Under the pieces are notes generated by a model. It was not told the origin of the DNA. It ran no database searches and worked only from the letters and a program-made list of their open reading frames with translations. Of a stretch of DNA of 64,000 nucleotides, positions 1 to 64,000 are shown piece by piece. Positions within the stretch are counted from its first letter, which is position 1; every line of letters starts with the position of its first letter. The stretch spans positions 5,990,920-6,054,919 of the forward strand of contig NZ_LR593887.1 in the NCBI RefSeq assembly GCF_901538355.1, in the 5' to 3' direction. Position numbers and translations under genes: made by a program. Origin of the DNA: Tuwongella immobilis. Its GTDB lineage: Bacteria > Planctomycetota > Planctomycetia > Gemmatales > Gemmataceae.

Positions 1-2503
<2,503 letters not shown>

Positions 2504-2956
2504 TACTTTTCCCGTCCTCCACATCCCAGCCATCGGGTGATCGTGATTGCTCACAACACCAGACTTGTGGTCCGTATCAGCAGAAAAGCACAGTTGCCGC
2601 CGATCCTCTTCGGAAGACACAGATCATGAGTTGAGTTCTTGCGAACTCGCATCATAAGCTGTTTTTTCTAAGGCTCGTTTGCAACATCAGTTCGAGTGAG
2701 TTTGCTTTGCAGCATTCCGACTCATCCTGAAGTTGCATGAGATGCAACTTTCTTTCTCAACCAAGTTGTCAAAGATCAGTCATTTGAGCCAGAGGCTCAA
2801 TTTACAGCTTTCGCTGCGACCTTCATTCTCTCAATTGTGAACTCGATTTCGTTCACTCTTGTGAGTTATGATTTATAAGGCCCAGTTGAAAAGTTTCAAG
2901 GAGTCTTTTTCACTCTTTGAGCATTCATGATTTCTCATGAATACCCTTTTCAACTT
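2504..2956 (-). other. Spacer between tRNA-Ala and 23S rRNA
   Basis: This 450-bp stretch has no credible gene. It is AT-rich with short repeated and self-complementary tracts (for example around 2690-2760, where GTTGCATGAGATGCAAC forms a hairpin), consistent with transcribed spacer containing RNase III-type processing stems. This reading follows from its position between two RNA genes on the same strand; no boundary was established. Confidence 0.6.
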
Positions 2957-3029
2957 TGGAGATGAGGGGAGTCGAACCCCTGACACCGTGGATGCAAACC
3001 ACGTGCTCTACCAACTGAGCTACATCCCC
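2957..3029 (-). tRNA. tRNA-Ala, anticodon UGC
   Basis: On the minus strand the 73 nt fold as a complete cloverleaf: acceptor GGGGATG pairs with CATCTCC with one G-U pair, and the D arm contains AGCTCAGTTGGTAGAGC. The anticodon stem CGTGG/CCACG encloses loop TTTGCAT, giving anticodon TGC. The T arm contains GGTTCGACTCC. The CCA end is not encoded. It lies between tRNA-Ile and 23S rRNA, as in many bacterial rRNA spacers. Confidence 0.97.
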
Positions 3030-3049
3030 AAACCATTGGCCACATCGAT

Positions 3050-3123
3050 TGGGCGTACTTGGATTCGAACCAAGGACCTCAGCTTTATCAGAGCTGCGCT
3101 CTAGCCAACTGAGCTATACGCCC
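3050..3123 (-). tRNA. tRNA-Ile, anticodon GAU
   Basis: The minus strand gives a 74-nt cloverleaf: acceptor GGGCGTA with TACGCCC, anticodon stem CAGCT/AGCTG and loop CTGATAA with anticodon GAT, T-arm GGTTCGAATCC. The CCA end is not encoded. It is the first RNA gene of the 23S transcription unit here; only 20 bp separate it from tRNA-Ala. Confidence 0.97.
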
Positions 3124-3141
3124 TTCGGGCCAGTCATTCAC

Positions 3142-3172
3142 AAACAAAAAAGCCAAACCATTCCGGTTTGGC
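3142..3172 (-). terminator. Intrinsic terminator-like hairpin just upstream of tRNA-Ile
   Basis: GCCAAACC (3152-3159) and GGTTTGGC (3165-3172) form a perfect 8-bp stem with a 5-nt loop. On the minus strand the hairpin is followed by a run of six T. It points in the same direction as the tRNA-Ile/tRNA-Ala/23S unit and lies about 28 bp before it. Either it ends a transcript coming from higher coordinates, or it acts as an attenuator in the rRNA leader. Confidence 0.65.
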
Positions 3173-3782
3173 TCTCGACCGAACATCACTTCGGCGAGAG
3201 ACTCAACAGATACGATGAATTTGGATAGTGTTGCGATCCATCATTTTCTCGGTTGCATTTCGTTTGCTCATGACCACACCGGAATTGTAACGGCACCTTG
3301 GACCTTGTCAATCATCCCAATCGATTTTTTCATCAACTCGCCTAAGTCTGCCAATATCGTTCGCCATAACCTCTTTTGGGTTATGACTTTACATCTCAAT
3401 AATCCTGCTAAAAATTCTGCGATTCGCGACCGCGTCCTTGGAATTGGAGTGGGATCGGCCGCCCACTGTCACTTGAGAAGTGCGCTGCCGATCGATGCAG
3501 ACTCGGTAATTCTTGATGCGCTCCTTCGCGATCCCCTGGGACCGATCAGAAGACGGGCCCCAGTTTACATCCGCTCAACCGTTCTCGCCGACATCGCTTC
3601 GGTCTGCATCTATATTGTAGAGTGAGGCTTGGGGGTCACTCGCGGTCTGCATGTGATGGATCAATCAGCCAGTCGAAATACAAGATATTCTCGCAGAATC
3701 TCAACTCCCTCTGGTCAGTTTCTCGTTCGTTTGCTACGTTAAAACCCATTCTGCACGGACTACTTGCATGGAGCAGGGATTC
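3173..3782. other. Non-coding gap: 23S-unit leader/promoter and rplU upstream region
   Basis: No convincing gene is seen on either strand; the longest open frame (3215-3625, plus) has no ribosome-binding site and no recognisable protein. The two flanking units diverge from this region, so promoters for both the 23S unit and rplU should lie here. A short hairpin CATAACC/GGTTATG occurs at about 3370-3389. On the minus strand TACAAT at about 3614-3619 could be a -10 box, but no good -35 was found at the right spacing. Importantly, there is no 16S rRNA sequence. Confidence 0.55.
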
Positions 3783-4148
3783 ATGTACGCGATTTTTGAA
3801 GATGGTTCACGGCAATATCGAGTGAGCGTTGGCGACCGAGTCAAGATCGATCACCGCAGCGTGGATCTGAATGGAACGGTCGAACTGAGCAACGTGTTGC
3901 TTGTCGCCAAAGATAGCGGCCTGGAAATCGGCAAGCCCACCGTGGAAGGGGCTCGCGTGATTGGCACGGTGATTAATCAGCCCGGCATCAAACAAACCAT
4001 CCAACACTATCGCCGACGCAAGGCTTCGAAGCGATTGAAGGGTCACACGCAACCCTATGTGGAATTGCGAGTTGAGCATATCCTGCTGAAGGGCGAAACG
4101 ACACCCGCAAAGGCGGCTCCTACCACGGAAGCCACGCCGACTGCATGA
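3783..4148 (+). CDS. rplU: 50S ribosomal protein L21
   Basis: L21 binds 23S rRNA domain regions together with L20 in the large ribosomal subunit. The 121-residue product begins MYAIFEDGSRQYRV, the usual L21 start (YAVI..GGKQYRV), and has the conserved GT(V/I) turn and the K..HYRRRK basic stretch near residues 75-85. A 15-residue low-complexity tail rich in T, A and P follows the family core. The start at 3783 is preferred over the ATG five codons upstream because it matches the family and has GGAGCAGGGA in front. In most bacteria rpmA (L27) follows directly; here a 400-bp non-coding gap and a fatty-acid gene follow instead. Confidence 0.95.
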   Translation: MYAIFEDGSRQYRVSVGDRVKIDHRSVDLNGTVELSNVLLVAKDSGLEIGKPTVEGARVIGTVINQPGIKQTIQHYRRRKASKRLKGHTQPYVELRVEHILLKGETTPAKAAPTTEATPTA

Positions 4149-4350
4149 GTCATCTCGTGAACCAAACTCCTTTGACATCGAATCCGAGCAAGGATGCTCG
4201 TGTCGATGCTTTTGGCGTTTGGTCCCCATGAGTCTTGTCATTCGCGGGCCAGGCAGCCTTGGGAATCCGACCCACGGCTTGCCATTGCTAAATTTCTGGA
4301 TTGGGAATCGGTTCTCGCACAAACGCTCGTGAACCCATCCTTATCATTTC

Positions 4351-4445
4351 CTCATTCAGTTGTCATCCACTCATGTTCGAGCGACGACGCGACTCCCCAT
4401 TGAGGATCGCGAAAAATGCTCGAACATTTGTCAATCCTGAATGAG
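4351..4445. repeat. Nested palindromic element upstream of the fabH-like gene
   Basis: Three stems are nested. The outer arms are CTCATTCAG (4351-4359) and CTGAATGAG (4437-4445); the middle arms are ATGTTCGAG (4373-4381) and CTCGAACAT (4419-4427); the inner CGCGA/TCGCG pair lies around 4388-4411. The first two are perfect 9-bp inverted repeats. A further small hairpin CCGCAC/GTGCGG lies at 4467-4483. The element lies in the 405-bp non-coding gap between rplU and the fabH-like gene. It could be a structured RNA leader, a terminator complex for rplU or a DNA palindrome; no known riboswitch class was recognised. Confidence 0.6.
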
Positions 4446-4553
4446 GCTTCTATCTTATTCCCGTCACCGCACGGGTGGTGCGGATCCTCGCTTGGCGTAC
4501 CCATGACCACGGAACGTTCGTCTTCATCATCCCGTCCTCGGTGCCGCTCGTTG

Positions 4554-5528
4554 ATGGGCGTGCAGATTATTGGCACGGGAAGCTATGTCCCAGAGATTGT
4601 CATTACGAACGAGCAACTTCATGCTCGTCTCGGTTTTGACTCGGACTGGATCGTGAAACGCACGGGAATCCTGGAGCGCCGCCACGCACTGCCCGAACAG
4701 GCGACCAGCGATCTCTCCGTCGAAGCCGCGAAACGCTGTCTTGCCCAAGCGAATGTCTCCCCCAAAGACGTGGATCTGCTCGTTGTTGGGACATTCACAC
4801 CCGATATGTCGTTTCCATCGACCGCTTGCCTGGTGCAAGATCGACTCGGAATTAACGCGCCAGCCATTGAAATCGAAGCTGCGTGTGCGGGATTCATGTA
4901 CGCCTTAATTACCGCAGCAGCGTATGTGGTATCTGGCGTGAGTGAAATGGCGTTAGTCATCGGTGCAGACTGTAATTCACGAATTCTGAATCCGGATGAT
5001 ATTAAAACCTATCCGCTCTTTGGCGATGGTGCCGGCGCAGTGCTGCTGACCAAAGGCCGTCCCGATCAAGGGATTCTCGCCTACAGCATGGGCGCGGATG
5101 GCGCGGGCGGCCCCCTGCTCTGTCGGCCTTCGGGCGGAAGCCGCATGCCACCCTCGATCGCCGATATCCAGGCAGCCCAACATTATATGGTCATGGATGG
5201 GCGAGCGGTATTCCGTTGGGCGGTTGAAATTCTGTGTGATTCGATTCAAGATGTTTTGAAGGCGGCTCAGGTCACAGCGGGAGATGTCGATTTATATCTT
5301 CCCCACCAAGCCAATATTCGCATCATTAACGCGTCGATCGATGTGTTGCATATTCCGCGCAATAAGGTTTACAACAACCTTGAGAAATATGGCAATACCT
5401 CGGCTGGTTCCATCCCAATCGCGTTGGATGAAGCCATGGCCGAGAACCGCATTCAACCAGGCAATCTCATCGTCATGAGCGGATTTGGCGCGGGCCTCAC
5501 CTGGGGAACCGCACTGATGCGTTGGTAA
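4554..5528 (+). CDS. fabH: Beta-ketoacyl-ACP synthase III family protein
   Basis: This 324-residue thiolase-fold enzyme would start fatty-acid synthesis by condensing an acyl-CoA with malonyl-ACP in the cytoplasm. Active-site residues are in place: Cys111 in EAACAGFMYA, His251 in LPHQANIRI and Asn281 in KYGNTSAGS. Its start (GVQIIGTGSYVPE) matches FabH. The ATG at 4554 is chosen because it fits the family start. An upstream in-frame ATG at 4503 would add a 17-residue serine/arginine-rich extension; neither has a strong ribosome-binding site. No acpP, fabD or fabG gene is adjacent, so it is solitary, and a FabH-like synthase for another product is possible. Confidence 0.88.
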   Translation: MGVQIIGTGSYVPEIVITNEQLHARLGFDSDWIVKRTGILERRHALPEQATSDLSVEAAKRCLAQANVSPKDVDLLVVGTFTPDMSFPSTACLVQDRLGINAPAIEIEAACAGFMYALITAAAYVVSGVSEMALVIGADCNSRILNPDDIKTYPLFGDGAGAVLLTKGRPDQGILAYSMGADGAGGPLLCRPSGGSRMPPSIADIQAAQHYMVMDGRAVFRWAVEILCDSIQDVLKAAQVTAGDVDLYLPHQANIRIINASIDVLHIPRNKVYNNLEKYGNTSAGSIPIALDEAMAENRIQPGNLIVMSGFGAGLTWGTALMRW

Positions 5529-5545
5529 TCCAATCGGCAAATTCG

Positions 5546-5583
5546 CCCCAGTCGGAATTAATTACCGCACCTACCGACTGGGG
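5546..5583. terminator. Inverted repeat after the fabH-like gene
   Basis: CCCCAGTCGG (5546-5555) and CCGACTGGGG (5574-5583) form a perfect 10-bp stem with an 18-nt loop, 18 bp after the fabH-like stop codon. There is no T run after it, so a factor-independent terminator is only a suggestion; mRNA 3'-end stabilisation is equally possible. Confidence 0.45.
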
Positions 5584-5739
5584 ACGCTGACCCTTCGATT
5601 TCTATAACCCCTTCTCCAATCAGCACTTCCAACGAATCTCATTCATTGCACCGATTTGGCATGATTTGTGCACACATAATCTTCCGAGCAATCGCCAAGG
5701 ATGGGGATTGATTCGCAGACGGGACATGGAGGGATGCCC

Positions 5740-5958
5740 ATGCACAAGCACAATTGGTTCGTTGCGGTATTGCTGATGGTTGGCACGGGCATGGGAATTG
5801 TTCGATTGATGATGGCGACTTCGGTCTCCGCTTCTCCTGAAAAGCCAGCTCCCGCTTTGGAACGGATCTCGTTAGCTGAAAGCGGTTTAAGTGAATCCGA
5901 GTGGCGATCTCGGCTTCAATCCCCCACCCACTGGCGTCAAGTGATGTTGGTAAAATAA
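5740..5958 (+). CDS. Small single-span membrane or secreted protein, unknown function
   Basis: The 72-residue product has a basic start (MHKHNW), a hydrophobic segment at about residues 6-27 and an AxA-like site near ATSVSASPE, so it is a signal peptide or anchor followed by about 40 polar residues. GGAGGG ends 6 nt before the ATG at 5740, which decides this start over the more upstream in-frame ones. The remaining part (ISLAESGLSESEWRSRL) looks helical. I do not recognise a family. It stands alone between fabH and the PTS-like gene. Confidence 0.55.
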   Translation: MHKHNWFVAVLLMVGTGMGIVRLMMATSVSASPEKPAPALERISLAESGLSESEWRSRLQSPTHWRQVMLVK

Positions 5959-6025
5959 CACAACGACCATGCCGATTGCTCCGGATTGTCTAGAATACTC
6001 TCGTACCCACTTTGAGGATTCGGAC

Positions 6026-6739
6026 ATGCTTGCGGAATCAATGGACTTGAAGGAGCTGTCTCGGTATCTCGGCCGTGACCCACGCGATGTACAAAAGCTC
6101 GTCAATAAAGGCGAGATTCCTGCCCGTCGGGTGGGTGGAGAATGGCGATTCTCCTCAGCGGAAGTCCACCAATGGTTGGAACAACGACTCCGCGGATTTG
6201 AGGATGAGCACCTCGCAGCACTCGATGTTCCCAATACGTTGGAATTATCGGAGCCACTGCTGACCAATCTATTGCCCGAACGTTGCATCGCGGTGCCGCT
6301 CCCCGCGACGACGCGTAGCTCGGTTCTGCGGGAGATGGTCAAACTCGCTGACCAATCCTGGAACGTCTTTGATAGCGATCAATTATTAGAGGCGGTCCAG
6401 GCTCGCGAAGAAGCCGGCAGTACCGGTCACCCGGGTGGAATCGCGGTCCCCCACCCTCGACGCCCGCTGCCCGATCTCCTTGGCGATCATGTGCTTGCGG
6501 TTGCCCGAATCGATAGCGGCATCCCGTTTGGGGCCAGCGACCGCGGCATGACGGATATTTTCTTCCTTGTCGCTTGTCGTGATTATCGAACCCACCTTCG
6601 AATTCTTGCTCGAATTGCCCGTCTGGAACGGTTGCCGGAATTCTTGGATTCCATTCGCAATAGCGAAACCCCACGAGAACTGCTCGAAACGATTACCACG
6701 TTTGAACAAAAACTACTCGAATCCCCTGACGAAGAATAA
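6026..6739 (+). CDS. Helix-turn-helix domain fused to a PTS fructose-type EIIA domain (PtsN-like)
   Basis: Residues 5-55 form an excisionase/MerR-like winged helix (DLKELSRYLGRDPRDVQKLV, then VGGEWRFSSAEVHQWL), the kind that binds DNA. Residues 75-230 resemble PTS EIIA type 2. The phospho-acceptor is probably His143 in GGIAVPHPR, the family signature. The protein (237 residues) has no EIIB or EIIC part, so it is unlikely to carry sugar; by analogy with PtsN it may be a phosphorylation-responsive regulator, here perhaps acting on DNA directly. The start at 6026 has GAGG 8 nt upstream. A hairpin follows the stop codon. No HPr or EI gene is in the window. Confidence 0.82.
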   Translation: MLAESMDLKELSRYLGRDPRDVQKLVNKGEIPARRVGGEWRFSSAEVHQWLEQRLRGFEDEHLAALDVPNTLELSEPLLTNLLPERCIAVPLPATTRSSVLREMVKLADQSWNVFDSDQLLEAVQAREEAGSTGHPGGIAVPHPRRPLPDLLGDHVLAVARIDSGIPFGASDRGMTDIFFLVACRDYRTHLRILARIARLERLPEFLDSIRNSETPRELLETITTFEQKLLESPDEE

Positions 6740-6751
6740 TCCCGAGCCACA

Positions 6752-6780
6752 TTCCATGGGAACCATTCTAGCCCATGGGA
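6752..6780. terminator. Inverted repeat after the HTH-EIIA gene
   Basis: CCATGGG (6754-6760) pairs with CCCATGG (6772-6778), with extra pairing of the flanking TT/AA around one bulged G. It lies 14 bp after the stop codon. A second small hairpin, CCGATTCT/AGAATCGG, overlaps at about 6789-6806. No clear T run is present. Confidence 0.35.
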
Positions 6781-6888
6781 AAATCGTTGCATCCGATTCT
6801 GAGAATCGGTAAATTCATGTAAAACCTCCTCTCCACCCCACGCTGCCGGGGTGGTTGGCCCCATCCTCCCCACCAGGCAGGTCTATCT

Positions 6889-9102
6889 ATGGGTCGCGCA
6901 CTTGCGATTCTTTGCACACTCATCGGCATTGGAACACCCGCGCGTGTGAATGCTGATCCGCCCTCCTATCTCCATGAAATTGTCCCGCTGTTAACCCGAC
7001 AAGGCTGCAATCAAGGTGCCTGTCATGGCAAAGGGGCGGGCCAAAATGGATTTCGGCTCTCGCTTCGCGGATATGCCCCAGCGGACGATCATCGGTATCT
7101 CACCCGCGAATACGCCGGTCGCCGACTCGATCCGTCGCATCCCGAAAATTCAATCCTTCTCACGAAACCAACCGGCCAAGCCCCTCATGAAGGAGGTGTG
7201 TTATTTTCCGTGAATTCACGTGAATATCACACACTCGCCGCCTGGCTGCGTGCCGGTGCACCTGGCCCTGAGAAAGACGCTCCGCAAATCACTCGCTTCG
7301 AACTCCGCCCCGAGCAACAGCAACTCAAGCTCGGTCAACAGGCGCAACTTCAAGCCTTCGCTCACTTTAGCGATGGCAACGTGAAAGATGTGACCTGGTT
7401 AACGAAATTTGAGAGTAACGATCCCGGGCTTGTCTCGGTGACGCCCAATGGACAAGTGACCGCCAATCGTGAAGGGGAAACGGCGATTCGCGCGGCCTAT
7501 CTCACTGAAGTCGCAATTGCCACATTTACAATTCCTTATGAAACAACAATCGCCGATTCAAAATATTCGCATCCAAACAATCCAATTGATACCGCAGTCT
7601 ATGCCAAGCTGAAGGCGCTTCGTATCGAGCCATCCGGCATTTCGAGCGATCAGGAATTCATTCGACGGGTATTTCTCGACACCATCGGCACGCTTCCTAC
7701 CGCAGAAGAGGCCCAGGCATTTGCCGACGATCGACGTCCCAACAAACGTGCCATTTGGATCGATACCCTGCTCGACCGGCCGGAATTCGTCGATTATTGG
7801 ACGCTGATTCTTGCCGATCTCTTCCAAAATCGCAAAGAACGGGATCATGATGTGCGGGGTGTGAAGGGCGTCCGATCGTTCCATGTCTGGTTGCGGCAAC
7901 AAGTTGCGCAAAATCGACCGTGGGACCAACTGGTTGGCGATGTGCTCACGGCGACTGGGGATGTTACCAAACAACCAGGCGTTGGTTATTATCTGGTCAC
8001 CATCGGCGAATATCGCGAAGCGGAAAAATCGGAGGTTGTCGCATCGGTGGCTCAAGCCTTTTTAGGCACACGAATTGGCTGTGCGCAATGCCATAATCAC
8101 CCACTCGAGCGATATACCCAAGACGATTATTATCATTTTGCGGGCTTCTTCTCACCGGTCAAACTGGATCGACGCGACCCCAAAGAAGGAATCACTTACT
8201 TGAGAATTTCTGCCCAAGATCCTCAGCAAAATGCTCGCCCGGCAGGTGTTATCCAGCCTCGAACGGGCCAATTCCTGCATCCGCAACCGCTGGATCGTTC
8301 GACACCTCGGATTTCGCCGAATGAAGATCCCCGAGTCAAGCTCGTGGAATGGATGACCGATTCCAAGAATACGATGTTCAGCGGCGCAATGGTGAATCGG
8401 ATCTGGAAGCATTATTTGGGGGTTGGTCTGGTCGAACCAGTGGATGATCTGCGTGCGACCAATCCGCCCAGTAACCGGGAACTTTGGGATGTCTTGAATC
8501 GGTCGTTTGTGAATCACAAATTTAATCTCAAACAACTCATGCGTGAGATTCTCAATTCACAAACGTATCAATTAACCAGCGCAACCCGTCCTGGAAATGC
8601 TCAAGAGACTCGGTATTACTCGCATTATTACGCTCGACGGCTCCCCGCAGAAGTGTTGCTGGATGCAATCTCAGCCTCGACCGGTGTCCCCGAATCGTTC
8701 GATGGCTACCCCGTGGGAATGCGTGCTGTGCAGTTGCCCGACACGGTCCCGAATTCGTATTTTCTGAACACCTTCGGAAAATCGAATCGGGTCACGGCAT
8801 GTGCCTGTGAGCGTTCTGGTGAAGTAACCATGCCTCAGTTGCTGCATCTTCAAGCAGGCGACAACCTTGCGGCAAAGATTCGTGCAGCCGATGGCAAACT
8901 GGCAAACTGGCTCAAGACGATTCCAAATGATGACGATCTGATTCATGCACTCTATTGGGCTACCCTCAGTCGCTCGGCGACAGCCGAAGAACGCTCCCAA
9001 CTTCTCCGGTTGCGAGCCTCCGGCAATGTGCCACGAGATGAGTATTTCCGTGATTTATTCTGGGCGATCCTGAACTCGAAAGCGTTTTCCTTCAATCATT
9101 GA
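6889..9102 (+). CDS. Exported DUF1549/DUF1553 protein with cytochrome-like and Ig-like domains
   Basis: The 737-residue product starts with a signal peptide (about residues 1-22). A cytochrome-c-like region follows with CNQGACH at residues 40-46, which is CX4CH rather than the usual CXXCH. A bacterial Ig-like (Big_2) domain covers about 135-220. DUF1549 (about 240-450) contains a true CXXCH in GCAQCHNHPLE, and DUF1553 covers about 475-730. This architecture is typical of planctomycetes, where it is predicted to be a periplasmic haem protein; its reaction is unknown. It is followed after 41 bp by a DUF1501 gene, its usual partner, and then a PPC-domain gene, probably one operon. Confidence 0.9.
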   Translation: MGRALAILCTLIGIGTPARVNADPPSYLHEIVPLLTRQGCNQGACHGKGAGQNGFRLSLRGYAPADDHRYLTREYAGRRLDPSHPENSILLTKPTGQAPHEGGVLFSVNSREYHTLAAWLRAGAPGPEKDAPQITRFELRPEQQQLKLGQQAQLQAFAHFSDGNVKDVTWLTKFESNDPGLVSVTPNGQVTANREGETAIRAAYLTEVAIATFTIPYETTIADSKYSHPNNPIDTAVYAKLKALRIEPSGISSDQEFIRRVFLDTIGTLPTAEEAQAFADDRRPNKRAIWIDTLLDRPEFVDYWTLILADLFQNRKERDHDVRGVKGVRSFHVWLRQQVAQNRPWDQLVGDVLTATGDVTKQPGVGYYLVTIGEYREAEKSEVVASVAQAFLGTRIGCAQCHNHPLERYTQDDYYHFAGFFSPVKLDRRDPKEGITYLRISAQDPQQNARPAGVIQPRTGQFLHPQPLDRSTPRISPNEDPRVKLVEWMTDSKNTMFSGAMVNRIWKHYLGVGLVEPVDDLRATNPPSNRELWDVLNRSFVNHKFNLKQLMREILNSQTYQLTSATRPGNAQETRYYSHYYARRLPAEVLLDAISASTGVPESFDGYPVGMRAVQLPDTVPNSYFLNTFGKSNRVTACACERSGEVTMPQLLHLQAGDNLAAKIRAADGKLANWLKTIPNDDDLIHALYWATLSRSATAEERSQLLRLRASGNVPRDEYFRDLFWAILNSKAFSFNH

Positions 9103-9143
9103 TTGGCATCATACAGACGGGCGACGACCCACGGGGGAATTCC

Positions 9144-10475
9144 ATGCTTAATGTCTCGCTGGCCGCAGATCACACTCGACTCTGCTCGGGTGCAACACGT
9201 CGGGATATGCTCAAAGTTGGTACACTCGGGGCACTCGGAATCGGATTACCGCAACTCTTGAAATCCGAAGCGGTTGCGTCGCATAGTTCCAAAGGTGCGC
9301 CGCGTGCCAAAAGTGTGATTCTGGTCTTTTTGGGCGGCGGCTTATCGCATCATGATAGCTTTGATTTAAAGCCCGATGCGCCGGCTGAAATCCGTGGAGA
9401 ATATAAACCGATCTCAACATCCGTGCCCGGCCTTCAAATTGGTGAGAAATTGCCGTTGATGGCCAAGTGTATGGATAAGCTCACACTCATTCGCTCCGGG
9501 TCACATAACAACGACCATCACGAAACCGCTACCAATTGGGTGCTGTCCGGCCGCTTTGGCTCTGCCTTCGGTGATTACCCCGCCATGGGTGCCGTTGTCG
9601 CCCACGAAGTCGGTTTTCGCACGACTTTGCCCCCATACATGTCGATTCCACGCAACCCATCGTTCACCTGGGAATTGGGCAAAAGTGCTTATCTGGGCGG
9701 ACGTTACGAATCATTCAAGACCGGCGATCCTGCCGCCAATGGCTTCCGTGTGCAAGACACAGCCCCCAGCGAATCCCTGACCGCCGAACGAACCAATCGC
9801 CGTCAATCGTTACTCGCTGCAGTGGATGATCTGGCCCGCAAGATTGATGGCAATGATCAAATCGCGACGTATGATGAGTTCCAACAACGTGCCTCGTCGC
9901 TTATCCTGTCCAGCGAAGCTCGCCGCGCGTTCGCCATCGAACAAGAATCCGAAGCCGTTCGCAACCGCTACGGCCGCAACACCTTCGGTCAAAGCTGCTT
10001 GTTGGGCCGACGACTCATCGAATCGGGCGTTCGCTTCGTGACCGTCAATTATGGTGGTTGGGACCATCACGGAAAAATCTTTGATGGCTTAAAACATAAA
10101 CTCCCGGAATTTGATCTCGGGTTTTCGGCGTTAATCGAAGATCTCAACGCTCGTGGCCTGTTGCAAGATACCCTGGTTGTGGCGATGGGTGAATTCGGTC
10201 GGACCCCCAAAATCAACAAGGATGCTGGCCGCGATCACTGGGGTGGCGCCGCATCGCTACTCTTTGCGGGAGCAGGGGTTAAGTCCGGTCATGTGATTGG
10301 CTCGACCGACAAACAGGGAGCTTTCCCGACTCGTCGCCCGGTCGCCCCAGCCGATGTCTCGTATACGATTCTGGAATCGCTTGGAATTGATCCGCGTAAG
10401 ATGCTCACGACTCCAGATGGTCGCCCCATTGAAATTTTAGATCAAGGCGAGACCGTTCACGAGCTGTTTGCCTAA
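9144..10475 (+). CDS. Exported DUF1501 (sulfatase-like) protein
   Basis: This 443-residue protein has a Tat-type leader near residue 20 (TRRDMLKVGTLGALGIG) and then the DUF1501 alkaline-phosphatase-superfamily fold. Conserved metal-site-like stretches are SHHDSFDLKP, GSHNNDHHETAT, NYGGWDHHG and GEFGRTPKIN. DUF1501 proteins are nearly always encoded next to DUF1549/DUF1553 proteins, as here, and the pair probably works together in the periplasm on an unknown substrate. The start at 9144 is chosen because GGGGGAA lies just upstream; an in-frame start 45 bp earlier overlaps the preceding gene. Confidence 0.9.
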   Translation: MLNVSLAADHTRLCSGATRRDMLKVGTLGALGIGLPQLLKSEAVASHSSKGAPRAKSVILVFLGGGLSHHDSFDLKPDAPAEIRGEYKPISTSVPGLQIGEKLPLMAKCMDKLTLIRSGSHNNDHHETATNWVLSGRFGSAFGDYPAMGAVVAHEVGFRTTLPPYMSIPRNPSFTWELGKSAYLGGRYESFKTGDPAANGFRVQDTAPSESLTAERTNRRQSLLAAVDDLARKIDGNDQIATYDEFQQRASSLILSSEARRAFAIEQESEAVRNRYGRNTFGQSCLLGRRLIESGVRFVTVNYGGWDHHGKIFDGLKHKLPEFDLGFSALIEDLNARGLLQDTLVVAMGEFGRTPKINKDAGRDHWGGAASLLFAGAGVKSGHVIGSTDKQGAFPTRRPVAPADVSYTILESLGIDPRKMLTTPDGRPIEILDQGETVHELFA

Positions 10476-10501
10476 TCAATCTTCGCAACCAATCCACATT
10501 C

Positions 10502-10541
10502 CCCATCTCGGTTCGGCCTCCGAAATCGAGATGGGATTCTT
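10502..10541 (+). terminator. Inverted repeat between the DUF1501 and PPC-domain genes
   Basis: CCCATCTCG (10502-10510) and CGAGATGGG (10527-10535) form a 9-bp stem followed by ATTCTT. It may partly terminate the DUF1549-DUF1501 transcript or protect its 3' end. Confidence 0.4.
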
Positions 10542-10558
10542 GCGTTTGGAGTCGCCGC

Positions 10559-11338
10559 ATGTCGTTATCCCGCATTGGTTTGGGGCTACTCGCCCTTCTC
10601 ATCGCCCAGTCGCTCCATGCCCAACCCAAAATGGAGCATCCGCTCCCATTGTTTGCATTTGAACTTGTCGCACGTCCCGGTCAAACCACCAAATTAACCA
10701 TCCGGGGACTTCGATTGGATGGCGTCACCGAAATTCGGGTGAGCGATCCGAAAGTTCGAGCAAAATTGCTTGGGAATAACAAATCCGTCAACATCCCCAA
10801 CAACGAATATCCCTTAAATCGCGTTGGAGACCGCACGATCGACATCGAACTCACACTCCCTGCCGAGATTGCCTCGCGCTCGATTCCCATCACGCTGATT
10901 GGCCCTGGTGGCGAGAGCCCGCCCTGCATGATCGGCGTGGCGGACGATCTCCCCCAAATCGCAGAGAAAGAACCAAACGATCGCTATACCGAAGCGCAAG
11001 TCATTCCCTACCCAGCGGTTGTGGTGGGAAAAATCAATCGGAATCGCGATATCGATCTCTATGAAATCGAAGGAAAAGCGGGGGCTTGGATCCACGTTGA
11101 AGTCGAATCGGCCCGCTACGGAGCTCCGGTCGATTCGATTCTCTCGATCATTGGCAAAAATGGTGAGATTTTAGCGCAGGATGATGATCGCGGGCCGAAA
11201 GGTGATGCTCAGCTTCGTTATCGGTTTCCAGCAAATGGCCGCATCCGGCTGCTCGTTCAAGAGGCCAATGACTTTGGTGGGGAAGATCGCAGCCCGTATC
11301 GACTTCGAATCGAACGAAGCCAGCCAGGCGGTCCATAA
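10559..11338 (+). CDS. Exported PPC-domain protein
   Basis: A signal peptide (MSLSRIGLGLLALLIAQSLH, cleavage near HAQ) leads a 259-residue product. Residues about 40-130 resemble an Ig-like/IPT stretch. Residues about 140-255 look like a bacterial pre-peptidase C-terminal (PPC) beta-sandwich, recognised by the PNDRYTEAQ start, DIDLYEIEGKAG and the ILAQDDDRG turn. Such proteins often follow DUF1549/DUF1501 genes in planctomycetes, usually as longer versions with several PPC domains. No catalytic residues are visible; a binding or structural role outside the cytoplasm is likely. Confidence 0.75.
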   Translation: MSLSRIGLGLLALLIAQSLHAQPKMEHPLPLFAFELVARPGQTTKLTIRGLRLDGVTEIRVSDPKVRAKLLGNNKSVNIPNNEYPLNRVGDRTIDIELTLPAEIASRSIPITLIGPGGESPPCMIGVADDLPQIAEKEPNDRYTEAQVIPYPAVVVGKINRNRDIDLYEIEGKAGAWIHVEVESARYGAPVDSILSIIGKNGEILAQDDDRGPKGDAQLRYRFPANGRIRLLVQEANDFGGEDRSPYRLRIERSQPGGP

Positions 11339-11347
11339 ACGACGCAA

Positions 11348-11368
11348 GCCGCTCATTCGCAGAGCGGC
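11348..11368. terminator. Hairpin between convergent genes
   Basis: GCCGCTC (11348-11354) and GAGCGGC (11362-11368) form a 7-bp stem between the plus-strand PPC gene and minus-strand rpmG, so it may act in both directions. No T run is seen. Confidence 0.35.
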
Positions 11369-11395
11369 GGCTATCGTTCGGCAGTCATGAAGGAA

Positions 11396-11563
11396 TTACT
11401 TACCTTCTTTGTACATCACGTGCTTGCGGACCGTCGGATCATACTTCCGCAGTTGCAAGCGCTCTTTGGTGTTATTTCGGTTCTTTTGAACGAAATAAAC
11501 GTGATCGCTTTCCGAGCTAACTAGCTTAATATACGAACGAGCTTCTTTGCTCTTCTTCGCCAT
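11396..11563 (-). CDS. rpmG: 50S ribosomal protein L33
   Basis: The minus strand encodes a 55-residue basic protein that starts MAKKSKEARSYIKLVSSES and continues VYFVQKNRNNTKERL, then LRKYDPTVRKHVMYKEGK. This is the L33 family, including the typical K-Y-x-P-x-x-(R/K)-K-H motif. It lacks the two CXXC pairs, so it is the zinc-free (C-minus) form. GGAAG precedes the ATG. It is a single gene between two exported-protein genes on the other strand, not next to rpmB or secE. Confidence 0.93.
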   Translation of the reverse strand: MAKKSKEARSYIKLVSSESDHVYFVQKNRNNTKERLQLRKYDPTVRKHVMYKEGK

Positions 11564-11797
11564 GGCTTCCGACTCCGCTAAATTCCGAGATCCGCATCGG
11601 CCTTATGATGCGGACTCAAGCCGAACCTGACAAGGGGGATTTTGCAAGATCGGGCAATTTCCAGCAGGTTTCTGGCGATTTCAGGGCGATTTCTGCCATT
11701 TCCGCTGGGATTTTTCCCGATTTTCTCGCTTCTGGAGTGGATTTCGGGTATGACGACTATTCGGGCCTCTTCACCGAAATGCTCTGGAGTCCGCCAC

Positions 11798-12679
11798 ATG
11801 CAGCCCCCGCTTTACCGAGTCGCATTCGTCCTTGTCACCGCCATTTTGGGCCTATCCGCTTCGTCCGGGCTGGCCGCCGACAAGATTAAAGTCCTCATTA
11901 TTGATGGACAAAATAATCATAATTGGCGAGTGACCACACCGATTCTTAAAAAATGTCTGGAAGAATGTGGGCGATTTGATGTGACGGTCATGACGACACC
12001 ACAGGATCTCACCGCATTTCAACCCGATTTCAGCCCATATGCGGTCATCGTCTCCAACTATAACGGCGCAATGTGGCCAAAGCCGACTCGTGATGCATTT
12101 GTTGACTTTGTTCGTAATGGCGGTGGGTTTGTCTCGGTTCATGCCGCCAACAATGCATTTCCAGAGTGGGGCGAGTATAACGAGATGATTGGTGTGGGTG
12201 GCTGGGGTGGTCGGAATGAAAAATACGGCCCGTATGTTCGTTTTCGCGATGGGAAAATTGTGTTGGATCGGGATCCTGGTCGTGGTGGCAGTCACGGTCG
12301 ACAACATGAATTTAAAGTCGATATTCGCGATCGAGAGCACCCCATTACGAAGGGATTGCCGCCGATTTGGATGCATACCCAAGACGAATTATATGATCGC
12401 CTTCGTGGGCCTGCCAAAAATCTCCATGTTCTTGCGACAGCGTATGCCGATCCCAAAACCGGCGGAAGTGGCGAAAATGAGCCAATGTTAATGACCATCG
12501 AATTCGGCAAAGGTCGTGTGTTTCACACCACATTGGGCCACGATCCCAAGGGGATGTATTGTGTGGGCTTCGCAACCACGCTCAACCGTGGCACGGAATG
12601 GGCCGCGACGGGGAAAGTCACGCTTCCGGTCCCAGAAAAATTCCCAACTGAAGACAAGGTAAGCACTTGGGGGAAATAA
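11798..12679 (+). CDS. Exported ThuA-domain protein
   Basis: This 293-residue protein has a signal peptide ending near GLAAD and then a ThuA-like class I amidotransferase-like fold. The first strand is [15 protein letters not shown]. The conserved [14 protein letters not shown] and the [13 protein letters not shown] and [11 protein letters not shown] blocks follow. ThuA-type proteins are linked to sugar (trehalose) use; in planctomycetes exported versions are common and their substrate is unknown. The start at 11798 has GGAG about 8 nt upstream. The longer open frame starting at 11642 would add unrelated residues before the signal peptide. Confidence 0.85.
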
Positions 12680-12835
12680 CCCCTTGGGTATACCAGTCGC
12701 GCTCAACTGTGAATTCCCGATGAATTCTCGCTAATCTTGGTGATGCCCTGCTTGGCAGGTTCGGTCTAGGAAATACCTTAACCAGAGCCGCCAACGGGGC
12801 AACGGATTGTGACTATTCATCGGAGCAGACTTGCT

Positions 12836-14491
12836 ATGTCGTTGACACGCCGTGATTTTTTGACCTATTTGGGCGTTGGAAGTTACTCACTGCTTCGCAA
12901 CCCTCCAATCACAAGCGCCGCTCCGGCCCAATTTCCGACACCGAAACGGAAGTCCTCGCCGCCCAATTGGTTCCAACCCATCGCCCCGAGTTCGGAAGAC
13001 CTGTTGCGCGTGCCGGATCAGTACTCGGCCCAGGTGATTTTGTCGTGGGATGATCCCATTGGCTTGCCGGATCATGCGACCGGCCCCCAGCGATTCGGAT
13101 TCAATAACGATTTTATTGCCTATTTTCCCATCAACGCTCTGGAAGGTGGAAAAAATAGCCAAGAAGGTCTGTTGTGGGTCAATCATGAGTATACCAATCC
13201 GCTGTTTGTGAGTGGCTATTTTGCCCCCGCATCCGGCGCTGCTCCGAAGAAAACGGTTGAGCAAATCCGAGCTGAAAAGCGCTCCGTGGGTGGGTCGGTG
13301 GTGCATGTGAAATGGGATGGCACCGCTTGGAAACATGTCCCCAGCTCTCAATACAATCGGCGAATCACCGCTTTGTATCCGGAAATCATGTTAACCGGGG
13401 CTGCATCGTCGAAAATCCCATTCGGAATCGGCACGTTGGGGAACTGCTCGGGTGGCCGCACGCCGTGGATGACGGCTCTGTCCTGTGAAGAAAATTATCC
13501 CGATTTTAACGACATTGAAAAGGGATTCCGTTGGAAGGATGTAGCCTCCGAGGCGATTGATGAACGTCAGTATGGTTGGGTTGTTGAAATTGATCCATTC
13601 GGCGAACTGCCGCCTCAAAAACATTCGTCGCTCGGACGATTTAAGCATGAAAATGCCGCAGTAACCGTGAGCGCGGGCGGAAAACTCGTCGTCTACATGG
13701 GCGATGATGAGATGGATCAATTCTTTTATAAGTATGTGAGCCACGACTCCTACAATCCCGCAGCGTCACGGGCGGATCAACGCAAACTCTTGTCCCATGG
13801 GACGTTGTACGTTGCCGACCTGATGAACGGACGTTGGCTTGCGCTCGATTACGATCGCAACAAAGCGAAATTCGACAAAGCCGGTCTCAAATCACAAGCC
13901 GATGTCTTAATTCATACGCGTCAGGCGGCCGCCGCTCTCAAGGCCACTCCGTTAGATCGATGTGAAGACTGCGAAGTGCATCCGTTAGATGGCTCGATCT
14001 ATGTGGCCATGACCAACAATGCCAAGCATGGTAATCTGTATGGTCAGATTGTCCGATTTGTTGAAGCCAATGATGATGCCGCCAGTGAATCCTTCCAATA
14101 TGAGATTTTCCTGGCAGGTGGTCCGAAGACAGGCTTAGCCAGCCCGGATAATTTGGCATTTCGCAAGAATGGGGATCTGATTGTTGTTTGTGATATGTCG
14201 AGTGATAAACTCAATCGCGGCGCCTATCGACCGTTTGGGAATAACGGATTATTCGTCGTTCCCACTCGTGGCGATTCGGCCGGCGATGCCTTCCAATTCG
14301 CCAGTGGACCGAACGAAGCCGAACTGACCGGCCCGTGGTTCACCGAAGACGAATCGACGTTGTTCCTCTCGGTCCAACATCCCGGTGAAGAAACAACCGA
14401 TCTATCGACCCCCACCAGCCATTGGCCGCATGGCGGAACGCAACTCCCACGCCCATCGATTGTTGCGATCCGTGGCCCGTTTGGTGGATGA
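12836..14491 (+). CDS. PhoX-family (DUF839) Tat-exported protein
   Basis: The 551-residue product opens with a twin-arginine signal (SLTRRDFLTYLGVGSYSLL). It then has PhoX-like beta-propeller blocks: GLLWVNHEYTNPLF, GNCSGGRTPWMTALSCEENY, GRFKHENAAV, VVYMGDDEMDQFFYKYVS, and DRCEDCEVHPLDGSIYVAMT. PhoX enzymes are calcium/iron-dependent phosphomonoesterases. The CEE and MGDDE motifs that bind metal in PhoX are present, so phosphatase activity is plausible though not certain. The ATG at 12836 puts the RR motif near the N-terminus. It appears to be a single-gene unit. Confidence 0.87.
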   Translation: MSLTRRDFLTYLGVGSYSLLRNPPITSAAPAQFPTPKRKSSPPNWFQPIAPSSEDLLRVPDQYSAQVILSWDDPIGLPDHATGPQRFGFNNDFIAYFPINALEGGKNSQEGLLWVNHEYTNPLFVSGYFAPASGAAPKKTVEQIRAEKRSVGGSVVHVKWDGTAWKHVPSSQYNRRITALYPEIMLTGAASSKIPFGIGTLGNCSGGRTPWMTALSCEENYPDFNDIEKGFRWKDVASEAIDERQYGWVVEIDPFGELPPQKHSSLGRFKHENAAVTVSAGGKLVVYMGDDEMDQFFYKYVSHDSYNPAASRADQRKLLSHGTLYVADLMNGRWLALDYDRNKAKFDKAGLKSQADVLIHTRQAAAALKATPLDRCEDCEVHPLDGSIYVAMTNNAKHGNLYGQIVRFVEANDDAASESFQYEIFLAGGPKTGLASPDNLAFRKNGDLIVVCDMSSDKLNRGAYRPFGNNGLFVVPTRGDSAGDAFQFASGPNEAELTGPWFTEDESTLFLSVQHPGEETTDLSTPTSHWPHGGTQLPRPSIVAIRGPFGG

Positions 14492-14528
14492 TTCGGATTG
14501 CCGATGAATTGACGCGGAATTGAGATTG

Positions 14529-14562
14529 CCCGCATCGGCCGATTGCGTTCTGCCGATGCGGG
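14529..14562. terminator. Inverted repeat after the PhoX gene
   Basis: CCCGCATCGGC (14529-14539) and GCCGATGCGGG (14552-14562) make a perfect 11-bp stem with a 12-nt loop, 38 bp after the stop codon. No T run follows. Confidence 0.45.
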
Positions 14563-14604
14563 GGATACACTGTCGAAGCCCCTCTTCGCACGGAGATCCG
14601 CCGC

Positions 14605-15492
14605 ATGTCGACACTCCCACCGTTGCTTGATCCTCAGTTGCTCTCTCGATTGGAGCAATTGGAGATTATTTCAAAAAAAATGCTCAATGGCCGCATGAAA
14701 GGGGAGCGACTCAGTCGCCGAAAAGGGAACTCATCGGAATTTGCTGACTTCCGAAATTATGTGATTGGGGATGACCTTCGATTTTTAGATTGGAATTTAT
14801 ACGCTCGGCTGGAGAAATTGTTTCTGCGCATCTTCTTCGAGGAAGAGGATTTACACTTCACGATTCTGATCGATAACTCGGCGTCAATGGACACGGGTGA
14901 TCCCCATAAATTTCATTATGCCCGTCAGATTGCCGCAGCGCTGGGCTACATTGGTCTGTGTAACTTAGACCGTGTGCAGATTATGCCGTTTCATGGAACG
15001 TCGGCTGCTCATTCCCCGCATTTTCGCGGGAAAAAATCGTTAAGTCGGATGCTTCAGTCGATTGATGAACTCTCAATTTCCAACATCAGCGATTTTTCGG
15101 ATGCAATGCGGAATTACACCCTGCGGGCAACTGGAAAAGGCGTGGTGGTGATTGTGTCCGATTTCCTGGACAAATCCGGATATGAGAAAGGCTTTCGCGA
15201 TTTAATTGCGAGAAATTTAGACATTTATGCGATCCAGGTTCTCAGTCCCGAGGAAGTGAATCCCGCGTTGGTGGGGGATCTGAAATTGGTCGACTGCGAA
15301 GATGGGGACACAACCGAAATTACGATTTCGGCACCACTTTTGGCCCGATATCAAAGCACGCTCGCAGCATTTCGACGCCAACTGGCGGAATTCTGCACTC
15401 GTCGCGGGATCGCTTATCTCTTTACCACATCAGCAGTTCCGTTCGATCGCCTCGTCCTCAACTACCTCCGACAACGAGGCTTGGTGCGATAA
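14605..15492 (+). CDS. DUF58 domain protein with a von Willebrand A-like fold
   Basis: The 295-residue cytoplasmic protein has the DUF58 signature around residues 40-62 (FADFRNYVIGDDLRFLDWN) and a MIDAS-like DNSASMD starting near residue 91, as in vWA proteins. DUF58 proteins usually sit between a MoxR ATPase and vWA/BatA membrane genes and help mature metal enzymes or envelope complexes. Neither partner is next to it here: the neighbours are PhoX and a pseudopilin. The start at 14605 is supported by the family length, with GGAG ahead of it. Confidence 0.88.
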   Translation: MSTLPPLLDPQLLSRLEQLEIISKKMLNGRMKGERLSRRKGNSSEFADFRNYVIGDDLRFLDWNLYARLEKLFLRIFFEEEDLHFTILIDNSASMDTGDPHKFHYARQIAAALGYIGLCNLDRVQIMPFHGTSAAHSPHFRGKKSLSRMLQSIDELSISNISDFSDAMRNYTLRATGKGVVVIVSDFLDKSGYEKGFRDLIARNLDIYAIQVLSPEEVNPALVGDLKLVDCEDGDTTEITISAPLLARYQSTLAAFRRQLAEFCTRRGIAYLFTTSAVPFDRLVLNYLRQRGLVR

Positions 15493-15630
15493 GGAAACGC
15501 AAATTGGGAAATTCGGGTAAATCGAGCGGATTACCGGGTAAGATCTCGACATCCGGCGTGAAACAGAGTATGATTCGGTATTCGATTTTGACTCTTCCGA
15601 TGCTTGCTGAATTCGCATGGAGTAGCTGCA

Positions 15631-16344
15631 ATGTCGTGCCGGCTCCCCTCTTCTCGCTCGAATCGTCGAGCCTTCACGCTCATTGAGTTGTTAGTTGTCA
15701 TCGCCATCATTGCCATCCTGATTGGCTTGCTGTTACCCGCCGTCCAACAAGTCCGCCAAGCGGCTGCCCGGATGCAGTGCCAAAATAATCTCAAACAGAT
15801 TGGTTTGGCCATTCACAATTTTTGCAATGATAACAATGGCCGATTTCCGCAAAGCTCACACTCCGTGGGTGTGAATATCCAACAAGCGTGGATTTACACA
15901 CTCGCCCCGTATCTGGAAAACGTGAATCGGATTCGCATCTGCCCGGTTGATCCCAAGGGGCAAGAACGGCTCGAAAATAACTCCACCAGTTATGTGATGA
16001 ACGAATATATTGTGGTGCCGGGACCGGATGCGGTCTTGTCGCTGTATCACATGCCCGCGACTTCCCGGTCGATTATTGTATTCACCGGCTCCGATTCTCG
16101 CGGTCTGTCAGCTTACAGTGATCACACCCACTCCCGCAATTGGTTCATTAATCCAGCCACGGCCTGGAATAAATTGTTAGATGATATTCAGCCGGATCGT
16201 TTTGGCGGTTCGCCGAGTTCGAATGTCCACACGGCGGGGAATGCCAACTACCTGTACGCGGACGGTCACGTGGAAGTGATTCAAGCGTCCCAAATCAAAC
16301 AATGGGCAGACACTGGTTTCAATTTCGCCAAGCCTGCTGAGTAA
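15631..16344 (+). CDS. DUF1559 pseudopilin (type II secretion/pilin-like)
   Basis: A prepilin leader is followed by [20 protein letters not shown], the N-methylated segment, near residues 13-32. The rest is the DUF1559 domain that planctomycetes carry in tens to hundreds of copies. The usual H-X9-DG ending appears as [13 protein letters not shown], with ten rather than nine residues between H and DG. At 237 residues it is a little short for the family. GGAG lies upstream of the ATG at 15631. It is predicted to be exported and assembled by a type IV pilin-like system; its function is unknown. Confidence 0.92.
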
Positions 16345-16457
16345 AAATCGGCAGATTAGGCAGAATTTTGGTGGCACAGTTCGTTTTCTTTTGTATAACG
16401 AGTATCAGCAGGTGAAACACGAGTCAACTTCGTCGTACCACCTGCGATGGGGGTGGG

Positions 16458-18623
16458 ATGATGGGGTCTTCAACTCGGCGATCGGCTGGGATGCTCGCCG
16501 CGACAATCCGCTTCGAAGGACTCGAAGACCGCTGCGTTCCGGCTGGATTTTCCGCCGTGTTGGATCAAGTTCACTCGGATATCGGCGTGAACTTTGTTTC
16601 CAATGCGTGGAATTTGTCCGTCAATGACGAAGACAACAACGCCACATTCACCGCTCCCAATGCGCTGCTCTATGCGGATGCTGCCTCGAAACAAAACCGC
16701 CCAGCCGATTCCAAGTGGGACTTCCTGGGCGTAAGTTCCGGGCAACCCATTTACATCCTGCCACAGACGCAAAACGCATCGCTGCTTTACCTTGGGGCAA
16801 GCGGCGAGGATACCAATCCCTCCGATCTTGCCGCGTACAACGAAACCGACCCCCGCGTCAATTCCAATGGCCGCTGGATTAAAGTTGCGGTTCAGGCGAT
16901 TCGTGGCCCCGGGGCATTCTCGGTCTACTCGCTGGATAGCGGCGGCAATCCCACCGTATGGATCGATTCCGCAGACGGGATTACCGCCGAAGATGCGATG
17001 TTCCTTCCGGTTGGTGGCCACCTGCATTACAACTGGGCGTTTTCGGCCAAAGGCATCTACGAAGTCGATGTCATCGCATCGTCGTATCGCGGGGCCAATC
17101 AAACGAACCCAACCAGCAGCAACGTCACGACTTACTTCTTCTCGGTTGATCCCCCTGCCCCGGTCAACACCGTCCCGAATGGTCAGACGGTTCCGGTGAA
17201 CGGCACGCTGGCCTTCAGCGGGGCGAACGCCATCAGCATCACCGGCCCGAACACGACGCCGAAACCGCTGCAGGTCACACTGGATGTCACCGCCGGGTCG
17301 CTCACGTTCGGCTCGCTGGGTGGAATTACCATTGATGAAGGCAGTCAGGGCAGTAGCCGGATTGTCGTCAGCGGCCTGCCTGCTCAACTGAACTCGGCGT
17401 TGGCGACGCTGCAATATGCACCGCCTGCAGACACCAACGGCACCGCGACACTGACCGTCACGACGAGCGATCGCGGCTATTTTCGACCGTCGCGGCTTCC
17501 TGCCCAGACGGATACCGATCCAATTTCGATCACGATTTCGGGGACGGTTCCGCCAGGTGTGCCGCCGGTCAGTCCGCCGGGTGTGCCGCCGGTTTCCCCG
17601 CCGGGCGTTCCGCCGGTTTCCCCGCCGGGCGTTCCGCCGGTTTCCCCGCCGAATCTCCCGCCGCTTCCGAATACCGGCACGATTTTTGGTCCACCGACGC
17701 GCAATCACCTGATGGTATCCGCCGCCGATGCCGGGGGTGGGCCGCATGTCCGCGTTTACGACGCGACAACTGGCAACGAAATTGCCAACTTCATGGCATT
17801 CTCCCCATCATTTATGGGAGGTGTTCGCATTGCATTGGGCGACTTCAACGGCGATGGCATGACCGATATTGTGGCGGCAGCCGGGCCGGGTGGTGGGCCG
17901 CACGTCCGCATCTTCGACGGCGTGACCTTCCAGGAAATCGCCAGTTTTTTCGCTTACGCCCCAAGTTTCACGGGTGGCGTGAATTTGGCGGTGGGAGATG
18001 TCAACGGAAACGGGACATTTGATCTGATTACCGCCGCTGGGCCGGGTGGTGGGCCACATGTCCGCGTGTTCGATGGTCCGCGGCTGCAACCCGTGCTCGA
18101 TTTCATGGCGTATGATCCGAGTTTTTCGGGTGGCGTCTCGATTTCCGCCGCGGACATCAACAACGACCGTCGTGCAGACATCATCACTGCACCGTTCAGC
18201 CAAGGTGGGCCGCATATCCGCGTGTTCGATGGCATCAGCGGTCGGGATATTGTGAACTTCCTGGCGAGCGTTTCGACGACAGCCAGTGGCTTTACCGTCG
18301 CGGGGTTGGACTTGGACGGCGATTTCCGAGCGGAAATTGCCATTGGTACCGGTCCCAACGGCGGCGGTGCGGTTCGCATTTTCAATGGACAAACCGGTAC
18401 GTTGGTCAGCACCGAACTCCCCTTTGGTCTGTCGGCAGTTGGCGGGGTGCGGGTTGCCGCAACCGATACCAACGGCGATGGCCAGTACGAATTGGTCGCC
18501 AGTCGTGGCCCCGGCGATGCTCCGCTGACTCGCATCTGGAGCATTGCGGATAACGTCACCACTCGCGAGCTTCGCCCGTTTGACTCTGCCTTTTTGGGCG
18601 GAGTTTGGATTGCCGGCAATTAA
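16458..18623 (+). CDS. Surface-anchored FG-GAP repeat protein with proline-rich linker
   Basis: The 721-residue product starts with an arginine/serine-rich segment and the motif FEGLEDRCVPA at about residues 19-29, the LE-x-LE-x-R type N-terminal tag shared with three other proteins here. A surface-anchored-protein domain follows (about 30-235, with the GGHLHYNWAFSAKGIYEVDV block). Next come about 120 residues of strand-rich sequence and a PPGVPPVS linker repeated four times. The C-terminal 300 residues are FG-GAP/VCBS-like beta-propeller repeats (GDFNGDGMTDIV, GPGGGPHVRIFDG) with Asp-rich calcium loops. It is likely secreted and surface-located, binding proteins or glycans. A paralogue follows directly. 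Confidence 0.85.
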   Translation: MMGSSTRRSAGMLAATIRFEGLEDRCVPAGFSAVLDQVHSDIGVNFVSNAWNLSVNDEDNNATFTAPNALLYADAASKQNRPADSKWDFLGVSSGQPIYILPQTQNASLLYLGASGEDTNPSDLAAYNETDPRVNSNGRWIKVAVQAIRGPGAFSVYSLDSGGNPTVWIDSADGITAEDAMFLPVGGHLHYNWAFSAKGIYEVDVIASSYRGANQTNPTSSNVTTYFFSVDPPAPVNTVPNGQTVPVNGTLAFSGANAISITGPNTTPKPLQVTLDVTAGSLTFGSLGGITIDEGSQGSSRIVVSGLPAQLNSALATLQYAPPADTNGTATLTVTTSDRGYFRPSRLPAQTDTDPISITISGTVPPGVPPVSPPGVPPVSPPGVPPVSPPGVPPVSPPNLPPLPNTGTIFGPPTRNHLMVSAADAGGGPHVRVYDATTGNEIANFMAFSPSFMGGVRIALGDFNGDGMTDIVAAAGPGGGPHVRIFDGVTFQEIASFFAYAPSFTGGVNLAVGDVNGNGTFDLITAAGPGGGPHVRVFDGPRLQPVLDFMAYDPSFSGGVSISAADINNDRRADIITAPFSQGGPHIRVFDGISGRDIVNFLASVSTTASGFTVAGLDLDGDFRAEIAIGTGPNGGGAVRIFNGQTGTLVSTELPFGLSAVGGVRVAATDTNGDGQYELVASRGPGDAPLTRIWSIADNVTTRELRPFDSAFLGGVWIAGN
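17550..17645 (+). repeat. Four 24-bp tandem repeats encoding PPGVPPVS
   Basis: Four consecutive 24-bp units encode PPGVPPVS; the last two are almost identical in sequence (CCGCCGGGCGTTCCGCCGGT...). They join the N-terminal surface domain to the FG-GAP propeller. In-phase repeats like this can change number by slippage without breaking the frame. Confidence 0.85.
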
Positions 18624-18648
18624 CACCTGATTGATTCGATCGGGTGTT
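18622..18648. repeat. Short inverted repeat between the two FG-GAP genes
   Basis: AACACC (18622-18627) overlaps the stop codon and pairs with GGTGTT (18643-18648); GAT/ATC inside can extend the stem. It is weak as a terminator, so the two paralogues may be cotranscribed (53 bp apart). Confidence 0.3.
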
Positions 18649-18676
18649 GATCCGGAATGCACAAAGGATTCGCCAG

Positions 18677-20374
18677 ATGTCGCATTCTTCGAGTTCTCGC
18701 CCGACTCCCCTCCGCTTGGAAACGCTGGAATCGCGTGCCCTGCTCCATGGTTCGGCTGGAGCAGGTGGCCTGCTCAGCGTTGGTCACTTCGATGCCTTTG
18801 AAGCCAAACTGGAAACCGAAGACGGCGCACAAGTGCTGGAATTGGCGATCCATAATCACGATGCCGAGACCGATTTCACGCCCGAAGGCACGGTCTTTTT
18901 GGTGAAATCGGAATCGCAAACGACTCGGCCCGATGGCAATTCGTTCAATTTCTTGGGTACCCCGTCTGGCGCCCCGCTGTGGGTGTTGCCGCAGACGTTT
19001 GATGCGGATCTTCTGTACCTGGGGGTTGCCTCCGAAGATATCGCCCCGGGTGCGCTCGGCTCGTATTTCGAGAGCGATCCGCGCATCAACGCGGCGGGCG
19101 AATATGTTCGCTTCGAGTTGACCGGATTCGAAGGGCCGGGCCAATTTTCGCTGTGGGCCATCGACTCGTTTGGTTCGCCGGTCGTGGCCATGCAAACCGC
19201 AGACGGTGTGCAAGTCAATGGCACGCCAAGTGATACGGTGTTTTCGCTGGCCGGTTCGCACGACCATTACAACTGGGGCTTTACCGCGCCGGGCACCTAC
19301 ACGATTCGCATCAAGGCGACGGCATTCCTCGGTGCGGATGGCACCAATCCGATCGAGAGCGAAGAAGCAGTTTACACGTTCTATGTGCAAAGCTCGCCGG
19401 ATGACATTCCCGAAGTTCCCGCCCCGAAGCCGGTCTACGAACCGCTGATCGTCATTGGTGCGGATCAAGGCGGCGCGGCACGGGTGCAGTCGCTGAATCC
19501 GGAAACCAACGAAACGCTGTCCAACTTCTTCGCCTATAACACGAGTTTCACGGGTGGGATTCGGGTAGCCAAAGGCGATATCGATGGCGATGGCATTCTG
19601 GACATTGTCACGGGTGCCGGGCCGGGTGGTGGGCCGCATGTTCGCGTCTTCAGCGGAGCGACCGGGGCAGAATTGGCGAACTTCTTTGCCTACGAAACTT
19701 CATACACCGGCGGTGTTTACGTCGCATTGGGCGATTTCAACAAGGACGGTCGGGCGGACATCATCACTGGCACGGGTGTCGGTGGCGGGCCACGCGTCCG
19801 CATCTTCGATGCCTTTTCCGGCGCGGAATTGGCCAACTTCTTTGCCTACGAATCGACCTTCACCGGTGGCGTGTTTGTGGCGGCTGGCGACATCAACGCA
19901 GATGGCCACGCCGACATCATCACGGGAACCGGATTCGGTGGCGGGCCGCGCGTCCGGGTCTTCGATGGCGAAGCGCTGGCGGATGACAACGAACTGGTCG
20001 CGGTGATGGACTTCTTCTCGGCGGATCCGGATTTCCGCGGTGGCGTGTTCGTCTCGTCTGGCGATGTCAACGCAGATGGCCTGGATGATGTGATCGTCGG
20101 CACCGGATTGGGCGGCGGGCCGCGCGTCCAGGTCTTCAGTGGTGCGAATTCGACGGAAATCGTCAATTTCCTCGCATTTGACGCTGATGTTCGTGGCGGC
20201 GTGCGGGTCTCTGCCACCGATATGAATGAAGATGGCCACGCCGACTTGGTGGTCACGATGGGACCGGGCACCAGCTCGCAAATCCGCGTGTTCAATGGCG
20301 AAGATCCCAGCGAAATGCTGAGCGAATTTGCTCCGTTTGAGCCGGCCTTCACCGGCGGCGTGTTCGTCGGCTAA
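18677..20374 (+). CDS. Surface-anchored FG-GAP repeat protein, paralogue of the preceding gene
   Basis: The 565-residue protein has the N-terminal tag PLRLETLESRALLHG (about residues 9-23). The same surface-anchored domain follows as in the gene before it (WVLPQTFDADLLYLGVASED, GSHDHYNWGFTAPGTY). Then comes a seven-bladed-propeller-like run of FG-GAP repeats (about 275-565) with GDIDGDGILDIVTG and GGGPRVRIFD units. It lacks the proline linker. The repeats are closely similar to the C-terminus of the 31800-38084 gene. AAAGGA lies before the chosen ATG. It probably arose by tandem duplication followed by loss or gain of the middle region. Confidence 0.85.
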   Translation: MSHSSSSRPTPLRLETLESRALLHGSAGAGGLLSVGHFDAFEAKLETEDGAQVLELAIHNHDAETDFTPEGTVFLVKSESQTTRPDGNSFNFLGTPSGAPLWVLPQTFDADLLYLGVASEDIAPGALGSYFESDPRINAAGEYVRFELTGFEGPGQFSLWAIDSFGSPVVAMQTADGVQVNGTPSDTVFSLAGSHDHYNWGFTAPGTYTIRIKATAFLGADGTNPIESEEAVYTFYVQSSPDDIPEVPAPKPVYEPLIVIGADQGGAARVQSLNPETNETLSNFFAYNTSFTGGIRVAKGDIDGDGILDIVTGAGPGGGPHVRVFSGATGAELANFFAYETSYTGGVYVALGDFNKDGRADIITGTGVGGGPRVRIFDAFSGAELANFFAYESTFTGGVFVAAGDINADGHADIITGTGFGGGPRVRVFDGEALADDNELVAVMDFFSADPDFRGGVFVSSGDVNADGLDDVIVGTGLGGGPRVQVFSGANSTEIVNFLAFDADVRGGVRVSATDMNEDGHADLVVTMGPGTSSQIRVFNGEDPSEMLSEFAPFEPAFTGGVFVG

Positions 20375-20399
20375 TTCCAAGTCACGGAATACCGCTTGG

Positions 20400-20442
20400 C
20401 ATCTCCGCAGTGATTCCGATTGCTGCGGAGATGTTCCTTTTT
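20400..20442 (+). terminator. Intrinsic terminator after the FG-GAP gene pair
   Basis: CATCTCCGCAG (20400-20410) and CTGCGGAGATG (20423-20433) form an 11-bp stem followed by TTCCTTTTT, the clearest factor-independent terminator on the plus strand in this window. Confidence 0.8.
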
Positions 20443-20484
20443 CCCGAATCACGCTCAATTCGTGCCGCCTGCCGGAGTCGCGGC

Positions 20485-21447
20485 TCAATCCGCTGCGGAA
20501 GCCAATTGCAGCGAGAACGAACCGCCATCGGTATACTGCCGGGCCAGCGGATCAAAGACGCGACGAATTGCCCGCAGATTGCGTTCCTGAATCCGATATT
20601 CGTTATAACTCCATCGATTTCGCTGAGTCGCACTGCCGACACAAATCAACGGAAACGGCAAATCCTCATTGGCGGGGAGATAATATCCGCGATGCCGGTG
20701 GCCGTTCAGCCAGAGTGCGACATCGTACTCGCGGGCAATCCGCAGGACTTCCTTCCAGTCGCGCAATCGCCGCACCAGTGGTTCCAGCCGACCCGTCTCG
20801 GTGAATAACGGATAGTGCGTCACGAGGATGCGCCGTCCCGGGCCGAGTCGGGACAGAAGTCGTTCCAGGCGTTGACGTTGGGGCTTTCCCACACGGCCGC
20901 TGGCGTCCCAACTGGCGATGCGTGGCCGCGCGGAATTCACGCCAATCAGCCAATACTCGCCGACCTTCTGGGCAAAGGGGTAGGTCTCGTCTCCTTCGCG
21001 CTCGCCGACTTGCCAGGGGGCAAAATACGATTCGAAATTCCCCTGCCGAACGGCTCGCCGGGTGTAGGCATCGTGATTGCCGGGCACGGCCAATCCGGGA
21101 GCTTGGTCCGGTCGCCCGACCCCGAGTTGCTCGGCAGCGTAGGCCAATTCCGTCTCGAAAGCCATCATCGAGGCATCGCCGGAAAAGACCAGCCGATCGA
21201 GCGGGCGGGAGCGCAATTCGGCCATCAGGGCTTCGGTGACTTGCGGCGCTTCCCGGAAACGGGCCCCGCGTCCGAACAGCTTCAGATTCAACCAGCCGGT
21301 GGCACGCTTGGAGAACAGATCGCGCCAGGTCCAGCCCAGACGCCGAACCGTCAAATGAATATCGCTAAAATGAGCGAGACGAATTTCGCCGGGGAGCGCA
21401 TCCGCAAGCGAGGGCGACGGCTGGGAATCGACAACTGGCGTGGTCAT
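20485..21447 (-). CDS. Calcineurin-like metallophosphoesterase
   Basis: The 320-residue protein carries the binuclear-metal signature of the family: DIH in AHFSDIHLT near residue 29, GD in VFSGDAS, GNHD in AVPGNHDAY, H in VTHYPLF and GHRH in LNGHRHRG. No signal peptide is seen, so it acts in the cytoplasm on an unknown phosphoester. It is divergently transcribed from the PII-like gene, with a 102-bp shared upstream region. Confidence 0.9.
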   Translation of the reverse strand: MTTPVVDSQPSPSLADALPGEIRLAHFSDIHLTVRRLGWTWRDLFSKRATGWLNLKLFGRGARFREAPQVTEALMAELRSRPLDRLVFSGDASMMAFETELAYAAEQLGVGRPDQAPGLAVPGNHDAYTRRAVRQGNFESYFAPWQVGEREGDETYPFAQKVGEYWLIGVNSARPRIASWDASGRVGKPQRQRLERLLSRLGPGRRILVTHYPLFTETGRLEPLVRRLRDWKEVLRIAREYDVALWLNGHRHRGYYLPANEDLPFPLICVGSATQRNRWSYNEYRIQERNLRAIRRVFDPLARQYTDGGSFSLQLASAAD

Positions 21448-21549
21448 GCGCGGCCCTCGTGCGAAAGGATCGGGTCTGGCTTTCGACTCGAAAAACCGAT
21501 AGAATCATTGCCAGAATGATTTGATCGATTCTCTTGGCGATCCCTGCCC

Positions 21550-21864
21550 ATGAAACAGCTTACCATTGTCGTCAAACCTTTCCGAGCCGAGGCGGTCCTG
21601 GAAGCACTGGCCGAGATGGAAGTCTCGGCAGTTGCCGTCCGGGAAGCCAAGGGATACTCCCGACAGAAAGGGTATCTGGATCGCTACATCGGCAGCGAGT
21701 ATAGCCTGGCTTTTCTGCCGAAGGTTGAAATTTCCGTCTGGATCTCCGACGATCGCTTTGAATCCGTTGCTCAGAGCATTACCCGCATCGCTCGCACCGG
21801 GCGCATCGGCGACGGCAAAGTCTTTGTCGTGCCGATGGCCTGGCCGGAAGCCATCGAATTCTAA
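21550..21864 (+). CDS. PII-family (GlnB/GlnK-like) signalling protein
   Basis: The product (104 residues) begins MKQLTIVVKPFRAEAVLEAL and has the PII T-loop region (GYSRQKGYLDRYIGSEYS) with the modifiable-type Tyr in SEYS, the FLPKVEISV strand and the C-terminal signature ARTGRIGDGKVFV. PII trimers sense ATP/ADP and 2-oxoglutarate and adjust nitrogen assimilation. It is about eight residues short at the C-terminus compared with GlnB (112), and no amtB or glnA gene is adjacent, so it may be a PII variant with another target. Confidence 0.87.
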   Translation: MKQLTIVVKPFRAEAVLEALAEMEVSAVAVREAKGYSRQKGYLDRYIGSEYSLAFLPKVEISVWISDDRFESVAQSITRIARTGRIGDGKVFVVPMAWPEAIEF

Positions 21865-21885
21865 CGATCGCCTGATTCCCGAGGC

Positions 21886-22887
21886 TCAGTTCACGAATTC
21901 GATCTGGCCCGATCGTGCGGATCGATCGATGGCGTTGAGCACCTTCAACGACTTCACCGCTTCATCCGGATTGGGCCACGCCTCGCGCTGCTCATGAACC
22001 GCGGCCGCGAAATCGTCGAGCATGCAGACGATTTGATCGTGGCCGGGCACGGTGATGGTCTGCGCGGGCTGCTCGTCGGACGTCAGCGTGAAGGCGGCAT
22101 CGGCGCTGGGCAGCCACAAATCGGGAATGTGGATCGTCCCGGATTCGCCGACAATTTCCAACCAACCACGCAGCGGGGAGACAAACCCAGTATCCAGAAA
22201 TGCCGTCCGCCCATCGGCAAACCACAGCATCGCACTCAGCGAAACATCGACATCGTTGAGCAGTTTCGCCTCGGCATAAACTTTCACTGGCTCCGCTTGA
22301 AATGCCCAGCGAATGCCATAGACGCAATAACAACCGACATCCAGCAGCGCCCCGCCGCCCATGTTGCGGTGCATGCGGATGTTGCTGTCGTTCAACGGGT
22401 TGAGATTGAAGGTGAACGCGGTATTCACCCGTTGCACCTTGCCAATCGCCCCGGCATCGAGCATTTGACGAATTTTGGCGGTTCGGGGGTGATGCGGCCA
22501 CATGAAGCCGTCCATCAACCGAACATTCTTCGCCCGGCAATAGGCGATGAGCGCGGCGGCATCGGCGGCATCGGGACAAAGCGGCTTTTCGCACAGGATA
22601 TGCTTGCCGGCATCCGCCGCTTTGCGGGTCCATTCCGCGTGCAGGTGATTGGGCAACGGAATGTAGATGGCATCAATGTCGGGGTCTTCCAGCAGGGCTT
22701 CGTAGCTGCCCACCCCACGCGCAATCCCGGCTTCCGCCGCGGCTTGCTTCGCTTTGTCGTCCGAACGGCTCGCAATCGCTCGCAAGTCGGCAGTGGCCGA
22801 TTTTTGAAATGCCGGGACCAGCCGCTGATTAATCTTCGCGGCCCCCAGAATTCCCCACCGCAATCGAGGTGTCGGGCTACTCATCAT
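21886..22887 (-). CDS. Gfo/Idh/MocA-family oxidoreductase
   Basis: The 333-residue protein has an N-terminal Rossmann fold (LRWGILGAAKIN) and the hallmark GKHILCEKPLC, then the C-terminal alpha/beta domain with GGGALLDVGCYCVYGIRWAF (D..CY..) as in NAD(P)-dependent sugar dehydrogenases and dihydrodiol-dehydrogenase-like enzymes. Substrate is unknown. The ATG at 22887 has AAGGA five nt upstream. There is no export signal. It converges with the PII gene (21 bp apart). Confidence 0.9.
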   Translation of the reverse strand: MMSSPTPRLRWGILGAAKINQRLVPAFQKSATADLRAIASRSDDKAKQAAAEAGIARGVGSYEALLEDPDIDAIYIPLPNHLHAEWTRKAADAGKHILCEKPLCPDAADAAALIAYCRAKNVRLMDGFMWPHHPRTAKIRQMLDAGAIGKVQRVNTAFTFNLNPLNDSNIRMHRNMGGGALLDVGCYCVYGIRWAFQAEPVKVYAEAKLLNDVDVSLSAMLWFADGRTAFLDTGFVSPLRGWLEIVGESGTIHIPDLWLPSADAAFTLTSDEQPAQTITVPGHDQIVCMLDDFAAAVHEQREAWPNPDEAVKSLKVLNAIDRSARSGQIEFVN

Positions 22888-23013
22888 CACAATCCTTTAG
22901 CCGGAGAGACGCTTGGTGGGCAATCCTTTTGGAATGCAAACCGGATCCACCGCTGTTAAGGTAGCGATTTGAAGCGATGCCAGCAATTGTCCTGCTGCGA
23001 TGCGGAGGTTCCT

Positions 23014-23751
23014 GTGTGCCTGATTGCCTTGTTGCACCACGTTGTCGACGATTGGCCCGTGATTGTCGCCGCCAACCGGGAAGAAGCCTACGCCCGTGGC
23101 GGAACGCCCCCGCAAATTTGGACCGGCCAGATGCCGTTTCTCGCGGGGCGTGATCCGAAAGGCGGCGGCACCTGGCTGGGAATCAATCGCGCGGGATTAG
23201 TCGTCGCCGTCACCAATCGCCGCCGATCGCATCCCGATTCGCCAATGCGTTCCCGTGGGTTGTTGGTCACCGACCTGTTGGCCCATGAAACGGCCGCCGA
23301 TGCGGAGAAACAGGCGATTGCGGAGTTGAGTCGAACGCCCTACGATGGCTGCAACCTGCTCCTGGTCGATTCCCAACGTGCGACTGTGATTCATCATGGC
23401 GATTGGCTGCGGGTGCGGCCTCTGCCCCCCGGATTGCATGTACTCGCCAACCGGGATGTCAATGATGAGACCGATGCCCGATGCCGCTTTGTGTTTGATA
23501 CGATGATCTCCCACCGCTACCCAAGTGTCGATGCGGCATTCAGCGTGATGGAATCGATCTGTCGGCACCACGAACCGCCCACGCCGATTTGCCTGCGCGG
23601 GCCGGAGCGCGGCACGGTCAGCAGTACCATCCTGGGTATTTCCACCGACATTCGCAACAGTCGCCTGCTGCATGCCCAAGGCCCGCCGGACCGCACGATT
23701 TATTTTGATCAATCGGATTGGATTTCGCAATTGTTGCAGGAGCCGAATTGA
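23014..23751 (+). CDS. NRDE/TANGO2-family protein
   Basis: The 245-residue product begins with GTG and VCLIALLHHV, so Cys is residue 2, as in the family. The name-giving motif appears as AANREEAYAR. FLAGRDPKGGGTWLGINRAGLVVAVTNRR and the later STILG block are also typical. TANGO2 proteins are Ntn-hydrolase-like and have been linked to haem handling in eukaryotes; the bacterial role is open. GGAGG lies 7-8 nt before the GTG. The following small gene starts inside its stop codon. Confidence 0.9.
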   Translation: MCLIALLHHVVDDWPVIVAANREEAYARGGTPPQIWTGQMPFLAGRDPKGGGTWLGINRAGLVVAVTNRRRSHPDSPMRSRGLLVTDLLAHETAADAEKQAIAELSRTPYDGCNLLLVDSQRATVIHHGDWLRVRPLPPGLHVLANRDVNDETDARCRFVFDTMISHRYPSVDAAFSVMESICRHHEPPTPICLRGPERGTVSSTILGISTDIRNSRLLHAQGPPDRTIYFDQSDWISQLLQEPN

Positions 23752-24119
23752 TGCACCGCATTCGCTTGCGTGCCCCATGGGATCGGGAGTCGATCGCCGC
23801 CCCATCCGGCGGCCCGCAGATTCGCTATACCCGACGCTTTGGTGCTCCGCGCACGCTGGAACCGGGCGAAACCGTCGCGTTACTCGCAGCGCATCTGCCG
23901 GGGATCGCGACGATTTCGCTCAATGGAATCGCCATTGGCAGGTTGTCGCCCATGCCGACCGAACAGCGCTTGCCCATCGCCATGCCGTTGGCACCACGCA
24001 ATACGCTGGAAATCATCATCGACTCGGATGATTCGAGTCCCGAAATGCCCGGTGAGATTGCGTTGGTGTTTGAATTGCCCACGGATGCGGCGCAGTCGTC
24101 GCCGAATTCCGCTCCATGA
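23751..24119 (+). CDS. Small protein coupled to the TANGO2-like gene, unknown function
   Basis: Its ATG overlaps the preceding TGA (TGATG), so it is probably made by translational coupling. The 122-residue product is strand-rich with a jelly-roll feel: RYTRRFGAPRTLEPGETVAL, then ATISLNGIAIG and NTLEIIIDSDD. This resembles the sugar-binding beta-sandwich domains found at the ends of beta-galactosidases and sialate esterases (small segment around NG..IG). It has no signal peptide. The likeness is by eye only. Confidence 0.55.
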   Translation: MHRIRLRAPWDRESIAAPSGGPQIRYTRRFGAPRTLEPGETVALLAAHLPGIATISLNGIAIGRLSPMPTEQRLPIAMPLAPRNTLEIIIDSDDSSPEMPGEIALVFELPTDAAQSSPNSAP

Positions 24120-24199
24120 AATCACGCCATCCATTCGAGGGGAGACCGGATGGGATCGCCGCGTGAATCTCGCCACGCGAATCTCGCCCGAAATGCCAA

Positions 24200-24236
24200 C
24201 TGGGGGACCGAACTCGGATGGAGTCCGGCCCCCCAG
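24200..24236 (-). terminator. Strong hairpin terminator after the lipoprotein gene
   Basis: On the minus strand CTGGGGGGCCGGACTC (24236-24221) pairs along all 16 bp with GAGTTCGGTCCCCCAG (24215-24200), with two G-U pairs and a 5-nt loop, and is followed by TTGGCATTT. It lies 50 bp after the lipoprotein stop codon. The G-U pairs form only in the minus-strand RNA, which supports that orientation. Confidence 0.65.
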
Positions 24237-24286
24237 CGGGGTTTCAATTCAAGCAATCACACGAACAATCAGAAACATTGGAATGG

Positions 24287-24799
24287 TTACTTGTATTCTT
24301 CCAATGCCTTCTTCATGGCATCGCTGAGGCTATCGCCGGCTTTGTCGAGACCCTTCTTCATTTCTTCCCAGGCCTCGCCGGTGGTTGCCGCAAACTTGCC
24401 GACCTGTTCTGCATACGCATCCCGCTGCTTCTTCAGGTCATCGTATTTCTGCTGGAGCTTGGTCTTGGCTTCGCCGGTTGCTTTGCTGGCCTTCTCTTGG
24501 AAGGTCGCCAGTTGGGCATCCAGATCGGCCAATCGCTTCTTGGCTCCATCTTTCAGTTCGGCGAGCTTAGCCTTGGCCGCTTCGGTCAAGTCTGCCGCCT
24601 TGTCTTTGGCCTGCCCGGCCAAATCCTTCGCCTTGTCAGCCAGGTCGCCAGCGGCTTCCTTGGTCTTTTCCGCAACATTGGAAGCAGTTTCTTTCGCCTT
24701 CTTGGCCGCTTCGGAAAGCGCCGAGGTTTGCTTCACATTGTCGCAACCAGTCGTCATCACCATCGACGCGACCACCAACCCACTGATCCATCGAAGCAT
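24287..24799 (-). CDS. Lipoprotein with long amphipathic coiled coil
   Basis: The 170-residue precursor has a lipoprotein signal (MLRWISGLVVASMVMTTGC, lipobox TTGC at residues 16-19), so the mature protein begins with a lipidated Cys. The rest is alpha-helical heptads very rich in Ala, Lys, Glu and Asp (AKKAKETASN, EAAGDLADKAKDLAGQAKDK), like apolipoprotein, LEA or YtxH-type proteins. A membrane-attached rod or stress protein is plausible; no specific function is seen. GGAG lies before the chosen ATG. Confidence 0.75.
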   Translation of the reverse strand: MLRWISGLVVASMVMTTGCDNVKQTSALSEAAKKAKETASNVAEKTKEAAGDLADKAKDLAGQAKDKAADLTEAAKAKLAELKDGAKKRLADLDAQLATFQEKASKATGEAKTKLQQKYDDLKKQRDAYAEQVGKFAATTGEAWEEMKKGLDKAGDSLSDAMKKALEEYK

Positions 24800-24920
24800 G
24801 TCTGACTCTCCTGTTGTCTGACAACGGTCCATCTTATCGTGGGCGATTGCACCCGAAGCATCCAAATCTCGCCAGATCGCTTTTGCGTCCTGCCTTGGGA
24901 TGCTTCTGGCTACGAAACTA

Positions 24921-26249
24921 TCATACCAGCCCTGTCAAGGTTCCGGTCGCATCCGAGAACCGATTGGTCTCCACGCCAAGCCTTTGCACCAGTGTCAGCA
25001 GCACATTCGCCAATGGCGGATGCTTCTCCGAATCAAAAGCCAAATGCTGCCCCTGTTTCAGCCCCAGCTTTTGCCCACCGGCCACCAGCAGCGGCAGATT
25101 CTTCGGCGAATGCTCGCCCCCCTTCCCGGAATTCATCCCCGAACCGTACACCACCACCGTGCGATCCAGCATCACGCCATCGCCTTCGCGGGTACTCTTG
25201 AGCATCCCCAGGAATCGGCCCAATTTCGACAGATGGAATCGATCAATCGTCGCCAGCTTGTTCAGCATGCCGGAATCGCCGCCGTGATGCGACAATTCGT
25301 GATGATTTTCCCCACCACCGCCGTAGCCGCCCGCCTCGCGGCTCCACTCGAAGGTAATCACCCGAGTCGTGTCGGTAATGAACGCCAAGTACGACAATTC
25401 CAACATGACATCGAGCCACATCGGTCGATCGTGCCCGTTCATCGGCTGGCTGGCGAGCTGCAAATGACGCGGATCGACTTTGGGCTTTTCGACATCCACC
25501 CAACGCTGCATCCGTTCCACCTGCTTTTCCGTCTCGCGGACGCTGGACAGATACTCGTCCATCTTCGCTTGGTCCTTTTTCCCCAAGCGACGATTCAACG
25601 CTGCCGCCTCGGCTTGGACATCGTCAAGAATCGATCGGCGCTCGGCATAGCGTTTCAGCGTTGCCGCGCGATCCCCGGCCGTTTCCGGCACAAACAGCCG
25701 CTCAAACAAGCGTCGCGGCGAATTTTCCGCTGGCAATGGCGTGCCATTGATGTCGAACGACAGCGTATGACTATGCCCCGCCCCGCCCGTGCCACTCATA
25801 TCGGACAGTTGGATCGACGGATAGCGCGTCCGCTGACCATGCAGTTGTGCCGCCAACTGATCGATGGAAACCGTGTTGGTGTAATCACTTCCGGGCTTGG
25901 CCTTGAGATTCGCCCCCGTCAACCAGGTGTCCGCGCCGCTGTGCCCACCTTGCGATGCCGGATGCCCGATCCCCGTAATCACCGTAAAATCTTTGGCGTA
26001 CGGTTCCAATGTCTTCAAGGTCGGCGACAAATTCGTCTTCGCCGATTCGGGCATCCATTCGAGGATATTCACCCCGTTGGGCACATAGCAGCAGATCATC
26101 CGTGGTGTGGCCTGCACCGTCGATTGGTCCCACGGCTGAAAGGTCGAGGGAGCCGACTGCAAGCGTGGCAGCATGGCATCCAAGAACGGCAACGCAATGG
26201 CAGCGCCTGTGGCCCGAAGCATGGCACGACGCGACAGCGGATTCGGCAT
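24921..26249 (-). CDS. DUF1552 exported protein
   Basis: A Tat-like leader (PLSRRAMLRATGAAIALPFL) begins a 442-residue protein of the DUF1552 family, recognised by PRMICCYVPNGVN, GHPASQGGHSGADTWLTGAN, QLSDMSGTGGAGHSHTLSFD, and EWSREAGGYGG.GENHHELSHH. DUF1552 is thought to be a relative of DUF1501 and is almost always encoded with DUF1592-type cytochromes, as here. GGAAGGGGAA precedes the ATG at 26249. It is the third and last gene of the minus-strand operon starting at 30192. Confidence 0.9.
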   Translation of the reverse strand: MPNPLSRRAMLRATGAAIALPFLDAMLPRLQSAPSTFQPWDQSTVQATPRMICCYVPNGVNILEWMPESAKTNLSPTLKTLEPYAKDFTVITGIGHPASQGGHSGADTWLTGANLKAKPGSDYTNTVSIDQLAAQLHGQRTRYPSIQLSDMSGTGGAGHSHTLSFDINGTPLPAENSPRRLFERLFVPETAGDRAATLKRYAERRSILDDVQAEAAALNRRLGKKDQAKMDEYLSSVRETEKQVERMQRWVDVEKPKVDPRHLQLASQPMNGHDRPMWLDVMLELSYLAFITDTTRVITFEWSREAGGYGGGGENHHELSHHGGDSGMLNKLATIDRFHLSKLGRFLGMLKSTREGDGVMLDRTVVVYGSGMNSGKGGEHSPKNLPLLVAGGQKLGLKQGQHLAFDSEKHPPLANVLLTLVQRLGVETNRFSDATGTLTGLV

Positions 26250-26299
26250 CTCAGTTCCCCTTCCGGAATTCCCACACGAAAATCGCTTCTCACGACTCC

Positions 26300-26390
26300 A
26301 AAGCAGCACTCACCGACCAATCCCCGACATAATTCCGCACCAATCAATCGAAAGCAGCAGTCGCCGACTTATTTCGTGCCAAATCGATCG
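26300..26390. repeat. Degenerate tandem repeat spanning the 3' end of the DUF1592-type gene
   Basis: Two imperfect copies about 50 bp apart start AAAGCAGCACTCACCGAC (near 26300) and AAAGCAGCAGTCGCCGAC (near 26353). Both continue into similar CGAC-T-AT-TTCCGC/GTGCC-AATC-ATCG sequence. The second copy contains the stop codon of the DUF1592-type gene. It looks like an old duplication of the gene's last codons. Confidence 0.4.
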
Positions 26391-28918
26391 CAAGTCGCCA
26401 CAAATCGCAACAGCGACGGAATCGATCGACCATTCGCCCGCAGATGCTCCACGGCGGCCTTGACCGTTTTCTGATCGGCCAATCCCAACTCGCGGCCCAA
26501 GGCATACGTCAGCACCTTGGAGGCCAAACAGCTCAGGAACAACTCTTCCTGGTTCAGCAATGCCTGTTGCAATCCATCGACACCGACAATTTCCGTACCG
26601 TCGATCATCTCCGCTCGCGCATCGATGAGCGGATCATTGCGTTCGATCCGTCCCTTGTAGCCAAAGCCTTCGCGGTCCCGCCATTCACCGGCGGCGTTGT
26701 AATTTTCGAGTGCAAATCCCAGCGGATCGATCTTATTGTGACATCGGGCACACTGATCGAGTTGCCGGTGGATTTCGAGCCGTTTCCGCACCGTCGCCTT
26801 GTCGATTCCAGGCACTTTCGGGGCGATTTCCCCGGCATTGGCCACCGGCAGCCCCGGATCAATCCCCAGCAATGTCTTGAGAATCCAGGTGCCACGCTTC
26901 ACCGGCGAGGTTCGCGTGCCGTTGCTGGTGATGGTCAGCATGGCCGCCTGGGTGGGAATGCCGCCGCGATGCACGCCGCTGGGCACCGGCACCCGCCGAA
27001 AATGGTCGCCCCGCACATTCGGCACCCCGTAAAATCGGGCCAGCCGCTCGTTAATCACCACGAAATCTGACTTCAACAGCAGCCGGGCATCGAGTTCGTT
27101 CTGTTCGATCTCGCGGAAGAACGCCTCGGTTTCGGCGATCATCGAGGTTTCCAAATGGCGATCATATTGCGGGTACAAATCCATCGCGGGCGGATTATTT
27201 CCGACTTCGCGGGAGCCAAGCCACTGCCCGACAAAATTGCGGACAAACGCCTCATGCTTGGGATCGCGCCGCATGCGTTCGACTTGTCGCAATCGCTCCG
27301 CTGGAGATTGCAGTTGGCCCGATTCGGCGGCGGCGAACAACTCCGCGTCCGGCATGCTGGACCACAGGAAATACGACAACCGCGATGCATATTCGTACCC
27401 ACTCAACTCGCGCGGCTTGGCATCCGGCCCCGGCTCGGCCAGGAACAGAAAGTTCGGCGACACCAACACCGCCGTCAGCGGCCGCTTGATGGCGTCCAGA
27501 AACGGTACGCCATCCGCCCGCGCCGCCTGAAACAGCCGCAATTTCGCGGTCACTTCCGCCGCCGACACGGGCCGCCGATATGCCAATCGCATGAATCGGC
27601 TCAGCACTTGTTCCGCATACCGGACTTCGTTCGATTGCCGTAGCGGAGAATCAAACAGCAATTGCTGATGCGATTTCGGCGGCCAGGAATCGTAGATCGG
27701 GCCTTCGATTTCGAACCATTCGATCATCAATTCCGGTCGGGCGAAGCGATCATTTCGCTGCATCCAAAAGTTTTCCAGCACGCTGGGAATGCTGTAAGCG
27801 TACTCGAAGCCAACTCCGGCGGTTTCGGTCGTAAAGCGGGCGGTGAATTCGTGAATTTTCGGCTGATCGGCGGTGCCATCGGCGTCGAATTCGGCAATGG
27901 TTCGCGGTTGTGGCCCGAGTTGGAGCACCAATTTGGCACGCGGTGGGCCGTAATCGTACATGCGATCCGTGCGGAAATGTTCCAGATCGCGTTCAAAGGC
28001 TTGCTGCGTCCACTGCTTCCCCTTGGGATTGTTGCGGTCCTGCTCATCGCGGCGATAGGCGAGCATCGCCTCGGCGGATTTCACAACTTCTTGCCGAGTC
28101 GGCACCCGCCCCGCCGCCTTGACGCGAATGCGATACTCCCCGGCCACTGGCACCCGGAAATCGCGGGCACCCACGCCTTTGTCCCATTGTTCGTGATGCA
28201 CCACCACCCAATTGCCATCTTGGCGATTGTTCCCACCATTGACGATTGGATTATTCTTGGCATCCAGCCGGACGCGCACCCGATCCGCCGCCCCGACTTT
28301 CGGCTCGAATCGCCAGCGAATCGCTTGCGGTTGCGGCCCATCCACCAAGGCCCGCTCGAGAATCTGCCTCGCGGCATTCAGGTAGATTTCGACATGCAGC
28401 GGCGAGAGCGTCAACGCCGCGCCGTTGTTGTCAAACCCTCCCGCAGGCGGATCTTGCGGAAACCCAGACACATCGACATCCACCCCGACCAAATCGCGGA
28501 TGGTATTGCGATATTCCGCCCGATTCAACCGTCGGGCCACAATCGTCGATTCGCGTTTGGCCTCTTCCGCGCGAATGGTCTGCTCGGTAATCCAATCGAC
28601 AACGCCCGCCACTTCCTTGGCCGTGGGCTGCTTCGCTTTCTTGGGCGGCATCTCGTGGCTGTTGAGCACATTGACGACTTCTTTCCAATGCTGGCGAGTC
28701 GTCAGGTCGAGAAAATTCGTCCCCAATTGGCCACGCTCCACCGAGAATTCCCCTTTGGGATCATCGGCAGAGTGGCATTGCGAACAATACTTGGCCAAAA
28801 AGGGGGCGACCGTCCGATTGTATCCCGCATCATCCGGAGACAATCGGGGGGATTCTTGGGCGAGGACTGGTGTGATCCCCATCGCCAGTCCGAGTAATCC
28901 GACAAGCAATCCGCGCAT
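26369..28918 (-). CDS. Exported DUF1587/1595/1592/1588/1585 cytochrome-like protein
   Basis: The 849-residue product has a signal peptide (MRGLLVGLLGLAMGITPVLA) and a cytochrome-c-like N-terminus with CXXCH at residues 45-49 (YCSQCHSADD). A DUF1587 block (RLNRAEYRNTIRDLVGVD) follows, then a carbohydrate-binding-like middle and the DUF1595/1592/1588/1585 series. A second CXXCH (CARCHNKIDPLG) lies near the C-terminus. This is the standard planctomycete architecture. The start at 28918 has AAGGA 8 nt upstream; an ATG nine bases earlier is also possible. The partner DUF1552 gene follows after 119 bp. A periplasmic redox role is inferred from the haem motifs. Confidence 0.9.
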   Translation of the reverse strand: MRGLLVGLLGLAMGITPVLAQESPRLSPDDAGYNRTVAPFLAKYCSQCHSADDPKGEFSVERGQLGTNFLDLTTRQHWKEVVNVLNSHEMPPKKAKQPTAKEVAGVVDWITEQTIRAEEAKRESTIVARRLNRAEYRNTIRDLVGVDVDVSGFPQDPPAGGFDNNGAALTLSPLHVEIYLNAARQILERALVDGPQPQAIRWRFEPKVGAADRVRVRLDAKNNPIVNGGNNRQDGNWVVVHHEQWDKGVGARDFRVPVAGEYRIRVKAAGRVPTRQEVVKSAEAMLAYRRDEQDRNNPKGKQWTQQAFERDLEHFRTDRMYDYGPPRAKLVLQLGPQPRTIAEFDADGTADQPKIHEFTARFTTETAGVGFEYAYSIPSVLENFWMQRNDRFARPELMIEWFEIEGPIYDSWPPKSHQQLLFDSPLRQSNEVRYAEQVLSRFMRLAYRRPVSAAEVTAKLRLFQAARADGVPFLDAIKRPLTAVLVSPNFLFLAEPGPDAKPRELSGYEYASRLSYFLWSSMPDAELFAAAESGQLQSPAERLRQVERMRRDPKHEAFVRNFVGQWLGSREVGNNPPAMDLYPQYDRHLETSMIAETEAFFREIEQNELDARLLLKSDFVVINERLARFYGVPNVRGDHFRRVPVPSGVHRGGIPTQAAMLTITSNGTRTSPVKRGTWILKTLLGIDPGLPVANAGEIAPKVPGIDKATVRKRLEIHRQLDQCARCHNKIDPLGFALENYNAAGEWRDREGFGYKGRIERNDPLIDARAEMIDGTEIVGVDGLQQALLNQEELFLSCLASKVLTYALGRELGLADQKTVKAAVEHLRANGRSIPSLLRFVATCDRFGTK

Positions 28919-28971
28919 CACTCGCATCCTTCTCCACAGGATTAAAACAGGGTTGATCGTTGTTCGCCGCA

Positions 28972-30192
28972 TCATGGCCCGCGTTCCGTTCGCCCGGATG
29001 CCCCGCCGGATTTCGATGCATTCCCGCTGGGCGGAGTCGGTGCCGGTGCGGATGTCGGTGCGGATGTCGGTGCGGCTGGCGGTGCTGGGACCGGAACTGT
29101 TGACGGGGACGGCGGTTCGGGCAACGCGGCGGTCAATGCCAGCACGGCCCATGCGCTCCCGGCACACGAAATGAATTGATCTTTGCCGTAGGGAAAACCG
29201 CTCTCGAAATAGCGTTGAATGGGGCGGCTGCGGGTCGTCACCTGCCAGGTGCCATCGGCTTGTTGCGACTGCACCAGAAACCGCAAGCCACGCTGATATT
29301 CCTTGGAATCGGGCGACAATTGGCCAGTTCTCGCCAGCGCAAACAGAGCTGATCCCGTGGCATAGGCATCGCTGGAAAGTGTGGGCAATTGTCGCCAGCC
29401 GCCATCGGGTTGCTGCGTCGTTCGCAGTTCTTCCCCGGCTTGGGCAATCGCCGCGGCGGGTGCCTGAATCGCGTGCAGCGCCAGCAGCCGAAAGACGCGA
29501 TCTTCCGTATCCGTCGCCGCCGTCTCGATCAGCCATTTTTGTGCGGAATCGAGCCGGGATTGCAGCGATTTCCGATTCGATTCATCCACCACATACGCCT
29601 TCGTGCCCACGATGCAAACATACGTCGTGGCAAAGCTGCTCGCCTCGGAAGGGGGCCGCCGACCGGCTGTGGGCCAATGCCCCGACGCGGCACGATAATT
29701 CCGGGTGAATTCCGCCAGCAGCGTTTGCGTGGGACCAGCCGGGACTGCGGTTTCCGCCATCATCCACAGCGCGTAGCCCGTGTTATCCGTCGCTCCGCCC
29801 ACCGGCGACGGGCCGGGACTGCTCCCCTTCGACAGCCGCGAACGCATTTTTTCGAAATGTCGCTGCGTGTGATCGATCGCATCTGCAATCGCGGTCGGCT
29901 CCACGGCAATGCCCTTGCGTTGGGCCTGATACAGCGCCACCACCGGCACCGCATGATGATGGCAGGTAAAGCAGTTTCGTGCCGCGGAATGCCCTTCGAT
30001 CGATTCGGTCAACAGCGGCAACGCTCGGGTAATCGCCTGGCGAATTTGTATCGGCGACAAGGGCACTGGATTCGGCGCAGCCATCGGCGGCGCGGCGGGT
30101 GGTGGGGAGGGCGGATCCGCAGACAGCGGCCCGGACACGGCCAGCAGAACCAGCGTGGGCAGAATCCAGAAATGGCGATGCAAGCGCATCAT
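28972..30192 (-). CDS. Exported terpenoid-cyclase-fold protein with a CXXCH haem motif
   Basis: The 406-residue protein has a signal peptide (WILPTLVLLAVSGPLSA) and a short proline-rich segment. CXXCH lies at residues 74-78 (NCFTCHHHAVPV). The remainder is alpha/alpha-toroid repeats with QW-like motifs: TQQPDGGWRQLP, SQQADGTWQV and GSAWAVLAL. The C-terminus is a P/A/S-rich tail. The fold resembles squalene-hopene cyclase and prenyltransferase subunits, but the DXDD catalytic motif of cyclases is not seen, so it is probably not a hopanoid enzyme. GGAGG lies 7 nt before the ATG at 30192. It is first in an operon with the two haem-related genes. Confidence 0.8.
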   Translation of the reverse strand: MMRLHRHFWILPTLVLLAVSGPLSADPPSPPPAAPPMAAPNPVPLSPIQIRQAITRALPLLTESIEGHSAARNCFTCHHHAVPVVALYQAQRKGIAVEPTAIADAIDHTQRHFEKMRSRLSKGSSPGPSPVGGATDNTGYALWMMAETAVPAGPTQTLLAEFTRNYRAASGHWPTAGRRPPSEASSFATTYVCIVGTKAYVVDESNRKSLQSRLDSAQKWLIETAATDTEDRVFRLLALHAIQAPAAAIAQAGEELRTTQQPDGGWRQLPTLSSDAYATGSALFALARTGQLSPDSKEYQRGLRFLVQSQQADGTWQVTTRSRPIQRYFESGFPYGKDQFISCAGSAWAVLALTAALPEPPSPSTVPVPAPPAAPTSAPTSAPAPTPPSGNASKSGGASGRTERGP

Positions 30193-30367
30193 CGAGCGGC
30201 CTCCGGGGGAGCGGATTGCAGGATGCCAAATCCATCGTACCCGATCCCATCGCCAATTGCCAATGGGCCAATCGATTCGGCGCTGCGACAATCGGCGATT
30301 GTGGCGTAGAATGGGCCTCATGGGGTGATTCGGGCAGATGCCGATTCTTGCAACAAGGTTGATGGCG

Positions 30368-31666
30368 ATGAATTTCTTCGCGGAAGGCGGGGTGGATACG
30401 ATCATCACCCCCGAACGGGCGGGTGAGTTAGTCGATTCGTTGCTTGAGCAATTGGAATCGCGGCGACCGCTGAAACGGGTGCTGCTGATTCCGCCCGATA
30501 TTACCCGGTATTATTCGTGGGCGGGTCCGCTGACGGTAATGCTGTATCAACGGCTGGTTGGCCGCGCGGAAGTGCAGATTCTGCCCGCGCTGGGCACGCA
30601 TGTGCCGATGACGCCGCCGGAGATGGATCGGATGTTTCCCGGCATCCCGCACGAGCGATTTCTACCGCACGATTGGCGCAATGCCGTCGTCGATCTGGGC
30701 GAAGTTCCCGCCTCGGTGGTGGAACAGCTTTCCGAAGGCAAACTCCACTTTTCCGCCAAGGCGCAGGTGAATCGGCTGCTGCTCGACCCGAGTTGGGATG
30801 CAATCATTTCGATCGGGCAATTGGTGCCGCATGAAGTCATTGGCATTGCCAATCACATCAAGAATATCCTGGTGGGCGTGGGCGGCAGCGATCTGATTAA
30901 CAAATCGCACTGGCTGGGTGCGGTGTATGGCATGGAACGCATCATGGGGCAGGCCGTCACGCCCGTGCGATCGATGCTCAATTACGCGGCGGAGCATTAT
31001 CTCGCCCAGGTGCCGTTGGTCTATCTGCTGACCGTGCGCGCGCGAGCGGCCAACGGGCAACTCGTGACCCGCGGATTGTACGCCGGCGACGATACCGAAT
31101 GCTTCCTGACCGGGGCCGAACTCTGCCGCGCAGTCAATCTCGACCCGTTGCCCCGCGCCCCGAAGAAAGTCGTCGTCTATCTGGAAGCTGAGGAATATCG
31201 ATCGACTTGGCTGGGCAATAAATCGGTGTATCGCACGCGCATGGCGGTTGATGATGATGGCGAATTGATCGTGCTGGCCCCCGGCGTGAAGGAATTCGGC
31301 GAAGATCCCACCATCGACCGATTGATTCGGCAATTCGGCTACCGTGGAACGCCCACCACCTTGGCGAATGTGGAGCAGCACCCCGAATTGGCCCGCAACC
31401 TGTCGGCGGCGGCGCACCTGATCCACGGCAGCAGCGAAGGCCGATTTCGCATCACCTACTGTCCCGGAAAACTCTCCCGCGAGGAAATCGAAGGCGTCGG
31501 CTTTGGTTTCGGCGATCTCAACACCATGCTCGCCCGATACAATCCCGAAACGCTGAAAGACGGCTGGAATGACGTGAACGGCGAAGAAGTATTCTTCGTC
31601 TCGAATCCCGGCCTGGGATTGTGGGGCACCCGCGAACGCTTTGGCTTGGCCCCACTCGCGGAATAA
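30368..31666 (+). CDS. LarA-like (DUF2088) nickel-pincer racemase family protein
   Basis: This 432-residue protein resembles lactate racemase LarA. It has the early RVLLIPPDITRY block, the metal-ligand region ALGTHVPMTPPEM and the central NHIKNILVGVGGSDLINKSH with candidate His and Lys ligands for the nickel-pincer nucleotide. LarA homologues racemise or epimerise various 2-hydroxyacids and need LarB, LarC and LarE; none of those genes is here. The start at 30368 (MNFFAEGG) is chosen because AAGG lies at better spacing than for the upstream ATG. The substrate is unknown. Confidence 0.85.
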   Translation: MNFFAEGGVDTIITPERAGELVDSLLEQLESRRPLKRVLLIPPDITRYYSWAGPLTVMLYQRLVGRAEVQILPALGTHVPMTPPEMDRMFPGIPHERFLPHDWRNAVVDLGEVPASVVEQLSEGKLHFSAKAQVNRLLLDPSWDAIISIGQLVPHEVIGIANHIKNILVGVGGSDLINKSHWLGAVYGMERIMGQAVTPVRSMLNYAAEHYLAQVPLVYLLTVRARAANGQLVTRGLYAGDDTECFLTGAELCRAVNLDPLPRAPKKVVVYLEAEEYRSTWLGNKSVYRTRMAVDDDGELIVLAPGVKEFGEDPTIDRLIRQFGYRGTPTTLANVEQHPELARNLSAAAHLIHGSSEGRFRITYCPGKLSREEIEGVGFGFGDLNTMLARYNPETLKDGWNDVNGEEVFFVSNPGLGLWGTRERFGLAPLAE

Positions 31667-31711
31667 CTTGCCAAAGCCGCCGTGAGGTGGTCAGCCGTTC
31701 CCGAAACGACC

Positions 31712-31762
31712 CACCGCCCATTCCTTGCCGATGACGGATTCATCGGCGTGAAATGGGCGGTG
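31712..31762. terminator. Nested hairpin between convergent genes
   Basis: Outer arms CACCGCCCATT (31712-31722) and AATGGGCGGTG (31752-31762) form 11 bp. Inner arms GCCGATGA (31727-31734) and TCATCGGC (31740-31747) form 8 bp. It sits between the LarA-like gene (plus) and the PKD protein gene (minus), so a two-way terminator is likely. Confidence 0.6.
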
Positions 31763-31799
31763 TGCATGAATCACCGATTCCATCGCGATCCGAATCGGA

Positions 31800-34700
31800 T
31801 CAGTTCCCCGCACCGACGAAGACACCGCCAAAGAACGATTCTTCGAAGGAGAAGAACGAATCCAAGACCGATTCGGTTTGCGCGTCCCAGATGCGGTGCG
31901 CGGGACCGCCACCCGGTCCGGTGCCGGTGAAGATTTCCGCACGCCCGTCGCCGGTGTAATCGAACGCCGCCAGTCGAACGCCGCCACGATATTCCGGCTC
32001 GTAGGCTGCGAATTCATGTTCGAGCGCATCCGAGTTGACATCGTAGACCCGGACAATCGGCCCACCACCGGCCGACGGCGAGACAATGAGTTCCGCCAGG
32101 CCATCGCCATCGACATCACCCGCGGCCACATACAAGCCACCTGTGAAGTCGATCGGGAAGACCATCGCATCGAACAGCACTTGATTGTTGCGAATATCCA
32201 GCACCCGCGCTTGCGGGCCACCACCGGCACCGGGCACCACAAAGACTTCCGCCGAACCATCGCCATTAGCATCCGCCACCGCGATGCGAACTCCACCCAG
32301 GAAGGCCGGATCGTAGACGAAATCGTTGTAGATTTCCGAGAAATCGACACCGCTGAGCACCCGCAGACGCGGCCCGCCACCGGCATCCGGAGCCACGACG
32401 AGATCGTCGAAGCCGTCGCCGTTGACATCGCCCGCACCGACGTACATGCCGCCGGTATAGGTTTCTTCGTAGACAAAGAAGTTGGCCAATTCTTTGCCGG
32501 AAACGCTATCGATGATGCGGACGCGCGGCCCGCCACCAACGCCCGTTGCCGTGACAATATCGGCAATGCCATCGCCGTTGAAATCGCCGACCGCCAGCCG
32601 AACGCCGCCGGAGTACGATTTCTCATACGCGAAGAAATTGCCCAGCTCCACGCCGGTCTTGGCATCGTAAATCGACACGCGCGGCCCGCCCCCCGCATCG
32701 GCGGCAATGGCGTAGATTTCGCCCTGCTGAACACGGACAACGGCATTGCGAGTGGTGCTGCCGCCATCGCCATCCGCCACCGTGAGCGAGACTTGGTGCT
32801 TGCCCGCGACAGTCGGGGTGTACTCCAGATTTTGCGTGCTGCTGGTGAACACCAATGCGCCGCTGGGATCGACCACATTCCAGGTGTAGCTAAGCGTATC
32901 GTCAATGCCCAGATCGCTGACCAAACTGGTGACCGCGAAGCGGCTATCCTTGGTCGCCTTCTGCGGCGTAAAGATTTGCACATCCGGTGCGACGTTGTTG
33001 ACGACAATCGTGAGCGGCTGCTCGGTGAACAACCCGCCATCGTCGGTGACGCGAACGGTGACGCGGTAGCCTTCTGGCGGGCTGTTCTGGCGATACGTGT
33101 GGGTGAGGATGTTGCCGCCAACCACTTTGTTGCTGAACGCCTGCACGCCGGGCAGCAATCCGAAGGTCACCGGCGGCGTGCCATCGCCCCAGTTCACTTC
33201 GATGATGTGGGTATCCAGCAAGCCTGGATCGGTGAACGACCCGGACAACTGCACCGCCACCCCTTCCTGAATCGGATTGGAATCGAATCCGTAAATCAGA
33301 TTCGTCGGGGCCACGTTGATCGCTTTGATTTCGAAGGTCTGCGTGGCAACGGCGTTGTCTTTGTCGCGGATGGTCACCGTAACGGGGTACAATCCGTTGC
33401 GAATGTAGGTATGGCCGCCGGTGAGTTTGCCCAAACTGGGGACACCCGCCGAGCCGACGCTGCTAAGCCCCGCTGGCCCCGAGACTTCCGGCGTGCCATC
33501 GCCCCAGTTGATGGTGTAGGTGAAGGTTTCTGACAGCGCAAAGCCAGCATCGGTGAACGTGGCAAAGTCGTTGAGGACGACCGGAGCCCCCTGCACCGCC
33601 GTGACCAACGCGGGGACATTGAGCGACAACACTGGAGCGACGTTGCTGATCGCCGTTTGGAAGGTCGCTTCGCTGCTGCCTTGGTCATCGTCGGAAATCA
33701 CGACGCGAACGGTGTACAGGCCGTTGTCCCCATAGGCGTGGGTCGCCCCGAATTCACCGGCGGTGGGGATGCCGATTTGTCCCGAAGTCGTGACGGTGGC
33801 TTTGCCGGTGGAGACGTTGCCATCGCCCCATTCCACGCGATAGCTGAAGGTTTCGCCCGCACCGAATCCCGGATCGCTGAACGTGGCAATCTGCGACAGC
33901 GTCAGCGACTTGCCTTCTTCGCCGGTGACGACGCTGGGAACCGACAGCGATAGCGTCGGATTGACATTGTTGACGGTGATGACGAACTGCTTTTCGTCAA
34001 AGAAACCATCATCATCCGTCACCCGCACAGTGACAGTATATTTGCCGTTATCGGCATAGGTGTGGCCCGCGCCGAAATTGCCGAGCGTGGAGACGCCCGG
34101 TGCCCCGACTTGCGTCACCGTCGCATCGCCGGTGGAGCTATTGCCGTCGCCCCAATTGACGCTGTACGTGAATTTCTCGCTACTTCCGCCGGAAACGAGC
34201 GGATTCAACGGATTATCAAAACCGATGTCGCTGAAGGTGCCGATGGTCGGCAGCAAGAAGGTTTGCCCTTCGTTGACCGTCTGATTGCTAATCACCGACA
34301 GCGTTGGAGCGGCATTCAGCACCGTCACCTGGAAGGATTGCTGCACCTTCACGCCGTCATCGTCTTGCAACGTCACCGAAACGACATAGACGCCGTTATC
34401 GGCATAAATGTGCGAAGCCGGGAAGAAGCCGGTCGTCAAGCTGCCGGGGAATCCATTCTGCGAAACCGTGGCGTTGCCCGATTCCTCGGGCGAGCCATCG
34501 CCCCAATTGACCGTGTAGGTGAACGACTCATTGGTCGCCGGGGTGCCGGTGGGATTGCTGAATCCCGGATCGGTAAACGTGGCGATTGGCCCCAGATTGA
34601 GCGTCTTGCCTTCGACCACCGTTTGCGGCGGCACGACATTCAAGGTGGGATCGACATTGTTGACCGTCACCGTGAATGTCACCTGATTGGACAATCCGCT

Positions 34701-37700
34701 GTCATCGTCGGTGACCGTTGCCGTCACGGTGTAGATGCCATTATCCGCATAGGTGTGGCTGCCCCCGAAGGAGCCAACGGTCGGCGTTCCAACCGTGCCA
34801 TTGGTCACATTCGTGACCGACTTGGTGACCGAACTGCCATCGCCCCAATTGATGCTGTAGGTGAACTTTTCGCTGCTGCCACCCGTGACCGTGGGATTGA
34901 GCGGATTGTTGAAGCCAAGATCGCTGAAGTTGGCAATCGTGGCCAAATTCAACGGCGTGCCTTCGTTGATGGTCTTGTTGGTGGCCACCAAGGTCAACGC
35001 CGGGGCGACGTTGTTGACCGTGACGGTGAAGCTCGATTTCGCCGAGCCGCCATCATCGTCGAAAATGCTGACTTCGACGGTGTAGGTGCCATTGTCGGCG
35101 TAGGTGGTGAACGCATCCAGGAATCCGGTGGTCAGCACGCCAACGCTGCCCTGCGTGACATTGCCCGCCGGAATGCTGCCCGTCACTGGCACCGAGCCAT
35201 CGCCCCAGTTAATGCTGTAGGTGAACTTCTCGCTCGATGCGGTCGGCATCAGCAGCGGATTGTTGAAGCCGGCATCGCTGAACTGCACAATTTTGCTAAT
35301 GCTCAGCTTCGTGCCTTCGTCGATCGTCTGATCAGCGGCAATGGCGGTAATCAGCGGGGCGACGTTCGTCACCGTCACTGTGAACGACTTGGTTTGGAAT
35401 CCGCCGTCATCGTCCGTCACCGTCACCGACACCGTGTACACGCCATTATCGGCATAGGTGTGGAAGACATCGTTGATCGTGCCGGTGGTCGCCACTCCGG
35501 GGCTACCTTGATTGATCGAGGTGACATCGCCCTTCCATTCGGCGGTACCGTCGCCCCAGTTGATCGTGTAGGTGAATTTCTCACCGGAAGGATTCGGCAG
35601 CAGCAGCGGATTGTTGAAGCCGGGATCGCTAAACGTGGCAATCGTGGGGATGCTCAGCTTGCTGCCTTCGGCGACGGTTTGGTTCCCCGTCACCGTCACG
35701 GTGGGAGCGGCGTTATTCACGGTGATCGTGAAATTGCTCGAAACTTCGCCACCATTATCGTCCACAATCGTGACTTTGGCGGTGTAGGTGCCGTTATCCG
35801 CGAAGGTATGCGAGAGGTTCCCCAGCGTGCCGAGCGTCAGCACGCCCCGGCTGCCCTGCACGACACTGCCCGCGGGCACACTGCCGGTCGTCGGCGTGGT
35901 GCCATCGCCCCAATCGACGCTGAATGTGAAGCTCTCGGTGGAGCCGCCGCTGATCAGGGGATTATCCGGATTGTTGAAGCCATAATCCGAGAAATTCGCC
36001 AGCGTGGGAATCGTGAGCAGTTGGCCTTCGGTCGTGGTGAAATTCGGCACCGGCGAGACGAGCGCAGGCGCATTATTGCCCACCTGAACCGCGAATGTCT
36101 TGGTCAGCGATTTGCCGCCATCATCATCGGTCACCCAAACGGTGACGGTGTAGGTGCCATCATCCGCGTAGATGTGCGAGCCACCGAATTTGCCCGCTGT
36201 GTTGACACCGACGCTGCCGGTTTGCGAAATCGTGGGCGTGGCCTTTTCGACCGCCGTGCCATCGCCCCAATTGATGAAGAAATCAAAGGTTTCTTTGCTA
36301 CCGCCGCTTACCAGCGGATTCGACAAATTGTTGAATCCCGGATCGATGAACGTGGCAATTTGGTTGATGAGCACTTGCTTGCCTTCGCTGGCGATCACCG
36401 GCGAAGCCAAGCTGGCATCGATGGTCACCACTGGCAGCACGTTATCGACGGTCACCAGGAAGGTCTTGCTCACCGATGGCCCGACATCGTCCAGAATCGA
36501 GACGGTGACCGTGTAGGTGCCATTGTCGGCGTAGGTGTGGCTGCCGCCGATGATGCCCGTGCGGCCCGGCAGCGAGGTCGTATCTTCCGAGCCATCGCCC
36601 CAGTTGATGGTCCACTTTTGAATTTCCGTCGCCAGCTTCCCGGGATCGCTGAACGTGGCGATTGTCGGCAAGCTCAGTGTGGTGCCTTCCAGCACCGTCG
36701 GCGTGCCCAGGCCGGAATCCAGCGTCAAGGTGGGCAGCACGTTGTTGGCCGTCACCACGATCGATTGTTGTCCGACGAACAAATCTTTGTCGCGGACGTA
36801 AACCGTGACGGTGTAGGTGCCTTGGTTCTTGTATTCGTGGCTGAGCGTGAAATTCTTGCCGGAGAGCGTCAGGGCTTGCTTGCCAGTGCCATCGCCGTAA
36901 TCGACTTCCGCCACCCAGGGCGAATCGAGCGAACCAGGATCGGCAAAGCTGCCGTTCTGCGAGAAGGTATCGCCTTCGTTGATGGTCTTGTTGCCTGCCA
37001 GGGTGATCGTCGGCGTGACGTTATTCACCTGCACTTGGAAGCTCGACTGATTCGAGCCGCCTTGGTCGTCCGCAAACGTCACGGTCACCGTGTATTTGCT
37101 ATTGGGCTGCAACGACAGATTCGGATTATCCAGATATTGATGCGAAATGCCCGAGAAGTTGAACACGCCGGGGGCCAACGTCGGCAGCACCTGCGGCGTC
37201 GAGCCATCGCCCCAATCGATCGTCACCGTATGCGAATCGATCACATCGGGGTCCACGAACGAGCCAGCCAAGGTGATGCTATCGTTTTCGTTGATCGCAG
37301 TCGACGACGGCGTCAGCGACAAATTGCTCGGTGCCGTGTTATTCCAGACGAAGTTGATCGCCTTGTTGGATTGCACCAGCGAATTGATCGCGTTGAAGCT
37401 GACCTGCGTGTATTCGTCCGTCGGCTGAAATTCACCGGGATTCTTATCTTTGACGCCAATCGTGGCGGTGATGCCGTTGGTGGTCAAGCTGTTGGTCGTG
37501 TCGATTTGCCGATAATTGTAGACAATCTTGCCCGGCGTGTTGCCCGAATTCAGATTCAAAATCGCCTGGAACGTCACCGCCCCGACGCTGTTGAACGCAT
37601 CGGTCATCTTGTCCCATTCGACGATCAGTTGCCGATTGGCTCCCGAGCCGACAAACCGATAGAGCACCCCTTCGGAACTCGACGTATCGGTGCTATTCCA

Positions 37701-38084
37701 GAGATCCCACAGCGGGGCAATTGCCGCCTGCGAGGGGTTCAAGGTATTGGTGAAATTGGTGTTGCCCGCGCTGCTGTTGGCGGTGCCAAAGGTAATCAGC
37801 CCGTGATAATTGACGAACAGCGAGGCATATTCCGTGCCATAAAAGTTGAATCGATCGCTGCCCAGACTGATATTTGCCGTCGTATTCGAGGGCAGACTGG
37901 CGGCAATCGCCACCGTATCGCTGGCCTTGGTCAGGTCAATGGTGTTATCGAATGTGCCTGCCGTGGCGAGGTATGCCGGAACAGCACGATCTTCGAGCAA
38001 TTCCGCACGAAGCGATTGAGAATGGTTGCGAGTTCGATTCGGTCGCGTGGTGAGAGGGGTCTCACGCAGCCAAGAACGCATCAT
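31800..38084 (-). CDS. Giant surface protein with PKD repeats and C-terminal FG-GAP propeller
   Basis: The 2094-residue protein carries the tag SLRAELLEDRAVPA at about residues 25-38. A nidogen-like region follows (SLFVNYHGLITFG, IAPLWDLWN; about 75-250). Then come about 14 PKD-type beta-sandwich repeats of 90-135 residues, thirteen of them with WGDG or DYGDG and the HTYADNGTYTVTV strand (about 265-1750). A FG-GAP/VCBS propeller closes the protein (about 1780-2094, with GGGPRVRI and GDVNGDGFDDLV). The last part is very close to the 18677-20374 gene. It is probably a secreted or surface adhesin. AAGGA lies 7 nt before the ATG at 38084. PKD copies are so alike that recombination within the gene is likely. 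Confidence 0.88.
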   Translation of the reverse strand: MMRSWLRETPLTTRPNRTRNHSQSLRAELLEDRAVPAYLATAGTFDNTIDLTKASDTVAIAASLPSNTTANISLGSDRFNFYGTEYASLFVNYHGLITFGTANSSAGNTNFTNTLNPSQAAIAPLWDLWNSTDTSSSEGVLYRFVGSGANRQLIVEWDKMTDAFNSVGAVTFQAILNLNSGNTPGKIVYNYRQIDTTNSLTTNGITATIGVKDKNPGEFQPTDEYTQVSFNAINSLVQSNKAINFVWNNTAPSNLSLTPSSTAINENDSITLAGSFVDPDVIDSHTVTIDWGDGSTPQVLPTLAPGVFNFSGISHQYLDNPNLSLQPNSKYTVTVTFADDQGGSNQSSFQVQVNNVTPTITLAGNKTINEGDTFSQNGSFADPGSLDSPWVAEVDYGDGTGKQALTLSGKNFTLSHEYKNQGTYTVTVYVRDKDLFVGQQSIVVTANNVLPTLTLDSGLGTPTVLEGTTLSLPTIATFSDPGKLATEIQKWTINWGDGSEDTTSLPGRTGIIGGSHTYADNGTYTVTVSILDDVGPSVSKTFLVTVDNVLPVVTIDASLASPVIASEGKQVLINQIATFIDPGFNNLSNPLVSGGSKETFDFFINWGDGTAVEKATPTISQTGSVGVNTAGKFGGSHIYADDGTYTVTVWVTDDDGGKSLTKTFAVQVGNNAPALVSPVPNFTTTEGQLLTIPTLANFSDYGFNNPDNPLISGGSTESFTFSVDWGDGTTPTTGSVPAGSVVQGSRGVLTLGTLGNLSHTFADNGTYTAKVTIVDDNGGEVSSNFTITVNNAAPTVTVTGNQTVAEGSKLSIPTIATFSDPGFNNPLLLPNPSGEKFTYTINWGDGTAEWKGDVTSINQGSPGVATTGTINDVFHTYADNGVYTVSVTVTDDDGGFQTKSFTVTVTNVAPLITAIAADQTIDEGTKLSISKIVQFSDAGFNNPLLMPTASSEKFTYSINWGDGSVPVTGSIPAGNVTQGSVGVLTTGFLDAFTTYADNGTYTVEVSIFDDDGGSAKSSFTVTVNNVAPALTLVATNKTINEGTPLNLATIANFSDLGFNNPLNPTVTGGSSEKFTYSINWGDGSSVTKSVTNVTNGTVGTPTVGSFGGSHTYADNGIYTVTATVTDDDSGLSNQVTFTVTVNNVDPTLNVVPPQTVVEGKTLNLGPIATFTDPGFSNPTGTPATNESFTYTVNWGDGSPEESGNATVSQNGFPGSLTTGFFPASHIYADNGVYVVSVTLQDDDGVKVQQSFQVTVLNAAPTLSVISNQTVNEGQTFLLPTIGTFSDIGFDNPLNPLVSGGSSEKFTYSVNWGDGNSSTGDATVTQVGAPGVSTLGNFGAGHTYADNGKYTVTVRVTDDDGFFDEKQFVITVNNVNPTLSLSVPSVVTGEEGKSLTLSQIATFSDPGFGAGETFSYRVEWGDGNVSTGKATVTTSGQIGIPTAGEFGATHAYGDNGLYTVRVVISDDDQGSSEATFQTAISNVAPVLSLNVPALVTAVQGAPVVLNDFATFTDAGFALSETFTYTINWGDGTPEVSGPAGLSSVGSAGVPSLGKLTGGHTYIRNGLYPVTVTIRDKDNAVATQTFEIKAINVAPTNLIYGFDSNPIQEGVAVQLSGSFTDPGLLDTHIIEVNWGDGTPPVTFGLLPGVQAFSNKVVGGNILTHTYRQNSPPEGYRVTVRVTDDGGLFTEQPLTIVVNNVAPDVQIFTPQKATKDSRFAVTSLVSDLGIDDTLSYTWNVVDPSGALVFTSSTQNLEYTPTVAGKHQVSLTVADGDGGSTTRNAVVRVQQGEIYAIAADAGGGPRVSIYDAKTGVELGNFFAYEKSYSGGVRLAVGDFNGDGIADIVTATGVGGGPRVRIIDSVSGKELANFFVYEETYTGGMYVGAGDVNGDGFDDLVVAPDAGGGPRLRVLSGVDFSEIYNDFVYDPAFLGGVRIAVADANGDGSAEVFVVPGAGGGPQARVLDIRNNQVLFDAMVFPIDFTGGLYVAAGDVDGDGLAELIVSPSAGGGPIVRVYDVNSDALEHEFAAYEPEYRGGVRLAAFDYTGDGRAEIFTGTGPGGGPAHRIWDAQTESVLDSFFSFEESFFGGVFVGAGN

Positions 38085-38198
38085 GACGGAATTCCTTGAA
38101 CGGGGGATCAACACAGTTGCGGAATCATCTTCAAGCGAGTCTGCGGCCAAGGCATCCTAGCCAATTTCCTTGACCGCCCAGAGTATTTCACGGGGCAC

Positions 38199-40650
38199 TC
38201 ATGGGACCAAATCCACAACCTCAATGCCGTGGAAGAGAATCTCTTCTTCATCCAAGAAAATCCGAGTCGATGTCTGAGTCGGCAGCGATGGTGCCGTCAC
38301 CACCAGCCGATCGCCATCACTGCTGCCCGAATCTTCAATCGCAATGGAACTCACACCAAATCCAGCAAAGGCTACCGTATAAAGATCGTCATTACCGCCA
38401 CCATTGAGAACGGCATCTCCGTGCCAATCCGCAATGTCAAAGCGATTGACCGCGTTACCACCAGTCAAAGCGACACGATCGATATCCAAGAGCGTAAAGG
38501 TCGCCCCATCCCCGCGGGCTAACGTGTTGGAATGAAGCTCAAAATCGGTATTGTTGGTGGAAACCAGCGAATCATACCCGCCGCCACCGACAATCGTGGC
38601 ACTGCCGGTCCAACCGCTGACATCGAAGCGGTTATCCCCAGTGCCCCCCACCAAGCGAGCATGCTCGATATCCGTAAGCGTGACCACTGAGCCATCCGCC
38701 AGGAGCAGTTCGTTATCTCGCAGGGTGAAATCGGTGTCGGCGACAATCTGAATTTCGTCGCGGCCCGAGCCACCGAAGAGTTGCACGTTGCCCAGATTGC
38801 CGGACAGCGTGAACAGATTGTCCATGGTGGCATCGCCAAAGAGGGTCGTCTCATTGATGCCCAGCAGATTCAACCGACCGCCGTTGCCCATGGTCAGGAA
38901 TCCCGGTCGCAGCTCGAAACTGCCGCCACCGGAAGCGATCAGCCGATTCATGCCGCTGCCGCCGGTGAGCGTCGCGGTGCCAGTGAAGTTCTGCACGCGG
39001 AAGGTGTGATCGCCCACGGGCGAGCCGATCAGCACCGCCCCTTCGATTCCCGCCAGAGTGATGATCGATTGATTCGTGAGCGTCAATTGGGTGTCCGACA
39101 GGAACGCATCTTCCCAGAACAGCACCCGAATCGTGTCGCGGCCCAATCCGCCCACCAAGTGTGCGCGGCCCGTCCAGCCGGTGAGATCGAATAGCGTATC
39201 TTTGTTGCCGGCAATCAGCGTGGCATCGGTCACCCGCAGCAAGTTGATGAGTTGCTGATCCAGGTGAATCGAACCATCGGTTAATCCGAAAATGCTCGGA
39301 TTTGCGGCCACAATCACGGAATTTTGCCCCAATCCGCCGTCGATGGTGAGTGCTTTGGTCCAGCCATCGACCGTGAACTGATTGTTGCTCTTGCCGCCGA
39401 TCAGATTGACCGCATCCACGCCGGTCATCAGGAAGCGATCCAACCCGTTCACCGCCACGTTCGACGAGGTGATGGTGTAGTTGGCATCGTCCACAAACCG
39501 CGCCACATCGTCGCCTTCGCCCGCGTGGATGATCGTGTAAAATTCGGGTGTGCCTTCGAAGGTGTACAGATTGTCGTTCTTGCCGCCAATCAGAGCGACT
39601 TGAATGACATTGAACACGTTAATGACCGTGCCGTTGCCGCGAGTCAGCACCGTGGGCGAGACGCGGAAATCGGTGTCATCGACAACGGCCAGCCGATCGC
39701 CGCCGCCGCCGCCATCCACCGTGGCGTTGCCCTTCCAGCCTTGAATATCGATCTGATTGCTGCTCTTGCCGCCGCTAATCACCGCCGTCTGAATCTGATT
39801 CAGCAGGAACACCCCGCCGGTGCCCCGCCACAGCGAATCCTCGGCCAGCGTGGCATCGGCATCTTCCCGCGAAATCACCGTATTTTGCTGCTGCCGACCG
39901 TCCAGGTAGCTCGATCCAGTCCACCCGCTGACATCGAACAGATTGTCACTGCGGCCACCCAGCAACGTCGCCTGTTGGAAATTGCTCAACTGGAAGGTAC
40001 CGGCCACCACATTGTCGATCTTGCGCTGCATGAACGTATCTTCGAGCCGATAATCGCCGTCTCGAATCGACATCAGCTTATTGAAGCCGCCCATGCCATC
40101 GAGAATGCCAATGCCGGTCCAGCCGCTCACCTCGAAGATATTGTCCGATGCCCCGGCGGTGAGTTCGGCGCGTTCCATGTTCGCCAGCCCGAAGAAGCCG
40201 ACGGTGGAGCGTTCCAGATAGGTGTCATCCAACGTGTAATCGACATTGTTATTGTCGATCACCGTATCCCCCGCCCCCGCGGCCCCGTCCAGATACGCCG
40301 CATAGGTCCAATTTGTGACCGTGAAGCGGTTATCCCCCGCGCCACCGGTCAGAATCGCGTATTTGACCGTATTCTGGAACAGGTCGATGATTCCGTGCCC
40401 CGGCGATCGGCTCAGCGTCGCATCGGTCAGCACGAAATCGACATTGTTGGTCGCAATGACCGTGTTGTACCCCGTGGCCCCATCGATTTTCCCAGTCCCG
40501 GTCCAATCCGTCACCGTGAACTTGTTATCCAGCTTGTCGCCGGTGAGTTCGAAGTGGTCGCCGGTCACTTGGAACAGGTTGAACTTGGTCTCCAAGGTGC
40601 GATTGATGTACCGCCGCAGGTAGGTATCGCCGATCTCGAAATTCATGTCG
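38199..40650 (-). repeat. Twelve-fold protein repeat at the C-terminus of the giant adhesin
   Basis: About twelve units of 60-70 residues share the pattern D-N-x-F-x-V-(S/T)-x-W-T-G then a strand and a G-G-x-G turn. Examples are DNIFEVSGWTGIGILDG, DNLFDVSGWTGSSYLDG, SNQIDIQGWKGNATVDG and VNRFDIADWHGDAVLNG. The Asp/Gly turns are like those of calcium-binding RTX-type parallel beta-rolls, but the nonapeptide spacing is not the classical one. The region ends the protein. Confidence 0.75.
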
Positions 40651-43600
40651 TTGTTGTCGACGACCGTGTCATTCGTGGCCGCATTGCCGTAGACGTTGTT
40701 GCTGGGGCTGAAGAATTTGCCCCGGACATCCATTCGGCCACCAACATTGTCTTGATTGCCGAAGTTTCCGTAGACGTGAATCGCAGTCGGCGATTGCACC
40801 GTGGCATTCCAGGGGACGTACAAATGATCCCCGGCCCGCAGCGTGACATCGGCCTTAGTCGATTCGACGACATAATCCGGGGAGACGGTCAGATCATCGC
40901 CTGTGCCCGTTTGATCCACGGTGGTGATGCGAATTTGATCGATCCCCAGCACATCCTGCACCAGCAATGCGCCGGTATTGTCAAGCCACAGGCCACCCGT
41001 GCTGCCGGAGGTGCCGACTTCGGCGGTCAGCGTGCCAATCTTGCCGGTGATCGCTTTGGTCGATTCGCCGACCGAATTCCACGTCGTGAGATCGGCAATC
41101 TTGGCGACAATGTTGGTCGCCGTGCCGCCGTTGAGCAGCGATCCGCCGACATTGGTGATGTTGACCGTGCCATTGACCGCGCCAATCGTGCCGATAATCG
41201 TCCCCGTGGTGTCGAAGGTGTCCGATGTGCCGATGTCGATATTCACATCGCCATTCTTGGAGGTAATATCCCCGAATTGCACATTCGTCACCGTGCTGCT
41301 GGGCACCGACAGCGTCTCGCTAATCACTTCCCGAATCGAGCGGATATCCGGGTTGGCAATGCGGATCACCTTCCCGTCAAAATCGCGGACATACGTGCTA
41401 TTGGTATCGATGAGATGCAGATTCAAATCGATCGGCGAGAATCCCGACGCATCGGTCAGATCCGCCCGCAGCGATTGCGTCTTGCCCGCGACTGCCGCCC
41501 CGGTGAATCGCAAATTCGTGGGCCGCAAGTGGTGCAGCGTCGGCGTCACATTCGCCGGTTGCGATACCGCCAATGGCACCCCGTTGATCGCATTCGCATA
41601 GCTCGATGCGAGCATAATCATGCCGTTATAGGCCGCATCATCATCGGGGTTGGGCACCTCGATGGCATAGTACATGCTCAGGTTATCCAACCCGGTGATG
41701 ATGTTGGAATCCGTCGTCCAGTAGCTCAACGCCGTGCCCGTGACATACGGATTGTCGCTGGAGAACGACAACACATCCAACGTCTTGAGCATCTCCAGCC
41801 CACTCTTGGCCTTGGCATCGTAAATGGGATTATTGATGGTCTGCACACCGGATGCGCGGAATTGCAGATCCGGGGCCACCACCGTACTGCGGCTCGTCGC
41901 CAACTGCACCGTGTAATCGTCAAACACCCAGACGTAATACGTCGCGCCGGCGGTCAATCCTGGAATCGGCGTGGTGCCCTCGGCATCGTACACCACGGCA
42001 TCGCCGGTACGGAATCCGTGCGGAGTCGCAAAGGTAATCGTACTCCGAGTTTGGCTGACGGAATCGGTCGAGAAGTCCGAGCTAAATTCGATGGTCTTGG
42101 CATCGATCACCCGCACTTGCCGAGAGCTCCACGCCTGCACCCCGTTGATGGCCGGGGAGATGAGCGGCTGATACTGCACCAATTCGCCCGTCTTGAGTTG
42201 ATGCTCGTAATTCAGCGTAATCTGATCGGTTGCCGGATTGAAGGACGCCACCGATTTGCGATCGAACGATAGCGCGGGCAGAATCGTCCCCAGCACCGCG
42301 GTCCCATCGCTGAGCCGCACCTGCGTGGTGACAATCCGCGTGGCCTTGCTCCCCTCGTTGGCGATGATCTTCGCTTCGCCCGTATTCGTGGTGATATTGC
42401 CGATCGTGTAGGTAAAGTTGGTCGAAGTCGGCGAAGTGGACGACACATCCAGATGCGCCCCCTTCTCGCCATACACGCTGGAGAAGCCCGTCGGCAACGC
42501 CGTATTTTTCTGCTCACCGAAACGGATGTAGAGCGGATTGGTAACTGTCCCCGCCTCGCCCGCGGTGACATTCAATTCCACCAGCCGCGTGTTGATGTAC
42601 CCGCCCGCACTGCTGGAATAGACATTTCCACCGTTGTTGGTGATGCTGACCTTGCCGAACGGGTTATCGATTCGCCCCGCCAAAATCACATCCACCGGCG
42701 TTGTCGAGGTGTTGCGAATCGTGACGAGCGTATCTTCGCCGGTCGCGCCGAAATCCGCCGATTTGGTGTAACTCCAATTCCGCGTGCTTCCTTCATGATT
42801 AATGCTGGGATTGTTCGGCTTATCGCTGACGGTTTCGATGTTGTTGATGACCAAAATCCGGTCGGATGCATTCTCGATCAGCACTTCCTTGAGTGCCCCA
42901 TACGACACAACCGAACTGCCGCTGGTGGTGCCATCCGGTGCCCGAACATCGAGCCGCTCACCGGGGATGTTGAAGACATCGTCGAGGATAATGCGATCCG
43001 GTTGCAGCGATGCCGTCGCCCAAATTTGCCCGGTAATCTGCCCATCCGCCGCGACTTGCAGCCGAGGCCGCTGCGGGGTGCCAATGGTGAGATTGGCATT
43101 CAGATTGACGGAATTGCTGATCGTGCCACGCAGATTTTCTTCATCGGTATCAATATCGAACAGCCACTGGAAGAATCCCACCACGCTGACGTTCGAGCTA
43201 TCGGCCGTGGCCACCCGCTCACTCGACGCTCGCAGCGACTGAATCAGAATCGTCGGCGAGATGATTTCGCCCGTCGCCACATCCACCGTCGAGCGAATAT
43301 CGCGGGTTGTATCCGCAATCGCGTAGACACTCGCACCAGCCGCAATCGCCCCGGCATACGAATCGCTCTTGGCGTAGACACTGCCACCGGCATTCTCAAT
43401 CGTCACCGCACCCGTTGCGATGATGGTGGCATTGGAACCGATCCGCACCGTCGGCTTGTACCAAACCTGCGTATTGCTATCAGTTTCGACATCCGCAACC
43501 GCCCCGCCTGCCGATGCATACGTCTGCACTTTGTTGCTGATGTCTTGATTGGTCCGCACCACCAAATTGCGCGTCCCCACCCGCGTATTCGCCCCGATTT

Positions 43601-46600
43601 CCGCCAGGGCATCGTAGCGGACATGCGACCGGGCATTGGTCTCATTGCTGGCAAACAGACCGCCATTGGTCTGCGAGTTCCGCAGATCGAAATTCGCATT
43701 CGCATCGGTCTGAATCGTCGCGGTGCCGGAAGAGAACACGAGCGCATCTTTGCCCACGCGGGCCACAATCATCGAGGCGTTATCCGTCCCGGAACCCTTG
43801 ACGGCATAATCGACATCCGCCCCGGCCACCGCCACCAGTCCACCACCGCCCCCGGTCGCCTGGGCATTCCCATTGTGCGAAGCGCGGGCGTTGACCAGCA
43901 GCGAATTCCCCCCACCGATATTCGTCGGCGTAGACGCGGTCCCATCCTGCACTTCGGCCCGAACGTCGCTAAACACTTCGACATCGGCTTCCACGATCCC
44001 GGCCGTCAGCACACCGATATTCAGGCCGGAGACGCGAAGATCGTGTTGCGTGCGGGCATCGGCTTTCAGCACGAAATTACGATCCGCCTGCACTGTCGAT
44101 CCGCCGCCAATCGTCGCCGAGACCATCACCTTCGATTTGAAATCGACAATCGCACCATTGATCCCCGCCAGCGCACCGTTGATCGAAGTGACATCGGCAA
44201 AGAGCCGATTCCCCGTCTGAGCATTGCCATTCGCATCGTAATTCACCAACGATCGAATGATCACATCGCCGGTGCCGACCAGCCGCGTATCGGCAGCCAG
44301 CGCGGTGGTGACCGTCGGATTCCAGCGCATGGTCACAATCGACACGCCGACAGTCACCCCACCAATGGAAACGCCGGTGGTCACCGCATTGAGATTGCTA
44401 CCGGCCCGAGATTGAATCAGCGTGTTGCCGGTGACTTGGATCGTTCCGGCGGCTGAAACGCTGGTCGAAACCGTTGGGGATGCCGCGACGGTAATCCCCG
44501 CCCCGCTGCCGGAAAGCAGGCCACCCGACGCCGAAACGGCCTTCATATCGACCGAATTATCCGCCGAGGCCGTCACATTCAGCCCGCCAACTTTCCACGC
44601 CCCGACTTGATTCAGTCCCGCCGAGGTCGAGCTGGTATCGGCATAATCAATGTCGATCGCGCCGACACCGACCAAGCCCACCGCCGCCCCCAGTGCCCGC
44701 ACGGTGTTGCTGGCAGACATCGTCGCGGAAACCGTAACCGTTCCCTTGGAATTGACTTGCGTTCCGGTTCCGATGGTGGAATGCGTGTTGGTGCTGACAT
44801 CGACATCCGCGATGGTGACAATCACCGCCGCCGCCCCCGCCCCCACCGCATACGCTGTCGCCACGGTGTTCATCTGCGACTTCGCGGAGACCGTCACCCC
44901 GCTATTGCCCGTGTTGACTTTGCCGTTGCTGCCGATGCTGGTCAGCGTCGAACCCGTGGCCTTCACTCGGGCAATCGATGCACCGGCCGCCACCAAACCA
45001 ATCGCGCCGCCGGCATTGTTGGCGGCCACCGTGCGATTGCCAGTCGCGGTGATCGTCACGCCCGAAGCGGCATCGACCGTCGCGGAATTGCCGATGCGGG
45101 CTTCTTCGCGGTGCGAATCGTTGATGATCGCCACCTGAGCGCCGATGCCGACGAAGCCACCCGCACCGCCGCCATAGGCGCGAACGCTGCTATCGCTGGT
45201 CAGATTCGCATTCAGCGTGACGGAATCGGCCATCAACGTCACCGAATCGCCCACGGAAACGAGCGATTGCCCGCCGACACTGGCGATCGTAACCGAGGCT
45301 CCGATCCCGCCCAGCAGCCCGCCCGCAGCGCCGCCCGTGACCACATCCAAATCGATGCGGTCGAGCGCTTGCACGTTGATCTTGCCACCCGCGACAATCT
45401 TCGCCGAGTTGCCGACAATCGCGGTTGTGCCCGAAGGCGTCACGCTGGCATTGATCGCCGCTTGGGCCGCGCCGGTGCTGGTCTTGCTGGAAATGCGAGA
45501 GGCCGCGCCGCTGTTGGCCGCCGCCATTTGCCGACTCGATTCCGAGTCGCCCGCAGAATAGGCATTCAACCCATCGGTAAACACAGATGTATCGCTGGAA
45601 TCATCCGCATAGGTTGCCGCGTTCGAGCCGCTATCCCCGTTCAGCGAATTCTTCGATTCGCCATCCACGGTCGCATACAGCGAATAGACCGAAACCGCCG
45701 CCGCCAGCGCGCCCGCCCCGATGGCCGCGCTCACGCTCAGCGAGTAGAGATCCCGCACCGCGCTGCCAGCCACATAGACATCCTTGGTCGCCGCCACCAT
45801 GGCCCCAGCACCAATCGTGCCATTGGTATTGCTGCGCACCAGCGTCACATCGACCGAACCGGCAATCCCGCCGCCCAGCGACAGCCCCAACGCCCCGTTG
45901 TAGACCCGCGTTTTGAGCGAATCGGTCGCCACCACCACCACCGATTGATCGGTATCGGCACCGGTCGCCTGATTGATCTTGGCATTGTCGCCGATGGTCG
46001 CCTGCGTCTTGGCGGTAATCAGATTGACATCCACCGAACCGGCCACGCCCGCATACGCCCCGGCCCCACCGGCAATGACGACGTTGAGCAGTTCCTCACG
46101 CGAATTTGCCTGGAGAATCACCCCTTGCAGCGCCGCGGTCGTGAAGCTACTGCCACTTTGGGCACCCGTCTTGGCCGTGACGTTGGCGCCGAACGCCTGC
46201 GCGGAGACCGAAGCCCCGTTGCCAATGGCCGCGAGCGTGTCTTTCTCCAGATTCCACACCAGGACCGATGCCCCGATCCCGCCCGCGCTCAATCCCAGCC
46301 CGGCGGAGCCAACCACATTCAACGAATCGGTGACATCATTGGCGGAAACGATCACGTTCCCCTTGGCGAAGACATCCGCCGAATTGCCGATGATCGCCTG
46401 CGTTTGCGAATCAATCTGAATGACCGCCACCGACCCCGCCAGCGCGACGGCTCCGCCTCCGGCCACACCGATGACAAACGACCGCACATTCTGCCGAGCA
46501 TCTGCCGCCACCAGCACATCCATCTCGGCTTCGACCATTGCCCCGGTGCCGATTGTCGCCTTCGTGACATGCTCGCTGACCAGCACATCTGCCAGCGGCG

Positions 46601-49600
46601 CAATACCCGCCGTTCCACCGATCGCCAGCGAACCGCCGATCCCCAACCGCGAATAATCGGCCATCGCCGAGACAACCACCGATTGACCGGGATTCGCCCC
46701 CGCATCGTTGCGGTTGATCTGGGCATTGTCGCCAATGCTGGCAGTGGTCTGAATTTCTGGCAGACTCACCGAACCGACAATCTGCAAGCCAACGGTGCCA
46801 CCACCGCCCGCACTGATGCCATAAGTCGAAATTTTATCCAGCGATACGGCCGAGACGATCACCCCGCGCACGCCGGTCGAACCGAGCGTCACCGTCCGCG
46901 CCTTGGTGAAGGTTTCGCCGCTGATGTCGTCATTGTTGACGGCAGGCGCGGCCACTTCGCCGAACGCCGTCAACGATTGCTGATCGCCGCTGCCCGTGCT
47001 GGTGAGATCGATCACCGTCCCGGCTTCAGCCGCCTCTTTGGATTCCGCCAGACGAACCGCAGTCGCACTCACCCGAATGACGTAGTAGGTGACGCCATTT
47101 TCCAGGCCACCAATCGCACTATCGCCATTGGCCCAATAGGTGACACTATCACCGGTTTGGAATCCGTGCTGATACGGGAGCGTGATCGTGTCCGAGCCGG
47201 TATCCACCGCCGTGCGAGCAAAGAATTGCGGATCGGTATACGTCACACTGGGCGGGGTGACGTTCGCTTGAAACGCCGCGCCATTGGCCAGGGCATCCAC
47301 CTTGGCCCCGTTGCCGATGCTGGCATCGGTTTCCTTGTCGAGAATCACCACGGGCACCGATCCGCCGATGCCTGCGGTTCCGCCGATGCTCAATTGTCCG
47401 GCCGCGCCATCGATTTTGATCGAATCCAAGGCTGTGACCGCGACATTGCCGCCGGCAAAAATCACGGCATTGTTGCCGATGCGCCCCTGCGTTCGCACCG
47501 TATGCGTCTGCACACTCGCGGCTCCGGCCACGCCCGCCGTCCCACCCGCGCCCAGCGAGGCACCAATCGAGAGCCACTCGCCACCGGAGAAGGCCCGCGC
47601 CGAGACATCGCCCCGAACATTCACACGGGCGGAATCGCCAATGGTGGCTCGCGTCGTGCGTGTCACCACGCCGACATCCGCCCCGGCCCCCACGCCGCCC
47701 TTGGAACCCAACCCCGCCGCCCCACCCACACCAATGAGATCGGTCTGATAGTCGGCAAATACATACAGCGACTGGGCTGCATTGGCCGCCGATTGCGAGG
47801 CCAGATCGGGCGTTACCTCCGCGGAATTGCCGACACGGGCCACCGTCGTGATGGTTTCCACCGTCACACTGGCCGACCCCGCGATGCCGACTTTCCCAGT
47901 GCCGCCGGCTGCCCCCGCCGCGACGTAAACCACATCCGAACTGGCAGTTGCGACAACCGCCACACCACGGACATTCGCCTTGGAATTGTCCCGATCGGCC
48001 ACGCTGATAGTCGCTTGATTGCCCAAGGCGGTGACTTTGGCAAAGTCGCCGATTTGTGCGAGTGTCGATTCCGTTCGCACGGTCGTGACATTGGCGATGC
48101 CGATTGCCGAGCCGCCTAGCCCGAGCGCGCCGCTACCTGCGACATTGACCACATCGCGCGTGCTATCCGCCTGTACCAGAATGTTGCCATCGGTGAAGAG
48201 CGTCGCCGAATTGCCGATGGTGGCATGGGTGGTATGATTCAGCACCTGAATCACGCCAGATCCCGCGGCCCCCACACCGCTACTGGTCGCCACGCCGAGC
48301 GCGGCCCCAATAATCGTCGCCGATTGCTCGTAATTCGCGGTCACACGAATGTCGCGATTCGCCGTCACCACCGTATTGTTGCCAATGCTGGCCCGCGTAT
48401 TGGTGGTGATGGGCGTGACAACCACAGCCAGGCCGATGCCCGCCGATTTGCCGATGCCCGCCGCACCAGCCACCGTGAAAATATCCTGCGCATGGAATGC
48501 ATCGACCAACACCGACATGCGGTGCGTTGCCGATTTCCCGACCATCTGCGTGACCGATGCATTCGAACCGATCGATGCGGTGGTGGTGGTATTGTCCAAC
48601 ACCATGGTGAACGACCCGGCTGCGGCCGCGCGTGCAGTCGATACCGCGCCACCGGCACCAAACAGATCGAGATTGTCGGAATTCATCGCTCGCACGATCA
48701 CGCCAGCATCGCCGCTGGCGCTGGTGCTTCCGGCGGCAATGATGGTGGCTCGGTCGCCAATGCTGGCGTTCACCGTGCGGCTCATGCTCAGCCCGGAAAT
48801 CCCCGCGCCGAAGCCGCCGTCTTTGCCGATGCCCGCTGCGCCACCCAGGCCAAACACGTTCAGGCGATTGTCCACATCGACGCGCACCGTACCGCCACTG
48901 GTGACTTTGGCGTCGTTGCCGATGCTCGCCGTCACCGTGTCGCCCAGGTTCAGCCACGATGCCGAACCCGCGATGCCGAATTTCTGCGTGCCGACACCGA
49001 TACTCGCGCCAATCGAGACAAATCCCTGATTGTTCTTGGCTTGAACCGTGACATTGCCGCCCGACGTGACGGTGACACCGTTGCCGATCGTCGCCTCGAT
49101 CGTACTATCGAACAAATTCAAATCGAGCGATGCGCCGATGCCCGCGCGCTGCGAGACGCCAATCGCCCCTGCGACGGATACCACCGTCGTCGATCGATCG
49201 GCGGTGAGTAGCAAATTGCCCGTGGTGTTGATGACCGACTTGGCCCCGGTGATCGCCGCGCGAACGGTGGTATCCACATCATTGACGTTGGCGGAACCGG
49301 CGACCCCGATTGAGGTTTTGGCTTGCTGCGCGGGGCTGGTCAGCGCTGCGCCAGCCGTCACCGTCACCAGCAAATCGCGCTGCTTGGCCGTCACCGACAG
49401 CGCCGCTGCGCTGATCGTCGCTTGGTCAATCAGGGCTTCCACCCGACGATCGAGATCGTTCCAACTCAACGCCCCGGCAATCGTGTTGGACGATTTCGCC
49501 TGGGTATTGAAATTCACACTCGCCGCCCCGGTCACGCCAATGAACAAATCATCCGACGACGCGGCAACCGTCACATCGCCGTCGGCAGTGAGCGTGACCC

Positions 49601-52600
49601 CGTCGATTTTCGCCACGGTAATCGTGTCGAACAGATTCAACCCAAGCGATGCCGACAGCCCGAAGCCGGTCACTTTCTCGACTTCGCTCTTTTGCGTATT
49701 GCCGTCTTTGGCCGTGGTTTCAGTCGGATTCTCATCGTCGGGATTGGCAAACAATTTCACCAACGATTCACCATCGAGCGGATCATCATCCGGCACCGGC
49801 GGCACCGGCGGCACCACCGACGTGGCATCCGGCGACGCCAACGGCGCAACCGCCGACGCGATGCCGACCACCACCGCGATCGTGTCATTGACGGCCGTCA
49901 CCGACGTGTTGCCCGAGACAATCAGCGTACTCGGCGTGGTGTAAGTGCTGGAGGTGACAGCGTTTCCGATGCGGGCTTCGACCGTAGAATCGACATCGAA
50001 ATATCCCAGCCCCGCACCAACGCCGACCTGATCGCTGCGGGCAACGGCCCCCGTGAAGGTGATGAGCAGCCGATCCGCCTTGGCGGAGACATCGAGATTG
50101 CCCCCGGCCTTCAGATCAACCGTATCCTCAATCCACGCTTGGACAATGCTGGTGATTGGCGTGACGGTGAAGGTGCCCTGCACAGCGAAGGTCTTGCCGG
50201 AACTCCCCGCAAAATCGAACACACCCAAGATAATCGGATTCTCAGCCGAGACGGTGACATCGCCCTTGGTGCGGATCATCACCCCATCCGCAATCGTGGC
50301 AATGGCTTGCGTGTTGTAATCGTGATGCGCATAGACACCGCCCACCGCCCCGCCACTGCTGACGGTGGTGTAGCCGAACGGATTCCCCTGACCAGTGATG
50401 CCACCGACATAAAGTGCTTTCACTTCAGTGGTTGCGGAGACGGTCAGCGATTGATCGTCTTTGGCATTGGGGGTATCGAGATTGATCTTCGCCCCTTCAT
50501 CGATCCACGCTTTAGAGAACGTCTTACTAAAGACAAAATCCAACGCCCCGGAAGCCGCCGTACTCTTGGCCGTGGTCTTGCCATCGGCCCCCTTCACCTC
50601 ACCGGGCTGGGCACTGGCCGACACAAATGACGTGGTGAACTCTTGGATGAACCAGGAAAAATCGCCATCGATCACTGATTGGCCGCGACCGATGAGATCG
50701 GTGAGTGCATCGCCGAATTCGCCGCTATTCTTATTCGCATCGGCATACGACGTTACGCTGCCATCACTGACCCAGGGCAAGCCAGTATCCCGCAGGCCGA
50801 GCGTGCCGCCGACGAAATCGCCCCAACTGGTGGGGAATCCCCCCGCTTGCGAGACGGCGGCGGTGACTTCGATCGCGCCATCGACATTGACAATCGCATT
50901 TTTGCCAATCCAGGCCCGCGATTCATCGATCGGTTCGCCGTAAACAAACGCCCCGCCAACGGCCAATTTCGAATTCGCACTCGCCGACCCCACCGCCGAA
51001 AATTGCGGCGAATTCCCGGATTCTGCGGTGACACTCAAATCGCCGGCCACCGTGACGATCGCATTGTCGGCAATACTAGCGGCAGTTTTTTGGGTACTGC
51101 GAACAATCACCATCCCCGCAGCCACTTGAAACGCCGTGCTGCTCGATTCCCCTTCTTGCGATTGTTCGTTCTTCGCCTTGGAATCGACCTTCTCTTTCTT
51201 GCCCGTCAAGAAACTGCCCACGGCAAAGAACGTGCCAAACAGCGGACTCGCTGGCCCTGGCTTTTCATTGTTGACGGTCGCTTCCGATCGCCCTTCGACG
51301 GTGATAATCTCACCCGTGGAATTGACCGTAACATCTCCCGTGGCATCGACTTTGCCACGCAGCGTCGCCGCGGCATTCATGTCGAAATTGCCAATCGTCA
51401 CTCCGATTCCCGCCGCCAGCGATTTGGCCTTGGAAGTCACCGAACTGGACTGCGAGAAAAACTTGTTGGTCATCGAGGCGTCGATGGTCACGCCGCCTGC
51501 GGAAATGATCGTGCCATCGGAGGTTTCGGCTGTCGAAACGGAGGTTCCCTGCGCCACCGTGACGGCAATCGAGGGGCCGGGAATCTGCAACACCGCGCCT
51601 TTGGAATCGCGCGCAACGGTCCCGCCGAGCACTTTGGTGGTAACTTTGAAGCGGTTCTCCACCGTGGAGGTAATACTCACATCTCCGCCGGCGATGATGG
51701 TCGAATTTCCGACTTTGGTTTTCGCCTGAACATCAGATTCCGACCACGTCACGCCCAACACCAACGATGGCAATTGCGACAGACTAATCCCCGTCGAATT
51801 TGCGGAAATCGTGACATTGCCACTGGCGTTGATATTGACGCCGTTGCCGATCGTGGTTGTCGAATACACCCGCGTCAGCGTGACCTGCAACGGCATTGGC
51901 AGGCCGTTGACCAAGGTGGCGATCGGTGCCCAGAGATCCGGCGGCGCCGAATTATCTTTGATCTGCCCCTGGGTTTGCTCGGTCCCGGCAATCGGGTTGC
52001 CATCTTCATCCACCGCAACAAACGGGACATCGTTGGGATCAATGTCCGTCTTCATTTCGGTGACTTCGACTTTGGTGCCGTTGCCAACCGTTTGCGAACG
52101 TAACGTATTGCTGGGAATGAGGATCAGCGATTTGCCATCGGAACTAATGCTGGCAATGTCGTAGGTGCCATCGTTGAGCTGATCCGGCGTCCCCGAGATG
52201 AAGATGCTTTTCTCTTTGGCAAATCCATCGCTGGACCAACTGCCGCTGGAACGATCAATGCTCGGCCCCACGGAGCCATCTGCCGCACCGGGAACAAATA
52301 CCAAACCGGTGCCAATGGTCACCGACGGTCGCGTGGTGGTATCCCCCCCAATCAGGGACGCACCAGGCGACCCGACGAGATCGTACAGCGAGAGCCGCTT
52401 GGCGTCCCCTTCGGAAACGACACTGATGTTGCGGCCCTGAAGCGTCGCGTTATCGGCAACGGTCACGCCCACGTCAATCTGTTTGGAGTTGAACAGTGGC
52501 ACCAGATAACTGGTGGCAATGGTCTTCTCCGCTTTGATGAACAGATCGCCCGCTTGGAAGCCGCCATTGGCGTGGGCGAACATCTTTGCCCCGGACTGAA

Positions 52601-53174
52601 TCTCGATCTTCTGCGCACTCCAATTCAGACTGCCGGAATTCCCCAATGATATTCCGGCAACCGGATCGCTCCCCACGGCGAGATTGCGCGTCGAAATCGT
52701 CGCCCCGGACTGCAGCGTGATGCGCTCGGCGGTGATCGCCATAGAATTGGGCACGAGCGTCGTAAATACGGAAATCGAACGATTGGCGGAAAAGACAATC
52801 TCTTCCACGCCCGTCGAGGTGAAGCTGCCCGGCAAGCGCAAGTCGCTATCCAGCGTGAACTTCTGGCCGGATTCGGGTGAGCCGATAATGCTCAGACTGG
52901 TCACCGACGATTTCGCATAATTAACAATCGTCGAACCGTCGGAAACTTGCAAATTCGCTCCGCTGAGCGAAACAGTCGCCTGATCGTTGGTTGCGGAATA
53001 TTGAATGGTGAGCAACCCCGAGGTGAGGTTGGAGGTCACCGCCGGGGCAAGCCGTTCTTCCAACGGAACCAACTGCAGATGCGTCCATCGGCGGAGCCAT
53101 TGAGGAGTTTGGCTCCAAGTCGAGACGAATCGGCGCAGCCGGCTCCAAAGCCGGTTGGGGGAGAGGACGGGCAT
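38199..53174 (-). CDS. Giant adhesin-like protein, 4991 residues
   Basis: The start at 53174 is set by GGGAG seven nt upstream; the in-frame ATG at 53198 lacks one. The sorting-tag-like LQLVPLEERLAPAVT lies at about residues 33-47, after an Arg/Trp-rich start without an obvious signal peptide. From about residue 300 to 3300 the sequence is a long Gly/Ala/Val/Thr-rich array with the recurring IGNxAxV..GGxVxVxA pattern, like haemagglutinin-type beta-helix proteins. About 900 residues of other strand-rich sequence follow, then 12 repeats with DNxFxVxGWTGxAxLxGGxG. No protease or autotransporter beta-barrel is seen. It is probably a secreted or cell-wall adhesin. It is the largest gene in the window and stays open for 15 kb, so it is presumably expressed. 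Confidence 0.85.
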   Translation of the reverse strand: MPVLSPNRLWSRLRRFVSTWSQTPQWLRRWTHLQLVPLEERLAPAVTSNLTSGLLTIQYSATNDQATVSLSGANLQVSDGSTIVNYAKSSVTSLSIIGSPESGQKFTLDSDLRLPGSFTSTGVEEIVFSANRSISVFTTLVPNSMAITAERITLQSGATISTRNLAVGSDPVAGISLGNSGSLNWSAQKIEIQSGAKMFAHANGGFQAGDLFIKAEKTIATSYLVPLFNSKQIDVGVTVADNATLQGRNISVVSEGDAKRLSLYDLVGSPGASLIGGDTTTRPSVTIGTGLVFVPGAADGSVGPSIDRSSGSWSSDGFAKEKSIFISGTPDQLNDGTYDIASISSDGKSLILIPSNTLRSQTVGNGTKVEVTEMKTDIDPNDVPFVAVDEDGNPIAGTEQTQGQIKDNSAPPDLWAPIATLVNGLPMPLQVTLTRVYSTTTIGNGVNINASGNVTISANSTGISLSQLPSLVLGVTWSESDVQAKTKVGNSTIIAGGDVSITSTVENRFKVTTKVLGGTVARDSKGAVLQIPGPSIAVTVAQGTSVSTAETSDGTIISAGGVTIDASMTNKFFSQSSSVTSKAKSLAAGIGVTIGNFDMNAAATLRGKVDATGDVTVNSTGEIITVEGRSEATVNNEKPGPASPLFGTFFAVGSFLTGKKEKVDSKAKNEQSQEGESSSTAFQVAAGMVIVRSTQKTAASIADNAIVTVAGDLSVTAESGNSPQFSAVGSASANSKLAVGGAFVYGEPIDESRAWIGKNAIVNVDGAIEVTAAVSQAGGFPTSWGDFVGGTLGLRDTGLPWVSDGSVTSYADANKNSGEFGDALTDLIGRGQSVIDGDFSWFIQEFTTSFVSASAQPGEVKGADGKTTAKSTAASGALDFVFSKTFSKAWIDEGAKINLDTPNAKDDQSLTVSATTEVKALYVGGITGQGNPFGYTTVSSGGAVGGVYAHHDYNTQAIATIADGVMIRTKGDVTVSAENPIILGVFDFAGSSGKTFAVQGTFTVTPITSIVQAWIEDTVDLKAGGNLDVSAKADRLLITFTGAVARSDQVGVGAGLGYFDVDSTVEARIGNAVTSSTYTTPSTLIVSGNTSVTAVNDTIAVVVGIASAVAPLASPDATSVVPPVPPVPDDDPLDGESLVKLFANPDDENPTETTAKDGNTQKSEVEKVTGFGLSASLGLNLFDTITVAKIDGVTLTADGDVTVAASSDDLFIGVTGAASVNFNTQAKSSNTIAGALSWNDLDRRVEALIDQATISAAALSVTAKQRDLLVTVTAGAALTSPAQQAKTSIGVAGSANVNDVDTTVRAAITGAKSVINTTGNLLLTADRSTTVVSVAGAIGVSQRAGIGASLDLNLFDSTIEATIGNGVTVTSGGNVTVQAKNNQGFVSIGASIGVGTQKFGIAGSASWLNLGDTVTASIGNDAKVTSGGTVRVDVDNRLNVFGLGGAAGIGKDGGFGAGISGLSMSRTVNASIGDRATIIAAGSTSASGDAGVIVRAMNSDNLDLFGAGGAVSTARAAAAGSFTMVLDNTTTTASIGSNASVTQMVGKSATHRMSVLVDAFHAQDIFTVAGAAGIGKSAGIGLAVVVTPITTNTRASIGNNTVVTANRDIRVTANYEQSATIIGAALGVATSSGVGAAGSGVIQVLNHTTHATIGNSATLFTDGNILVQADSTRDVVNVAGSGALGLGGSAIGIANVTTVRTESTLAQIGDFAKVTALGNQATISVADRDNSKANVRGVAVVATASSDVVYVAAGAAGGTGKVGIAGSASVTVETITTVARVGNSAEVTPDLASQSAANAAQSLYVFADYQTDLIGVGGAAGLGSKGGVGAGADVGVVTRTTRATIGDSARVNVRGDVSARAFSGGEWLSIGASLGAGGTAGVAGAASVQTHTVRTQGRIGNNAVIFAGGNVAVTALDSIKIDGAAGQLSIGGTAGIGGSVPVVILDKETDASIGNGAKVDALANGAAFQANVTPPSVTYTDPQFFARTAVDTGSDTITLPYQHGFQTGDSVTYWANGDSAIGGLENGVTYYVIRVSATAVRLAESKEAAEAGTVIDLTSTGSGDQQSLTAFGEVAAPAVNNDDISGETFTKARTVTLGSTGVRGVIVSAVSLDKISTYGISAGGGGTVGLQIVGSVSLPEIQTTASIGDNAQINRNDAGANPGQSVVVSAMADYSRLGIGGSLAIGGTAGIAPLADVLVSEHVTKATIGTGAMVEAEMDVLVAADARQNVRSFVIGVAGGGAVALAGSVAVIQIDSQTQAIIGNSADVFAKGNVIVSANDVTDSLNVVGSAGLGLSAGGIGASVLVWNLEKDTLAAIGNGASVSAQAFGANVTAKTGAQSGSSFTTAALQGVILQANSREELLNVVIAGGAGAYAGVAGSVDVNLITAKTQATIGDNAKINQATGADTDQSVVVVATDSLKTRVYNGALGLSLGGGIAGSVDVTLVRSNTNGTIGAGAMVAATKDVYVAGSAVRDLYSLSVSAAIGAGALAAAVSVYSLYATVDGESKNSLNGDSGSNAATYADDSSDTSVFTDGLNAYSAGDSESSRQMAAANSGAASRISSKTSTGAAQAAINASVTPSGTTAIVGNSAKIVAGGKINVQALDRIDLDVVTGGAAGGLLGGIGASVTIASVGGQSLVSVGDSVTLMADSVTLNANLTSDSSVRAYGGGAGGFVGIGAQVAIINDSHREEARIGNSATVDAASGVTITATGNRTVAANNAGGAIGLVAAGASIARVKATGSTLTSIGSNGKVNTGNSGVTVSAKSQMNTVATAYAVGAGAAAVIVTIADVDVSTNTHSTIGTGTQVNSKGTVTVSATMSASNTVRALGAAVGLVGVGAIDIDYADTSSTSAGLNQVGAWKVGGLNVTASADNSVDMKAVSASGGLLSGSGAGITVAASPTVSTSVSAAGTIQVTGNTLIQSRAGSNLNAVTTGVSIGGVTVGVSIVTMRWNPTVTTALAADTRLVGTGDVIIRSLVNYDANGNAQTGNRLFADVTSINGALAGINGAIVDFKSKVMVSATIGGGSTVQADRNFVLKADARTQHDLRVSGLNIGVLTAGIVEADVEVFSDVRAEVQDGTASTPTNIGGGNSLLVNARASHNGNAQATGGGGGLVAVAGADVDYAVKGSGTDNASMIVARVGKDALVFSSGTATIQTDANANFDLRNSQTNGGLFASNETNARSHVRYDALAEIGANTRVGTRNLVVRTNQDISNKVQTYASAGGAVADVETDSNTQVWYKPTVRIGSNATIIATGAVTIENAGGSVYAKSDSYAGAIAAGASVYAIADTTRDIRSTVDVATGEIISPTILIQSLRASSERVATADSSNVSVVGFFQWLFDIDTDEENLRGTISNSVNLNANLTIGTPQRPRLQVAADGQITGQIWATASLQPDRIILDDVFNIPGERLDVRAPDGTTSGSSVVSYGALKEVLIENASDRILVINNIETVSDKPNNPSINHEGSTRNWSYTKSADFGATGEDTLVTIRNTSTTPVDVILAGRIDNPFGKVSITNNGGNVYSSSAGGYINTRLVELNVTAGEAGTVTNPLYIRFGEQKNTALPTGFSSVYGEKGAHLDVSSTSPTSTNFTYTIGNITTNTGEAKIIANEGSKATRIVTTQVRLSDGTAVLGTILPALSFDRKSVASFNPATDQITLNYEHQLKTGELVQYQPLISPAINGVQAWSSRQVRVIDAKTIEFSSDFSTDSVSQTRSTITFATPHGFRTGDAVVYDAEGTTPIPGLTAGATYYVWVFDDYTVQLATSRSTVVAPDLQFRASGVQTINNPIYDAKAKSGLEMLKTLDVLSFSSDNPYVTGTALSYWTTDSNIITGLDNLSMYYAIEVPNPDDDAAYNGMIMLASSYANAINGVPLAVSQPANVTPTLHHLRPTNLRFTGAAVAGKTQSLRADLTDASGFSPIDLNLHLIDTNSTYVRDFDGKVIRIANPDIRSIREVISETLSVPSSTVTNVQFGDITSKNGDVNIDIGTSDTFDTTGTIIGTIGAVNGTVNITNVGGSLLNGGTATNIVAKIADLTTWNSVGESTKAITGKIGTLTAEVGTSGSTGGLWLDNTGALLVQDVLGIDQIRITTVDQTGTGDDLTVSPDYVVESTKADVTLRAGDHLYVPWNATVQSPTAIHVYGNFGNQDNVGGRMDVRGKFFSPSNNVYGNAATNDTVVDNNDMNFEIGDTYLRRYINRTLETKFNLFQVTGDHFELTGDKLDNKFTVTDWTGTGKIDGATGYNTVIATNNVDFVLTDATLSRSPGHGIIDLFQNTVKYAILTGGAGDNRFTVTNWTYAAYLDGAAGAGDTVIDNNNVDYTLDDTYLERSTVGFFGLANMERAELTAGASDNIFEVSGWTGIGILDGMGGFNKLMSIRDGDYRLEDTFMQRKIDNVVAGTFQLSNFQQATLLGGRSDNLFDVSGWTGSSYLDGRQQQNTVISREDADATLAEDSLWRGTGGVFLLNQIQTAVISGGKSSNQIDIQGWKGNATVDGGGGGDRLAVVDDTDFRVSPTVLTRGNGTVINVFNVIQVALIGGKNDNLYTFEGTPEFYTIIHAGEGDDVARFVDDANYTITSSNVAVNGLDRFLMTGVDAVNLIGGKSNNQFTVDGWTKALTIDGGLGQNSVIVAANPSIFGLTDGSIHLDQQLINLLRVTDATLIAGNKDTLFDLTGWTGRAHLVGGLGRDTIRVLFWEDAFLSDTQLTLTNQSIITLAGIEGAVLIGSPVGDHTFRVQNFTGTATLTGGSGMNRLIASGGGSFELRPGFLTMGNGGRLNLLGINETTLFGDATMDNLFTLSGNLGNVQLFGGSGRDEIQIVADTDFTLRDNELLLADGSVVTLTDIEHARLVGGTGDNRFDVSGWTGSATIVGGGGYDSLVSTNNTDFELHSNTLARGDGATFTLLDIDRVALTGGNAVNRFDIADWHGDAVLNGGGNDDLYTVAFAGFGVSSIAIEDSGSSDGDRLVVTAPSLPTQTSTRIFLDEEEILFHGIEVVDLVP

Positions 53175-53411
53175 GAGAGCGCTCCCGGAGTTAATCATCA
53201 CTAAGTTGATTTGCTCTGAAACGATTGATGAGCGGAGTCTTGGGGACACTCATCGATCGTTACGAAACTTCGTAATTTACCCAGAACAAATCATCATTGA
53301 GTTTAGATCAAATTCCAGGAATCGCAAGAAAGATTTCCTAAAGCTTCCGTTTTCGCACTTTTTCGGCCTTGACAGAAAATTTCCGCCTGATAAACGATCC
53401 CGTTAGCGAGC
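53175..53411. other. AT-rich gap upstream of the giant adhesin gene
   Basis: No gene is seen in these 237 bp. The stretch 53215-53370 is clearly AT-richer than its surroundings. It should contain the promoter of the giant gene (minus) and the end of the SMP-30-like transcript (minus). No convincing -35/-10 pair could be assigned. Confidence 0.4.
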
Positions 53412-54332
53412 TTACTTCGGAGTCGCCGGGACGGGCACGGCTCCCTTCACGGTCATGGCCAACGAATAGACTTTTTTGTCGCACGTCAGATACAACGTCT
53501 TTCCATCGGGGCCACCGAAAGTCGCGTTGGAGCAGAATTCCGGAATCGCGATCAGTCCCAATGCCTTGCCTTCGGGCGACACTACCCAGCAGCCGCCTCG
53601 CCCGCTGAGATATAAATTTCCCTGCTCATCAATGGTGAATCCGTCCGGATCGCGGCGATCGGCATTCCGTGGATCGAAAAAGACGTCGCCTTTGCCTACC
53701 GAACCATCCTCGTGAATCGGATAGACTTTCCACAGTTTTAGATGCGAGTCACCGACATACAGCCGCTTTCCATCTGGCGAAACTTTCAGCCCATTGGGCA
53801 GCGGCATATCATCGATCACCTTGACCGCCTTCCCCGCCTGCACCCGATAGACCGCACTCGTCTTGCGGGCTTTGAAATCGGGATCGGTCAGGTAGATGGT
53901 CCCATTCGGGGCGATGCAGACATCGTTGGGTTGATTCAGCGTTGGCTCGGAGAGTACGACCTCCGGCTCGGAAGCTCGATCCCCCGTCAGTGTGTACCGA
54001 AGCACTTTCTGGCCATAGGCTTGCGCGGCGAGCAGCTTTCCCGATTGATCCAAACAGGTGCCATTGACCCCCTTGGTTTTCTCCGCAAACACGGTCACTT
54101 TTCCGGGGGCATCCAGCCGCAGCAATTGAATGTCGTCGCCCTTGCCGAAGGCGGTGAAGTAGAGTTTCTTCCCAGCCGGATCGTAAGTCGGTCCTTCGAA
54201 GAAATAGGGGGCTTCGTATTCGACGGTTAGTTTGGCACCGGGCTTCGCCGTCGGGGGGAATCCCGGATCTTGGGCGGCCAGCATTCCAACCATCATCAGT
54301 CCCATCAGCAGTGTCACTGCCCAGCGAATCAT
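53412..54332 (-). CDS. Exported SMP-30/gluconolactonase-like protein
   Basis: The 306-residue product has a signal peptide ending near MLAAQ and a six-bladed SMP-30/Gluconolaconase/LRE-like propeller: FFEGPTYDPAGKKLYFTA, LNQPNDVCIAPNGTIYLTD, PNGLKVSPDGKRLYVGDS, and DPDGFTIDEQGNLYLS. The conserved Glu (FEGP), Asn (NQPND) and Asp (GDS) metal ligands of the family are present. It would hydrolyse a sugar lactone or related ester in the periplasm. The start at 54332 has GGAGGG six nt upstream. It is divergent from rpiB. Confidence 0.87.
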   Translation of the reverse strand: MIRWAVTLLMGLMMVGMLAAQDPGFPPTAKPGAKLTVEYEAPYFFEGPTYDPAGKKLYFTAFGKGDDIQLLRLDAPGKVTVFAEKTKGVNGTCLDQSGKLLAAQAYGQKVLRYTLTGDRASEPEVVLSEPTLNQPNDVCIAPNGTIYLTDPDFKARKTSAVYRVQAGKAVKVIDDMPLPNGLKVSPDGKRLYVGDSHLKLWKVYPIHEDGSVGKGDVFFDPRNADRRDPDGFTIDEQGNLYLSGRGGCWVVSPEGKALGLIAIPEFCSNATFGGPDGKTLYLTCDKKVYSLAMTVKGAVPVPATPK

Positions 54333-54506
54333 GCCTATCCCTCCTCGGTGAATCGCAGCGTTACACGGATTGTGACGTGATTTTCCGCTGGAGTCCAGCA
54401 TTCGTTTTGCAACCGTCCCCAACGAGCAGGGGACGAATTCCCGTCCAATTGATAAGCTGTTTGCAAAGCGGTGACGCACCGACGATCCTCGAATAGGTGA
54501 GCGAAC

Positions 54507-54968
54507 ATGCGCGTTGTGATGGGGGCCGACCACGCGGGCTTTGAATTGAAAGAAGCACTCAAGCCATTGGTGGAGTCGCTTGGCCACACGGTGGTTGATG
54601 TGGGCACCCACGATGAACAGCCGGTGGATTATCCGGATTTTGCCGAAGCGGTTGCCCAGGCAATTCGCGGCAACAGTGCGGATCGAGGCATTCTTGTCTG
54701 CGGGTCTGGGGTGGGAGCGTGTGTTGCTGCCAATAAAATCCCCGGAATTCGCGCCGGGTTATGTCATGATGTCTATTCCGCGCATCAAGGTGTGGAACAC
54801 GACGATATGAACGTCTTGGTATTGGGTGGCCGTGTGATCGGACCTGCGGTCGCCAGCGAACTCACCAAGGCATTCTTGGCGGCCATGTACAGCCATGTCG
54901 AACGCCATCAACGCCGATTGGACAAAGTCCACGCCTTGGAACAACGATACAGTCGGTCGGATTCCTAA
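54507..54968 (+). CDS. rpiB: Ribose 5-phosphate isomerase B
   Basis: This 153-residue enzyme interconverts ribose-5-phosphate and ribulose-5-phosphate. Family motifs are clear: [14 protein letters not shown] at the N-terminus (Asp8, His9), [21 protein letters not shown] with the catalytic-base Cys, and [21 protein letters not shown] lies before the ATG. It is 15 bp ahead of the Hsp70-like gene and probably cotranscribed with it. Confidence 0.95.
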
Positions 54969-54983
54969 GAGGATCGGTCTGCC

Positions 54984-57845
54984 ATGGGACGCTATTTGAT
55001 CGGCATCGACTTGGGCACCACCAACAGCGCTCTGTCGTATGTCGATTTGCAATCTCGACCACGCGCGGGCGCCGTGGTCCTGCAATCCTTCCCCATCGTG
55101 CAGAAACGCTCCGGCGGCGAAACCGGCCCCAAGGATCTGCTCCCGTCATTCTTATATCTGCCCGGCGAACACGATTTGCCCCCCGGAAGTGCCGCCCTCC
55201 CCTGGAACGCAAACACTCGCGAGATCGTCGGCGAATTTGCCCGCACGCAAGGGGCCCGCGTCCCCGGTCGATTGGTCTCCTCCGCGAAATCCTGGCTGTC
55301 GCATACCGGCGTCGATCGAACCGCCGCACTCCTGCCTTGGGGTGCCCCGCCGGAAGTCCCCCGACTCTCCCCGTTGGAAGTCTCCACCCGATATCTCAAA
55401 CACCTTGCCGACGCTTGGAATCATGCGCCCGGTCGATCCAGCGACGATCGCCTGGAAGAACAAGCCATCGTCCTCACAGTCCCCGCATCATTCGACGATG
55501 TCGCCCGCAGCCTGACCATGCAAGCCGCTCAACAGGCCGGCTACAAGCAGGTCACCCTGTTGGAAGAACCCCAAGCCGCCTTCTATTCGTGGCTTGGAAT
55601 GAACGCCGTCGAAGAAACCGCCCGCATGAAGCCGGGCATGCGCTGTCTGGTCGTCGATGTCGGCGGAGGCACCAGCGACTTTTCCCTGATTCGTGCCGAT
55701 GAAGCCCAAGGCGAACTCAGCTTCCACCGCGAAGCCGTCGGCGACCACCTGCTCTTGGGTGGCGACAACATGGACTTGGCACTGGCCCGATTCGCCGAGA
55801 CGCAACTGAAAGCCAAGCTCGACGCGGCCCAATTCGCCAACCTTGTCCAACAGTGTCGCCAAGCCAAAGAGCAACTGCTCGACCCCGCCGGCCCTTCGGA
55901 AGTCTCGCTCACCATCATGGGGCGCGGTCGCTCCGTCATCGGCGGCAGTCTGCATACCACGCTCACCCGCGATCAACTGCAAACGGTGCTCTTCCAAGGC
56001 TTTTTCCCGAATGTCCCCTGGTCGGCCGAGCCACAACGGGCCACCCGTGGCGGACTTCAGGAAATGAGCCTGCCGTATGTCGCAGATCCCGGCATTTCCG
56101 CACATTTGGCCCAATTTTTGCGACAACATTTGCCCGCCGATCCGATCACCGGCAAACCCGTGCCGCCCGATGCGATTTTGTTCAACGGCGGCGTCTTCCA
56201 GCCAACCCGACTCCGCGAACAACTCATCGAGGTGATGCGCCCCTGGTTTGCCGACCGCGAGACACCCTGGGAACCGCTCGTGCTCGCCAACCCGTCGCTC
56301 GATTTGGCCGTCGCCTGGGGAGCGGCCTATTTCGGCTGGCTGAAACATACCGGCGGCAAACGCATCGGCGGCGGCATTCCACGCTCCTACTATCTGGCCG
56401 TCGGCGGCGAAATCCCCAACCCGCCCGATCAAGAATCGCCCGAACGCCTTCTCCCCACCGATCGTCAAACCGTCCTCTGCATCGTGCCACGCGGATTGGA
56501 AGAAGGCCAAATCATCTCGCTGGGATTACCAGTGCTGGAATTATCCATCGGTCGCCCCGTGTTATTCCCACTGTATACCTCCACCGTGCGTGTCGATGAC
56601 CGCCCCGGCGATGTCCTGGCCGTCGCCCCATCCCAACTGCTCGAATTGCCCCCACTGTTCACCCAACTGCGGGGCGGCAAGCGCGCGGGAATCAAACAGG
56701 TGCCCGTCACCCTGGAATCCCGTACCACCGAAATCGGCACCCTGGAATTGTTCTGTGTCGCACAAGATGGCGGCAATCGCTGGAAACTCGAATTCAACGT
56801 CCGCGACATTGTCAAAGAGGCCCCCGCACGCGCCGCCAATGCCGAGGATGCCCCCGATCCCGCCTCCACGCTCGTCGATGTCTTTCCCGAAGCACTCGTC
56901 GAAGCGGCCACCCACGCGATTCACGGCTGTTATCACGCCCTGCCAGATGCCCCCAATCCCGCGGATCTGCCCAAAGTGCTCGAATCCGCCCTGGAATCGT
57001 CCCGCAACGACTGGCCCAGCGCACTCTGTCGCCGACTCGTCGAAACACTCCTAGAAGTGGGCGAACATCGACGCCGATCCCTGGCCCACGCCAACCGATG
57101 GTATCACCTCCTGGGCTTCACCCTCCGCCCCGGCTACGGCGATGCACTCGACCGATTCCGCGTCGAATCGCTCTGGAAACTCCTCAACGTCCCCGCCAAG
57201 CCCGGCACTCCACAAACCGTCAGCGAAGGCGGTGCCGATTATTGGATCATGTGGCGACGCGTCAACGGCGGCTTGAACACCGCCTTGCAGCAACAATTGG
57301 CCAACCGACTCCGCGCGGCGTTGGTGCCCAGCAAAGGCAAATCGCTCGCTCGCCCCGCCGCCAACGAATGGGCCGAAATGTGGCGCTGCCTCGCCAGCTT
57401 GGAACGACTCGATGCCCGCTTGAAAGAGCAATTCGCCGAGCCGTTATTGCGATTGCTCCAACGCCCACCGGTGCCGAACTTCGTCTTTTGGTGCCTCACC
57501 CGACTCGGTGCCCGCCGCCTGCTCTACGGCCCACTCAACACCATCGTGCATCCGCAAATCGTCGAAAATTGGCTGGATCAAATCCTGAGCTTCCAGCCCA
57601 GCCACGATACCGAACGACTCGCATTCCAATTCTGCCTCGCACAAATGAGCCGCATGACCGGCCAACGCGCACTCGATATCGACGACTCCCACCGCCAAAG
57701 CGTACTCGCGCTGCTCCGCAACCTCAACGCCAGCGATGACTGCATCGCCATGGTCGAATCCGTCGTCGATACCGATTCCGACCAATCCCAACTCTTCGGC
57801 GACGCCCTCCCCATCGGCCTCCGCCTCCTCCCCTCCGCCGGCTAA
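54984..57845 (+). CDS. Large Hsp70-family protein with C-terminal extension (DUF3731-like)
   Basis: The 953-residue protein starts GRYLIGIDLGTTNSALSYVD, the phosphate-1 motif of Hsp70/DnaK. The phosphate-2 motif is VVDVGGGTSDFSL near residue 220, and NGGVFQP near 400 fits the adenosine motif. The last 350 residues are an extra helical region unlike the DnaK substrate-binding domain and match the DUF3731 type found in non-canonical bacterial Hsp70s. It is likely an ATP-driven protein remodeller; its clients are unknown. No dnaJ or grpE gene is near. Confidence 0.88.
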   Translation: MGRYLIGIDLGTTNSALSYVDLQSRPRAGAVVLQSFPIVQKRSGGETGPKDLLPSFLYLPGEHDLPPGSAALPWNANTREIVGEFARTQGARVPGRLVSSAKSWLSHTGVDRTAALLPWGAPPEVPRLSPLEVSTRYLKHLADAWNHAPGRSSDDRLEEQAIVLTVPASFDDVARSLTMQAAQQAGYKQVTLLEEPQAAFYSWLGMNAVEETARMKPGMRCLVVDVGGGTSDFSLIRADEAQGELSFHREAVGDHLLLGGDNMDLALARFAETQLKAKLDAAQFANLVQQCRQAKEQLLDPAGPSEVSLTIMGRGRSVIGGSLHTTLTRDQLQTVLFQGFFPNVPWSAEPQRATRGGLQEMSLPYVADPGISAHLAQFLRQHLPADPITGKPVPPDAILFNGGVFQPTRLREQLIEVMRPWFADRETPWEPLVLANPSLDLAVAWGAAYFGWLKHTGGKRIGGGIPRSYYLAVGGEIPNPPDQESPERLLPTDRQTVLCIVPRGLEEGQIISLGLPVLELSIGRPVLFPLYTSTVRVDDRPGDVLAVAPSQLLELPPLFTQLRGGKRAGIKQVPVTLESRTTEIGTLELFCVAQDGGNRWKLEFNVRDIVKEAPARAANAEDAPDPASTLVDVFPEALVEAATHAIHGCYHALPDAPNPADLPKVLESALESSRNDWPSALCRRLVETLLEVGEHRRRSLAHANRWYHLLGFTLRPGYGDALDRFRVESLWKLLNVPAKPGTPQTVSEGGADYWIMWRRVNGGLNTALQQQLANRLRAALVPSKGKSLARPAANEWAEMWRCLASLERLDARLKEQFAEPLLRLLQRPPVPNFVFWCLTRLGARRLLYGPLNTIVHPQIVENWLDQILSFQPSHDTERLAFQFCLAQMSRMTGQRALDIDDSHRQSVLALLRNLNASDDCIAMVESVVDTDSDQSQLFGDALPIGLRLLPSAG

Positions 57846-57986
57846 CCCCACCAGCAAACGTGGCCATCGGGAGAAGAGTGCGATGGGGGGTGGTGGAGTA
57901 CGGTGGAGTGTCGCTGACAAGGCCGCCGCACATGGAGATGACAGGCTATCCGCACGTGTATACGACAGGAGCTCGGCCCCTGAGGA

Positions 57987-58038
57987 TAACAGGGGCTCTG
58001 CCCCTAGCCCCCGGCCAAGGGACTGGCAGCCCCTTGGC
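57987..58038. repeat. GC-rich palindromic intergenic element
   Basis: Two hairpins lie close together: AGGGGC/GCCCCT (57991-58005) with a 3-nt loop, and GCCAAGGG/CCCTTGGC (58014-58038). The sequence between is CCCC-rich. Elements of this look (gggctctgcccc, ccaaggg...cccttgg) are dispersed non-coding palindromes in many bacterial genomes. Here it lies at the downstream end of the toxin-cassette array. Confidence 0.5.
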
Positions 58039-58344
58039 GAACCCCATCTTCACTCGCCTTGGCCCAGCCGAGGCCACGTTCGCTGCGGTCGCTGCGGTCG
58101 CTCCAGAAGGGGTGCTCGCCGGTGGTGCGGATCGTCTCGCCGACGACGGTGAGGTGCAGCACGCGGGTGTAGCGCGTGAAGACCTCCTCGATGACGCGGG
58201 CTTCGATCGGGGCGTGCGGATCGTGCTCATCGCGCGAGTAAACCAAGTCGCCAGGCTGCAGCGTTTCGACGGTGCGGTAGCCACTCCGAAAAACGCAAGT
58301 CGATGCTCCTCGGCATCAAGTATCTGGTCTTTGGCTTTCTCCGA
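58004..58344 (-). pseudogene. HINT (pretoxin processing) domain fragment, N-terminal half
   Basis: The open minus-strand frame contains ETLQPGDLVYSRDE, then EARVIEEVFTRYTRVLHLTV and IRTTGEHPFW, the hallmarks of the HINT domain that releases C-terminal toxins in polymorphic toxins. The expected catalytic Cys-Phe-x-x-GT start is missing; the frame begins directly after a stop codon. After WAKASE it diverges into unrelated residues and stops. A 9-bp tandem duplication doubles the SDR in SDRSDRSER relative to the 62.3-kb copy. With both ends lost, it cannot work. It lies downstream of the SUKH-type immunity gene. Confidence 0.75.
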
Positions 58345-58452
58345 TTACAACGACTATCGATCGTCAACTGGGTCGAATTCATTCACTCGAAAGTATTAAT
58401 TTGCATACAAACCCATCATCACAATGTATACAGCACGACACAGAAAAAATAT

Positions 58453-58995
58453 TCACGAAAATGATCGGAACTTACGTGAACTTTTCAAAAAATGAGCTGG
58501 TGGGAGAATCGTTGATGATAACTCGCCTGAGATCAGGCGAGAAAGAAATTCGGGTGTCGACATATGATATATCTCTGTCATCGTATCTCGTGAGGCTTGA
58601 AGCACTATTGGCCACTTGTCTGGATCGCTGTCAGTTTTCCAATACAGTCGATCTGATTGGACTGTGACTCCGAATGGAAATAACCCACCTTTTTCTGGCC
58701 AAAGAGAATATGGAAACTCGATTCGCAATTCAGCACTTGTGAGATCCTTGATGAACTCTCGTTCGCCATCAAGGATTTCAAACGGTGCAATTTCAATATC
58801 ATATACAGGAGGAAAAAATCCTGGTCCAAACAAAATCACCCACTCTCCCCATTCACCGAGACCAAACGAATCAACAATTTTCTTGAACTCAACAGGGAAA
58901 GTGATCCCAGAACGAGACTCAACTGTACTCCATTCTCGTTGATTCAGAGGGCTCAGGGGAGGTTTAACGATATCAAAAAGATTAATGAAGCTCAT
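58453..58995 (-). CDS. SMI1/KNR4 (SUKH)-type immunity protein
   Basis: This 180-residue protein resembles SUKH-family immunity proteins: VESRSGITFPVEFKKIVDSF near residues 26-45, followed by a G-E-W region and an acidic, aromatic middle (FFPPVYDIEIAPFEIL, FPYSLWPEKGGLFPFG). SUKH proteins neutralise many nuclease toxins. It starts 39 bp after the endonuclease-like toxin module's stop codon on the same strand, the standard toxin-immunity order, so its proposed partner is that module. AAGGA lies upstream of the ATG. Confidence 0.7.
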   Translation of the reverse strand: MSFINLFDIVKPPLSPLNQREWSTVESRSGITFPVEFKKIVDSFGLGEWGEWVILFGPGFFPPVYDIEIAPFEILDGEREFIKDLTSAELRIEFPYSLWPEKGGLFPFGVTVQSDRLYWKTDSDPDKWPIVLQASRDTMTEIYHMSTPEFLSRLISGELSSTILPPAHFLKSSRKFRSFS

Positions 58996-59034
58996 GACCC
59001 CATTTCCTTCTAGGATTCTTATTGAATATGAAAA

Positions 59035-59541
59035 TTATGGAGTCACCCTCGTTGGATTTCGCCGCAAAAAACACATCTTTAACATATACGGCACAAGTTC
59101 AAAATTTTCATAGAGCACTCTTACATTGTAATGGACAGTATCACCTGCCGTTAGCAGACGCTTTACCGCGTTCTCAACTTTCTTCATCATGCTGTTATTG
59201 GTTGTTTTATGAAATAACTGATTAACGCCGCATAGTTTAGAGCCTAATCCTCCAAGTACATTCGCCAAAAGATGGCCTTTGGCATGTCCCACAGATGAAT
59301 CGTAGCCAGGAGGTGTATAGGTTGCTGGCGTTCCAGCCCTTAACACAGATTTGTCCAGATAAGCGTTCACTTCATTCGCTCTGCCGAGGCTATCTACAGG
59401 AAAATCAAGAATACAATCTGCATGATGCGCCCAGACGGCCCAGCCCCACTCCTCACATCCGACGAAGTACGTGTGCCATTCCGAGACTCGGCAGTTGGAG
59501 ACGACCGGCATCATCGGCGGGTTCTTCGGATGCGTCAATCG
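59035..59541 (-). pseudogene. HINT tail fused to an endonuclease-like toxin module
   Basis: The frame begins after a stop codon and has no credible start. It opens with a HINT tail, VVSNCRVSEWHTYFVGCEEW (same as the 62-kb copy), ending in WAVWAHHA. A new C-terminal module follows, with GHAKGHLLANVLGGLGS, then NQLFHKTTNNSMMKKVENAV and TVHYNVRVLYEN. This resembles DNA/RNA non-specific endonuclease toxins (Endonuclea_NS_2-like), in which the His of GHLLA/DRGH is catalytic and an Asn follows. The upstream HINT part is one base out of frame, so it lacks a trunk and start. The SUKH immunity gene follows. Confidence 0.6.
59427..59506. repeat. 80-bp direct repeat, copy 1 (HINT tail)
   Basis: Identical by eye to 62125-62204 over 80 bp. 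It encodes the HINT tail segment NCRVSEWHTYFVGCEEWGW on the minus strand. The similarity continues less exactly into the flanking 60 bp of the HINT domain and stops abruptly on the toxin side. Confidence 0.9.
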
Positions 59542-59617
59542 TCAGCCATTCGCCGGGGGCGGTCAGCAGTCGATCGCCGGCGACGGTGAGGTGCAGCACG
59601 CGGGTGAAGCGCGTGAG
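59512..59617 (-). pseudogene. HINT domain fragment with internal deletion
   Basis: The minus-strand frame reads FTRVLHLTV joined directly to AGDRLLTAPGEWLTIDASEE. In the other copies about 30 residues (GETIRTTGEHPFW through WAKASELV) lie between these parts, so this copy has lost the HINT core by a clean in-frame deletion. It then runs out of frame with the following HINT tail because of a one-base insertion near 59507-59520. Confidence 0.65.
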
Positions 59618-59745
59618 CCATCATGTCATCGGAGGTAGTTTTGGTGTGACGGTAGATGTGCACAAACATCAGCCCCATTTGGTACGGATCGGGGCTGACT
59701 TCGCTGAACTACTTCGATCGCTCCTCAGTCCTTCTGCAACGCAAT

Positions 59746-60315
59746 TCAAGTGGAACTAATTGTTCCATCCGGATGCATCCAAAAGTCGTTGCCCCAGTAC
59801 AATACATAAAACCCACCCTCGATCCACTCTTGGTGCCGCTCATCCTCATTGAGTTCCGCAAGCAACTCCGGGTCTGATCCGGCAAGCAGCCGTTCACGAA
59901 ACAGGTGATTGGGCCAGTCGGCGATGCCGATCATGAACTCCGGGAGCGCGAAGTACTGCACCTGAATTGTACCGGGTGTGAAGCCGATGTCCGCAGACCA
60001 ACGCGAGCGGGCATCGAGAATGTGTTGCACTGAAAACTCACTTTGTTGGCTCTGTGGCCATGCTGGGTCGATCATGGCAGGAATGGGCAGTATCTCATGC
60101 CGTAGATAGGTGCCGTCAGCCGAGAAGAACACGCCCAACTCCGGACCGACTGGGTACGGCCCTGGCTGACGGAGCCCACGTTGAGGTGGTAATCTACCTA
60201 GAATTGCCAGACTGCCATCAGGGAGAGTACCAGGCTGATATTGCAGCCAATCCAATCCGCGAAATGCAATCGGGTAAAGGCGGCCTGGCGTATAGTTGGT
60301 CATCTGCGGAGTCAT
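59746..60315 (-). CDS. Putative immunity-like protein (partner of the truncated module)
   Basis: This 189-residue cytoplasmic protein has a good start: GAGGGA lies just before the ATG at 60315. It is acidic and aromatic (LDWLQYQPGTLPDGSLAIL, EDERHQEWIEGGFYVLYWGN). I do not recognise a family. It lies 30 bp after the truncated module at 60346, on the same strand. Immunity function is inferred only from position. Confidence 0.5.
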   Translation of the reverse strand: MTPQMTNYTPGRLYPIAFRGLDWLQYQPGTLPDGSLAILGRLPPQRGLRQPGPYPVGPELGVFFSADGTYLRHEILPIPAMIDPAWPQSQQSEFSVQHILDARSRWSADIGFTPGTIQVQYFALPEFMIGIADWPNHLFRERLLAGSDPELLAELNEDERHQEWIEGGFYVLYWGNDFWMHPDGTISST

Positions 60316-60345
60316 GAAACATCCCTCACATTGTTGTCCGTGCTG

Positions 60346-60757
60346 TTAACGGTGGGAGGCAGTCCAACCACCATAGCCTTGTTCCTCGATTTCGTCCCAT
60401 GTCCCGTCGGCTGCACCCGATTCCTGGTGAAGATTCCAACCATCGCTGCGAACAAGACCCCGCAGAACGACTTCGGCGTTATAATATCCAGTGGGCAGTT
60501 TATCGACCTCGGCGGTGATGCGAATGCCCAGCGGAAAGCCATTGGTCACGAAGGACTTCGCAGTAGGTGTCGTGGCCGAGTGATGCGGTAAGTGGCCCAC
60601 CGCACCCGTGAGGCTGCCGTATCGCTGGTTGTTGATGTTATCCGCAGCGTTAAGTTGTTTGCCTACGAACACCGACCAACCTGCTGCGACGTTCCCACTG
60701 CCACTGCAGTCCGGAGATGGGCGTTTTGCTTGACATCTCCCATTCGACGTTGACGCT
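60346..60757 (-). pseudogene. Truncated toxin-like C-terminal module
   Basis: An open frame without a start runs through a Gly/Ser segment (CSGSGNVAAGWSVFVG) and then LNAADNINNQRYGSLTGAVG, KLPTGYYNAEVVLRGLV and a polar C-terminus. The first part overlaps the stop of the preceding gene, so this looks like the surviving 3' part of a larger gene joined there. It lies before its own partner-like gene (59746-60315). I do not recognise the fold. Confidence 0.4.
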
Positions 60758-60761
60758 ATTT

Positions 60762-61409
60762 CTACTCGTTGACAGGAGGAATGTAGGCGCCGGGGATTTT
60801 GTACTTGTTAAAGTGACCGATTTTGCCGATCGGTTCATCGTTCTGGAAAACGAGCGGAACCCGCCCACCCTTGGATGGATCGACGTACAAAAACTCGATA
60901 CCATGCCCATATTCGCAATCAGCAGACGGAGGCAGTCCCAACTTGGGACCAGCATTATCGATCCACCAGACATCGTCTACATCTGGCCGCTCGATTGTTG
61001 TTAAGACATATGCCGCGTTAGACTGAGAGGCAAACGTGATGATCAATTGTTCCCAGCGTTCTTGCCGATCTCCCTTTTCATGCGTTGAATGCCAAAATAC
61101 AGTGCGGCTTGGAGTATCACTGTGATAAAACACACCCCACACCTCCATGAAACTTGCTCGAAGTGAAAGGTTGATATGCTGACCATCTGACAGAAGGCGA
61201 GCCAGTTCAGTTCGCCACTGCTGATAACTCGCCTCCGATAGACGGAGGTGACCAGCCGTTTTATCAATGATGATGGGTCGTTGGGATGGAAGCAGACGTA
61301 CATTAGAAGTAGACAATATCACATCTGCATCAATCGCCTCAATTGCCCCTGCTGGAGTCAACGATTGACCGAAGTCTGGGTATAAATGGTATTGCAAGTG
61401 AGATCCCAT
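60762..61409 (-). CDS. Putative immunity-like protein following the HINT-linked toxin module
   Basis: The chosen ATG at 61409 has AAGGA eight nt upstream and lies 59 bp after the stop codon of the toxin module at 61469. The 215-residue product is soluble and acidic, with an aspartate/tryptophan-rich middle (IERPDVDDVWWIDNAG). It resembles no family I recognise. Position after a HINT-toxin module is the usual place for an immunity gene; this is the basis of the call. Confidence 0.5.
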   Translation of the reverse strand: MGSHLQYHLYPDFGQSLTPAGAIEAIDADVILSTSNVRLLPSQRPIIIDKTAGHLRLSEASYQQWRTELARLLSDGQHINLSLRASFMEVWGVFYHSDTPSRTVFWHSTHEKGDRQERWEQLIITFASQSNAAYVLTTIERPDVDDVWWIDNAGPKLGLPPSADCEYGHGIEFLYVDPSKGGRVPLVFQNDEPIGKIGHFNKYKIPGAYIPPVNE

Positions 61410-61468
61410 CTTGATCGTCCTTATTGAGAACAATAATCACTCCGATTCCCAACAAACTGCTTACTTCT

Positions 61469-62365
61469 TTAATCAGTCACTTCCCAATCATCAGGAAAAA
61501 TTTCTGGCGCGATCGCAGGGTCTTGCATCCCATATCGCTCGCCTCTGAATGTGAAGTAATGTACTATTTGCTGTGAGTCCGTAAATCGCGTCGAGAGGCC
61601 AAGGTCAGCGATTTCAGCCTGAACATCGAAATGACTAAATGGGATAGATAGTTCTCGGTAAATGTCTGAGACAGCGGTTCGTGCTGTCTTCCCGCCGAAG
61701 ATAACCTGTACAGCAAGCGCTCGCGCCCTTGCGACAATCGCATGACGAATGAACTGGACTTTCTTGCCAGTCAGACTGATCCCAATCTCAAAGCTTTGTG
61801 AACTGCTTGAGAAGTCGATCTCAATCCAATTCGTGCCATCTGCTCGATAGATACCCTCCGCATAACGAACAATCTGCGAAGTCGAGAATCGTCTTGCTCG
61901 TTGCTTGTAAAGACCACCGATATTCGACGCAGGCCCGTCAGATCGGGCCTCTCGATCTTGTTGATCACTTCGGACTGCTTCAGCGATTTCTGCTGTTGAG
62001 AACTGCTGCAAGGTGCCAAAAATATCTCGCACATACCTATCGATCTGAACATTGGGCGGACGACGATTGTTTTCAACAACGATCCAATCTCCTCCCCTTA
62101 CATGCTCGACCGTGTACGCATGAAGCGCCCAGACGGCCCAGCCCCACTCCTCACATCCGACGAAGTACGTGTGCCATTCCGAGACTCGGCAGTTGGAGAC
62201 GACCTCATCATCGGCGGTTTCTTCGGCTGCGTCGATGGTGAGCCACTCGCCACTTGCTGCGAGCAGCCGATCGCCGGCAACGAGTTCACTCGCTTTGGCC
62301 CAGCAGAGGCCGCGTTCGCTGCGGTCGCTCCAGAACGGATGCTCACCGGTGGTGCGTCTAGTGGA
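61469..62365 (-). pseudogene. HINT C-terminal half fused to an unrecognised toxin-like module
   Basis: The minus-strand frame reads RRTTGEHPFWSDRSERGL, then WAKASELVAGDRLLAASGEW and VVSNCRVSEWHTYFVG, ending HAYTVEHVRGGDWIVVENN, a proper HINT C-terminal half. The next 210 residues are a new module (ARRFSTSQIVRYAEGIYRAD, VIFGGKTARTAVSDIYREL) I do not recognise. The HINT N-terminal half is missing. The frame continues upstream into a 55-residue stretch starting at 62533, but a TGA (62366-62368) separates them. Without that stop the frame would run for 354 codons. It is followed by a partner-like gene. Confidence 0.6.
62125..62204. repeat. 80-bp direct repeat, copy 2 (HINT tail)
   Basis: Identical by eye to 59427-59506. 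It lies within the HINT tail of the 61469-62365 frame and encodes the segment NCRVSEWHTYFVGCEEWGW. Confidence 0.9.
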
Positions 62366-62533
62366 TCAACGATGTCGATTTCCAGGGCTATTCTTCTGCT
62401 CCAGCCTGAAAATGACTTCGCTATACCCCGCAATTCGACGTTGTCGGTCCACTACTTCGATGGCCAAAAGGACGTTGTCGCGACAAAGGACCGTTGTTCT
62501 TTTCGGGGAGGATAAACGAGTTGCTTCAATCAT
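62366..62533 (-). CDS. Short ORF upstream of the HINT half, separated by a TGA
   Basis: This 55-residue frame begins ATG at 62533, overlapping the preceding fragment's stop (ATGA), and ends with a TGA at 62366-62368. It contains VLLAIEVVDRQRRIAGYSEV. The same reading frame continues after the TGA into the HINT half. It may be a piece of the upstream fragment's gene or the original N-terminal side of a fusion. No family is recognised. Confidence 0.35.
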   Translation of the reverse strand: MIEATRLSSPKRTTVLCRDNVLLAIEVVDRQRRIAGYSEVIFRLEQKNSPGNRHR

Positions 62534-62772
62534 GCCGAACGAAGATTCGGTGATTCCAATGCCTCGATTGCTGAGATGATCATCGGGATGACTTCATTTG
62601 GCTCATCGGTTTTCATTTCATGAACTCCGAATGGCGAGGACCACACTTTGAATGGAACTGCAAAGCTGAAGTGGCCATGAACCAAACGTGACGACAGAAT
62701 CGCATCATGAATTTTCAGCTCGCTCCAGCGTTGGTTTTGGTGGCGAGTGGAATCATGCTTGAATCTGAGCGA
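62530..62772 (-). pseudogene. Fragment of an unknown gene at the head of the toxin array
   Basis: The minus-strand frame runs 80 codons from a stop codon to TGA at 62530-62532, with no start near its beginning. It contains RWSELKIHDAILSSRLVHGH then FSFAVPFKVWSSPFGVHE and a C-terminal helix, a protein-like composition. It may be the end of an immunity or other gene whose beginning is lost. It overlaps the next short frame by ATGA. Confidence 0.4.
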
Positions 62773-62941
62773 TCACGATCTCAATAAACAGGTCAACTTC
62801 CCAAAGCTCGGATTTTCCGATCCGTGTTCCGTGGGGAAGTCTGCCTCCCCGCACGAATTCCACAGCTGCTCCCTGCTTTGCTCGTCGCACCCGGTTGTCT
62901 CAGATCCTCAGATTCGCCCCAACCATTGCAGCGAGGAGGGG

Positions 62942-63643
62942 TTAGGATTCGAGGTAGACAGCGCGGGCGCAGGATTTGCAGGTGGTGAAACGGCCCGCTT
63001 CGAGGTCCATGATTTGTTGGCCGGTGAAGCCTGTGTGGCAATGACCACAGGCACGATTGCGGACGGGGGCGAGGGCGTTTTCGTGATAGGATTGGACGAG
63101 TCGGGCAAGTTGAGAGCGGGCATCGTCGGGGAGTTTGGCCTCGGCGGTGGCGAGTTCGGTCTCGGCGGCGGCGACTTCGGCGACGAGTCGTTGATGGCGA
63201 GCTTTGGACTCGGTTTCCGTGTTGGCGAATTGGTTGCGGGCTTCGACGAGTTCGGCTTCGAGTTTGGGTAAATTGGCGGTATCCGCCTCGAGTTGCGTGA
63301 GTTTCTCGAAGATCGAATTTTCGAGTTCATCGATCCGCGCTTTGGCGGTGGCGATTTCGGTCTGTTTCGAGGTGTATTCTTTTTGGTTGCTGACGGTATC
63401 GAGTTGCTGTTCGAATTTCTTCGCTTGGGCGGAGAGCATCTTGAGGGATGTCTCCATTTCGTGAATTTGCACTTTGAGTTTCTTCAAAGCGTCTTGAGCA
63501 TTCTTGAATGCTTGTTCTTGGTTGGCGAGTTTCGTCTGATGGATTTTGAGCGTGCGGGGACCGCGTTCGATTTCGCTTTGCAGGTTTTTGATGAGCCGGC
63601 GCAGACGATGAATCTCACGGAGCACCGGGGAGAGTGAGGCCAT
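62942..63643 (-). CDS. C4-type zinc-ribbon coiled-coil protein
   Basis: This 233-residue cytoplasmic protein is a long coiled coil (about residues 5-180, heptads rich in Lys, Glu, Ala) followed by a zinc ribbon with CGHCHTGF and CKSCARAVYL (two CXXC pairs). It matches the DUF164/zf-RING_7 family found in most bacteria, often near nif3 or rpoD/dnaG; its role is unsettled, with ties to RNA or membranes suggested in some members. Here it lies just downstream of the sigma-factor gene on the same strand (86 bp), as seen elsewhere. Confidence 0.9.
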   Translation of the reverse strand: MASLSPVLREIHRLRRLIKNLQSEIERGPRTLKIHQTKLANQEQAFKNAQDALKKLKVQIHEMETSLKMLSAQAKKFEQQLDTVSNQKEYTSKQTEIATAKARIDELENSIFEKLTQLEADTANLPKLEAELVEARNQFANTETESKARHQRLVAEVAAAETELATAEAKLPDDARSQLARLVQSYHENALAPVRNRACGHCHTGFTGQQIMDLEAGRFTTCKSCARAVYLES

Positions 63644-63729
63644 CCCGGAATTCCTTTCGCGTTAGCACGAAGAGGGCACAGAGCAACCGCCCTGGGTGCG
63701 GGAGTGCAACCAGGGCGATTTGCCAGAGA

Positions 63730-64000
<271 letters not shown>

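Follow-up and report, generated by a model that had tools for sequence, protein, structure and literature searches.

Does the row of HINT-linked toxin tips on the chromosome of Tuwongella immobilis consist of displaced tip-immunity pairs, and could HINT DNA itself be the site through which such tips are exchanged? We examined a window of 64,000 nt (the whole stretch of DNA that was analysed), the features of which are collected in Table 1; positions elsewhere on the chromosome are prefixed C1. DNA and profile comparisons placed HINT DNA at 62.3 kb, 59.5 kb and 58.1 kb, all on the minus strand, as the original prediction had it. Of the three toxin-immunity modules that it proposed, two stand as HINT-linked tip modules, whereas the remainder resolves into one pair without HINT and one lone HINT half. 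This middle pair (the 108-aa and 189-aa frames) carries neither HINT nor a Pfam or NCBIfam match, and is therefore a toxin-immunity pair by position only. The expected lack of a trunk was borne out, the only PT-HINT matches found by profile search in the window being two partial ones.

Table 1. Features of the HINT-bearing island, in the order in which they are read on the minus strand (positions are those of the window)
Feature	Position	Strand	Evidence
MITE-like dispersed repeat, inverted ends, TA-flanked; 5' edge of the 62.3-kb HINT piece	62358..62452	-	Genome matches
3' half of HINT-A domain, from about codon 55 to its terminus (WALHA)	62119..62356	-	PF07591 E 5.2e-10, profile 59-124
Tip 1, toxin-like, in the same frame as the HINT piece	61469..62116	-	Paralogous frames in the same genome
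Immunity-like gene 1, 215 aa	60762..61409	-	Position; ATG with AAGGA upstream (by eye)
108-aa reading frame, no HINT	60346..60672	-	No Pfam or NCBIfam match
Immunity-like gene by position, 189 aa	59746..60315	-	ATG with upstream GAGGG (by eye); no Pfam or NCBIfam match
HINT-A piece lacking about 80 nt internally, with a frameshift thereafter	59421..59616	-	Query 1013-1055 and 1137-1300
Last 29 HINT residues (end WAHHA) fused to Endonuclea_NS_2 nuclease tip	59035..59538	-	PF13930 E 7.9e-12
SUKH-like immunity gene, 180 aa	58453..58995	-	SUKH_6 E 2e-5, SMI1_KNR4 E 9e-4, both under curated cut-offs
IS4/5-type transposase gene end, bordering the lone HINT half on its 5' side	58284..58371	-	DNA identity to genome copies
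5' half of HINT-A domain, no tip behind	58049..58283	-	PF07591 E 7e-5, profile 6-72
Dispersed repeat, about 66 bp, bordering the lone HINT half on its 3' side	57990..58055	.	37 genome matches including itself, some short

Judged by their sequences, the three HINT pieces all belong to one HINT type, HINT-A, of which they represent overlapping copies. The 58.1-kb and 62.3-kb pieces have part of HINT in common (query 909-1134 and 1063-1300, respectively), so that a single gene broken by sequencing errors fails as an explanation. Matches to other HINT-A copies on the chromosome were mostly at 81-95% DNA identity, with E-values down to 1e-100, and this likeness is thus not due to chance; the lowest identity among the long matches was 75%. 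The 62.3-kb piece is 87% identical to C1:898306 and 85% to an intact toxin at C1:6087014, the 58.1-kb piece is 91-94% identical to C1:898306 and C1:1571012, and the closest copies of the window pieces reach 94-95%. All pieces are partial, and none holds a complete PT-HINT domain (PF07591) over the curated cut-off of 27.7 bits: the 62.3-kb piece scored 41.9 bits, the 58.1-kb piece 25.3 bits, which is below the cut-off, and the 59.5-kb piece reached only an E-value of 0.15. In the latter, the last 85 nt are nearly identical to the 62.3-kb piece and no more than 29 residues, at its end, share the reading frame of the nuclease tip; its deletion recurs at C1:900.1k and C1:5976.9k. The terminal Asn of the HINT C-terminal block has a role known from intein chemistry. 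It is absent from the two window pieces that reach the HINT end (WALHA and WAHHA), and the terminal residues are W(A/V)HN in all four (4/4) trunk-bearing toxins of the chromosome.

The 62.3-kb HINT piece and tip 1 form one open frame of 298 aa, in which the first start codon is codon 111, inside the tip. Three paralogous frames (30-44% identity) occur in the searched stretches of the same genome, one of them linked to HINT-A (C1:1571240-1572004), and the EIDF...FE motifs kept in these paralogues suggest, as a guess, that tip 1 may be a restriction-endonuclease-like nuclease. Its sole match outside the genome (L037) was rejected, being a reading frame that resembles a helix-turn-helix/WYL regulator and has a short motif in common with tip 1. 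The single-sequence AlphaFold model of tip 1 was poor (mean pLDDT 45.5) and was left out of the interpretation. Tip 1 and gene 1 fit the orphan tip-immunity order by position only, and gene 1 gave no family match in Pfam or NCBIfam. In the other HINT-linked module, the NS_2 nuclease and the SUKH-like gene (SUKH_6 score 25.5 bits, below the 27-bit cut-off) represent a tip and an immunity gene without a trunk. Used as a query against 26 regions of the same genome, the NS_2 tip matched only itself at E 0.01. A diverged NS_2-like tip is present at L051, where this query missed it. By eye, an SD-like sequence accompanies the ATG of each of the three downstream genes. The NS_2 frame, which has TTG/ATG at codons 2, 10 and 11, ahead of the HINT remnant, and no clear ribosome-binding site, could be translated from these upstream codons.

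The broken HINT borders had been read as scars of tip displacement. Three HINT edges in the window (5' of the 62.3-kb piece, and 5' and 3' of the 58.1-kb piece) abut the MITE-like repeat, the transposase end and the 66-bp repeat, respectively, and therefore need not be such scars; for the outer edges, mobile repeats are a more probable cause of truncation than tip exchange. The 95-bp MITE-like element has 23 genome matches, 21 of which span 64 nt or more, and folds better than its shuffles (z = -2.4). It had been considered as a cassette terminus, an idea dropped because of its MITE look and because 12 of the 21 longer copies lie outside the 18 stretches taken for HINT, three of these being no more than about 2 kb away from the HINT piece at 5977 kb. 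Likewise, the 5' flank of the 58.1-kb piece, tried as a second leader, turned out to be the transposase end, 90-91% identical to C1:4040805 and C1:5724529 and 81% to C1:5977125; the reading frames at C1:4040k match DDE_Tnp_1 (1.3e-9) and DUF4096 (3.1e-25).

The original prediction looked to an intact toxin elsewhere in the genome, and a full-length toxin whose HINT matches the window fragments is indeed present on the same chromosome (C1:6086528-6094243), on the same strand and 31.6 kb beyond the window. It comprises a trunk with FG-GAP, Calx-beta and SdrD_B domains, a complete PT-HINT (2.2e-19, passing the PF07591 curated cut-off) and a Tox-REase-2 tip (7.2e-8), and the long window pieces are 85-87% identical in DNA to its HINT. 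The T. immobilis chromosome holds 49 PT-HINT matches, as compared with 0 to 21 in 60 other genomes of the family. The 18 stretches of it that were examined for HINT contain 48 HINT 3' ends, four trunk-bearing toxins and 35 tip clusters (the clustering covered the 42 of the 48 ends with at least 40 aa in frame); trunkless HINT-tip units number about ten per trunk-bearing toxin and occur at 13 places on the chromosome. The claim that tips keep HINT rather than trunk sequence held only in its first part: HINT is kept, but so is other common sequence, with about 170 nt of trunk retained in the A-type copies at C1:898.1k and 899.8k, and a leader of up to about 370 bp common to many B-type orphans, the left part of which also precedes trunk-bearing toxins. 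By eye, a stop lies in the HINT frame of this leader shortly 5' of the junction. A junction fixed at position 55-59 of the HINT profile, where many N-truncated Pfam matches begin, was considered and rejected; matches in relatives begin there as well, some of them inside long frames, so that the pattern is partly a local-alignment effect. The common start of the B-type units, which comes with a common leader and a HINT-D-like stretch, is read as real, and as pointing to common descent rather than to a site-specific cut.

That HINT DNA is the recombination handle, the central claim of the original prediction, gained support from several tests, which found exchange footprints in HINT or at its end. 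Two of the window HINT pieces are identical at 63/79 positions in their first part and at 84/85 in their last, and MaxChi gave p = 0.0005, the minimum obtainable from 2000 permutations, with either A6087014 or A5977 as second parent (2/4 parent choices; p = 0.021 and 0.073, weak values, with the two others tried). For 23 of the B-type units, median identity was 0.88 in HINT and 0.53 at the tip start, as compared with 0.52 for shuffles, and PHI on their HINTs yielded p = 0.0005 (three window sizes, 64 sites). The tips at C1:261194 and C1:1893225 are identical (236/236), and the 240 nt of HINT preceding them match at 212/240 positions, with 72/85 in the last 85 nt. A tip-immunity block at C1:5139766 is 95-100% identical to that at C1:1370698 in every 100 nt along 1.5 kb, with HINT matching at 83/85 in the last 85 nt and 212/230 over 230 nt; the right-hand end of this block is not clean, similarity resuming past the HINT fragment.

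Similar HINTs before unrelated tips also occurred in 4/5 relatives, these having been chosen for many HINT matches, and 22/23 of their pairs with HINT similarity of at least 0.80 had unrelated tips (the comparison covers only HINTs having a 3' end). No genome of the same genus was among the relatives, and in none of them were the flank genes of the island found adjacent. Full-length flank genes are found in same-family genomes (DnaK-like, 57-63% identical; zinc ribbon, 35-42% identical), lying about 305 kb apart in G001, a relative in a single contig, and on different contigs in the other relatives having both, most of which are drafts.

Taken together, we consider it likely that the window carries an orphan tip-immunity island belonging to a chromosome-wide polymorphic-toxin repertoire, with tips exchanged via HINT and toxin halves that are largely silent. 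Few toxin genes would carry a delivery trunk, most tips lying elsewhere behind truncated HINT. Since many of the HINT copies hardly differ in DNA sequence, tips could be shifted from one HINT to another by homologous recombination or by gene conversion, and the sequence footprints, as distinct from observed events, would place the favoured exchange zone in the final 80-120 nt of HINT, as far as the tip. The toxin halves in the window look largely silent and partly decayed, since the trunk, the terminal Asn and, in the HINT-tip 1 frame, any start codon ahead of the tip are missing, and the nuclease tip is preceded by a deletion and a frameshift; the downstream genes, which retain ATG and ribosome-binding-like signals, probably still confer immunity. 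More tentatively, and with slightly less than an even chance in our estimation, the last ~80-110 nt of HINT may be where tips dock in several otherwise diverged HINT families and on unrelated delivery trunks alike. HINT would then be doubly employed, in protein self-cleavage and in homologous gene joining, and tips would circulate chromosome-wide rather than within one array.

The same features might be left by a dead relic: insertion sequences and MITE-like repeats would have dispersed and fragmented the copies of a single toxin island, the HINT likeness reflecting recent duplication with no further exchange through HINT. Such a history would account for the three window HINT edges at repeats or a transposase end, for the same HINT deletion at three loci, for the identical transposase-HINT junction of the 58.1-kb and 5977-kb pieces, and for the insertion that interrupts the tip at C1:1893.46k and carries an integrase-core frame, of which a copy was scanned. 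However, simple duplication does not yield a 236/236 tip behind HINTs at 212/240, nor 84/85 versus 63/79 within one HINT piece, nor a PHI p of 0.0005, and we regard this history as unlikely. Expression of the units as small toxins in their own right, in which the leader would act as promoter and translation would begin in the 3' half of HINT (GTG or ATG in ...LTLVMSGQL...), appears less probable again: although the leader common to many B-type orphans, found in part before trunk-bearing toxins too, and the ATG codons of the NS_2 frame are consistent with it, they are opposed by the stop before the B-type junction, by the absence of a start codon before codon 111 in HINT-tip 1, and by products that would have no trunk for export.

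It is also conceivable, if very improbable, that the HINT end is kept only by selection on protein function, its DNA likeness being the product of purifying selection and codon bias. The end block is in fact the best conserved in protein as well, with 1918/2503 identical residues between HINT families versus 3280/7537 before it. Yet the same codon was used for the same residue in 1091/1705 cases over the last 26 columns, versus 678 expected (column permutation p = 0.0093, for related, non-independent sequences); this is 1.61 times the codon-usage expectation, as compared with 1.08-1.35 in the four preceding blocks, among which the GEHPFW block (columns 56-84) is also in some excess (O/E 1.35). 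Moreover, the deleted, frameshifted piece is also mosaic. On this codon evidence, the last 26 HINT codons are common to diverged families beyond protein conservation.

Orphan tip-immunity islands are a kind already known from CDI, Rhs and MafB cassettes, and what is new here is the scale, the dispersal and the cross-family sharing of the HINT end. Near-identical copies are numerous enough to map exchange footprints at the nucleotide level. Pretoxin-domain-mediated tip swapping can thereby be tested within a single genome, and the footprints point to the HINT end, not the whole domain. In the portions of the CDI, Rhs and MafB literature cited here, orphan tips come from Proteobacteria and lie beside the parent gene, whereas the present ones occupy one planctomycete-family chromosome.

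According to the cited parts of two reports, the maf islands of Neisseria contain trunkless MafB-CT tips with immunity genes (PMC4524018, PMC4287609), some of these cassettes without an initiation codon (PMC4287609), and the sequence common to cassette and full toxin, which can include a Hint (BIL) domain, is a proposed site of homologous recombination (PMC4524018). Our island resembles these in its trunkless tips, immunity genes and sequence common with a full toxin. As far as those passages go, the Neisseria cassettes differ in lying downstream of mafB, in few islands and with a DUF1020 trunk, as compared with 13 chromosomal clusters and other trunks here, where often only the 3' part of HINT is present and HINT ends are shared between diverged HINT families. 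Orphan cdiA-CT/cdiI pairs, in the sections cited, are tip fragments without initiation signals bounded by a short conserved pretoxin sequence, the VENN motif, one orphan block being conserved between successive VENN sequences (PMC3150448), and a BIL-type CdiA is reported from Pseudomonas in the cited part of another paper (PMC4725963). The bounded tip fragments are alike in the two systems, but the bounding sequence here is HINT, not VENN. For Salmonella, the cited part describes main and orphan rhs-CT/rhsI genes with 522 bp at 95% in common, where recombination is reported to load the orphan tip (PMC3967940); main and orphan genes here likewise have a near-identical stretch in common, with HINT instead of RHS repeats. 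The trunk-bearing toxins scanned (3/4) gave no Pfam match to DUF1020 (MafB N-terminal), the VENN pretoxin domain or the RHS repeat. A further likeness is to HINT polymorphic toxins in general, for which the cited part of a survey that lists planctomycetes for several toxin families describes HINT as a processing peptidase before variable tips, a tip-immunity order and standalone cassettes exchanged by recombination (PMC3482391). HINT position, gene order and standalone cassettes are the same in T. immobilis, whereas neither arrays this large nor exchange at HINT DNA figures in that part of the survey (PMC3482391).

On its minus strand, the window carries an island of HINT pieces, tips (C-terminal toxin parts) and immunity-like genes, flanked by an HscA/DnaK-like gene on one side and a zinc-ribbon gene on the other. 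G+C content is 40-57% across the island (500-base windows, 58.25-62.5 kb), as compared with 59-63% in the DnaK-like gene. The frame of HINT and tip 1 has no start codon ahead of codon 111, which lies inside the tip, and the three downstream genes have start signals; the NS_2 frame retains ATG codons and might be translated.

Features of the HINT island in minus-strand order (window positions)
Feature	Position	Strand	Remarks
MITE-like repeat	62358-62452		first, at the 62.46 kb end
HINT-A 3' half	62119-62356	minus	single frame with tip 1
Tip 1	stop at 61469	minus	in frame with HINT-A 3' half
Immunity-like gene 1	60762-61409	minus	after tip 1
108-aa frame, then 189-aa gene		minus	between gene 1 and 59.5-kb HINT piece; no family match for either
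HINT-A piece with internal deletion	59421-59616	minus	
Endonuclea_NS_2 tip frame	59035-59538	minus	includes last 29 residues of 59.5-kb HINT-A piece, continuing into the tip
SUKH-like gene	58453-58995	minus	after NS_2 tip
IS4/5-type transposase end	58284-58371		after SUKH-like gene
HINT-A 5' half	58049-58283	minus	
Dispersed repeat, 66 bp	57990-58055		closes island at 57.99 kb

Assembly error is excluded, contradicting the possibility, raised with the original prediction, of one gene split by sequencing error: in HINT coordinates the 58.1-kb piece overlaps the 62.3-kb one, from which it differs in sequence, and a third HINT copy, at 59.5 kb, has a deletion of its own. That deletion recurs at C1:900.1k and C1:5976.9k (C1, the T. 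immobilis chromosome). The full-length toxin sought as a match to these fragments is present on the minus strand at C1:6086528-6094243, 31.6 kb past the window: it comprises 2572 aa with FG-GAP, Calx-beta, SdrD_B, PT-HINT and a Tox-REase-2 tip, its HINT shares 85-87% DNA identity with the long window pieces, and a truncated second HINT-A (query 871-1218) lies directly behind it. Another trunk-bearing toxin (C1:292228-295260; L011:2228-5260) has a tip matching BMT5-like (PF10354, E 1.4e-17), by description an rRNA methyltransferase family and unusual as a tip.

The predicted role of HINT DNA as a recombination handle was supported at the sequence level by apparent footprints of exchange in five tests. 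Between the 59.5-kb and 62.3-kb pieces, 63 of 79 sites match, followed by 84 of 85 as far as the tip, with no similarity thereafter; MaxChi on the window pieces gave p = 0.0005 with the intact toxin's HINT (A6087014) and another HINT-A copy (A5977) as parents, and p = 0.021 and 0.073 with two other parents tried. Among 23 B-type units, HINT identity was 0.77-0.95 (median 0.88) and the median identity of the following 150 nt was 0.53 (shuffles, 0.52), with 20 of 253 pairs above the shuffle maximum of 0.57 and a single pair at 1.00; PHI rejected the absence of recombination in these units (p = 0.0005). The members of that single pair lie 1.6 Mb apart (C1:261k and 1893k) and have identical tip bases (236/236) behind HINTs equal at 212 of 240 sites (72/85 in the final 85 nt), the final mismatch sitting in the HINT's terminal Asn codon.

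A D-type tip-immunity block likewise occurs in two copies, 3.8 Mb apart, which are 95-100% identical per 100 nt from the HINT's last 100 nt to +1.5 kb; on the left, the preceding 100 nt match at 88% and sequence further upstream is unrelated, and on the right similarity decays inside another HINT fragment and returns past it. Across HINT families A-E (16 sequences), codons at identical residues in the last 26 columns were shared in 1091 of 1705 cases vs 678 expected from codon usage (1.61; p = 0.0093, column permutation), and the observed/expected ratio was 1.08-1.35 in four earlier HINT blocks. In relatives (5 genomes picked for many HINT matches, 4 of which contribute), 23 pairs had HINTs at 0.80 identity or more; the tips were at most 0.62 identical in 22 of them and fully identical in the remaining one. 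The relative G001 carries an identical HINT end and tip start twice, ~84 kb apart (L045 and L046; C1:3.91M and 3.99M).

Three HINT edges in the window resemble displacement scars but need not be such, as they adjoin repeats of a mobile or dispersed kind, which does not fit the original prediction. For the MITE-like element there are 21 matches at least 64 nt long, of which 12 fall beyond the regions retrieved for HINT, and the 66-bp repeat has 37, its own copy counted; the transposase end has further copies at C1:4040805 and C1:5724529, and a third, at C1:5977125, has a HINT junction exactly as in the window. DNA is also shared beyond HINT: two A-type copies retain ~170 nt of trunk, and many B-type orphans, in arrays at C1:255-310k, 1.89M and 4.07M (L009-L011 among others), have in common a leader, at most ~370 bp long, that may act as a shared promoter or terminator; the left part of this leader is likewise found in front of trunk-bearing toxins. 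The leader's first ~95 bp recur alone about every kilobase at C1:266-277k, a stretch rich in short genes. At C1:1893462-1894728 (L017), a 1267-bp insertion with transposase-like frames, presumably IS3-like, splits a tip that begins with the same sequence as the tip at C1:261k; a near-identical copy of its frame in L051 matches integrase core.

The T. immobilis genome, a single 6.69-Mb contig, has 49 PF07591 matches, 45 above cut-off. In a family search of 61 genomes, an even draw from a larger group, PF07591 was present in 30, with 47 matches in T. immobilis and 21, 11 and 9 in the next highest. A profile built from 13 own HINTs and run on 18 stretches fetched for HINT gave 77 HINT rows, which form 13 clusters: 15 rows are full, 33 have the 3' end and lack the 5' end, and 29 lack the 3' end. 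These counts are a lower bound, with further units at C1:4037735-4038658 (HINT and NS_2) and C1:5976.8k (a HINT-A piece). In these stretches at least 40 aa lie behind 42 of 48 HINT 3' ends, forming 35 tip clusters, and only 4 units have an in-frame trunk of at least 300 aa. The HINT at C1:4037735-4038658 (L051:1735-2658) is diverged (PF07591 E 1.1e-5, just under cut-off; absent from the own-genome list) and carries an NS_2-like tip (E 2.5e-4). HTD-x-V replaces HTYFV at the HINT 3' end in 14/44 trunkless vs 0/4 trunk-bearing units, a recurrent Tyr to Asp change seen in families B and D and also, at the DNA level, in one A copy.

We infer that RecA-type recombination between HINT copies would put orphan tips on trunks and store old ones, the silent units serving as a store of tips while their predicted antidotes may guard against kin. 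Published work on CDI (VENN; PMC3150448) and Rhs (PMC3967940) describes orphan cassettes, with recombination at a short pretoxin sequence, and MafB-CT cassettes have a Hint domain in the shared region, such regions being proposed for homologous recombination (PMC4524018; see also PMC4287609). CdiA proteins with BIL/PT-HINT are known from Pseudomonas (PMC4725963), and polymorphic toxins in general are surveyed in PMC3482391. Among the open-access papers listed, none gives an account of this planctomycete case in its title or the opening of its abstract. Judged against that literature, the island is a variant of a kind already known from CDI, Rhs and MafB cassettes.
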